Assembly: GCA_014802015.1 (NCBI GenBank)
Contig: JAAVDB010000037.1
Coordinates: forward strand, 1 to 38,872
Origin: Bacteroides sp.
Lineage (GTDB): Bacteria > Bacteroidota > Bacteroidia > Bacteroidales > Muribaculaceae
Length of the DNA stretch: 38,872 nucleotides
Direction of reading: 5' to 3'
Shown here: one piece after another, positions 1-38,872 of the stretch
Position numbering within the stretch: position 1 is the stretch's first letter
How the letters are laid out: every line of letters begins with the position of its first letter
Translations under genes and position numbers: made by a program
The notes under the pieces: generated by a model
The model's input: the letters and a program-made list of their open reading frames with translations, nothing else
Database searches by the model: none
What the model was told of the DNA's origin: nothing

Positions 1-1407
1 CTCAACGGCATATACCTCTCGATGAACGACCTCTACACCAGTTATCTCGGTGCAGGTGGCATTGACGTCATGGCTCAATACTATAACGTGACTGAAAACG
101 ACAACCACTCGATGCGTTTGTATTCAGGTTACAAGTATAACGATGCCGCATTCGAGACCATTAACAGCAATATCTGGAGCAACCTCTATACACTCCTCGC
201 CAACACCAACGTACTCATCGAGCACACTGATGACAATGCCGAAGTGCTCACTGCCGAACAGCGCGGACTCGTCCGCGGCGAGGCGCTCGCGCTCAGGGCA
301 TTCTTCCACTTTGACCTGCTCCGTCTGTATGGCCCGATCTACAGTCAGAATCCCGACGAAGTCTGCATCCCCTATCAGAACAGCTCACGCCGCGAGATTC
401 AGCCGCTGCTCCCTGCCAGCCAGGTGCTCGGACTCATCATTGACGACCTCAAGGAGGCCGAGTCGCTTCTGAGCCAGTACGACCCGATTATCGAATCAGG
501 TGTCGGAGATTTAGTCCTCGTTGATGACGGCACCTCGGCCTACGACTCATATTATCGCCAGATACGCCTCAATTACTACGCCGTCGAGGCTATGCTCGCA
601 CGTGCATACCTGTGGAAAGGCGACAACGCCGAGGCCTACCGATATGCCAAGAATAATATTATCGACAAGATCACCACTGACCGGCTCGAAGTTTTCCCCT
701 GGACTAAGCGTGAGGATGTACTCTCCGAGACCGCACCCGACTACATTTTTTCATCCGAAGTAATGTTCGCGCTCTACAATTCGCGACGTCTCAACAACCT
801 CTACAACATATACTTCGCATCGACCCTCGCACGCTCATCACGACTCACATTCGTCGGTTCGAGCCTGGGCGCCGACTCCAAGGTGGGAACATTCTACGAT
901 GACCCCAACGACTACCGCCGCAAGATGTGGGAGATTGTCGAGCCTACCGAGGCCGAGAAGCAGGATGCCATCAACAACAATCTGCCTCTCACCAACTCTC
1001 TCGCATTCAATAAATACGTCAACAACTCAGGCGATGCCCAGAGCACAACCAAACCTACCACATTCCGCTACATGATACCCCTCATCCGACTCAGTGAGGT
1101 ATATCTCATCGCAGCCGAGACCACAACCGATCAGGATGAAGCATATTCATTCATCAATGCGGTCCGCAATCATCGCGAATGTGCCAATGTAGCAAAAGAT
1201 TCAGGTTTCGACAATGCTCTGACTTATGAATTTGCCCGCGAGGTCATCGGCGAAGGCCAGCTCTTCTACTTCTACAAGCGCCGTGCCGTTGTCAACATGA
1301 TCTCGGGCACCTCGGCTGCCGGCACCTACACGATGCTCCTTAACAACTATGTCATGCCGCTGCCTCAGTCCGAACTTGACCAGCGCGTGCTCGTTGGAGC
1401 GGAGTAA
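1..1407 (+). CDS. RagB/SusD family nutrient-binding outer membrane lipoprotein, 5' truncated by window edge
   Basis: The reading frame is open from base 1 (LNGIYLS precedes the first Met at 22) and stops at 1405-1407, so 468 C-terminal residues are visible. The lipoprotein signal and N-terminus lie outside the window. The stretch RGEALALRAFFHFDLLRLYG (about 270-340 bp) is the characteristic SusD TPR-helix motif, and LIRLSEVYLIAAE near 1080 is the second conserved SusD block. SusD proteins sit on the outer face of the outer membrane and act as a lid for a SusC TonB-dependent transporter, which is expected just upstream. The next two genes, a DUF4843 and a PKD-like lipoprotein, follow at 44 and 29 bp and are presumably co-transcribed. 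The substrate cannot be read from this fragment. No glycoside hydrolase is nearby, so a glycan substrate is not assured. Confidence 0.93.
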   Translation, partial: LNGIYLSMNDLYTSYLGAGGIDVMAQYYNVTENDNHSMRLYSGYKYNDAAFETINSNIWSNLYTLLANTNVLIEHTDDNAEVLTAEQRGLVRGEALALRAFFHFDLLRLYGPIYSQNPDEVCIPYQNSSRREIQPLLPASQVLGLIIDDLKEAESLLSQYDPIIESGVGDLVLVDDGTSAYDSYYRQIRLNYYAVEAMLARAYLWKGDNAEAYRYAKNNIIDKITTDRLEVFPWTKREDVLSETAPDYIFSSEVMFALYNSRRLNNLYNIYFASTLARSSRLTFVGSSLGADSKVGTFYDDPNDYRRKMWEIVEPTEAEKQDAINNNLPLTNSLAFNKYVNNSGDAQSTTKPTTFRYMIPLIRLSEVYLIAAETTTDQDEAYSFINAVRNHRECANVAKDSGFDNALTYEFAREVIGEGQLFYFYKRRAVVNMISGTSAAGTYTMLLNNYVMPLPQSELDQRVLVGAE

Positions 1408-1451
1408 TGTTTTCAGTAACATATTCTTACAGCATATTATCAATATAATAT

Positions 1452-2360
1452 ATGAAGTTCTTACCAAAACTTTTCCTCGCATCCTCCGCTCTTGCCGCAG
1501 CCATGAGCAGTTGCTCGGAGCATGAGATTGACTACTATTCGGGAGTCGATGCGATCTTCTTTGACCAGCAATTCTCAGGTAATATCAATGAGACATGGCT
1601 CGACACCACCCAGCTCGCTCATCAGATATATACCGTTGTGAATTTCAACAATATCAGCGGAGGCCTCGATTCCATATTGAAGATTAAGATCGAGACCACC
1701 GGCTATGTACGCGACTACCTCCGGCCCTTTAGTGTCGAGGTCGTAGCCGACAGCACCGACGCGATCGAAGGTGAGGAGTTCACCATCCTCAATCCCGACC
1801 TCGCCATCCTGCCCGGCAACAACAGCACGCATGTCGACGTCAAGGTAAGCGTGTCCGAACGCCTCTACTCCTCCACTTGCCGCATACAGCTCCGTCTCGT
1901 TCCCGGCGAACACTTCGCACTCCCCTTCGGCAAGGACGGTTTCGGCCTCATGCCCCTGCGCGGTGCAGTCAACGCCTCGGTACTCACCGATCTGAGCACC
2001 AACTACGACCCCTCGATTCATAACATATTCATAACCGGCGAGCTTTCACGTCCCGCCATGTGGACTGAAGGTGTGGAACAGATCAGCCACAAATACAGCT
2101 GGGGAACCTATTCGCTGAAAAAATACCGGTTGCTCCTGTCCGTGGCAGAGCCTTACGGTTGGGGCCCCTGGCATTTCGAAAATCAGATGCCTATCGAGCG
2201 TATGGGCATCATCCAGCGTGCAGCCGCATCATATCTGCGCGAACAGTATAATAAGGGTCGCGAATATTGGGTCCTCGACGAAGACGGGTCCATGATGTGG
2301 GTTAAAGGTTGCTCCTGGGCTCTTGGTACCCGTCCCGAAGATATGGTTGATGTAAATTGA
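1452..2360 (+). CDS. DUF4843 domain-containing surface lipoprotein
   Basis: 302 residues. The N-terminus is a lipoprotein signal ending AMSSC, with Cys21 as the lipidation site, followed by acidic residues that fit the surface-export signals of Bacteroidetes lipoproteins. The start of the mature protein (IDYYSGVDAIFFDQQ) is the typical DUF4843 opening. These proteins usually follow SusC/SusD pairs and precede PKD-like lipoproteins, exactly as here. The family has no established biochemical role; an accessory part in substrate capture is inferred from position only. The stop lies 29 bp before the next gene, consistent with one transcript. Confidence 0.85.
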   Translation: MKFLPKLFLASSALAAAMSSCSEHEIDYYSGVDAIFFDQQFSGNINETWLDTTQLAHQIYTVVNFNNISGGLDSILKIKIETTGYVRDYLRPFSVEVVADSTDAIEGEEFTILNPDLAILPGNNSTHVDVKVSVSERLYSSTCRIQLRLVPGEHFALPFGKDGFGLMPLRGAVNASVLTDLSTNYDPSIHNIFITGELSRPAMWTEGVEQISHKYSWGTYSLKKYRLLLSVAEPYGWGPWHFENQMPIERMGIIQRAAASYLREQYNKGREYWVLDEDGSMMWVKGCSWALGTRPEDMVDVN

Positions 2361-2389
2361 TTCGTTCCAACAATTAGCACAATACGATT

Positions 2390-3958
2390 ATGAAAAAATA
2401 TATATCGGCCTTGGTCATCCTGCCATTGCTCACAGCATGTGTCGATGACAAAGGTTCATACGACTATCATCCCGTGAATGAAGTATCCGTTGACGGGATC
2501 GAAGACTCATACAGCGTGCTCGCTCACATCGACCGCCTGCAGATCTCACCCGATCTTGACGGTACGCTCTATGGCGACAACCTCGACAACTACACTTACA
2601 AATGGCATGTGTGCAACGGCTCCCTTGCTGACGATCCGCACCATCACATTGAGATCGGCTATGATAAGGATCTCGACTGGCAGGCCGACCTTGACCCGGG
2701 TGAGTATTCCGTCTACTTCACCGTCCGCGAGAAGACCACCGGCCTCGAACAGTCATTCCGAACCACGCTTAACGTGACCAGCTCATTCGGAAAAGGATTC
2801 CTGATCCTGGGCGATGTTGACGGCACCGACCGTCTCGGCCTCGACATGCTCACCATGGCTCCCAACCGCGACACGATTATGGTCGAGGAGGCGTTTGACA
2901 ATTCCAGACTCAACCTCCGTAACGCCAAGAAACTATATTATTCAGGCGATTTCGATTCCGAGCCCGGACGCTCCCTCTATGTAATGACTGAAGACGACTC
3001 ATATCTCTTCTATTCCGGAGCTAACGAAAACCTCTTCGAGCCGATCCACACCTTCAACGATCAGGGCATATTTGACTGCGAGTATGACATCTCCCTGCCG
3101 ATACATCTTGTTGACGCATTCCCAAAAGGCAACAACATGTACAGCTGTATGAGCCGTAATGCACGCTTGTATGTCACCGAAGACGTAGTGTTCGGCGGCC
3201 CTTACGGTTATGAAGGTACACAGCTGTTCACCACTCCTTACAACCGTTATGACGCCGGCGGCTCCCTGTTCAGGATATATCCGAGCATATTCTTCAAATC
3301 TAACGAACTGAATTATCGTAATAACATCGTCTGCTTCATGTATGACCTCGATAATGAATGCTTCGTAAGATTCTGCGCCGACCTGACGACAGCAGCCCCG
3401 GTCAGCACCGAAGCCATAACCCAAAGCAACACATGGCCGTTTAACTTTAAGGATAGCGGCTACAAATTCATCTACGGCAAGACAGGTTATGATGACTCCG
3501 GCCATACGAATATCGTAGCCATTGACAACCACGGCGACTACAACGTCCTGCGCATGGTGGTCCCCACCACTGCTACAGCAATGTGTTCCGACAAAGATCA
3601 GTTTGTCGTCGACCTCTCGATTGCCACCGACTTTGACAAGGCTTCGATCTACGCATTCTCCGATGCACGTACTTCAGTGCTCTACGCTGTGGGCAAGACA
3701 CTCTATCACTATGACTATTCACGTAAGTCAGTTGAGAAGAAAGAATTTGACAGCGAGATCATCTATCTCGACTCTGAATACCAGTCCGAAAAATCTGTCT
3801 ATGATTTCATCCTTGCCACATGGGACGATGCAGCCAAAGGCATGATCTACAAGGGCGACATTAGTAATGATCCTAACAGCGTGGCCTTTGACATCAAGCA
3901 CAGCTGGCCGACACGTCTGTATGTCAAGGACATTTCATGGTTCCTCACCACTAAGTGA
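2390..3958 (+). CDS. PKD-like family surface lipoprotein
   Basis: 522 residues. The signal ends LLTAC with Cys17 as the lipobox cysteine, and the following VDD is an acidic stretch of the kind that directs lipoproteins to the cell surface in Bacteroidetes. The N-terminal part (about 20-130) resembles PKD/Ig-like folds, including a YKWHV strand. The rest has propeller-like repeats such as FLILGDVDGTDRLGLDML and YAVGKTLYHYDY. PKD-like lipoproteins of this type are commonly the third or fourth member of SusCD loci next to DUF4843 proteins. A surface binding role is likely, with the ligand unknown. A strong hairpin 14 bp after the stop ends the locus. Confidence 0.78.
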   Translation: MKKYISALVILPLLTACVDDKGSYDYHPVNEVSVDGIEDSYSVLAHIDRLQISPDLDGTLYGDNLDNYTYKWHVCNGSLADDPHHHIEIGYDKDLDWQADLDPGEYSVYFTVREKTTGLEQSFRTTLNVTSSFGKGFLILGDVDGTDRLGLDMLTMAPNRDTIMVEEAFDNSRLNLRNAKKLYYSGDFDSEPGRSLYVMTEDDSYLFYSGANENLFEPIHTFNDQGIFDCEYDISLPIHLVDAFPKGNNMYSCMSRNARLYVTEDVVFGGPYGYEGTQLFTTPYNRYDAGGSLFRIYPSIFFKSNELNYRNNIVCFMYDLDNECFVRFCADLTTAAPVSTEAITQSNTWPFNFKDSGYKFIYGKTGYDDSGHTNIVAIDNHGDYNVLRMVVPTTATAMCSDKDQFVVDLSIATDFDKASIYAFSDARTSVLYAVGKTLYHYDYSRKSVEKKEFDSEIIYLDSEYQSEKSVYDFILATWDDAAKGMIYKGDISNDPNSVAFDIKHSWPTRLYVKDISWFLTTK

Positions 3959-3971
3959 TAATCTATCGTAA

Positions 3972-4009
3972 TATGCCACGTGATTGAAAGAATCTTTTCA
4001 CGTGGCATA
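3972..4009 (+). terminator. Hairpin terminator of the SusD/DUF4843/PKD locus
   Basis: A perfect 12-bp stem (TATGCCACGTGA paired with TCACGTGGCATA) encloses a 14-nt loop that can pair further (GAAAG/CTTTT). It lies immediately after the PKD-like lipoprotein stop. The downstream T tract is short (ACTTTG), so termination may be partial. Confidence 0.7.
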
Positions 4010-4096
4010 CTTTGCCATTAAACCAACACTCATCGATTAAGTCTAAATAATATCATCACAATTTAAGTCTGTAATATATACAAAAAACTGTATTTT

Positions 4097-5173
4097 ATGA
4101 AAAAGCTTTTTGCTACGCTCCTCATCGGGGCATCAATGCTGACCGCTTCAGCTCAGACCGATTTCCGTCACATCACATTTGACGAAGCGCTCGCGGCAGC
4201 CAAGCAGGAAAACAAACTCGTCTTTATCGACTTCTTCACCACTTGGTGCGGTCCCTGCAAGAAGATGTCTGCCCAGACATTCCCCATGCCCGAAGTTGGT
4301 GACTTTATGAACGCTAAATTTGTCCCCCTCAAGCTCGATGCCGAGAAAGAGGGTGCACAGCTTGCCAAGACTTACGGTGTACGCGCCTACCCTACATACG
4401 TAGTCGTTGATGCCGAAGGCAAGGAAGTGGCAAAATTCTCAGGCTACATGGAGGGCGCACAGTTTATCGACAAAGTCAGCGCAGCCATCGACCCCGAGCA
4501 GCAGCCCGAGCGCATCAAGGCCCGCTATGAGTCAGGCGAACGCACTCCCAAGCTCGTCAACGCTTACGCCATGCAGCTCATGGAGCAGCGCGACGAGGAT
4601 GCCGGCTTCAAGGTCATCGACAGTTACTTTGACTCACTCTCCGATGCCGAGCGTCTCAACCCCGACAACGCATTCCTCTTCACCGTCTACACCATCAATC
4701 TCGACAACGACCGTGCACGCTTCATGGTGGCACATCGTGGCGATTTCCCCGATGAGACACGCGCTCAGATCAACGAAGTTCTCGGACGTCTCTACAACAA
4801 CAGCCTCAACACCTACTTCTCAGGCTACATCTTCCGCGAAGGTCTGTATGACGCCGCCAAGTTCGCCGAACTCAAGAACATGCTCTCGACCCTCAATCTC
4901 ACTACCGAAAACAGTCCTGTAGTATACGAGTTCATCGAGAAGCGTCCCGGTGCGACCGATCGTGAATACTTCGACTTCGTAGCCGCTAATTTCAACCGTC
5001 TCGAACCGTACTGGAAGAGCCTGCTCGTTCTCAACCTCCTCCGTCTCTGCGAGCCCGACTCACCCGCATTCAAGGCCGAGATGGCAAAGTTCCTCCGCAA
5101 CAATCTCACCGACCTCTCACCCGTCGGCATCCAGATGGCAGGACGCACTCTTCAGGCCCTCGAACAGAACTAA
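4097..5173 (+). CDS. Exported thioredoxin-family protein
   Basis: 358 residues. A signal peptide (MKKLFATLLIGASMLTASAQ) is followed by a thioredoxin domain at about 23-135, with the intact catalytic motif WCGPCK (Cys51, Cys54) and a cis-Pro region at AYPTYVV. Residues 135-358 are an alpha-rich C-terminal domain seen in Bacteroidetes periplasmic thioredoxin-like proteins, with no function I can assign. It is probably a periplasmic disulfide reductase or isomerase. It leads a three-gene run with the protease at 5202 (28 bp gap) and the GLPGLI protein at 6146 (17 bp gap), all exported, suggesting a shared envelope role. No promoter of the TAnnTTTG type was found in the upstream AT-rich 90 bp. 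Confidence 0.85.
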   Translation: MKKLFATLLIGASMLTASAQTDFRHITFDEALAAAKQENKLVFIDFFTTWCGPCKKMSAQTFPMPEVGDFMNAKFVPLKLDAEKEGAQLAKTYGVRAYPTYVVVDAEGKEVAKFSGYMEGAQFIDKVSAAIDPEQQPERIKARYESGERTPKLVNAYAMQLMEQRDEDAGFKVIDSYFDSLSDAERLNPDNAFLFTVYTINLDNDRARFMVAHRGDFPDETRAQINEVLGRLYNNSLNTYFSGYIFREGLYDAAKFAELKNMLSTLNLTTENSPVVYEFIEKRPGATDREYFDFVAANFNRLEPYWKSLLVLNLLRLCEPDSPAFKAEMAKFLRNNLTDLSPVGIQMAGRTLQALEQN

Positions 5174-5201
5174 TTGAACAATCAGCTTACTACACGTAAG
5201 A

Positions 5202-6128
5202 ATGAGACATACATTCATCACATCCGCACTGGCCGCCGTGATCACCTTCGTGGCGGCTGGTGCCGTAACTGCACGGGCCGAGGATCCGCGCAGTTCTTAT
5301 AAAGACTATCACAGGATGGTCGAAGGCACCACTGCACAGCTCAAGCCCTATCTCAAGGAGCACCCCGAGGTCCTGGCCGATTCGCTTGAGGCGCGCATAC
5401 TCCCCTTCATGTCCGAAGGCAGCGTCGCACCGCGATCAGTCCTCACCCCGCCCCGCAAGAAGCGTCTAACACCCGAGCAGGTCTATGAGCAGGGTCGCCG
5501 CAGCTCGCTCGCTTTCGGCAAAATGGAGCACGTATCGTATCTCAACACCGACTCAGCCTACACCAACGCATCAGCCGTAGCGCTCACCCCCGACGGTATC
5601 TGCGTGACAAACTATCACGTTGTCAATGACCTCGTGCTGCGCGGAGCATTCGATTACCATGCACCGTACGACCGCATGCGCTTTGTCATGGACTGTGACG
5701 GCAACGCATTCCCCGTCACCGATGTGCTGGGCGTAGACATCCTCAATGACCTCGCCATCATCCGTGTCGACACCCGCGGTCACAAACTCACTCCCGCTCC
5801 CGTGGCCGATGACGCTCCTGTCGGAGCCGCCGTCTACTGTCTTGCCAACCCCTCCGGCAAATACTTCCAGTTTACCGAAGGTGTCGTAGCCAACCGCACG
5901 GCTACACTCAACCGTCAGACCGGACACAACAAGTATATTCTTGAGATCACATCCGACTATGGTGTCGGCGCCAGCGGAGGACCCATCTTCGACCAGTACG
6001 GCAACCTCGTTTCACTCGTCAGCTCCACATTCTCGCTCTATGCCGAGCCCGAACAGTTCCGTAACTTCCAGATGACCTACAAACTCACCGTACCCGGATT
6101 TCTCATCAAGGACAAATTCAAAGACTGA
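5202..6128 (+). CDS. Exported trypsin-like serine protease (S1/DegP-type fold, no PDZ)
   Basis: 308 residues with an N-terminal signal peptide (cleavage near ARA-ED, about 26). The triad is readable: His139 in TNYHVV, Asp183 in NDLAII, and Ser258 in GASGGPIF. The domain occupies about 115-300 and there is no PDZ domain, so this is not a full DegP/HtrA. Residues 30-100 form a charged helical leader that could be a propeptide or a partner-binding segment. The protease probably acts in the periplasm or outside. It lies between a thioredoxin and a GLPGLI protein with short gaps, which suggests one operon; substrate unknown. Confidence 0.85.
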   Translation: MRHTFITSALAAVITFVAAGAVTARAEDPRSSYKDYHRMVEGTTAQLKPYLKEHPEVLADSLEARILPFMSEGSVAPRSVLTPPRKKRLTPEQVYEQGRRSSLAFGKMEHVSYLNTDSAYTNASAVALTPDGICVTNYHVVNDLVLRGAFDYHAPYDRMRFVMDCDGNAFPVTDVLGVDILNDLAIIRVDTRGHKLTPAPVADDAPVGAAVYCLANPSGKYFQFTEGVVANRTATLNRQTGHNKYILEITSDYGVGASGGPIFDQYGNLVSLVSSTFSLYAEPEQFRNFQMTYKLTVPGFLIKDKFKD

Positions 6129-6145
6129 CCACTTACAGCGACCGC

Positions 6146-7036
6146 ATGAAAAAGATTATTATACCCGCACTGCTTCTCGCATTCGCATCAGTCCTCCCGG
6201 CTGCGGCTCAGGCACCCCGTGGCGGCAATCGTAACGCACAGGCAGAGGAGCGCATGGCAAAATTGCGCGAGGAGGCCAACGCCTATTATGCCAATGCCGA
6301 CACTGCCGACTATGGCGTACGCTATCGTTTTAACTACCTCTTCAACAAGGAGCACAATCTCCGCTATCAGGAAGACCGAATAGTGATGATAACTCCGCGT
6401 GTCACACTTGACATGAGTTATCAGGGCATCGGCGAGGACCGTTGGCACATCACCAACCCCGCCGCCACCAGCGGTGACACAAGTCTCGCTTACCGTCTCA
6501 CACCATCCTACTACTTCTACTATCCTGAATCGGGACGCGCAGTCAAGACCTACCGCATCATCTCCGAAGAGTTCAAACTCAACGACAGCAAGTCGGCCAA
6601 CAACTGGATCATATCTGACGAACAGCGCAAGATAGGCGACTACAACTGCCGTCGTGCCGACCTCGACAAGGGCGGACGCCACTGGACCGCATGGTACACC
6701 AACGACCTCCCCTCGGCCGGAGCCCCCCGTGACTTCCACGGACTCCCCGGTGTAGTCATCGAACTCTCCGACACAGATGGCGAGGTAAAGTGGACGTTCA
6801 ACAGCATCGTCAACCACATCGAAGGCGACACCCTCTTTATCAAATATCCTGACAAATTCACCGACCTGCCCGTCGAGCAATTCCCCAAGATATTGCGACT
6901 GTTTGCCGATGCCGGCGATAACAACTACCTCAAAGGCTCAGGCGTCATGGAGAAGCAGAAAGCTAACTACCCCAAGAAATTTCGCCCCTCCACCGGCCTG
7001 GACGCATGTCTCATCGACAACCCCATCGAGAGATAA
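6146..7036 (+). CDS. GLPGLI family exported protein
   Basis: 296 residues with a signal peptide (cleavage near AAAQ, about 22). The family signature appears as GLPGVVIEL at 199-207, preceded by the usual context W(T)AWYTNDLP and followed by a short C-terminal region. GLPGLI proteins are restricted to Bacteroidetes, are exported and have no proven function; some lie near TonB-dependent receptors. Here it is the last gene of the run 4097-7036 and is followed 44 bp later by a 15-bp hairpin terminator. Confidence 0.88.
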   Translation: MKKIIIPALLLAFASVLPAAAQAPRGGNRNAQAEERMAKLREEANAYYANADTADYGVRYRFNYLFNKEHNLRYQEDRIVMITPRVTLDMSYQGIGEDRWHITNPAATSGDTSLAYRLTPSYYFYYPESGRAVKTYRIISEEFKLNDSKSANNWIISDEQRKIGDYNCRRADLDKGGRHWTAWYTNDLPSAGAPRDFHGLPGVVIELSDTDGEVKWTFNSIVNHIEGDTLFIKYPDKFTDLPVEQFPKILRLFADAGDNNYLKGSGVMEKQKANYPKKFRPSTGLDACLIDNPIER

Positions 7037-7079
7037 GCTATCCTTTAAGAGATAAGCAATCCACAAAAGGATATTGAAA

Positions 7080-7122
7080 AAAGTACCGAAAGAGCACTCT
7101 TTCGGTACTTTAAACTTTTTTT
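7080..7122 (+). terminator. Rho-independent terminator after the GLPGLI gene
   Basis: A perfect 15-bp stem (AAAGTACCGAAAGAG with CTCTTTCGGTACTTT, 7080-7094 and 7097-7111) is followed by AAAC and a run of eight T's. It directly abuts the der promoter. Confidence 0.9.
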
Positions 7123-7124
7123 AT

Positions 7125-7132
7125 TACCTTTG
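7125..7132 (+). promoter_or_regulatory. Bacteroidetes -7 element (TACCTTTG) for der
   Basis: TACCTTTG matches the TAnnTTTG consensus of the Bacteroidetes primary sigma factor. It lies about 90 bp upstream of the der ATG at 7223, right after the upstream terminator. No clear -33 TTTG is visible at the usual 19-21 nt spacing. The in-frame TTG that could extend der to 7130 lies inside this element, so it cannot be the start if the promoter is real. Confidence 0.6.
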
Positions 7133-7222
7133 CCAAGCGAAACCCGACGCACTGCCCCACCCCTCCGAACTCTCCGGGCCGTCAATGCGTTCTATAATAT
7201 AAATTATAATCATCAGCACGAT

Positions 7223-8542
7223 ATGTCACAACTCATCGCAATAGTGGGTCGCCCCAATGTGGGAAAATCGACCCTGTTCAACCGTCTTACACAGACGCGC
7301 ACCGCTATCACCAACGACGAGGCCGGCACCACACGTGACCGCCAGTATGGCAAAGTCGACTGGAACGGCAAGGAATTTTCAATCGTCGACACCGGCGGTT
7401 GGGTCGTCGGTAGCGAGGACATCTTTGAGAACGAGATCAACAAGCAGGTACACCTTGCCATCGAGCAGGCCGACGAAATCCTCTTCGTTGTCGACGCCAC
7501 CAACGGTGTCACCGACCTCGATGATCAGGTAGCCGAAATCCTCCGACGCTCGTCCAAACCCGTCATCCTCGTCGCCAACAAGGTTGATGCAGGCGACTCG
7601 CTCTACAATATCGCCGAATTTTACTCACTTGGCCTCGGCGATCCTTACGGCGTCTCCGCAGTCAGCGGATACGGCACCGGCGACCTTCTTGACGAAGTCG
7701 TAGCCAAGATGCCCGAGAAGGACGACGACGAATCCGCACAGCTTGAGGACATTCCCAAGATCTGTATTGTCGGCCGTCCTAACGCCGGAAAGTCATCGCT
7801 CGTCAACGCATTCATGGAGCAGGACCGTCACATCGTCACCGACATCGCCGGCACCACGCGTGACTCGATCTACACACGCTACAACAAGTTCGGATTCGAC
7901 TTCTATCTCGTCGACACAGCAGGTATCCGCAAGAAGACCAAAGTCAACGAGGACATCGAATACTACTCGGTCATCCGCTCCATCCGAGCCATCGAAGCCT
8001 CGGACGTGTGCGTCCTTATGATTGACGCCACACGCGGCATCGAGGCACAGGACGTATCCATCTTCTCGCTCATCCAGCGCAACAAAAAAGGCCTTGTGGT
8101 CGTCGTCAACAAATGGGACCTCGTCGAGGACAAGAGCAAGGAAGCCATCCGCCATTACGAGGAGGCCATCCGCTCACGCTTCGCACCATTCACCGACTTC
8201 CCCATCATCTTCGCATCAGCGCTCACCAAGCAGCGTATTTTTAAAGTGCTTGAGACCGCGCTCGACGTATGCCAGAACCGCAAGCGTATGATCCCCACCT
8301 CACAGCTCAACACCGTCATGCTTGAGGCCATATCAGCCTATCCCCCACCCGCCAACAAAGGCAAGTTCGTCAAGATCAAATACGTCACGATGCTCAAAGG
8401 CTCACCCATCCCCACATTCATATTCTTCTGCAACCTCCCGCAGTGGGTCAAGGAGCCTTACCGACGTTATCTTGAAAACAAGATACGTGACACATGGGAC
8501 TTCCACGGCACACCGATCAACATCTACATGCGCGAAAAATAA
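7223..8542 (+). CDS. der: Ribosome biogenesis GTPase Der (EngA)
   Basis: 439 residues from the ATG at 7223, where the conserved N-terminus [12 protein letters not shown] begins at residue 5. A TTG 31 codons upstream lies in the promoter and is rejected. Two GTPase domains in tandem are the hallmark: P-loops GRPNVGKS (9-16) and GRPNAGKS near 185, with DTGG/DTAG switch II motifs and NKVD/NKWD specificity motifs in each domain. A KH-like domain (about 350-439) follows. Der is an essential factor in 50S subunit maturation. Its length is normal for the family. It is transcribed alone and converges on lepA. Confidence 0.97.
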
Positions 8543-8553
8543 TCCTATCCCGC

Positions 8554-8624
8554 ACCTATAATAACAGACCGCAGGTCAGTATTCGTGGTTATCGAATACT
8601 GACCTGCGGTCTGTTATTATAGGT
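8554..8624. terminator. Very long perfect hairpin between convergent der and lepA
   Basis: Bases 8554-8585 and 8593-8624 are exact reverse complements, giving a 32-bp perfect stem with a 7-nt loop (TGGTTAT). It starts 11 bp after the der stop and lies 38 bp beyond the lepA stop on the other strand. Position implies a bidirectional terminator. The stem is about twice the length of the other terminators in the window, and the pure T tract after it is weak on both sides. Confidence 0.75.
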
Positions 8625-8662
8625 CGGTCGCCGGCTTTTGGCCCGAATCCTCAATATTGTCG

Positions 8663-10450
8663 TTAATCCAGCTTGAGCACAGCGAGGAAAGCCTTCTGCG
8701 GCACCTCTACCGAGCCGATCTGTTTCATACGTTTCTTACCCTTCTTCTGCTTCTCAAGCAGTTTACGCTTACGCGATATATCGCCGCCGTAGCACTTGGC
8801 CGTCACATCCTTGCGCACAGCCTTGATAGTCTCGCGGGCAATAATCTTGGCACCGATAGCAGCCTGAATGGCTATATCGAACTGCTGGCGCGGTATCAGC
8901 TCCTTCAGCTTCTCGCACATACGGCGTCCGAACGTCACGGCATTATCCACATGTGTCAGCGTTGACAGCGCGTCCACACTCTCGCCGTTCAGCAGTATGT
9001 CGAGCTTGACAAGCTTACTCTCGCGGAAATCATGCAGATGATAATCAAATGACGCATAACCCTTCGATATACTCTTGAGCTTATCATAGAAATCTATCAC
9101 GATCTCACCGAGCGGCATATCGAAAATCATCTCCATACGGTTGCCCGATATATACTCCTGCTTCACCAGTTCGCCGCGCTTTGACAGACACAGCGTCATG
9201 ATCGGCCCGATATAATCGGCCGCAGTGATGATCGACGCACGTATGTAAGGCTCCTCGATATGGTCGATAAGCGTAGGGTCAGGCAATCCCGACGGATTAT
9301 GCACCTCGGTCATGTTACCGTGTTTGTCATACACCTTGTAGCTTACGTTAGGCACAGTAGTGATGACATCCATATCAAACTCACGCCCCAGACGCTCCTG
9401 GATGATCTCCATGTGCAGGAGTCCGAGAAATCCGCAACGGAAACCGAATCCAAGCGCCATCGACGACTCCGGCTGGAACGTCAGCGACGCATCGTTGAGC
9501 TGAAGTTTCTCAAGCGACGAACGCAGATTCTCGAAATCCTCCGTCTCGATGGGATACACACCGGCAAACACCATCGGCTTAACCTCCTCAAATCCGTCAA
9601 TCGCCTCCTCGCACGGACGCTGCACATGAGTGATGGTGTCACCCACCTTCACCTCCTTTGACGTCTTGATGCCCGATATTATATATCCCACATTTCCCGC
9701 CGAGAGTTTGTCACACGGCTGCATATCCAGTTTGAGCACACCGATCTCATCAGCGTTATACTCCTTGCCCGTAGCGACGAACTTCACGAAATCATTCTTA
9801 CGTATCGTACCGTTCTCGATCTTGAAATACGCTATAATGCCACGGAACGGATTGAACACCGAGTCAAATATCAGAGCCTGAAGCGGAGCCTCGGGGTCGC
9901 CCACCGGGGCCGGTACGCGTTCGACGATAGCCTGAAGTATCTCAGGCACACCCACACCCGTCTTACCGCTGGCTCTGATCACTTCCGACGGGTCACACCC
10001 CAGCAGGTCCACGATCTGATCCTCCACTTCATCAGGCTTGGCACTGTCCAGATCCACCTTATTAATTACAGGTATGATCTCAAGGTCATTGTCGATAGCC
10101 ATATACAGGTTAGAGATCGTCTGGGCCTGAATGCCCTGTGATGCATCCACGATGAGCAGCGCACCCTCGCATGCAGCGATCGAGCGCGACACCTCATACG
10201 AGAAATCGACGTGTCCAGGAGTGTCAATAAGATTGAGAATATATTCCTCACCGTTCAGGCGATAATTCATCTGTATGGCATGACTCTTGATGGTGATGCC
10301 TCGCTCGCGCTCCAGATCCATATCATCGAGCACCTGAGCCTGCAGATCCTTACCTGCCACTGTATTCGTAAACTCAAGCAGACGGTCAGCAAGTGTACTC
10401 TTGCCATGGTCGATATGCGCTATGATGCAGAAATTTCGGATATTCTTCAT
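8663..10450 (-). CDS. lepA: Elongation factor 4 (LepA), ribosome back-translocating GTPase
   Basis: 595 residues from the ATG at 10448-10450. The upstream in-frame TTG at 10471 lies within the -7 element and is rejected. The protein begins [19 protein letters not shown], with the P-loop AHIDHGKS at about 11-18, switch [10 protein letters not shown] and specificity motif NKVD. The EF-G-like domains II, III and V follow, and the LepA-specific C-terminal domain ends with a basic segment [16 protein letters not shown]. LepA binds ribosomes and affects translation under stress and initiation. It is normal in length and monocistronic, divergent from tRNA-His. Confidence 0.97.
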
Positions 10451-10468
10451 TAGTGGTTTATTTATCTG

Positions 10469-10476
10469 CAAAAGTA
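10469..10476 (-). promoter_or_regulatory. lepA: Bacteroidetes -7 element (TACTTTTG) for lepA
   Basis: On the minus strand the sequence reads TACTTTTG, matching TAnnTTTG, 18 bp upstream of the lepA ATG. A -33 TTTG at the usual spacing is not evident. The short distance implies a very short leader of roughly 10 nt. Confidence 0.55.
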
Positions 10477-10512
10477 CAAATTATTTTTTAAATGAAAAAA
10501 TCGCACAAAATA

Positions 10513-10544
10513 TTTGGTAGTTTCAAAAATAGTCCTTAACTTTG
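10513..10544 (+). promoter_or_regulatory. Promoter of tRNA-His (TTTG -33, TAACTTTG -7)
   Basis: TTTG at 10513-10516 and TAACTTTG at 10537-10544, separated by 20 nt, match both halves of the Bacteroidetes sigma-ABfr consensus. Transcription should begin near 10551, about 12 nt before the mature tRNA 5' end. It is divergent from the lepA promoter. Confidence 0.8.
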
Positions 10545-10562
10545 CACCGCAAAACCAAAGAT

Positions 10563-10637
<75 letters not shown>

Positions 10638-10660
10638 CTAAGTAAAACAAACAATAGTTA

Positions 10661-10701
10661 CACATCTCCCGATGGCATCCCCATCGGGAGATGTGATTTT
10701 T
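10661..10701 (+). terminator. Terminator of tRNA-His
   Basis: A perfect 15-bp stem (CACATCTCCCGATGG with CCATCGGGAGATGTG) and a 5-nt loop, followed by ATTTTTAT. Confidence 0.9.
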
Positions 10702-10805
10702 ATCCGACGGTCCTAAAATTTTCGCATCGTGTGAGAACTTTTGAGGTGGTTGAGGTTTTTATATAATAAAGATAAAATATTCATCAACCCTTCAACTATT
10801 ATATT

Positions 10806-11051
10806 ATGAAACTTATAGGAAAAGCTCTCTTCTGGACAGGTTTTGTAGCTCTCATCGGCGTAGTCATCGCCTATCTCATCATCATCGTATCAGGAGCTGT
10901 AGCATTAGCTACCACAGGTATGGCCCTCTCGATCTGCGCCATTATCCTCATCGGATCACTCTTCATGGTCATGGGTCGCTCATACGAGAAGAGCGGCGAA
11001 CGCAAGGAGCAGCAGAAGCACCTCAAGCAGATGGAAGAATCGATCAAATAG
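10806..11051 (+). CDS. Small two-helix inner membrane protein, unknown function
   Basis: 81 residues from an ATG. Two hydrophobic segments at about 8-30 and 35-57 form a helical hairpin, followed by a charged C-terminal helix rich in Glu, Lys and Gln (residues 60-81) that would lie in the cytoplasm. I do not recognise the family. It stands alone between the tRNA-His terminator and a long hairpin at 11090, so it appears to have its own transcript. A TTTG and a TATAAT 18 nt apart at 10740-10767 might be a promoter, but they do not match the Bacteroidetes -7 consensus. Confidence 0.65.
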   Translation: MKLIGKALFWTGFVALIGVVIAYLIIIVSGAVALATTGMALSICAIILIGSLFMVMGRSYEKSGERKEQQKHLKQMEESIK

Positions 11052-11089
11052 CAACCGGCTCGACAAACAGACATAAACACACTCTCAGA

Positions 11090-11136
11090 CACACGGACGG
11101 CAGAAATGACATCATGTTATTTTTGCCGTCCGTGTG
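11090..11136 (+). terminator. Long hairpin between the small membrane protein and the DUF4369 lipoprotein
   Basis: Thirteen perfect pairs (CACACGGACGGCA with TGCCGTCCGTGTG) continue inward with two G-U wobbles to almost the centre, making a near-continuous stem of about 23 bp. It follows the 81-residue gene by 38 bp and directly precedes the promoter at 11159, so a terminator role is likely. There is no T run right after the stem. Confidence 0.65.
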
Positions 11137-11158
11137 CTGTGTTCTCGGGAAAATTTCT

Positions 11159-11166
11159 TAATTTTG
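11159..11166 (+). promoter_or_regulatory. Bacteroidetes -7 element (TAATTTTG) upstream of the DUF4369 lipoprotein
   Basis: TAATTTTG matches TAnnTTTG and lies 48 bp before the ATG at 11215. The -33 half is not clear. It probably drives the lipoprotein and the tamB-like gene 18 bp downstream of it. It also argues against the upstream ATG at 11134. Confidence 0.6.
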
Positions 11167-11214
11167 CATACTAAACCATACTCATCCTTATTAATACAGA
11201 TCATCCATACGTAT

Positions 11215-12327
11215 ATGAAATCATTATACAGAATAGCACTTCTCGGTATGGCCGCAGTGGCCGTATCGTGCTCAGATAGCTCATCCAAGTGGCACATCAA
11301 CGGCTCGGTCGAAGGTCTTGCCGAGGGCGATGCCGTAGTTCTCGAAGGTAACAACCAGGGCTACTGGTATGTTATCGACACCATCCGCACCTCCAAGGAC
11401 GGGTCCTTCAAATACGCAGGTGCCGAGCACGGCTACCCCGACATCTTCCGTCTGCGTGTAGGTCAGAACTCGGTCTATTTCCCCATCGACTCGCTTGAGA
11501 CCGTGACCATCAACGCCACGGCTCCCGACCTTGCAGCCAACCATACCCTCTCAGGCTCACCTCAGGCCGAGAATCTGGCACGTGTCGACAGCATCCTCAT
11601 GTCAGCCGCATCCCGCATGGGTGTAAGCGCCATGGTCAACGACACTGACCTCAAGCAGGAACTCGCACGCATCATCCTCTCCGACCCCTCAGGCGTGGTC
11701 AGCTACTACATTATCAGTAAGACCATCGGCGACACTCCTCTGTTCAACCCCGCCAACCCGGTCGACAACCGTATAATCGGAGCCGTAGCCAACGCCTACA
11801 ATATGAACCGTCCCGAAGACCCGCGCACCAAATATCTGGCACAGCTCTTCCTGAGCAACCGCCGCACCAACAGCCAGCCCTCACAGCTGACAAACATCGA
11901 GAATCAGTTCGAGGCAAACGTCATACGCGCCTTCGAGATCGACCTCTACGACCAGACCGGCAAGCGCCACTCCCTGCTTGAACTGACCGACAAGGGCAAC
12001 CCCGTGATACTCAATTTCACAGCCTACGGCACAGAATGGTCACCCGCGTTCAACATCGAGCTCAACAAAGTCTACAGCAAATACCATCCTCAGGGCCTTG
12101 AGATCTATCAGGTATCGCTCGACACCGACGAATACAACTGGAAGCAGGCGGCCAAAAACCTCCCCTGGATCACCGTACTCAACAATGTGGCTGACGGTGG
12201 CCGAATCCTGCGCGACTACAACGTAAACGCACTCCCCACCACATTTGTATTCAACCGTGACGGACAACTCGTCGAGCGCGTCGTTGACATCACGAAGCTT
12301 GACGCCGCTGTAGCCAAAGTCATCTAA
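11215..12327 (+). CDS. DUF4369/TlpA-type thioredoxin-fold lipoprotein lacking the CxxC motif
   Basis: 370 residues from the ATG at 11215. An upstream ATG at 11134 would add 27 residues ahead of the signal, upstream of the promoter. The signal ends AVSC, with Cys19 as lipidation site. Residues about 25-115 form a DUF4369-like beta domain, and 245-370 form a thioredoxin/AhpC-TSA fold with VILNFTA at the CxxC-preceding strand and cis-Pro region NALPTTFVFNRDG. Where family members have WCxxC this protein has AYGTEWSPAF, and Cys19 is the only cysteine in the protein. It therefore cannot do dithiol chemistry and may be a binding or chaperone-like variant. It lies 18 bp before the tamB-like gene. 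Confidence 0.85.
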   Translation: MKSLYRIALLGMAAVAVSCSDSSSKWHINGSVEGLAEGDAVVLEGNNQGYWYVIDTIRTSKDGSFKYAGAEHGYPDIFRLRVGQNSVYFPIDSLETVTINATAPDLAANHTLSGSPQAENLARVDSILMSAASRMGVSAMVNDTDLKQELARIILSDPSGVVSYYIISKTIGDTPLFNPANPVDNRIIGAVANAYNMNRPEDPRTKYLAQLFLSNRRTNSQPSQLTNIENQFEANVIRAFEIDLYDQTGKRHSLLELTDKGNPVILNFTAYGTEWSPAFNIELNKVYSKYHPQGLEIYQVSLDTDEYNWKQAAKNLPWITVLNNVADGGRILRDYNVNALPTTFVFNRDGQLVERVVDITKLDAAVAKVI

Positions 12328-12345
12328 TCATTCCCATACGGGCAC

Positions 12346-15300
12346 GTGAAGACGGTCTACAAGATTCTGCGCTCGCTGCTGATAGTATTGCTGGTGCTGC
12401 CTTTAGCAGTACCGGCTTTGCTGTATATAATACTGTCAATCCCGGGCGTACAGGACAGTCTCGGTCGTCGTGCCGAACGCGAACTCACCACACTGCTCGG
12501 CAGCGAGGTGACCATCGGTGGCGTAGACTTTCAGCCATTCAGCCGCATAGTGCTGAGTAATGTCAGTGTCGCGGACACTACAGGCCGTCCGGCCCTTGAC
12601 ATTGGCCATCTCGGTGCCGGCATAAGCATCAGCGAGAGCATCTGGAACCGACGTCTTGTCGTCAGCTATGCCGAGTTCATCGATATGAGTCTGCACCTGT
12701 GGCGTGACTCGGTCGGCTCACAGCTGAATATCGATCCGATAATCAGCCGGTTCAAGAAAAAAGAATCCGGCAATGAATCCTCGTTCGACCTCTCGGTCAA
12801 CATGGTGGTCATACGACGCTCGGCCGTGACCTACGATGTCCTGTCCGCACCCGCAAGGGGAGATGGAGAGTTTGACCCGTCGCACATCTCAGTCAGCGGA
12901 CTCCGAGCCGACCTGCGTGCGCCACGCATCTCGAACGATGATATATGCGTCTACATCAGGCGTATGGGAGCCTCCGACCGATCAGGTCTCACACTCTCGT
13001 CACTCTCCGCCACACTCGAACTGACCAGGCATCATCTGGCGCTCAACGACCTGTCCGTTCAGATGCCCCATTCCCACATTGCATTTGACGACATCGAACT
13101 GCCCGTCTCACCCCTCTCACCGGGCTTTTCACCCGACAGCATCACCACATCAGTCGTCACACTGCCAGGATCGTATGTATCCACCTCCGATCTGTCACCG
13201 CTCGTACCAGCGTTAAGCTCTCTTGACCTCACCGCCGACCTTGAGATCGAGGCCAGAGGCGGGTTGAAACACCTCTCGCTGCCACGGCTGGGGGTCAATG
13301 TCAGGGATAAGGATACATGGCTCAATCTCAGCGGCTACATTGCCAACCTCGACCACGCGCCCGATTCACTCATCATAGATCTCGACCGTATCAGTGCCAA
13401 TTTCAACGGTCCTGCGACAGTTGCAGCCATCGCCGCCGTGTCGCACGACGGACGCAAGATAGCATCAAGTCTCAGCCCCCTCGCATCGCTTGGTGACATC
13501 AGTGTGCTCGGACAGCTCGGCGCAGCCAACTCGCACATCGATTTCAACGGCTCGATCGTCACCTCATGCGGCAGCATCGACATCGATGCCGGCATCATGC
13601 GTTCAGCCGGCGCATACGGTCCGCTGAAAATCGACGGAAAAATCTCATCCAAAGACTTCAATCCCTCAGGAATCTCACCGGCCGTCAGCGGACTCGCCGA
13701 CGTGTCGCTCGAAGCCATAGCCGACCTTACTATAGGACATGGCGGCAACATTAACGGCACGTCGAGTATCAGCATATCAGAAGTGACGTGGAACGGCACC
13801 CGCTACACCGACATCATCGCCGACGGACGTTTTCAAGGCCATAACGTCGACGTCTCGATCGACAGCCATGCGCCGTTGGCCGACTTCTCCCTGCGCGGCA
13901 TATATGAGTTCAAAGGCCGGAATCCGCTCACCGAGCTGTATGCCGACATCCGTTACCTTGCCCTCGCACCCTTTGCGGCAAAAGGTCCTTATGCCGACTA
14001 TCATCTCTCGGCCGAGGCGGACATATCGCTCCGCGGACGTAATGTCGACGATCTCAACGGCTGGATTAAGATAGAAAACCTCCATTTTGCCGACGCCATC
14101 GATGATAAATCGATCGACCTCGGTATGATCAACATTGAGTCGCAGACCGATGACTCCATACGCACACTGACCATTGACAGCAGTCCTGTCAACATGTCGC
14201 TCACCGGAGCTTTCTCATACCCCGCTCTGCTGCGTGACATGAAGACACTCGTCGCACGGGCATATCCCTCACTCCTCCCCTCAGGCGAATCACCGGCACA
14301 GATGACGAGCACGGCCGATCTGCATCTGACCGTCAATCCCGACTCTGCACTGGCCGGATTCTTCAAACTACCGCTCGAAGTCATCTATCCCCTTGAGATA
14401 CAGGCCTCGGCCGATGCCGCCGGCAACAAAGCATCGCTACTGCTCAACGCCCCCTATCTCAAACAGAAAGACAAGCTTATAGAAGGCACATCACTCACGG
14501 CAGGCATCGACGGCAACGACAGCACATCCTATCTTGGATTCTCGACCATCGTGCCGACCAAAAACGGTCCGATGGATCTCAGCGTCAACGCCTCAGGCGA
14601 GGCCGACTCGGTCATCACAAACATCAACTGGCATGTGGACAGAGCCAAGGACTTTCACGGCGACCTGCGGTTCGTATCATCATTTTCACGCGATGATGAC
14701 AACATGCTCAATACGCTGATACGTTTCAGGCCCACCGACCTCGTCTTCAACGACTCGGCATGGCATGTCACCCCGGCCCGGATAGGCATACGCCCCGGCC
14801 GCATCGATGTATCCGACTTCGGTGCCACCCGCCACGGCCAGACGATCGCCATTAACGGAGTCGCCTCACCCGACTCACTGAGCCGTCTGATCGTGTCGCT
14901 TGACCATATCGATCTTGATTACGTGTTCGAAACACTCGCCATCAGCGATGCCGTCAATTTCGGAGGGCGGGCCACAGGTAAATTATACGGCGAGGCGCTT
15001 CTGTCAAAAGATCCTATCCTCTACACTCCGCGTCTGATGGTCGACGGGCTCAGCTACAATCACTGTACATTCGGTGACGGAGATATACGCAGCCGCTGGG
15101 ACAATAATACCAAAACCATAACCATCGAGGCTGACATCACTCAGCCGGGAGACACACACTCGACAATACTCGGATATATCAAACCGCTCACCGAAGAGCT
15201 CGACTTCAATTTCAGCGCTCAGGAAGCTCCGGCGGGATTCATGCTGCCGTTCATGTCGGCATTCACATCGAGTGTGGACGGACGTATATCGGGTGACGCC

Positions 15301-16959
15301 CACCTGTTCGGCACTTTCAAGGACCTCGACCTCGCAGGTGACATATATGTGCGTGACCTGAAGATGAAGCTCGACTTCACCAACACCACCTACACCGTCA
15401 GCGACTCGGTACACATCGTGCCGGGCAAAATATCGTTTGACAATGTCAGTCTGCATGACCGTGACGGCAACAGTGCCCGACTCAGCGGCAACGTGACGCA
15501 TCAATACTTCCACGAACCCGAGTTCCGCTTCGACATCACTGATGCAACCGACATGCTGGTATACGATATCGGCGAACATGACACGTCCGATCCTTGGTAT
15601 GGACGCATCTACGGCAACGGCTCCGCCACCGTAGTGGGTGTGCCCGGCAAAATCGACATCGGCGTAAAGATGCGGACCGCTCCGAAATCGACGTTCACAT
15701 TCGTACTCAGTGACGCAGAGCAGTCGGTCGAATATGACTTCATCATCCTGCGTGACCGTGACCGGGAAAAGAAGGATTCGATAGCAAGGCTCGACCCCAC
15801 CCCGCTCATCGTGCGCCAGCTGCGTGAACGCATCAACCGTCAGGAGCAAGGCCCACCCACCGCTTACGCGATGGAATTTATAGTCGACATCACACCCGAG
15901 GCGACTCTTAACCTCATAATGGACCCTGTAGGAGGTGACAAGATTACGGCCCACGGCTCGGGCCACCTGCGCATGAATTACTCGTCGGACGGCGAACTGG
16001 AAATGTATGGCGACTACAGCCTCGACCGCGGCTCATATAACTTTACACTTCAGGACATCATCATCAAGGACTTTACCATCCTCGAAGGGAGTAAAATCAC
16101 ATTCTTCGGCGACCCGTACGCAGCCCAGCTCAACATACGGGCGGCATACACGCTCAATGCCAACCTCAGCGATCTTGACGAGTCATTCCTTGAGGACCGC
16201 GAGCTGACACGCACCAATGTCAAGGTCAACGCTATAATGATCGTGACCGGTGACATGCGTCAGCCCGACATTAAATTCGATCTCGAATTTCCGACCCTCA
16301 CTACCGACACCTACCGCAAGGTACGATCGATCATATCGACCGACGAGATGATGTCCCGTCAGATTATATATCTGCTGGCCCTCAACCGATTCTATACGCC
16401 CGAGTATATGGCCACAACTCACGGCAACGAGCTGGTGTCAGTGGCATCGTCCACCCTCTCGTCGCGTCTCGGATCAATGCTCGGACAGCTCAGTGACACC
16501 TGGAGCATCGCACCGGCCATACGCAGTGACCGCGGCGATTTCTCGGACGTGGAGGTTGATGTGGCCCTGTCAAGTCAGTTGCTCGACAACCGTCTGCTGT
16601 TCAACGGCAATCTCGGTTACCGTGACAAGTCGCTCAACAACAATAGCTTCATCGGTGATTTTGACATCCGTTATCTGCTCAACCGAGCAGGAACTATCCA
16701 ACTCAAGGCCTACAACCGCTACAATGACCAGAACTATTACCTGAAGAACGCATTGACCACTCAGGGCATAGGCGTGGTGTTCAAACGGGATTTTGACAAC
16801 ATCTTCTCGTTCCTGCGTCCGATACGCAACAAGTTGTCAAAAGAGGATGCGGGGAGCGATTCGGCAAAGACCGACGTGCCGGCACCTTCACACCCGGTCG
16901 ATTCCGTCAGGACCGATTCAATCCGTCCCGCGACCAATCGTTTTGAGGTTGAGTTTTAG
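12346..16959 (+). CDS. tamB: TamB-like translocation and assembly module / AsmA-like envelope protein
   Basis: 1537 residues, starting at a GTG 18 bp after the lipoprotein stop; this start puts the membrane anchor at the very N-terminus. Residues about 5-33 are a hydrophobic signal-anchor. Nearly all the rest is a repetitive beta-rich periplasmic region, as expected for the beta-taco groove of AsmA/TamB proteins that bridges inner and outer membranes. The C-terminal part (about 1100-1500) fits the TamB domain, with DPVGGDKITAHGSGHLRM, a GSYNFTLQD strand and LSSRLGSMLGQLSDTW near the end. TamB-type proteins move lipids or help insert outer membrane proteins. No BamA-like partner is beside it. 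A short 15-bp palindrome (GCTAAGAGTCTTAGC, 16967-16981) separates it from the convergent neighbour. Confidence 0.9.
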   Translation: MKTVYKILRSLLIVLLVLPLAVPALLYIILSIPGVQDSLGRRAERELTTLLGSEVTIGGVDFQPFSRIVLSNVSVADTTGRPALDIGHLGAGISISESIWNRRLVVSYAEFIDMSLHLWRDSVGSQLNIDPIISRFKKKESGNESSFDLSVNMVVIRRSAVTYDVLSAPARGDGEFDPSHISVSGLRADLRAPRISNDDICVYIRRMGASDRSGLTLSSLSATLELTRHHLALNDLSVQMPHSHIAFDDIELPVSPLSPGFSPDSITTSVVTLPGSYVSTSDLSPLVPALSSLDLTADLEIEARGGLKHLSLPRLGVNVRDKDTWLNLSGYIANLDHAPDSLIIDLDRISANFNGPATVAAIAAVSHDGRKIASSLSPLASLGDISVLGQLGAANSHIDFNGSIVTSCGSIDIDAGIMRSAGAYGPLKIDGKISSKDFNPSGISPAVSGLADVSLEAIADLTIGHGGNINGTSSISISEVTWNGTRYTDIIADGRFQGHNVDVSIDSHAPLADFSLRGIYEFKGRNPLTELYADIRYLALAPFAAKGPYADYHLSAEADISLRGRNVDDLNGWIKIENLHFADAIDDKSIDLGMINIESQTDDSIRTLTIDSSPVNMSLTGAFSYPALLRDMKTLVARAYPSLLPSGESPAQMTSTADLHLTVNPDSALAGFFKLPLEVIYPLEIQASADAAGNKASLLLNAPYLKQKDKLIEGTSLTAGIDGNDSTSYLGFSTIVPTKNGPMDLSVNASGEADSVITNINWHVDRAKDFHGDLRFVSSFSRDDDNMLNTLIRFRPTDLVFNDSAWHVTPARIGIRPGRIDVSDFGATRHGQTIAINGVASPDSLSRLIVSLDHIDLDYVFETLAISDAVNFGGRATGKLYGEALLSKDPILYTPRLMVDGLSYNHCTFGDGDIRSRWDNNTKTITIEADITQPGDTHSTILGYIKPLTEELDFNFSAQEAPAGFMLPFMSAFTSSVDGRISGDAHLFGTFKDLDLAGDIYVRDLKMKLDFTNTTYTVSDSVHIVPGKISFDNVSLHDRDGNSARLSGNVTHQYFHEPEFRFDITDATDMLVYDIGEHDTSDPWYGRIYGNGSATVVGVPGKIDIGVKMRTAPKSTFTFVLSDAEQSVEYDFIILRDRDREKKDSIARLDPTPLIVRQLRERINRQEQGPPTAYAMEFIVDITPEATLNLIMDPVGGDKITAHGSGHLRMNYSSDGELEMYGDYSLDRGSYNFTLQDIIIKDFTILEGSKITFFGDPYAAQLNIRAAYTLNANLSDLDESFLEDRELTRTNVKVNAIMIVTGDMRQPDIKFDLEFPTLTTDTYRKVRSIISTDEMMSRQIIYLLALNRFYTPEYMATTHGNELVSVASSTLSSRLGSMLGQLSDTWSIAPAIRSDRGDFSDVEVDVALSSQLLDNRLLFNGNLGYRDKSLNNNSFIGDFDIRYLLNRAGTIQLKAYNRYNDQNYYLKNALTTQGIGVVFKRDFDNIFSFLRPIRNKLSKEDAGSDSAKTDVPAPSHPVDSVRTDSIRPATNRFEVEF

Positions 16960-16987
16960 ACCCCGTGCTAAGAGTCTTAGCCTCCCG

Positions 16988-17491
16988 TCACCCTATCCGT
17001 TGCCACCTGTTTTTCTTCCGGCCCGACAGTGCCTTGGCCCTGCGTGAACGTCTTGACGCAGGTGGCACAAAGGTCTGTGGCTCCTCCGGTCCAACGTCAC
17101 TCTCCTTGTCAAAAGCGGATGGAAAAGCATTGTGAAGAGCAGCAAAAACCTCTTCAAAAGTTTTGGCTGACGATAACAGATCTTTAGTTGATACAGCCCC
17201 GCCGGTCGGTTCTGCAACACGGCGCTGACGGCGACGGCGCGCACGGGCCGAACGTTCCATCGCACGATCTATCTCGAATATCAGCATTTCAAACGCCATG
17301 AGCATACCGCCATGAAGCGACTCGGCATAATATGTTGCATCTCCTGCAAGATAATGTTCGAGTGCGTCAAGCATCAATACACGTCCCTCTGGGTCATGTA
17401 TTACGGCATTGATACGGTCAACGAAACCGTTGTAGGCTTTCTCTGAAACAGGGCGCGTAACGGTGTGTTTTTTCTGAATGTTTTGCGACAT
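16988..17491 (-). CDS. Hypothetical protein with basic C-terminal tail
   Basis: 167 residues, not recognised. The N-terminal half (20-80) is predicted helical, with FVDRINAVIHDPEGRVLMLDALEHYL and a hydrophobic HGGMLMAFEMLIFEIDRAM stretch. It is followed by an Arg-rich patch (ARARRRRQRR, about 82-92) and a second basic stretch at the C-terminus (RRSRRAKALSGRKKNRW). The basic tails suggest nucleic acid or ribosome contact, but this is only inference. It has its own TAACTTTG -7 element at 17514-17521, 22 bp upstream. No signal peptide. Confidence 0.7.
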   Translation of the reverse strand: MSQNIQKKHTVTRPVSEKAYNGFVDRINAVIHDPEGRVLMLDALEHYLAGDATYYAESLHGGMLMAFEMLIFEIDRAMERSARARRRRQRRVAEPTGGAVSTKDLLSSAKTFEEVFAALHNAFPSAFDKESDVGPEEPQTFVPPASRRSRRAKALSGRKKNRWQRIG

Positions 17492-17513
17492 AATTCGGTG
17501 ATTTTTTATGTCG

Positions 17514-17521
17514 CAAAGTTA
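17514..17521 (-). promoter_or_regulatory. Bacteroidetes -7 element (TAACTTTG) upstream of the basic-tail hypothetical protein
   Basis: The minus strand reads TAACTTTG, an exact TAnnTTTG match, 22 bp before the ATG at 17491. No clear -33 partner is visible. Confidence 0.55.
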
Positions 17522-17579
17522 CGTCATCCGTACCCCTTGAATGGTGCGATAATGTCGCGGAGCAGACGTTAAAAGATGT

Positions 17580-18431
17580 TTACCGTCTGACGCTGTCTAT
17601 GATAGCGAACGCTGCATCACGGCCTGCCGTGATGCGTGACGAGTAATGAGCGTCGCTGTTGACAGCTACAGGTATTCCGGCCGATACCAGACGGCGGATA
17701 ATGTGAGCCGACGGGAACAGGCGGGGCACGTAATCAGCCGCACTCTCAGCCATCGCCCCGACAGCAGGAAGATAGGCCTTGGTGTTGATCTCGACGATAA
17801 TATCGGTGTTGCGGACAGCATCGATCACATCGTCAATGTGACGCATATACCACGGCTCATTCTCGATGCCGGGTGAGAATGACGAAGCGTTAAATCCGAT
17901 CTTGTCGAAGTGTCCGATCATGTCAAATCCACCGTGGGTGATCATATCAAGCGTGCGCGCATAGAACGTATCGACCACGTAACGTATATCATTGTCGAAG
18001 TGTTCGGCCATCTTGCCCGCGAAGTGCTGTGGACGGCCGTCGACGTCTATCTCATGCTCGCCGTCGGGAGTGGGTACAAAATGCACCGAACTGAGACGGT
18101 AATCAAGTGGCAGAGTATCAAAATACGGTTTGAATGCACCCCATTTCTCCCCGAGATAATCGATCTCCATAGACAGATATAGATTGATGCGTCCGGCATA
18201 CTGCTCCTTGAGACGCTGAAATTCGGCAATGTACTCATCAGTGCATAGCGCCGACATATTGCATGACGACGGCAGCGGTATGGGTGAGTGCGGAGTGAAA
18301 CCGTAATGCTTCATGCCGCATGCCACGGCCTGCTCGGCCATACGCGCCATTGGCTCGCGTCCGTCGCAGAATTGTGTGTGTGAATGAAAATTATAGTCGC
18401 GTGTTGAGGATATTATCTCGTGAAGATTCAT
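17580..18431 (-). CDS. PHP-domain histidinol-phosphatase (HisK/HisJ type)
   Basis: 283 residues. The PHP metal-binding motifs are in order: HSH at 16-18 (NFHSHTQFCDG), a central Glu in MEIDYLGE, then SVHF, THGGFDMIGHFDKIG, and the C-terminal NSDAHY. This set fits the PHP histidinol-phosphatase family, which removes phosphate from L-histidinol phosphate in histidine synthesis and binds a trinuclear metal centre. No other his gene is in the window, so activity on another phosphoester is possible. It is cytoplasmic, with no signal. It lies 62 bp after floA, but a hairpin at 18457-18485 stands between them. Confidence 0.85.
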   Translation of the reverse strand: MNLHEIISSTRDYNFHSHTQFCDGREPMARMAEQAVACGMKHYGFTPHSPIPLPSSCNMSALCTDEYIAEFQRLKEQYAGRINLYLSMEIDYLGEKWGAFKPYFDTLPLDYRLSSVHFVPTPDGEHEIDVDGRPQHFAGKMAEHFDNDIRYVVDTFYARTLDMITHGGFDMIGHFDKIGFNASSFSPGIENEPWYMRHIDDVIDAVRNTDIIVEINTKAYLPAVGAMAESAADYVPRLFPSAHIIRRLVSAGIPVAVNSDAHYSSRITAGRDAAFAIIDSVRR

Positions 18432-18456
18432 AAAAGATTATTACCGCTTACTCAAA

Positions 18457-18485
18457 TGCCCGATGACTGTGACAGTCATCGGGCA
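18457..18485 (-). terminator. Hairpin between floA and the PHP phosphatase
   Basis: A perfect 14-bp stem (TGCCCGATGACTGT with ACAGTCATCGGGCA) around a single central base, so the real loop is a few bases wider. It follows the floA stop by 8 bp. On the minus strand it is followed by TTTGAG, a weak T tract, so it may be a partial terminator or attenuator. Confidence 0.65.
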
Positions 18486-18493
18486 GATAAATA

Positions 18494-19453
18494 TTACTTG
18501 GGATTAGCTATGTTCTGGCGCATGTTGGTGTCCGACTCGATATTTTTCATCTTGTAGTAATCCATAATGCCGAGATTACCGCTGATGAAAGCCTGAGCCA
18601 TCGCACGCGGCAGTTCGGCCTCGGCCTCGATCACCTTGGCACGGGCCTCCTGCGCCTTGGCACGCATCTCCTGTTCGAGCGCTATAGCCATCGCGCGGCG
18701 CTCCTCGGCCTTGGCCTGTGCGATGTTCTTGTCAGCCTGAGCCTGATCTATCTGCAGGGCCGCACCGATGTTCTTGCCTATGTCAATGTCGGCGATGTCG
18801 ATTGACAGAATCTCGAACGCCGTACCTGAGTCAAGTCCCTTGCGAAGCACCAGTTTCGAAATATTGTCAGGATTCTCAAGCACCTGCTTATGACTCTCGG
18901 ACGAACCGATGGACGATACGATACCCTCGCCGACACGTGCCAGCACCGTATCCTCGCCCGCACCGCCCACGAGCTGACGGATGTTGGCGCGGACAGTCAC
19001 ACGGGCTATGGCGATGAGCTGGATACCATCCTTGGCCACAGCGGTCACGTGGGGAGTCTCTATAACCTTGGGATTGACTGACATCTGTACAGCCTGGAAC
19101 ACGTCGCGTCCGGCAAGATCGATGGCTGTAGCCATCTTGAAGCCGAGATCGATATTTGCCTTCGAGGCCGAAACGAGGGCATGCACCACCTTCTCGACAT
19201 TACCGCCGGCCAGATAATGCGCCTCAAGATCGTCACGGTTGACGTCGTTGAGTCCGGCCTTGTGAGCCTCGATGAGCGCACGCACTATCACTGAGGCGGG
19301 CACCTTACGGATACGCATCAGGAACAACTGCATGAGCGAGATGTGCACACCGCTCACGCGGGCCGAAATCCACAGGAAAAACGGCACGTAGTAGAAGAAT
19401 ACGCAGAGGCAGATTATCAACGCCGCCGCAAGTAGCACTATTGTGACTATCAT
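18494..19453 (-). CDS. floA: Flotillin-like protein FloA (SPFH family)
   Basis: 319 residues. One N-terminal hydrophobic segment (about 2-24, [22 protein letters not shown]) anchors the protein in the inner membrane. It is followed by a SPFH-type region in the FloA/YqfA style ([52 protein letters not shown]). A charged, Ala-rich coiled segment (about 230-285: [20 protein letters not shown]) and a short C-terminus follow. FloA proteins form membrane assemblies linked to lipid-domain organisation. Its length is normal. It sits 60 bp downstream of the PD40-like gene. Confidence 0.93.
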
Positions 19454-19513
19454 AGGTGTTACTTTATTATAAATGTTAATGTTACGATCGTTTGTCTTAA
19501 CGGGTACGTGCCG

Positions 19514-20965
19514 TTACATCTCCATGCTCACCACCTGATTGGACAGCTCGACGAGTGTCCGGCGATCAGCCTCAAGGCGGCGCTCGGCGTTAAGAATATC
19601 TCCTGACACCGACCTGTCACCGGCGGCATAGCGGCGACGCATGGCCTCAAGTTCGGCTGCGGCTGCCTCGACTGCCTTGCGCTCACGCAGATAATCCTGC
19701 ATGGCCGAGCGGGCCATGGCCGAGCGGAAATCACTCAGCCGGTGCATCACACGTCCGTCAGGCAACGCGAAGTCAAAATCATTGGCTACCGACTGACGAC
19801 GTGACTCGGCTACGTACTGGATGCGGCGGCGGATGTCGGTGTAATCCGCTCCCGGAGCCCAGGTGTCGGCAATGGAAGTGACCTTTGCATAGTCGGCGAG
19901 ACGCGGACTGTCGGATGCGTAATTATTGCGCAACTCCTGAGGCAGGAAAGTATACACCGTCACCTTGTCGGGAATGCCGTTGCGGTCAGTGACCCACCAC
20001 CCCACTCCGTTCTGCTCGTCGATGGCATAGAGATAGTCGTTGTAGGGTGAATTGTAAGGCATACCGATATTGGAAGGCTGGAGAAAACCGTTCTCGTCAC
20101 GTCGGGATATGAAGATGTCGAGATTGCCGAGCGACTCCTCACCGTCAGCCGCGAAGTAAAGCGTCACTCCGTCAGCCATAAGGAACGGGTAAGCCACTCC
20201 TGTGCCGTTGCTGTTACCGAACACAGAACTGTAGTCAAACAGACGCTGCGGGGTGTCCCACGTGCCGTCCGACAGACGCGAGGACTCAAACATAACAGTA
20301 GCACCCTCGGCATCACCACCCGTCCAGATCATATCGTCACCGCTCTCGGTGACATAAGCCGGGGCGACGATGTCGCTGAGGCCGAGGCGGGCAAGGTCAG
20401 CATCGGTGATAACTCGCTCCACCACATCCTCGCCCTGCAATGATCCGGCACTGCGTGCGATACGGATAAAATCAAAAAATTCCTCGGCCGGCACGTTGAC
20501 ACTGTCGATAATCTGAATCTTCTCGACACGATCGAGCATCGAACGCCCCAGATCAATGCGATCAGACAGATATTCGGCCCAATCGATAGGCTCCGTGTTG
20601 AGTCCGTAGGAGTAATTGGTGTCTCTCTCCTCCTGGGCCGCAGTGCGCTTGTCAGTGTACTTGTCAAGATAGGTGCGTGCGGCATCGAAATCATAGAGAT
20701 AATAGGCAGCCTCGGCGGCGCCGAGATTTCCGGCGTTGCCACCTTTCATAAAATAAGGTATGGACTCGGCAAACCGGCCGGCGTTCTTCAATGCATTTCC
20801 GGCTGCCAGATTCAGACCCTGATTGCGCGGAGCCTTCTTGGCCGCCTCTATAGCGGCTGTGACCTCGTCAGACTCACCGACACCCTGCGCGGCGACACAC
20901 TGTGCCCCGAGCAGGATGACCGGCAGACCGACTATTGATGTTATTTTACGGATAACTGATGTCAT
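19514..20965 (-). CDS. Exported PD40/TPR-like protein
   Basis: 483 residues with an N-terminal signal (cleavage near VAAQ, about 27). Residues 35-115 look like tetratricopeptide helices (GNALKNAGRFAESIPYFMKGG, AEAAYYLYDFDAARTYLDKY). The middle (about 200-320) carries PD40/WD40-like strands such as PFLMADGVTLYFAADGEESLGNLDIFIS. The last 90 residues are a coiled coil (KAVEAAAAELEAMRRRYAAG). This order resembles periplasmic scaffold or OmpA-associated proteins of Bacteroidetes but lacks an OmpA domain. It starts 2 bp after the nfnL stop, so it is translated from the same message as NfnSL; why a redox complex and an envelope protein are joined is unclear. Confidence 0.75.
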   Translation of the reverse strand: MTSVIRKITSIVGLPVILLGAQCVAAQGVGESDEVTAAIEAAKKAPRNQGLNLAAGNALKNAGRFAESIPYFMKGGNAGNLGAAEAAYYLYDFDAARTYLDKYTDKRTAAQEERDTNYSYGLNTEPIDWAEYLSDRIDLGRSMLDRVEKIQIIDSVNVPAEEFFDFIRIARSAGSLQGEDVVERVITDADLARLGLSDIVAPAYVTESGDDMIWTGGDAEGATVMFESSRLSDGTWDTPQRLFDYSSVFGNSNGTGVAYPFLMADGVTLYFAADGEESLGNLDIFISRRDENGFLQPSNIGMPYNSPYNDYLYAIDEQNGVGWWVTDRNGIPDKVTVYTFLPQELRNNYASDSPRLADYAKVTSIADTWAPGADYTDIRRRIQYVAESRRQSVANDFDFALPDGRVMHRLSDFRSAMARSAMQDYLRERKAVEAAAAELEAMRRRYAAGDRSVSGDILNAERRLEADRRTLVELSNQVVSMEM

Positions 20966-20967
20966 AA

Positions 20968-22428
20968 TTATTTCGACAATGATTCGTGCATCGACTGTGC
21001 GGCACGGCGTCCGTCACCCATGGCGAGAATCACGGTGGCACCTCCGCGCACGATGTCGCCGCCGGCATAGAGGTCGGCGAGTGACGACTGCATGGTATTG
21101 TCATTGACCACGATAGTGCCTCGACGCGACACTTCGAGCTGACTGATAGCGTTGGGTATAAGAGGATTGGGTGACACGCCGACACTCACGATGACCAGAT
21201 CGACAGGTATCTCGTCGATGGCTCCGGGGATGGGCTGAGGCGAGCGGCGTCCCGACTCATCGGGTTCGCCAAGCTCCATGCGCTGCACCTTCATGGCACG
21301 TACGCGGCCATGCTCGTCGGCGAGATATTCGATGGGGTTGCTGAGGGTCATAAAGATTACACCCTCCTCCTTGGCATGCTCGACCTCTTCGAGTCGGGCG
21401 GGCATCTCAGCCTCGCTGCGGCGATAGACGATCATAGCCTCGTCCGCACCCTGACGTCGTGCCGTGCGCACGGAGTCCATAGCGGTGTTACCGCCACCGA
21501 TCACGGCCACACGGTGACCCTTGAGCACCGGTGTGTCCTCGCCGGGACGTCCTGCACCCATCAGGTTGATGCGTGTGAGATATTCGTTGCTCGACATCAC
21601 ACCGATGTAATTCTCACCGGGTATGCCCATGAACCTCGGCAGACCTGCACCCGAGGCTACGAAGATGCCTTTATATCCGAGGGCATGCAGATCGTCGTAG
21701 GAGAGGGTCTTGCCGACCACGCAATCCTTGACAAACTTCACACCGAGAGCACGCAGACCGTCAATCTCGGCCTCGACCACACTGTTGGGCAGACGGAACT
21801 CGGGAATGCCGTATTTAAGCACACCGCCTATCTCATGAAGAGCCTCGTAGACGGTCACGTCATAGCCCTTCTTGATCATATCGCCTGCAAACGATAGTCC
21901 TGCGGGGCCGGATCCGACCACGGCCACCTTGATGCCGTTGCTTGCGGGACGCACCACCTCGGCAGGATGCTCGGCATTCTCCATGCGTTCGAAATCAGCC
22001 GCGAAACGTTCGAGATTACCGATGGCAACGGGGGCCTTCTTCATCTTGTTATAGATACATTTCGACTCGCACTGCTTCTCCTGCGGGCACACACGTCCGC
22101 ACACGGCGGGGAGTGCGCTGGTCATCTTGAGCACACGTGCGGCCTCAAGAAATTGGCCTCGCTCGATGTTTTTGACAAATCCCGGGATGTGTATCGACAC
22201 AGGACATCCCTGCATACACTGCGGGTCGGGACAGTCGAGACAGCGCGACGCCTCAAGTACGGCCTGCTCGGCCGAGAGTCCCTGATTGACCTCCTCATTG
22301 CAGGTGACACGATAGTCAGCCGGCAACATGGGCATTACCACACGGGGAATGGATGTGCGCTCCTTGGCGCTCTTTTCACTGCGTAGAGCCACACGCCAGG
22401 CGGCCTCACGATTTATATCCTGATTCAT
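20968..22428 (-). CDS. gltA: NfnL-type large subunit (GltA-like NADPH/ferredoxin oxidoreductase)
   Basis: 486 residues. The N-terminal domain has eight cysteines in the pattern of two [4Fe-4S] clusters: Cys63, 66, 71, 75 and Cys110, 114, 120, 124. An FAD-binding GxGxxG follows at 172-177 (GSGPAG) and an NADPH-type Rossmann motif near VAVIGGGNTAMDS. Such proteins are often annotated as glutamate synthase small subunit. No GltB large subunit is here; instead the start overlaps the stop of an NfnS-like partner by ATGA. This pairing is that of NADH-dependent reduced ferredoxin:NADP oxidoreductase, which bifurcates electrons. Bifurcation is known for characterised Nfn enzymes and only inferred here. 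Confidence 0.9.
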   Translation of the reverse strand: MNQDINREAAWRVALRSEKSAKERTSIPRVVMPMLPADYRVTCNEEVNQGLSAEQAVLEASRCLDCPDPQCMQGCPVSIHIPGFVKNIERGQFLEAARVLKMTSALPAVCGRVCPQEKQCESKCIYNKMKKAPVAIGNLERFAADFERMENAEHPAEVVRPASNGIKVAVVGSGPAGLSFAGDMIKKGYDVTVYEALHEIGGVLKYGIPEFRLPNSVVEAEIDGLRALGVKFVKDCVVGKTLSYDDLHALGYKGIFVASGAGLPRFMGIPGENYIGVMSSNEYLTRINLMGAGRPGEDTPVLKGHRVAVIGGGNTAMDSVRTARRQGADEAMIVYRRSEAEMPARLEEVEHAKEEGVIFMTLSNPIEYLADEHGRVRAMKVQRMELGEPDESGRRSPQPIPGAIDEIPVDLVIVSVGVSPNPLIPNAISQLEVSRRGTIVVNDNTMQSSLADLYAGGDIVRGGATVILAMGDGRRAAQSMHESLSK

Positions 22429-23225
22429 TTGTGCTGTGTCTCAAAGTTATAACTCTTCATTCGCATCATCATCTCGTCAAAATCGACCTTGTGCGCGTCA
22501 AATTCCGGCCCGTCGATGCAGACAAACTTGGTCTTGCCGTCGACGGTGACGCGACAGGCGCCGCACATGCCTGTGCCGTCAATCATAATTGTGTTGAGCG
22601 AGCACATCGTGGGCACATCATATTTCTTGGTGGTGAGAGCGACGAATTTCATCATTATAGCGGGGCCGATAGCCACGACGAGATCGACCTGTTCACGCTG
22701 TATCACATCCTCGACACCTGCCGTGACGAGACCTTTACGTCCGGCCGAACCGTCATCGGTCATGATTATCACCTCGTCACTGTAACGCGCCACCTCGTCC
22801 TGAAGAATGATGAGGTCGGCATTACGCGCGGCAAGAATCGACACGACGCGGTTGCCGGCCTCCTTCATGGCCTTGATGATGGGGAGCAGCGGGGCCACAC
22901 CTACACCACCGCCACAGCACACTACCGTGCCGACATTGGCGATGTGAGTGGCCTGACCGAGGGGGCCTACTATATCAGTGAACGAGTCACCCGGCTCAAG
23001 GGCACATATCTTGGCGGTGGACACACCTACCTCCTGAACCACGAGTGTGATGGTGCCGCGCTCGATGTCTGCATCAGCAATTGTGAGGGGTATACGCTCG
23101 CCTCCCTCGCCAACACGTACAATGACGAAATGACCCGGACGGCGCGCAAGAGCTATCATGGGAGCGTCGACCACGAGTTTGACCACGTGTTCCGAAAAGT
23201 GCTCCTTGGAGATAATCTTATTCAT
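22425..23225 (-). CDS. NfnS-type small subunit (sulfide dehydrogenase/dihydroorotate dehydrogenase B electron-transfer-like)
   Basis: 266 residues from the ATG at 23223-23225. An upstream in-frame start at 23282 would add 19 residues not typical of the family and would place the start upstream of the -7 element. Residues 1-95 form the FAD-binding barrel with RIPLTIAD, and 97-200 form the NAD-binding domain with VVCCGGGVGVAPLLP. The C-terminus has Asp216, Cys221, Cys224 and Cys236, fitting the unusual Asp plus three Cys [2Fe-2S] site of NfnS-type proteins. It overlaps nfnL by ATGA, so the two subunits are translationally coupled. It transfers electrons between NADH and the large subunit in the cytoplasm. 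Confidence 0.9.
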   Translation of the reverse strand: MNKIISKEHFSEHVVKLVVDAPMIALARRPGHFVIVRVGEGGERIPLTIADADIERGTITLVVQEVGVSTAKICALEPGDSFTDIVGPLGQATHIANVGTVVCCGGGVGVAPLLPIIKAMKEAGNRVVSILAARNADLIILQDEVARYSDEVIIMTDDGSAGRKGLVTAGVEDVIQREQVDLVVAIGPAIMMKFVALTTKKYDVPTMCSLNTIMIDGTGMCGACRVTVDGKTKFVCIDGPEFDAHKVDFDEMMMRMKSYNFETQHK

Positions 23226-23268
23226 AAGTAACTCTTTATGCGAAAATGATTGATTTTTTATGATTTCA

Positions 23269-23276
23269 CAAAGATA
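23269..23276 (-). promoter_or_regulatory. Bacteroidetes -7 element (TATCTTTG) for the nfnS-nfnL operon
   Basis: The minus strand reads TATCTTTG, matching TAnnTTTG, 43 bp before the nfnS ATG. No convincing -33 TTTG is seen. The 23226-23433 gap otherwise holds a hairpin at 23371-23406 and no gene. Confidence 0.55.
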
Positions 23277-23370
23277 CAACAAGTTGCGAAATAATACACA
23301 TCTTTGACATAAAAATCAGGTCATAACGTCCTGCCGCCCTTGTGACGGCGTATAACTTTCCACCAATGAC

Positions 23371-23406
23371 AGCGTCCCGGCCATCGGGCGGGATGGTCGG
23401 GACGCT
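23371..23406 (-). terminator. Hairpin downstream of the displaced asnS 3' end
   Basis: A 15-bp stem (AGCGTCCCGGCCATC with GATGGTCGGGACGCT, one G-U) with a 6-nt loop, 27 bp past the TGA that ends the asnS fragment at 23434. It is most simply the original asnS terminator left behind when the gene's end was displaced. Confidence 0.55.
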
Positions 23407-23433
23407 TGAAATGTATCTGTCGTGCAAATCCGA

Positions 23434-23521
23434 TCAGAACTCGGCTTTGCCGGGGGTGCGGGGGAAGGGGATGACGTCGCGGATGTTGGTCATACCTGTC
23501 ACGAAGAGCACAAGACGCTCG
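23434..23521 (-). pseudogene. asnS: Displaced 3' fragment of asnS
   Basis: Bases 23436-23521 match the last 86 bp of intact asnS (24956-25041) at 84 positions. Both differences fall on third codon positions and are silent (Val GTC/GTG, Leu CTC/CTT). The fragment still encodes the motif-3 tail ending [16 protein letters not shown] and is followed in frame by its own TGA. It has no start and no upstream gene, so it is a remnant. Silent-only differences mean it came from a functional asnS, either the earlier resident 3' end or one carried by an incoming element. Confidence 0.85.
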
Positions 23522-23535
23522 TCCTTAGGAATCTT

Positions 23536-23856
23536 TCAATTACAAACTGGGTTTGAAACAGTAAGATTATAAATGACATAGTTAGCAACCTTTACTCTGC
23601 CAGAGGTTCCATTCGTAATTTTCACCTTCACAGTTTCATATTTCGAAGATTCCGGATGCGATGTAAATCCAACTATAACAGATGAATTATAGAACTTCCC
23701 ATAACCATCGCAAACGACATAATTGCCATCTGATTCAGCTACTACATAGGAAACGCCATCATTTCCATTGCATTGAGCCGTAAATCGTTTTCCGGCTGCA
23801 AATGCTACTGCACAAACGATTGTAACAAACAGAATTGAAAATAAAATTTTTTTCAT
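23536..23856 (-). CDS. Small exported protein of unknown function
   Basis: 106 residues with a clear signal peptide (MKKILFSILFVTIVCAVAFA, cleavage near residue 20-21). The mature part is beta-rich and polar (GVSYVVAESDGNYVVCDGYG) with three cysteines at about 29, 49 and 105, so a disulfide is possible. I do not recognise the family. It is AT-rich and lies against the displaced asnS fragment in the island. No partner or terminator is evident downstream. Confidence 0.6.
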   Translation of the reverse strand: MKKILFSILFVTIVCAVAFAAGKRFTAQCNGNDGVSYVVAESDGNYVVCDGYGKFYNSSVIVGFTSHPESSKYETVKVKITNGTSGRVKVANYVIYNLTVSNPVCN

Positions 23857-23955
23857 AATAATAAAAATTTATTTTGGTCATTTGCTCCAGTTGACCGTTA
23901 TTATAATTAGTTAGAAATGAGGAGCATTTTTAAATTTCCCGAATTTATTCATTTC

Positions 23956-24153
23956 TTATTTGTTTCTTGTAACAAATATATCAAAGTTTCCTTTCCAAGG
24001 ATCGGACCAATCTTGAACATGTATACTAACCCGACATGCGCCCAACTGCCTAATCCATCTTTTACTCTCGGCTTCGCTATTGTCACCTCTTCTCTTTGTA
24101 TTTTTATATTCCATTTCTGGATTCTGACCATAAAATTCGTAGAATAGGCACAT
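23956..24153 (-). CDS. Short ORF, possibly the end of a broken gene
   Basis: 65 residues ending RVSIHVQDWSDPWKGNFDIFVTRNK-stop, which reads like genuine protein (Trp, Asp and aromatic content, sensible codons). An overlapping frame (23949-24167) looks random by comparison. The N-terminus MCLFYEFYGQNPEMEYK has no signal peptide, and an in-frame TAG lies two codons upstream. It may be the surviving C-terminal part of a longer gene in the AT-rich island. Function unknown. Confidence 0.35.
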   Translation of the reverse strand: MCLFYEFYGQNPEMEYKNTKRRGDNSEAESKRWIRQLGACRVSIHVQDWSDPWKGNFDIFVTRNK

Positions 24154-24244
24154 GCGATTCTAAACAACTCCCAAGTAATCAGCGGTATTATTGATTGTTA
24201 ACAAGTGTATAGTCTTTTTAAATATAAACCTCATCAAGCTCTAA

Positions 24245-24529
24245 TCAGGTAACATAATCATTATCAGGCATATTCGCAATCCAGTCAAATCCTTCTTTAT
24301 ACCTAAACTCCATGTGTCTTGACTTTGCACTTTGTTTAACTATTACAATATCTGCATCATTTTTCCCTCTATACCATATATCTATCCAATGAAAACGACC
24401 TTCCAACATTATAAATTGGAATGTATTAATAAATTTTGGTGTCGTATTGTCAACATCATTCCACCCAAAACTTTTGTTTCCAGTTGATATAAAGCTGATA
24501 ATTAAGAGTAATAATATTTTGTAGTTCAT
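24245..24529 (-). CDS. Small exported protein of unknown function
   Basis: 94 residues from the ATG at 24527-24529. This start gives a clean signal peptide (MNYKILLLLIISFISTGNKS), whereas the farther start at 24598 adds a second hydrophobic segment. The mature part includes FHWIDIWYRGKNDADIVIV and a charged tail. Not recognised. It lies in the AT-rich island and its low GC sets it apart from flanking housekeeping genes. Confidence 0.45.
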   Translation of the reverse strand: MNYKILLLLIISFISTGNKSFGWNDVDNTTPKFINTFQFIMLEGRFHWIDIWYRGKNDADIVIVKQSAKSRHMEFRYKEGFDWIANMPDNDYVT

Positions 24530-24605
24530 CACAAGAACATCGTTGATCAGCCCTATCAACATAATTGTTATAAAAAATAGAAACGTGGACTGAATCACTC
24601 ACTCT

Positions 24606-24725
24606 ATCGCTGATGGTCGTAGGAAACCTGAAGATGAAGACATGAGAGTAGCAGCCCACGCTAAGCGTGAGAACCGCTTTGATACCCTCTCATCTTCAAG
24701 AAAATTTCCTACGTTTTCAGCGATG
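24606..24725. repeat. Imperfect inverted repeat (structured RNA or miniature element candidate)
   Basis: The left arm 24606-24637 and right arm about 24692-24725 pair in three blocks: ATCGCTG, CGTAGGAAA and TGAAGATGA with their complements. A GAGAG/CTCTC pairing lies inside and a small inner hairpin CACGCT-A-AGCGTG sits at 24657-24669. It fills much of the gene-free stretch 24530-24953. It could be a folded RNA or a MITE-like repeat. The plus-strand ORF that crosses it (24642-24848) looks non-coding. Confidence 0.55.
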
Positions 24726-24869
24726 AAAGATAGCAAAACGCTCCTATTAATTCTGAATAAATTACATTCCTCTGAATGGTGTCACAAAATTAAGTATAAT
24801 TTTCAAAAATTCATTCTTTCTTACATCTTTTTTATTAAAAATAAATGAGAATACCAAACACTATATTAC

Positions 24870-24901
24870 GAAAATAGGACAAGCCTTTGCAAGCCTGTCC
24901 T
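24870..24901 (-). terminator. asnS: Terminator of asnS
   Basis: On the minus strand, a 10-bp stem (GGACAGGCTT with AGGCTTGTCC, two G-U) capped by a GCAA tetraloop and followed by TATTTTCG. It lies 53 bp after the asnS stop and belongs to the island side of the junction. Confidence 0.8.
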
Positions 24902-24953
24902 AATTATCTTAAACGTCTTAATGTTCCTAATCGTTCTATGCAGGTGTTACCTC

Positions 24954-26345
24954 TTAGAACTCGGCTTTGCCGGGGGTGCGGGGGAAGGGGATGACGTCGC
25001 GGATGTTGGTCATACCTGTGACGAAGAGCACGAGACGCTCGAATCCGAGACCGAAGCCCGAGTGGGGTACGGTGCCGAAACGACGTGTGTCGAGATACCA
25101 CCACATGTCCTTCATGGGGATGTCAAGTTCCTCGATGCGCTGCAGGAGCTTGTCATAGTTCTCCTCACGCTCCGAGCCTCCGATAATCTCACCAATATTG
25201 GGGAAGAGCACGTCCATGGCACGGACAGTCCTGCCGTCCTCATTCTGCTTCATATAGAATGCCTTGATCTCCTTGGGATAGTCGGTAAGAATCACGGGCT
25301 TCTTGAAGTGTTCCTCGACGAGATAACGTTCATGCTCGCTCTGAAGGTCTGTGCCCCAATGTACGGGGAACTCGAATTTGCGACCTGATTCCTCGAGAAT
25401 CTTGACACCCTCGGTGTAAGTGAGGCGCACGAAGTCGTTGTCGACCACAAAGCGGAGACGATCCTCAAGAGCCTTGTCGAAACGCTCGGCGAGCGCACGG
25501 ATATCATCGAGATTATGCTCAAGTGCGTAGTTGATGCAATACTTCACGAACTCCTCGGCGAGGTCCATATTGTCAGAGATGTCATAGAATGCCATCTCAG
25601 GCTCGATCATCCAGAACTCTGAGAGGTGACGGGGGGTATTGGAGTTCTCGGCACGGAATGTGGGACCGAAGGTGTAGATCTGACCGAGAGCCGTGGCACC
25701 GAGCTCGCCTTCGAGCTGGCCGGACACGGTGAGTGCGGTAGGCTTGGCATAGAAGTCCTTGGAGTAATCTACCTTACCCTCTTCATCCTTGGGGAGATTG
25801 TTAAGGTCGAGCGTGGTGACCTGGAACATCGCTCCGGCTCCCTCGCAGTCACTGGCCGTGATGAGGGGTGTATGGAAATAATAGAATCCTCGTTCGTTGA
25901 AGAACTTGTGGATGGCAAAGGCAAGTGAGCTGCGGATGCGAAGCACTGATCCGAAGAAGTTGGTGCGGGGACGCAGGTGGGCTATCTCACGCAGAAATTC
26001 GAGCGAGTGACCTTTTTTCTGCAGGGGATATGATGCGGGATCAGCTGTGCCGTAGAGTTCGAGGCTGTCGGCCTGAATCTCGCATGACTGACCTTTGCCC
26101 ATCGACTCGACAAGCTTACCGACGACACGTACACTCGAACCTGTAGTGACAGGCTTGAGCTGCTCGTCGTCAAAGCGGGCCATATCGAGTACGACCTGGA
26201 TATTATTGACCGATGAGCCGTCGTTGAGCTGAATGAACTGAACGTGCTTGTTGCCGCGGCGGGTGCGTACCCAGCCTTTGGCCTCGACTTCGGTGCCTAT
26301 GAGTGACGGATCAGAGAGAAGATCCTTGACTGTGGTTTTCTTCAT
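24954..26345 (-). CDS. asnS: Asparaginyl-tRNA synthetase
   Basis: 463 residues, normal length. The N-terminal OB-fold anticodon-binding domain (about 15-110, [20 protein letters not shown]) is followed by a class II catalytic domain with motif 2 ([21 protein letters not shown]) and motif 3 ([16 protein letters not shown] near the C-terminus). The SEFWMIEPE and [13 protein letters not shown] signatures point to AsnRS rather than AspRS. It charges tRNA-Asn with asparagine in the cytoplasm. It starts 18 bp after the rluB-like stop, so they are probably co-transcribed. Its last 86 bp are repeated at 23436-23521. Confidence 0.97.
24956..25041. repeat. Direct repeat copy 2: 3' end of intact asnS
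   Basis: This segment recurs at 23436-23521 in the same orientation with 84 of 86 identical bases. The identity stops abruptly on both sides: the stop codon is TAA here and TGA in the other copy, and downstream sequences differ completely. It is a candidate attachment site for the AT-rich island. Confidence 0.85.
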
Positions 26346-26363
26346 AATATATGAATGATGTTT

Positions 26364-27851
26364 TTATTCAAAAGAACCCATCTTGAGGTAGTTGACCTCG
26401 TCCTGGGTGAGATAGCGCCAGCGTCCGCGGGGCAGATTCTTCTTGGTGAGACCTGCGAAGTAAACGCGGTCGAGCTTGGTGACATGATAACCGAGGTGCT
26501 CGAAGATGCGGCGCACGATGCGGTTGCGTCCCGAGTGAATCTCGATACCGGCCTGATTGCGGTCAGTCTCGGTGGCGTATGAGATAGCGTCGGCATGGAT
26601 GGGTCCGTCCTCAAGTTCGATGCCGTCGGCTATGCGCTGCATGTCATCCTCGGCGATGTCGTGGTCGGTCCATACGTGATAGATCTTTTTCTTGACAAAC
26701 TTGGGGTGTGTGAGCTTGGATGCGAGGTCACCGTCATTTGTGAGCAGAAGCACACCGGTGGTGTTGCGGTCGAGACGACCTACGGGATAGATGCGCTCCT
26801 CACATGCACCCTTGACAAGATCCATAACTGTGAGACGTCCGTTGGGATCGTCGCTTGTGGTCACGCAGTCCTTGGGCTTGTTGAGCAGGATATAGCACTT
26901 CTTCTCAAGCGTAACGACCTTGCCGTCATACTCGACTACATCGCTGTGATTGATCTTGGTGCCGAGCTCGGTTACTACCTCTCCGTTGACCTTGATCAGG
27001 CCCTTGAGGATGTATTCGTCAGCCTCACGACGTGAGCAGAGGCCGGCATTGGCCATAAACTTATTGAGACGGAGCTGTTCGTTAGGATCGGGAATAGTTG
27101 CCTCGTACTCGATGCGTTTGGGACGCGGAGTGAAGCTGCGACCTCCCTGAGGCATGCCGTACTGATTCTGACGGGGACCCTTGTTCTGATAGCCTCCCTG
27201 CTGGCGGTTGTTGTTGTAACCACCCTGCTGACGGGGCTGATAACCTCCCTGCTGACGATTGTTGTTGTAACCGCCCTGCTGACGGGGCTGATAGCCGCCC
27301 TGACGGTTGTTGTTATAGTTGTTGCGAGGCTGGTAACCGCCCTGACGGTTATTGTTGTAGTTGTTGCGGGGCTGGTAACCACCCTGACGGTTGTTGTTGT
27401 AGTTGTTGCGGGGCTGATAACCTCCGGCTACGGGTGTAGCATTTTCTGACTGTGTCGACTCGCTGTTCTCAGCGCCATCCACGGGATTGCCCTCGGTCTG
27501 AGGCACGTGGGGACGGGGCTGGTATCCACCCTGATTGCCGTATCGATTGTTCTGATAGCCACCCTGATTGCCATAACGGTTGTTCTGATAGCCACCGTGA
27601 TTGTTGCCGTAACGGTTGTTCTGATAACCGCCCTGACGATTATTGTTGTAGGGGCGCGGCTGATAGGGACGCTGCGGACGATCACCGTATGACTGCGAGC
27701 CATACGAGGGACGCTGCTGTCCTTCGGTGGAATTTTCAGATGCAGATGAGAAGTCGCCTGACACATTCTCGCGAGCTCCGTCATTGGAGTCTACCGAGTA
27801 AGGGCGCATACTGATACGAGGTCTTTTACCTTTCTTTTCGTTGCTGTCCAT
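26364..27851 (-). CDS. rluB: RluB-like rRNA pseudouridine synthase with long low-complexity N-terminal extension
   Basis: 495 residues. The C-terminal half is a standard RsuA/RluB enzyme: an S4 RNA-binding domain at about 258-305 (RLNKFMANAGLCSRREADEYI) and a catalytic domain with Asp361 in GRLDRNTTGVLLLTNDGDL. It makes pseudouridine in 23S rRNA. The first 240 residues are disordered: about 62-111 carries GGYQNNRYGN repeats, 143-186 has three GGYQPRNNYNNNRQ repeats, and 187-220 has GGYQPRQQGGYNNNRQQ twice. Such Gly/Tyr/Arg/Asn/Gln tails can bind RNA or condense; some Bacteroidetes RluB proteins have related extensions. A promoter lies about 130 bp upstream. Confidence 0.93.
   Translation of the reverse strand: MDSNEKKGKRPRISMRPYSVDSNDGARENVSGDFSSASENSTEGQQRPSYGSQSYGDRPQRPYQPRPYNNNRQGGYQNNRYGNNHGGYQNNRYGNQGGYQNNRYGNQGGYQPRPHVPQTEGNPVDGAENSESTQSENATPVAGGYQPRNNYNNNRQGGYQPRNNYNNNRQGGYQPRNNYNNNRQGGYQPRQQGGYNNNRQQGGYQPRQQGGYNNNRQQGGYQNKGPRQNQYGMPQGGRSFTPRPKRIEYEATIPDPNEQLRLNKFMANAGLCSRREADEYILKGLIKVNGEVVTELGTKINHSDVVEYDGKVVTLEKKCYILLNKPKDCVTTSDDPNGRLTVMDLVKGACEERIYPVGRLDRNTTGVLLLTNDGDLASKLTHPKFVKKKIYHVWTDHDIAEDDMQRIADGIELEDGPIHADAISYATETDRNQAGIEIHSGRNRIVRRIFEHLGYHVTKLDRVYFAGLTKKNLPRGRWRYLTQDEVNYLKMGSFE
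27186..27662. repeat. Tandem coding repeats in the rluB-like N-terminal extension
   Basis: On the minus strand, units encoding GGYQNNRYGN, GGYQPRNNYNNNRQ and GGYQPRQQGGYNNNRQQ recur two to three times each at nearly identical DNA sequence. High DNA identity between units makes slippage and length variation likely. These are inside the reading frame and are not CRISPR. Confidence 0.85.
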
Positions 27852-28185
27852 GATAGTTTCTTAGAATTGGATATGAAGTGATTAAAAATACCGGCCTCGC
27901 GGCTGGTGTGATTAGACGTTATTTATGCTTTTATCTAAACTAAATTATATATTAATGTATAATAATTTAAACACATTTATTGAGCGCAAAGTTAATAAAT
28001 AAATGCGAAATGGAGCAATATCTAAAGCACTGAATTGATATAACTAACGTCTCATTTTATAAAAATATGTTAAAAACGTCATGGCGCTTTTAAACTTATT
28101 CCCATAACCGATGTCTTAACAATAAAACCGACGCCCTGACAGGCTAATGAACGAACAACCAAACAACAAATAATTGAACGAACAA
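27852..28185. other. AT-rich intergenic region between divergent rluB-like and Spy-like genes
   Basis: Over 300 bp without a gene. It contains the rluB-like promoter at 27987-28018 on the minus strand and a leader of roughly 130 nt. I find no clear TAnnTTTG for the plus-strand gene at 28186 and no strong hairpin. Confidence 0.6.
27987..28018 (-). promoter_or_regulatory. Promoter of the rluB-like/asnS operon (TTG -33, TAACTTTG -7)
   Basis: On the minus strand, TAACTTTG at 27994-27987 matches TAnnTTTG, and a TTG at 28018-28016 lies 21 nt upstream of it. Transcription would start near 27980, about 130 nt before the ATG at 27851, a longer leader than at other genes here. Confidence 0.6.
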
Positions 28186-28725
28186 ATGAAAAAGAAAATC
28201 TTAAGCATCGCACTCGTACTCGCAGGTCTCGTAGGCTCGACAGCCATCGCACAGACTCCTTCATCTGATAACTCGTCTGTACAGCAGACCGAGCAGAGCG
28301 TTTCAAAGAAAGATAAGAAAGGTAAAAAGGACAGAGGTCAGCGCCCCAATCCTTTTGAGGGCCTTAACCTGACCGAGAAGCAGCAATCCGAGCTCAAGGC
28401 CCTGAGCGAAGGCGTACGTGCCGAGAGAGCCAAAATCGAGTCAAAGGAGAAAACTGACAAGAAGGAGATGATCGAACAGCGCAAGAAGGACGAGAAGGAG
28501 TATCTCGGCAAGATCAAGGAGATACTTTCGCCCGAACAGTATGTGCAGTTCCTCGAAAATTCTTTCCTCAACAACCGCAATGCCCGTCCTTTCGGCATGA
28601 ATCAGGGCAAGCAGGGCATGCGCCCCGGCAAAGACGGCAAGGGTAACAAAGACGGTAAGAAGAGTCCCCGTGGCGACCGTAAGGGCGACAAGGGTGACAA
28701 ACGCAATGCTCCCGACGCTAAGTAA
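28186..28725 (+). CDS. Spy/CpxP-like (LTxxQ) exported protein with basic tail
   Basis: 179 residues from the ATG at 28186; an in-frame TTG four codons earlier is rejected because MKKKI starts a clean signal peptide (cleavage near AIAQ, about 23). The body (50-130) is helical and highly charged, with LTEKQQSEL and LSPEQYVQFLEN motifs like the LTxxQ repeats of the periplasmic chaperones Spy and CpxP. Residues 135-179 are a Gly/Lys/Asp/Arg-rich disordered tail (GKDGKGNKDGKKSPRGDRKG). A chaperone-like envelope role is inferred from the motif. It stands alone and ends at a strong hairpin. Confidence 0.72.
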   Translation: MKKKILSIALVLAGLVGSTAIAQTPSSDNSSVQQTEQSVSKKDKKGKKDRGQRPNPFEGLNLTEKQQSELKALSEGVRAERAKIESKEKTDKKEMIEQRKKDEKEYLGKIKEILSPEQYVQFLENSFLNNRNARPFGMNQGKQGMRPGKDGKGNKDGKKSPRGDRKGDKGDKRNAPDAK

Positions 28726-28782
28726 CCGAGTCCACACACTCACCCATTCGCTGACTTACACATAATTTTCATCTATAAAGGC

Positions 28783-28820
28783 ATAGCGCCGTTGCTTCGA
28801 ACGAAGCAACGGCGCTATTA
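28783..28820. terminator. Bidirectional terminator between the Spy-like gene and kdgK
   Basis: A perfect 17-bp stem (ATAGCGCCGTTGCTTCG with CGAAGCAACGGCGCTAT, 28783-28799 and 28802-28818) with a tight loop, between convergent genes. It closes the uronate operon on the minus strand. Confidence 0.8.
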
Positions 28821-28851
28821 ACTATATCAGATTGTAATATCAGTCTGAGGA

Positions 28852-29874
28852 TTAGCGCTGTACACGGCCATTAGCGCTACCACCGGCGAGAGCCTTGACC
28901 TCATCTACAGTAACGAGGTTGAAGTCACCGGGGATAGTCTGCTTGAGTGCGGATGCGGCCACAGCAAACTCAAGAGCTTCGCCCTGAGTAGGCATGGTGA
29001 GCAGACCGTGGATGATGCCACCCGAGAACGAGTCGCCGCCACCTACGCGGTCGATGATGGGGTTGATATCATAACGCTTTGACTCATAGAACTCCTCACC
29101 GTTGTAGATCATAGCCTTCCAGCCGTTGTGAGTAGCTGAGAATGACTCGCGGAGAGTAGAGATGACATACTTGAAGTCAAACTCCTTAGCCATAGCCTTG
29201 AAAATGCCCTTGTAGCCTTCGGCGTTGGTCTCGCCACCCTCTACGTCAGCATCGGGCTTGAAGCCGAGACAGAGCTCTGCATCCTCTTCGTTGCCGATAC
29301 ATACGTCAACGTACTTCATGAGGGGACGCATGATCGACTGAGCCTTCTCCTTAGTCCAGAGTTTCTTGCGGAAGTTGAGGTCAACTGACACGGTCACGCC
29401 GTGACGCTTGGCAGCCTCGCAAGCGAGACGGGTAAGCTCGGCAGCCTTGTCAGAGATGGCAGGTGTGATACCGCTCCAGTGGAACCAGTCGGCACCCTCC
29501 ATGATAGCGTCGAAGTCGAAATCTTCGGGATCGGCCTCGGCGATAGCAGAGTTGGCACGGTCATAGATAACCTTAGAGGGGCGCATCGATGCACCGGTCT
29601 CACAATAATATATACCTACGCGCTCACCGCCACGTGCGATGTGATCGGTGTGCACGCCATAACGGCGGAGTGCGTTGAGAGCTGCCTGACCGATCTCGTG
29701 CTTGGGAAGCTTGGAAACGAAGTATGCTTCGTGGCCGTAGTTGGCACAGCTTACGGCAACATTTGCCTCGCCGCCACCCCAGATGACGTCAAAACTATCA
29801 ACCTGGACGAAACGGTGACATCCTGCGGGAGAAAGGCGGAGCATGATCTCGCCTAATGTTACTACTTTACTCAT
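28852..29874 (-). CDS. kdgK: 2-dehydro-3-deoxygluconokinase (PfkB family)
   Basis: 340 residues. The PfkB fold is shown by the N-terminal GGGEANVAV (33-41) and the C-terminal anion-hole motif RVGGGDSFSGG, with Asp281 as the catalytic base. YYCETGASMRPSKVIYDR is typical of KDG kinases. It phosphorylates 2-keto-3-deoxygluconate to KDPG in the cytoplasm, feeding KDPG aldolase. It is the last gene of the kduD-EIIC-kduI-oxidoreductase-kdgK run, 70 bp after the oxidoreductase. No KDPG aldolase gene is next to it, so that step must be encoded elsewhere. Confidence 0.92.
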   Translation of the reverse strand: MSKVVTLGEIMLRLSPAGCHRFVQVDSFDVIWGGGEANVAVSCANYGHEAYFVSKLPKHEIGQAALNALRRYGVHTDHIARGGERVGIYYCETGASMRPSKVIYDRANSAIAEADPEDFDFDAIMEGADWFHWSGITPAISDKAAELTRLACEAAKRHGVTVSVDLNFRKKLWTKEKAQSIMRPLMKYVDVCIGNEEDAELCLGFKPDADVEGGETNAEGYKGIFKAMAKEFDFKYVISTLRESFSATHNGWKAMIYNGEEFYESKRYDINPIIDRVGGGDSFSGGIIHGLLTMPTQGEALEFAVAASALKQTIPGDFNLVTVDEVKALAGGSANGRVQR

Positions 29875-29944
29875 GGTTATAACAATTAAATAAGGGTTAA
29901 GTGATTAACTAATTTGTTTAGCGGACGATTACTGCTCTTAGACA

Positions 29945-31279
29945 TCAATTGTCGTCACGATGACGGTCGTGTGCATCGAGTTCCTCCATCAGTCGCTTGG
30001 CATCGACATATCTGACTATACCTTCGGCCACACGCTTGGCATCCTGCATGGCATGTACCACCGTAGCCGGGCGATTGGTGACATCTCCGCCGGCAAAGAC
30101 TCCGCGGCGTGTAGTCATGCCGTAAGGCTCTTCGCGTGTGAGGACATATCCTTTGCTATCGACATCAATACCTTGTGTGGTGGAGACGATGCGTGAGGCG
30201 GGGACACTGCCTACGGCCATTATCACTCTGTCCATAGGCATTTCCACCGTGGTGTCGCCGGTGCGTACAGTGATGCCGCGCAGCCGGTTACCCTCGCCAC
30301 CTTCGATAGCTGTCACGGATGACTGCCACAGGAACTTGACCCCTTCAGCCACCGCATCGTCATACTCTGAGCGAAGCGCGCTCATGTCGTTGATAGTACG
30401 ATGATATATGACGGTGACTTCCGACGCACCCATACGCAGTGCGGTACGTGCGGCGTCGATAGCGGTGTTACCGCAACCGATCACCGCGATCCTGTCACCG
30501 TCCCCTATCACGACCTCGCGGCGGTCAATGCATCCGGACTGATAGAGACTGACACGGCGGAGGAACCAGATGGCCTGACGGACACCGGGATGGTTGGCTC
30601 CGGGGATGTCAAGTTTCTTGGGTCTGCCTGTGCCGGTACCCATGAATATGGCATCGAATCCCTGTGCAAACAGGTCATCGATGGTATAGTCACGACCGAT
30701 GGTGGTCTGGAGATGGAAGTTCACGCCGAGGTTCTCGATCTTCTTGATCTCACGACGCACCACCTCCTTGGGCAGACGGTATTCGGGAATGCCGAACATC
30801 AGGACGCCTCCGGGCTCGGGTTCCATCTCGAAAATATCGATACTGAAACCTTTACGGGCGAGATCGCCTGCGATGGTCAGACCTGCGGGGCCGCTGCCGA
30901 TCACGGCTACGGCTCCACGCGTCTTCTCGGGAATCGCCTCGTGGGTCAGCCCTGCATCGCTGTCAAAATCTGCGACGAAGCGTTCGAGACGTCCGATGCG
31001 TATAGGCTCGCCCTTTTTGCCGAGCACGCACGAACCCTCACACTGCCGTTCGTGGGCGCATACGCGTCCACAGACGGCGGGGAGATTGCTGCGCGCGTTA
31101 ATGATGGCCATCGAGTTGCCGAAGTTACCCTTGGCAAGCTGTGCGATCCAGTCAGGAATATCCTGATTGATGGGACACCCTTTCCTGCACAAAGGCACCT
31201 TGCAATGGAGACAACGCTGTGCCTCGCGGATAGCCTCCGCGATGGAATAATTTTCTGATACTTCCTTAAATTCGTCCAT
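29945..31279 (-). CDS. GltA/NfnL-like FAD- and Fe-S-containing oxidoreductase in the uronate operon
   Basis: 444 residues. The N-terminal cluster domain has Cys23, 26, 31, 35 and Cys70, 74, 80, 84, an FAD GxGxxG at 128-133 (GSGPAG) and a NAD(P) Rossmann motif in IAVIGCGNTAIDAA. It is a paralogue of the NfnL-type gene at 20968 but shorter by about 40 residues, and it has no NfnS partner or GltB beside it. It starts 12 bp after the kduI stop and is followed by kdgK, so it is within the uronate operon. Its electron partners are unknown; a role in balancing the NADH used by KduD is only a guess. Confidence 0.87.
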   Translation of the reverse strand: MDEFKEVSENYSIAEAIREAQRCLHCKVPLCRKGCPINQDIPDWIAQLAKGNFGNSMAIINARSNLPAVCGRVCAHERQCEGSCVLGKKGEPIRIGRLERFVADFDSDAGLTHEAIPEKTRGAVAVIGSGPAGLTIAGDLARKGFSIDIFEMEPEPGGVLMFGIPEYRLPKEVVRREIKKIENLGVNFHLQTTIGRDYTIDDLFAQGFDAIFMGTGTGRPKKLDIPGANHPGVRQAIWFLRRVSLYQSGCIDRREVVIGDGDRIAVIGCGNTAIDAARTALRMGASEVTVIYHRTINDMSALRSEYDDAVAEGVKFLWQSSVTAIEGGEGNRLRGITVRTGDTTVEMPMDRVIMAVGSVPASRIVSTTQGIDVDSKGYVLTREEPYGMTTRRGVFAGGDVTNRPATVVHAMQDAKRVAEGIVRYVDAKRLMEELDAHDRHRDDN

Positions 31280-31291
31280 TAAAAATGTGAA

Positions 31292-32212
31292 TTACTTCAT
31301 CTCAAGGTAGGTCACCTTGTCCATGTCGCCATAGTCAAGGTTCTCACCGCCCATGCCCCAGATGAACATATAGTTGGATGTTCCGGCTGCGGCGTGGATG
31401 GACCACTCGGGTGAAATGATGGCCTGCTCGTTGTGAAGCCACACGATGCGGTTTTCCTGAGGCTCGCCCATGAAGTGACAAACAGCGTTGCCTTCGGGCA
31501 CATTGAAATAGAAGTAAGCCTCAACACGACGATCGTGGGTGTGTGCGGGCATGGTGTTCCATACACTGCCGGGCTTGAGTTCGGTGAGACCCATCTGCAA
31601 CTGACAGGGGCCCTCTTCGAGAACGTTATTTACAATAAGCTGATTGATGACGCGGTCATTGCTCTCCTCCATCTTGCCGGCGGCAAAACTGTTGGCCTTG
31701 ATAGAGCCTTTGCGTCCGTCGATGGTGATGAGCTGTGTCTTGTAAGCGGTGTGAGCAGTGGTCGAGTTGAGATAGAACTTGGCGGGGTTGGATGCATCCT
31801 TGCTGCGGAAAGTCACCTTCTTGTTGCCGCGGCCAACATAGAGAGCATCCTTGAAGTGGAGTTCATAATCCTTGCCGTCAACGTTGACGATACCGTCGCC
31901 GCCTACGTTGATGACACCGAGTTCGCGACGCTCCAGGAAATACTGCGACTTGAGGGGATCGATCGTCTCAAGTTCGACAACCTTGGTGACGGGAACGACT
32001 CCACCGTATACGAGACGGTCATAGAGTGTGTAGGTGAGATTGATCTTGTCCTGCTCCATGACTTTGGGCATCATGAAGTGTGAACGGAGCTGATTGGTAT
32101 CATAGTGCTTTACGTCGTCGGGATGACAGGCGCGAAGTATTGTGTAATCTGTCTGAGCCATAGCTGAGATTGATATGCCCATCAGGGCGATTGCTGAAAA
32201 GAGTTTTTTCAT
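31292..32212 (-). CDS. kduI: 5-keto-4-deoxyuronate isomerase (KduI) with signal peptide
   Basis: 306 residues. KduI converts 5-keto-4-deoxyuronate (DKI) into the 2,5-diketo acid DKII. The zinc ligands are readable: His224, His226, Glu231 and His273, with the same spacing (+2, +7, +49) as the E. coli ligands. The core aligns from residue 21 with the first residue of the 278-residue E. coli enzyme, so residues 1-20 ([20 protein letters not shown]) are an added, classic signal peptide with an AMA-Q cleavage site. Export to the periplasm is therefore likely, while KduI is usually regarded as cytoplasmic. It follows the EIIC gene by 27 bp. No internal Met gives an alternative full-length start. 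Confidence 0.93.
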
Positions 32213-32239
32213 GTTTAGGTATTCTTGATTTGTCGTTGA

Positions 32240-33664
32240 TTAATCCGTAATGTGGCTTGATGCGGGACGTGCTGCTTCGAGGCGTATCATACGGCGGCGG
32301 TTCCACCATACGAGTCCGGCGGTGAAGACTGTGAGCACGCATGCACCTATATATATACTGATAGACTTGAATCCTTCGATGCACCAGTATATAGCGGCGC
32401 CGAGAGGACTGCCGGCAAAGTCAAGCGAGCCGGCAAGGAAGTCGGCGGGAACCTGCACTGCCTTGTCATCGGGATGTGCGAGAGCCACCTCATGAGCTGC
32501 CTTGGTAAAGTCGGGAGCCATCCATGTGACGAGATAGAGCGCAAGCACGAGCACTACCAGACCCACGATGATAGTTTTCAGCACGCTACCCTTGGTGTAA
32601 GGGAGCACGAGCGGGAAGATGTAGAACATTCCCGCAAGCGATGCTAAGGGCAGGAATGCGTTGCCGGGAAGGATGACCGCGATCACAAGCGTAACAGGAA
32701 TCAGGATTATGGATGCCACAAGTGTAGTGGGATGACCGATCACGAGCGCGGGGCTCATGCCGATCGAGAGACCTTTGGCTCCCTTGAACTTACGTGCGAT
32801 CATGGAACGTGTAGCCTCGGAAATAGGCTTGAGACCCTCGATGAACAGCACTGTCACACGGGGGATAAGCTCCATCACGGCGCCCATCTTCACACCAAGC
32901 ATGAGTATCTTGGGGAGATTGTCGACGATAGCGCCCCACGAGTCAAACTGGAGACATCCGATGACGATACCTACCACGATGCCGAGGAAGAGGGGTTCGC
33001 CGGCGATGCCGAACTTCTTTTTCAGGCCTTCGGCATCGATTTCGAGACGGCTCATGCCGGGGATGCGGTCGAGGATGGCATTGATGCCCCAGGCAAAGGG
33101 TACGAAACCGGCACAAAAGGGCTGCGGGATGCTGATACCGTCAACGTCGTGGTAGAATTCCTGAAATTTGGGAGCTGTCACATCGGCGATCACAAGAGTG
33201 ATGATGTAGCAGATGATAGCGGCAAAGAAACCCCAGGCGATCGACTCGGTGGCAAAATACACCACACCGCCGATGAATGCGAAGTGCCAGTAATTCCACA
33301 GATCGATGTTCACCGTACGTGTGCCCCTGATTATGAGCAACAGAATATTGATGCCGAGGCAGACGGGGATGATGAATGCTCCGACAGCGGTATTGTATGC
33401 TACGGATGCAGCAGCCGGCCAGCCCATGTCAAAGACCTGGAGCTGGAGGTGATAGAGGTTAGTGATGGTCTTGAGCGGGTCGGACATCGAGTCGGTAAGC
33501 AACGCGGTGACGATGCCGAGGCCGATAAAGCCGACACCTACCTTGAGACCACTCATCAGTGACTTGTTGAATCCAAGCCCGATGCACAGTCCGAGTATAA
33601 GGAATATAATGGGCATCATCACCGCTGCGCCGAGCGAGATGACGTAAGCAAATACCGCTTCCAT
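32240..33664 (-). CDS. Orphan PTS galactitol-type EIIC membrane transporter
   Basis: 474 residues, about ten or more hydrophobic helices. It opens VISLGAAVMMPIIFLILGLCIGLGF and continues SGLKVGVGFIGLGIV, the typical start of the GatC (galactitol IIC) family; IGHPTTLVAS lies in the C-terminal half. No IIA or IIB domain is fused and none is encoded nearby, nor EI or HPr. It sits between kduD and kduI: its ATG overlaps the kduD stop by one base (TAATG), so translation is coupled. By position it should transport the uronate intermediate, probably without phosphorylation. This specificity is inference. Confidence 0.88.
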   Translation of the reverse strand: MEAVFAYVISLGAAVMMPIIFLILGLCIGLGFNKSLMSGLKVGVGFIGLGIVTALLTDSMSDPLKTITNLYHLQLQVFDMGWPAAASVAYNTAVGAFIIPVCLGINILLLIIRGTRTVNIDLWNYWHFAFIGGVVYFATESIAWGFFAAIICYIITLVIADVTAPKFQEFYHDVDGISIPQPFCAGFVPFAWGINAILDRIPGMSRLEIDAEGLKKKFGIAGEPLFLGIVVGIVIGCLQFDSWGAIVDNLPKILMLGVKMGAVMELIPRVTVLFIEGLKPISEATRSMIARKFKGAKGLSIGMSPALVIGHPTTLVASIILIPVTLVIAVILPGNAFLPLASLAGMFYIFPLVLPYTKGSVLKTIIVGLVVLVLALYLVTWMAPDFTKAAHEVALAHPDDKAVQVPADFLAGSLDFAGSPLGAAIYWCIEGFKSISIYIGACVLTVFTAGLVWWNRRRMIRLEAARPASSHITD

Positions 33665-34458
33665 TACTTAGGCTGTTTGCCGATGTATGCGAGAATACCT
33701 CCGTCGACATAGAGCACGTGACCGTTGACAAAGTCAGATGCGTCCGAGGCGAGGAATACTGCGGGACCCATAAGATCCTCGGGTGTGCCCCAGCGTGCGG
33801 CGGGAGTCTTGGAGATGATGAACTGGTCGAACGGGTGACGGCTGCCGTCGGGCTGAATCTCACGCAGGGGAGCAGTCTGTTCTGTAGCGATGTAGCCCGG
33901 GCCGATGCCGTTACACTGGATGTTGTGCTCGCCGAACTCTGAACAGATGTTGCGTGTGAGCATCTTGAGTCCGCCTTTGGCAGCGGCGTATGCGCTGACG
34001 GTCTCGCGACCGAGTTCGCTCATCATCGAGCAGATATTGATAATCTTGCCGTGGCCCTTCTTGATCATGCCGGGGATGACAGCCTTGGCACAGATGTAGG
34101 GAGCAATGAGATCCACATCAACCACGCGACGGAAGTCCTCGACGTTCATGTCGGTCATGGGGATACGCTTGATAATACCGGCGTTGTTCACAAGGATGTC
34201 GATAGTGCCGACAGTTGCCTCGATGTCGGCAACCATAGCCTTCACAGCCTCTTCGTCAGTCACATCACACAGATAGCCTTTTGCATCGATGCCAAGCTCC
34301 TTGTATGCCTTGAGACCGCGGTCCACAGTCTCCTGACGCGAGCAGTTGAACACGATTTTAGCACCGGCTTCAGCAAACGCCTGAGCGATTGCAAGTCCTA
34401 TACCATAAGCGGCACCTGTGACGAGAGCCACTTTACCCTCAAGTGAGAAATTTACCAT
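33664..34458 (-). CDS. kduD: 2-deoxy-D-gluconate 3-dehydrogenase / 2,5-diketo-3-deoxygluconate reductase (KduD)
   Basis: 264 residues, a classical short-chain dehydrogenase: cofactor motif TGAAYGIG at 14-21, NNAG at 91-94, and catalytic Ser144, Tyr157 and Lys161. In the context of kduI and kdgK it reduces DKII to 2-keto-3-deoxygluconate with NAD(P)H in the cytoplasm; it has no signal peptide. It is the first gene of the operon, with a TAACTTTG -7 element 60 bp upstream. Its TAA shares one base with the next ATG. A gluconate 5-dehydrogenase label is the main alternative from sequence alone. Confidence 0.9.
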   Translation of the reverse strand: MVNFSLEGKVALVTGAAYGIGLAIAQAFAEAGAKIVFNCSRQETVDRGLKAYKELGIDAKGYLCDVTDEEAVKAMVADIEATVGTIDILVNNAGIIKRIPMTDMNVEDFRRVVDVDLIAPYICAKAVIPGMIKKGHGKIINICSMMSELGRETVSAYAAAKGGLKMLTRNICSEFGEHNIQCNGIGPGYIATEQTAPLREIQPDGSRHPFDQFIISKTPAARWGTPEDLMGPAVFLASDASDFVNGHVLYVDGGILAYIGKQPK

Positions 34459-34517
34459 AGTTATATTGTATAAAAATTAGTTTTCAGATATCAGTTAAGG
34501 CAATACATATTTGGTGA

Positions 34518-34525
34518 CAAAGTTA
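34518..34525 (-). promoter_or_regulatory. kduD: Bacteroidetes -7 element (TAACTTTG) for the uronate operon
   Basis: The minus strand reads TAACTTTG, matching TAnnTTTG, 60 bp before the kduD ATG. The -33 half is not obvious, which would fit a promoter needing an activator. It is divergent from the fbp promoter, with about 70 bp between the -7 elements' -33 sides. Confidence 0.55.
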
Positions 34526-34597
34526 CTCAATTTTTAACAAAATAAGACAGTAAAGAAGGATAATTTTTCAAGGCGAGTTAATTTTAATCAATATGGA

Positions 34598-34627
34598 TTG
34601 TGAAAGCGTTTATAATTTGTACATTTG
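34598..34627 (+). promoter_or_regulatory. fbp: Promoter of the class III fructose-bisphosphatase gene (TTG -33, TACATTTG -7)
   Basis: TTG at 34598-34600 and TACATTTG at 34620-34627 are 19 nt apart and match the Bacteroidetes consensus. Transcription from about 34634 excludes the upstream ATG at 34593 and supports translation from 34653. Confidence 0.72.
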
Positions 34628-34652
34628 CGTTACCGTTACATCATATAATCCT

Positions 34653-36665
34653 ATGACTTTACATACCCAGAACGTAACCCCCGCCCAGGTAGAGGCTGAC
34701 CGCCGTGTACTTGAGCTCCTCGCCCAGACGTTTCCCAACGTCAGCGCGGCAAGCACGGAGATAATCAATCTCGAAGCTATACTCAACCTGCCCAAAGGCA
34801 CCGAGCATTTCGTGGCTGACCTGCATGGCGAGCATGAGGCATTCCTACATATATTAAAAAACGCATCGGGCAACATCAAGCGCAAAGTCACCGATCTGTA
34901 CGGGACTACGATGCTCGACAGCCAGATACGACAGCTGTGCGCGCTGATATACTATCCTGAGCAGAAGCTCCAGGCCATCAAGGCCGAGTCAGGTGATTCG
35001 GACCTGACTGATTTCTACACCATCACGCTGCACAAACTCGTGACAGTGTGCCGCAGCGTGTCATCGAAATACACACGCTCGAAGGTGCGCAAGGCGCTGC
35101 CCAAGGAGTATTCCTACATCATCGAGGAGTTGCTGCATGAGTCGGGGGGCGAGTATGACAAGCAGGCTTATTTCAACCGCATCATCGAGACTATCATCTC
35201 GACCGGTCAGGCCGAGCCGTTCATCATAGCTCTGTGTAACGTGATACAGAAACTGAGCATCGACCAGCTGCACATACTCGGCGACATATATGACCGCGGC
35301 CCGGGCGCACATATCATAATGGACACCCTATGCAACTATGATAACTGGGACATACAGTGGGGCAACCACGACATCGTGTGGATGGGTGCGGCGGCAGGCA
35401 ATGATGCCTGCATAGCCAATGTGGTGAGGGTGTCTCTGCGTTACGGCAATCTCGCCACTCTTGAGGACGGATATGGCATCAACCTCATGCCGCTTGCCAC
35501 ATTCGCCCTTGAGACGTATGACAATGATCCTTGCGAGGAGTTCATGACCCGTGCCTCAGACGATGAGAATACCCATACCCCAAAGACTATCCGCCTGATG
35601 GCCAAAATGCACAAGGCTATAGCCGTGATACAGTTCAAACTTGAGGGTGCGCTTATCGCACAGCATCCCGAATGGCACCTCGATGAGCGTCGTCTGCTGC
35701 ACCGCATGGACCGTGAGTCTGGGACAGTGACTATCGACGGAAAGACCTACACGATGTGCGACACTTCATTCCCGACCATCAATCCCGCCGACCCCTACAC
35801 GCTGACACCCGAGGAGCGCCACCTGATGCACAAACTGCACCATTCATTCACAGTAAGCTCCGCGCTCAGGCGCGACGTGGATACGCTGCTGGCGCACGGA
35901 TGCATGTATGGGCTGTACAATAACAATCTGCTGTTTCATGCGTCGATGCCTCTTAATGCCGACGGCTCACTCAAAGAGGTGGAGGTACGCGGCAAGAAAC
36001 TCAAGGGCAAGGAGCTGATGACCGAGATCGGTATGCTGCTGCGCTCGGCGTTCAACGACGATGCCCCGCAGGCCGACAAGGATTATGCCCGCGATTATTA
36101 CTGGTACATGTGGTGCGGTCCTGACTCTCCGCTATATGACAAGGATAAGATGACCACCTTTGAGCGCTATTTCATAAAAGATCCCGAGGCTCACAAGGAG
36201 GAGAAAGGATGGTATTACAAGCTGCGCGACCGCGAGGATGTGTGCGACATGATACTTGACGAATTTGGAGCCGAGGGGAGCGACCGTCATATCATCAACG
36301 GACATGTGCCCGTCCGCACAGGCAAGGGCGAGAGTCCCATACGTGCCGGAGGCCGCCTGATGGTCATCGACGGTGGTTTTGCCAAGGCTTATCACAAGAC
36401 CACAGGCATAGCCGGATATACGCTGATATATCACAGCAGCAACTTTGAACTCGTGGAGCATGAGCCGTTCACATCAGTGGAAGAGGCTGTAGCCAACGGC
36501 ACCGACATCGTCAGATCAAACAAGATGGTCGAACAGACTGCACGCCGCAAGTGTGTACGTGACACGGACAAGGGCAAGATACTTCAGAGCCAGATCGACG
36601 AGTTGTCAGAACTGCTCTACGCATTCCGCCACGGCATGATCAAGGAGTCTGTCCCCAAAAAGTAA
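34653..36665 (+). CDS. fbp: Class III fructose-1,6-bisphosphatase
   Basis: 670 residues from the ATG at 34653; an in-frame ATG at 34593 lies upstream of the promoter. The protein hydrolyses fructose 1,6-bisphosphate in gluconeogenesis. The conserved opening ASTEIINLEAILNLPKGTEHF leads into metallophosphoesterase motifs: VADLHGEHEAF, GDIYDRGPGAHIIMD, WGNHDIVWMGAAAGN, and the C-terminal IINGHVPVRTGKGESP and VIDGGFAKAYHKTTGIAGYTL. The size (about 640-670) is normal for this Bacteroidetes/Firmicutes class. It is monocistronic, with a hairpin directly at the stop. Confidence 0.95.
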   Translation: MTLHTQNVTPAQVEADRRVLELLAQTFPNVSAASTEIINLEAILNLPKGTEHFVADLHGEHEAFLHILKNASGNIKRKVTDLYGTTMLDSQIRQLCALIYYPEQKLQAIKAESGDSDLTDFYTITLHKLVTVCRSVSSKYTRSKVRKALPKEYSYIIEELLHESGGEYDKQAYFNRIIETIISTGQAEPFIIALCNVIQKLSIDQLHILGDIYDRGPGAHIIMDTLCNYDNWDIQWGNHDIVWMGAAAGNDACIANVVRVSLRYGNLATLEDGYGINLMPLATFALETYDNDPCEEFMTRASDDENTHTPKTIRLMAKMHKAIAVIQFKLEGALIAQHPEWHLDERRLLHRMDRESGTVTIDGKTYTMCDTSFPTINPADPYTLTPEERHLMHKLHHSFTVSSALRRDVDTLLAHGCMYGLYNNNLLFHASMPLNADGSLKEVEVRGKKLKGKELMTEIGMLLRSAFNDDAPQADKDYARDYYWYMWCGPDSPLYDKDKMTTFERYFIKDPEAHKEEKGWYYKLRDREDVCDMILDEFGAEGSDRHIINGHVPVRTGKGESPIRAGGRLMVIDGGFAKAYHKTTGIAGYTLIYHSSNFELVEHEPFTSVEEAVANGTDIVRSNKMVEQTARRKCVRDTDKGKILQSQIDELSELLYAFRHGMIKESVPKK

Positions 36666-36722
36666 GACCCCGTACCCCAACTTAGATTTGCATCGGCAAA
36701 CCGAAGGTGGGGAACAGGGTCT
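36665..36722 (+). terminator. Hairpin at the end of fbp
   Basis: AGACCC...CCCCAACTT pairs with AAGGTGGGG...GGGTCT (36665-36683 with 36703-36722, small bulges) around a long loop. It begins at the fbp stop and separates it from the convergent gene at 36745. The T tract is weak. Confidence 0.5.
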
Positions 36723-36744
36723 AATATCGGGGTATGGATTCCAA

Positions 36745-37437
36745 CTACCATTCGTAACTGAGGGTGACACCTATATTATTAAGCGACGCAGATCCTGAGC
36801 TCCAGTAATAATTATTATCGGAGGTCAGGAGCTGATAGCTCAGGCCGATACTGAAGGCATTACGTGTAGTCCGCTCGCTGACGGGAATACGTATGCCTAT
36901 AGTCGGTCTGAGGTAGAATTGTGTGCCGTTTGACACATATCCGTCGCGCAGACGCAGACTCTTGGAGCCCATGATCCACGCAGCTCCAACCTTCAGGTCG
37001 ATAAATGCCGATATTGTCGACTGATTGCCTAAATCAAACCGGAAATCAGTAAATACCGGCACCATAACCCTCGTAGTCGAGGTATTATAGTAAGCATCAC
37101 TCTGATAATAACTGTTATAATATGGTGAACGTGGCTCGATGTATCCGACATCCGTATTCTGAGCCATTACCGCATCGATACCTACGCCGGCACCCATATA
37201 GAACCACGATGAGTATTTGAAACCCTGCGATGTGGAGAGGCCGATGAAATTGGCACGGTTCTCCCCTACTCCCGCCGTACCCGTCAGTTCGACGAAACCT
37301 TTGTAATTCACTCCGCCTGACAATGCGGGCGATATGAGATTAGGCAGCTGGTTGGCTATCTCATAAAACTGGGCGTGAGCCGGAATGGCATAAGCAAGCG
37401 CCGACAATGTGAGAACAGGCAGGATGAAGCGTTTCAT
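36745..37437 (-). CDS. Outer membrane beta-barrel protein
   Basis: 230 residues with a signal peptide (MKRFILPVLTLSALAYAIPAHA, cleavage before QFYE). The mature part alternates aromatic and polar residues in short strands (YKGFVELTGTAGVG, MVPVFTDFRFDLG, TIGIRIPVSERTT) and ends GVTLSYEW, a typical C-terminal barrel strand with final aromatic. This fits a small 8-10 strand OmpW/OmpX-like or porin-family barrel. The exact role is unknown. It is monocistronic and converges on fbp. Confidence 0.8.
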   Translation of the reverse strand: MKRFILPVLTLSALAYAIPAHAQFYEIANQLPNLISPALSGGVNYKGFVELTGTAGVGENRANFIGLSTSQGFKYSSWFYMGAGVGIDAVMAQNTDVGYIEPRSPYYNSYYQSDAYYNTSTTRVMVPVFTDFRFDLGNQSTISAFIDLKVGAAWIMGSKSLRLRDGYVSNGTQFYLRPTIGIRIPVSERTTRNAFSIGLSYQLLTSDNNYYWSSGSASLNNIGVTLSYEW

Positions 37438-37524
37438 AGGGGAATCTGTTTAGTTGAACTCGTGCTAAGTAATATCTTTCAATATATTTACAACATCCAT
37501 CCGGGCCAAGAAGTTCTACGCACA

Positions 37525-37568
37525 AAAAGTGCGTTCCCGTGACGGCGACATTGCCGAAACGGGAACGC
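37525..37568 (-). terminator. Rho-independent terminator of the phosphofructokinase gene
   Basis: On the minus strand, GCGTTCCCGT pairs with ACGGGAACGC (37568-37559 and 37540-37531), with an inner GGC/GCC pairing, followed by ACTTTTTGTG. It lies 57 bp past the stop at 37626. Confidence 0.85.
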
Positions 37569-37625
37569 GAGCAAGCTGTAATTAAGGAAATATGGAAATA
37601 TCGTGCTATAGCACGGTTTCAGTCA

Positions 37626-38872
37626 TTAATACTTGCGGCGCTTCTGCTCGTAAACGAGTGTCAGCGAGGGGAGGTCACACACCTCAGCCGGGCCGAAATA
37701 CTGGATGGGGCCTGGATAGGTGTAGCATGTGCCCTCTCTCCATGCCTCACGCTCCTTAGCAAACTTGAGGAAGGGAGCACCGTCGAGCTCGACAAGAGCC
37801 TTACGGATCACGGGCTTCATGTGTCCGTGGCGACGTTCCATATTCATCATCATAGTGATAGGTATACCGCCGGCAACCCAGTTGACGGGTGCGAATGTGA
37901 GGTTGCGCAGGCTTGACATATAACCGGTCACGCCTGATGCGATGAGGCATGCAGCTGTATAGCCGAGAGCGTAGCAATAGTTGGCGTCGAAGTTGGAGGG
38001 ATCGGCGCAACGGCCTTCGTAACCGAAGAAGTGATGCATTGTAGAGTATTTACCCTTGTACTCACCCTTGGCAGCGAGTTCGGCAAGACGCTTGCCAACC
38101 ATCTCCGAGAGGAGTTTTTCAGTCTCGATGAGTGAAACCTGAACGTTGCCGTGGGGGTCACGGTCAAGTGTCAGCTGGCGTGCCACGCCTGCGGGAAGCG
38201 ACTCGTAAGTGGCAGCACACTCGGGCGAGAGGTTACCGATAACCCATGCACGCTGATCGTCAGCAGGCACGGCGGCAAATTCCTCAGCCTTGGCAGCAAG
38301 AAGGTCATTGAGCTCGGCGATAAGTTTCTTAACCGCGGGGATAAACTCGATAAGACCCTCGGGGATGAGAACCACACCGTAGTTGAGACCCTTGTCGGCA
38401 CGTGCAACGACTGCGTCGGCAATATCATTCACTACCTGATCGAGGGTCATATTCTTGGCCTCAACCTCCTCGGAAATGATACAGATGTTAGGCTGGCACT
38501 GGAGGGCACATTCGAGGGCGATATGTGAAGCCGAACGTCCCATGAGCTTGATGAAGTGCCAGTATTTCTTGGCTGAGTTACAGTCACGCTGGATGTTGCC
38601 GATAACCTCTGAGTAAACCTTGGTGGCCGTGTCGAAACCGAAAGATGTCTCGATCACATTGTTCTTTAGGTCACCGTCAATAGTCTTGGGCACACCGATC
38701 ACCTGCACGCCGGCACCGATAGCCTTGTAATACTCGGCGAGGATAGCAGCGTTGGTGTTAGAGTCGTCTCCACCTATAATTACAAGAGCGGTGATGTTGA
38801 GTTCGCGGAGGATTTCGAGACCCTTGTCAAACTGCTCCTTGGTCTCAAGCTTGGTACGGCCCGAACCGATGA
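37626..38872 (-). CDS. pfp: Diphosphate-dependent 6-phosphofructokinase, N-terminus beyond the window edge
   Basis: The frame is open to the right edge; an internal Met at 38708 is not the start because sequence upstream of it encodes conserved phosphofructokinase residues ([14 protein letters not shown]). About 414 residues are visible of a protein near 550. GGDDS, with Asp where ATP-dependent enzymes have Gly, together with [10 protein letters not shown], marks the PPi-using class. [14 protein letters not shown] is the substrate site. The enzyme interconverts fructose 6-phosphate and fructose 1,6-bisphosphate with diphosphate. A terminator follows the stop. Confidence 0.93.

Follow-up and report, generated by a model that had tools for sequence, protein, structure and literature searches.

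Duplicated 3' end of asnS

The window, that is, the whole 38,872-nucleotide stretch of Muribaculaceae DNA analyzed here, carries on its negative strand an intact asnS gene for asparagine--tRNA ligase (24954..26345; 463 aa, stop codon TAA), identified by NCBIfam TIGR00457 (616 bits versus a cutoff of 342.6), NF003037, and Pfam PF00152. A repeat search found the tail of this gene twice and in direct order, with 84 of 86 bp (98%) identical between a near copy within the working gene (24956..25041, negative strand) and a far copy (23436..23521, negative strand). The uninterrupted identical core spans 64 bp (23436-23499) and would be expected by chance in a 38.9-kb window with a probability of about 10^-30 by a simple equal-base estimate. 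Both mismatches are synonymous (CTC/CTT for leucine and GTC/GTG for valine), so that the duplication and its silent differences are as originally predicted; the stop codons differ as well, the near copy ending in TAA and the far copy in TGA (23434-23436).

Directly after the near copy lies a terminator-like hairpin with a 12-bp stem and a T run (24875..24902, negative strand), one of two such sites found in the stretch versus 1.3 expected in shuffles. It is unlike the hairpin behind the far copy, which has 15-bp arms (23371..23406). Beyond the latter is the native downstream neighbor, an nfnS-like gene for an FAD/NAD-binding subunit (22425..23231, negative strand; Pfam PF10418/PF00175, NCBIfam NF004862).

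The two tails enclose 1,434 bp (23522..24955) of AT-rich DNA: 300-bp windows wholly within this island have a GC content of 31 to 36%, as opposed to mostly 50 to 60% in the coding flanks. Two of its open reading frames, both on the negative strand, appear by eye to encode secreted proteins: ORF94 (24245..24529; 94 aa) has a hydrophobic N terminus, and ORF106 (23536..23856; 106 aa), which stops 14 bp from the far asnS tail, has a signal-peptide-like one. Among 297 genomes of the family, ORF94 matched only itself and ORF106 only itself and one weak counterpart (36%, in G166); ORF94 also had no match in IMG/VR, nor ORF106 in a GTDB scan, making the former an orphan in these searches and the latter a near-orphan. 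Neither has a second match within its own genome (G000). The island ORFs of 106, 117, and 72 aa had no Pfam match at an E value of ≤0.001, and at ≤1 the 106- and 117-aa ORFs gave only matches under the Pfam cutoffs. The original prediction of about 1.4 kb of AT-rich DNA with unrelated ORFs and no recombinase inside agrees with these results, no recombinase gene having been recognized in the Pfam search of the island ORFs.

Empty sites and other asnS loci

In three related species (G014, G012, and G009), a single-tail asnS directly neighbors nfnS, with 136 to 232 bp between its stop codon and the nfnS match. These empty sites support the proposed adjacency of the two genes before insertion. The island is an insertion and the end of asnS has been restored, the native gene end being the far copy together with its hairpin.

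We surveyed 120 asnS loci of the family, 65 of them with at least 10 kb of downstream sequence, using for recombinases a regular-expression search that can miss divergent enzymes. One further duplication of the asnS 3' end was found (in G027, near a contig end). Recombinase-like ORFs were present at 6 loci, in each case at least 2 kb downstream, and in this pattern search no locus combined such an ORF with an asnS tail repeat of >20 bp. Weak similarities to the asnS tail measured 11 to 33 bp at several loci and 89 bp (68.5% identity) in G249. A tail duplication in G418 was rejected as a scaffolding artifact, with NN between the copies. Four virus contigs matched one degenerate asnS-tail pattern, but they carried full-length, distant asnS genes (56 to 57% identical), and no lone asnS attachment site was seen in virus contigs with this pattern. 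Our literature search turned up no publication describing integration at asnS.

Tail scars at other genes

Duplicated tails that bracket an island, hereafter scars, were also found at hpf, secA, icd (in three species), hutU, and an unnamed gene. With the window and the asnS of G027, we counted nine, eight of them in other genomes and all at 3' ends. Per gene, the frequency was 1 in 120 loci plus the window for asnS and 3 in 64 matching genomes for icd, the first-found case included.

The repeats measure 46 to 182 bp and do not share a constant attachment core. They start about 42 bp apart at asnS (window and G027), and at icd the start in G088 lies 45 bp from that in G271 and G283, which begin at the same codon. 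The 182-bp repeat of G028 continues through the terminator, whereas the secA repeat of G309 ends at the stop codon.

Codon differences between the tails are all synonymous in the window (three, the stop codon counted) and in G271 (three), a pattern suggesting that each tail had served as a functional gene end before the two came together; G283 has no synonymous and two nonsynonymous differences, and the tails of G309 do not differ. The terminators at icd were compared in the best 14 of the 64 matching genomes. Behind the near copy in G271 and G283 stands the terminator type also found after the single icd match of G410, G259, and G327, and behind the far copy the type present in 10 of the 14 other genomes; G187 has another type.

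G028 and G117 share a segment (98.3% identity over 2,037 bp) that lies at two unrelated genes. In G028, hpf passes smoothly into the segment, which breaks off at the second hpf tail, with AGCCG common to both at the join; in G117, the segment passes smoothly into another gene, and its abrupt beginning, at a common GCGAT, falls within a duplicate of the end of that gene. The junctions of these two relatives thus combine homology on one side with 5 bp of microhomology on the other, and only in these two was this arrangement demonstrated.

Six scars have the cargo and host gene in the same direction and a readable last ORF. Their last stop codon precedes the far tail by 1 (G271), 10 (G027), 13 (G309), 14 (window), 34 (G283), and 70 bp (G088), distances that speak for nonrandom island ends.

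A structured RNA leader within the island

ORF94 is preceded, with its ATG 46 nt downstream, by an element of about 170 nt with a conserved fold, R1 (24576..24745, negative strand). At 47 nt upstream of R1 lies TAATTTTG (24785..24792, negative strand), a match to TAnnTTTG, which we take to be the Bacteroidota -7 box. This motif occurs within 70 nt upstream of 83 of 85 R1 copies, mostly at 45 to 53 nt, a count made without a shuffled control. In an alignment of 100 sequences, changes on both sides were seen in 32 of 48 pairs, and the covariation score was 0.435, as opposed to 0.186 for shuffled and 0.057 to 0.099 for slid controls; this alignment was fitted to the model and leans towards it, and an unfitted alignment (A1, 29 sequences) gave 18 of 48 pairs.

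R1 precedes diverse genes across the Bacteroidales, including named records such as Bacteroides xylanisolvens XB1A, and the island holds the sole strong copy of its genome. A same-strand ATG ORF of at least 60 aa begins within 150 nt at 60 of 62 R1 loci (median distance, 46 nt), compared with 13 of 62 on the divergent side. Its features are those of a putative cis-regulatory RNA leader. R1 resembles riboswitch-like and attenuator leaders in its promoter-like box, conserved fold, and fixed short distance to the start codon, but differs from them in standing ahead of unrelated genes and in having no Rfam match (E ≤ 1; region 23400-25100 searched). Nothing matching R1 appeared among the titles and abstract openings of our literature search. 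PMC8040213 presents thousands of candidates, among which R1 may figure. As a strongly covarying leader, R1 offers a starting point for seeking its ligand or partner.

R1 was rejected as the cause of the scars. The icd scars of G283 and G088 and the asnS scar of G027 contain no R1, so R1 is not needed for scar formation. Six of the nine scars do contain it, five of these having been found by inspecting R1 loci. What had suggested such a role were repeats bracketing R1, which occurred at 6 of 58 loci at an E value of ≤0.01, three (the window included) being at least 59 bp and the rest 15 to 20 bp. At ≤1e-6, they occurred at 7 of 62 further R1 loci and, being partly the same repeats, at 7 of 214 control centers. 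Three of these seven were counted as scars (G309, G271, and G400); the repeat at L259 looks like paralogous genes and that at L283 like a terminator repeat, and those at L294 and L290 were left out of the count. A search at ≤1e-8 gave repeats at 6 of 82 more R1 loci, none counted as a scar. These six were L326 (same contig as L290), L368 (a 183-bp repeat over the middle of a 103-aa ORF), L335 (a repeat of 34 bp), L316, L349, and L350. Repeats at L069, L079, L147, and L165, among others, were judged other than gene-tail scars. Also suggestive were the two R1 copies that turned up when 100 of the 120 asnS loci were searched: both lie within scars, but in the same island.

Origin of the island

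One-sided homologous recombination with foreign chromosomal DNA probably, though by no means certainly, brought the island in. The donor, a close relative, would have contributed a fragment with its own asnS 3' end, the terminator, and an accessory unit composed of a promoter, the R1 leader, and small genes for secreted-like proteins. The common tail sequence would have let this fragment pair with the resident asnS; its other end, having no homology, would have undergone illegitimate joining, either directly to the chromosome or within the fragment itself, forming a circle that entered by a single crossover. The resulting order would be a functional asnS ending in donor bases, followed by the island, the remnant of the resident tail, the native hairpin, and nfnS. 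We infer who the donor was, how its DNA got in, and whether joining was direct or through a circle; the near tail copy would be partly donor DNA. In the window, homologous continuity was presumably on one side only, to judge by an intact asnS at one end of the island and an abrupt tail at the opposite end. The two different hairpins are as expected for gene ends from two genomes. The most telling observation is the one segment at two unrelated genes in G028 and G117, which one-sided recombination fits best.

Several observations count against this reading. All nine scars are at 3' ends, where a random process should leave 5' scars as well; the lack may arise because a remnant of a gene's 5' end would still have its promoter and yield a truncated protein. 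In the six readable scars the far tail starts 1 to 70 bp beyond the last stop codon, which is more orderly than expected of random breaks, and the repeats of G271 and G283 share their first icd codon. No donor genome with the asnS-R1-ORF94 arrangement was found, and R1 was present at only 2 of 100 searched asnS loci, directly behind asnS at neither. It is rather unlikely that R1-led and similar 1- to 4-kb Bacteroidales accessory units travel between genomes as distinct recombinase-free cassettes that settle behind host 3' ends by an undescribed mechanism, copying 46 to 182 bp each time and ending close to their last stop codon (1 to 14 bp in 4 of 6 readable cases).

Integrative and mobilizable elements restore the gene end and leave direct repeats flanking the insertion. 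A small nonautonomous element of this kind, mobilized in trans or decayed, with a tyrosine recombinase acting on the asnS 3' end as attachment site, is unlikely here, although several observations agree with it: the direct repeat, the restored gene end, and the empty sites are all present, the integrase model predicts scars at 3' ends (nine of nine), and the shared icd codon and the four of six readable islands that end no more than 14 bp past their last stop codon point the same way. PMC5704250 lists integrative and mobilizable elements at the 3' ends of guaA, rplL, rpmG, rpsI, and trmE, which are thus alike in inserting at the ends of protein genes; those elements are listed with tyrosine integrases, whereas the scars described here have no recognized integrase and variable boundaries. 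The original prediction had likened the locus to integration at tRNA genes. Its insertion and restored end were borne out, but the analogy with site-specific integration was weakened by the lack, in the pattern search, of any asnS locus with both a recombinase-like ORF and a tail repeat of >20 bp, by repeat starts that vary at asnS and icd, by the differing repeat lengths, and by the segment common to G028 and G117; the virus contigs, searched with one pattern, also showed no lone asnS tail. Rather than a dedicated integrase, one-sided recombination appears to have left the scars as a side effect.

Stepwise rearrangement within one genome, for instance by internal duplication of the asnS tail with no outside transfer, is improbable. 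The 98% identity of the tails does imply a very close source, and a sliding comparison of asnS identity between the window and relatives revealed no clear mosaic. The island's composition, though, is unlike that of its flanks, ORF94 and ORF106 have no other match in their genome and only the weak one of G166 in 296 further family genomes, and R1 has no second strong copy in that genome. An assembly artifact is more improbable still: the genome, in 45 contigs with 86.95% completeness and 5.51% contamination, resembles a draft bin, the look-alike in G418 is artifactual, and the G027 case borders a contig end, but the window's island contains no N, its tail copies differ and each lies in a unique and plausible setting (terminator and island for one, hairpin and nfnS for the other), and tail duplications recur in eight other genomes.

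Relation to known systems

One-sided recombination of the favored kind would mean that members of the family take in foreign chromosomal pieces often enough for scars to be present in roughly 1 to 5% of genomes per gene examined. Island finders that rely on integrases would overlook this route. Duplicated gene tails are legible marks by which gains of small accessory islands can be oriented even where no mobile-element gene is present. The literature search yielded no paper on recombination or transfer of islands in Muribaculaceae.

The closest parallel is homology-facilitated illegitimate recombination (HFIR) with single-crossover duplication in Escherichia coli conjugation, which the authors of PMC3240628 attribute to a single crossover of a shortened, recircularized plasmid. 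The recombination proposed here would share with it homology at one gene end, a nonhomologous joint at the other, and the lack of a dedicated recombinase. As described there, HFIR produced partial duplications of 109 to 950 bp (46 to 182 bp in our scars) with a selected laboratory plasmid rather than natural accessory islands of Bacteroidales, and 3 of 4 joints lacked microhomology, as opposed to 5 bp in our two testable junctions. Stepwise displacement of type VI secretion effector-immunity modules in Vibrio cholerae, as presented in PMC5361080, likewise has a one-sided homology anchor and leaves the old 3' part in place, but it concerns toxin-immunity modules at one kind of locus, whereas here unrelated small islands lie at different genes. 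The small variable genome segments of PMC2884548 are also short and accessory, with direct repeats in 10 to 18% of segments; 66 to 94% of those repeats are <30 bp, whereas ours are 46 to 182 bp and made of a gene tail.

Duplication of the asnS 3' end

The intact asnS gene of the window (24954 to 26345, minus strand; identified with NCBIfam and Pfam) ends in 86 bp that, as originally predicted, were found again in a repeat search of the window 1,520 bp downstream (23436 to 23521, 84 of 86 positions identical). Codon comparison bore out that the two internal differences are both synonymous; a third is the stop codon. The tail of the working gene (near copy) ends in TAA, followed by a terminator-like hairpin with a 12-bp stem and a T run (24902 to 24875), and the remnant (far copy) ends in TGA, followed by a hairpin with 15-bp arms (23371 to 23406) and then by an nfnS-like gene. 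The 1,434 bp separating the tails, the island, are indeed AT-rich, with 31 to 36% GC in 300-bp windows wholly inside as opposed to mostly 50 to 60% in the coding flanks. At 26364 to 27851 (minus strand) lies what by eye is a pseudouridine-synthase-like gene, whose long N-terminal NNNRQGGYQPR-type repeats make up several of the window's repeat families.

Insertions behind asnS in related genomes

An insertion at the gene end, likewise proposed originally, was confirmed among related genomes of the family (G-numbers). In a first sample of 40 asnS loci, nfnS lay downstream in four, three of which were empty sites with a single tail and gaps of 232 bp (G014), 136 bp (G012), and 205 bp (G009). The fourth, G007, has a 3.7-kb asnS-nfnS gap (locus L046, 1588 to 5260) with a long leucine-rich-repeat-like gene, BspA-like by eye, and no asnS tail repeat; this spot thus accepts other insertions too. 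Since TGATCG behind the last Phe codon of the far copy is common to G007, and the neighboring nfnS is the conserved one, the far copy is taken as the probable native end, and the island with the near end as the newcomer.

A survey of 120 family asnS loci (106 with at least 1.5 kb downstream, 65 with at least 10 kb) yielded two clear tail duplications. That of G418 was rejected as an assembly artefact, which leaves one case, G027, where a 46- to 47-bp repeat encloses an insert of ~0.93 kb with a 253-aa ORF, close to a contig end. Weak tail similarities in several loci, mostly of 11 to 33 bp, were left out of the count. The idea of related islands carrying a recombinase fared less well: a pattern search of the 120 loci found recombinase-like ORFs in six, whose starts lie 2 to 10 kb downstream; four of these have nearly one common motif, presumably XerC/D-like, but none of the six loci has a tail repeat longer than 20 bp. 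In G028, a 140-bp palindromic repeat (L074, 1612 to 1751 and 11486 to 11625 in asnS orientation, locus reversed; 95.7% identical) adjoins the asnS 3' side with one copy and lies ~10 kb off with the other, and is possibly a miniature mobile repeat.

A structured RNA in the island

A search with the whole island DNA matched 203 of 397 family genomes, and among the matches listed all but the island itself fall on R1, a predicted long hairpin of ~170 nt (24576 to 24745, minus strand; DNA fold z of -6). The predicted structure is strongly covarying, with both-side changes in 18 of 48 pairs among 29 aligned copies and in 32 of 48 among 100, where 96.2% of cells are paired. Conserved G-U pairs (e.g., U-G in 92, G-U in 91, and U-G in 83 of the 100) point to an RNA of the minus strand. 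R1 had no Rfam match at E≤1. An ATG ORF follows in 60 of 62 copies at a median distance of 46 nt, exactly the distance in the window, and 83 of 85 copies have TAnnTTTG no more than 70 nt upstream (counted without a shuffled control). The genes behind R1 vary widely across Bacteroidales, and the N-termini of many of their products resemble, by eye, those of lipoproteins or signal peptides. We read R1 as a putative cis-acting leader.

At E≤0.01, 37 of 61 genomes (that of the window among them) had 1 to 13 matches each, a few being one element read on both strands. Among the matches listed, the exact pattern occurs in Bacteroides xylanisolvens XB1A, Phocaeicola massiliensis, P. coprophilus, Parabacteroides faecalis, and Butyricimonas synergistica; R1-like DNA is also present in two IMG/VR contigs, four plasmid records, and one phage record. 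The window's genome (G000) holds one strong copy, that of the window, and three weak ones. Two weak matches (G000:C5:160463-160675 and C10:81947-82159) score equally at 43.8 bits and may represent either a separate subfamily of longer RNAs or a repeat that arose by chance.

Scars at other genes and their origin

Through R1, gene 3' ends duplicated in direct order around inserted DNA (scars) were found at a gene that, by its sequence, we take to be hpf (G028; 182 bp, 96.7%), an unnamed 304-aa gene (G117; 156 bp, 95.5%), secA (G309; 51 bp, 100%), icd (G271; 124 bp, 94%), and hutU (G400; 113 bp, 87%). The icd tail, searched for in 81 genomes and matched in 64, yielded two more scars, in G283 (116 bp, 97.4%) and G088 (62 bp, 95%). 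With the window and G027, this collection, which is not a systematic survey, comprises nine cases at six genes. NCBIfam models supplied the names secA, icd, hutU, and asnS; icd itself was read in G283, and the G271 tail was assigned by similarity. The secA tail and its flank are contiguous, as in an empty site, in G358, G423, G299, G342, G376, G406, and others, and ~1 to 9 kb apart in several relatives; no tail repeat was found in 11 fetched loci of the latter kind, so the site behind secA also takes scar-free insertions. In G025 (locus L290), repeats of 308, 240, and 158 bp (95 to 98%), gene starts included, flank an R1 copy in a more complex rearrangement.

The key evidence on mechanism is a 2,037-bp segment common to G028 and G117 (98.3% identical) that comprises an hpf tail, R1, ORF141, ORF89, and the 3' portion of the downstream gene. 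The G028 copy is continuous with hpf and ends abruptly at a second hpf tail, where the joint is a shared 5-bp AGCCG; the G117 copy continues without a break into this downstream gene and has its abrupt start inside a duplicate of the gene's 3' portion, where the joint is a shared 5-bp GCGAT. One segment at two unrelated target genes, with opposite ends homologous, is not expected of a site-specific recombinase but is expected of recombination with homology at only one end. We consider the integrase originally proposed less likely. Three observations fit recombination of the one-sided kind poorly: all nine scars are 3' ends; the far tails lie 1, 10, 13, 14, 34, and 70 bp behind the last cargo stop codon in the six scars with a readable last ORF; and the icd repeats of G271 and G283 begin at one and the same codon of icd (that of G088 starts 45 bp further on). 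A recombinase supplied in trans, or a cassette mechanism, thus keeps some probability.

With modest confidence, we regard one-sided homologous recombination as the most likely mechanism. In a study of E. coli conjugation (PMC3240628), 56 of the 60 clones screened by PCR carried such duplications. The icd scars of G271 and G283 resemble a junction of two natural alleles: behind their near ends lies a terminator type that G410, G259, and G327 also have after icd, and behind their far ends lies the type of 10 of the 14 other genomes compared.
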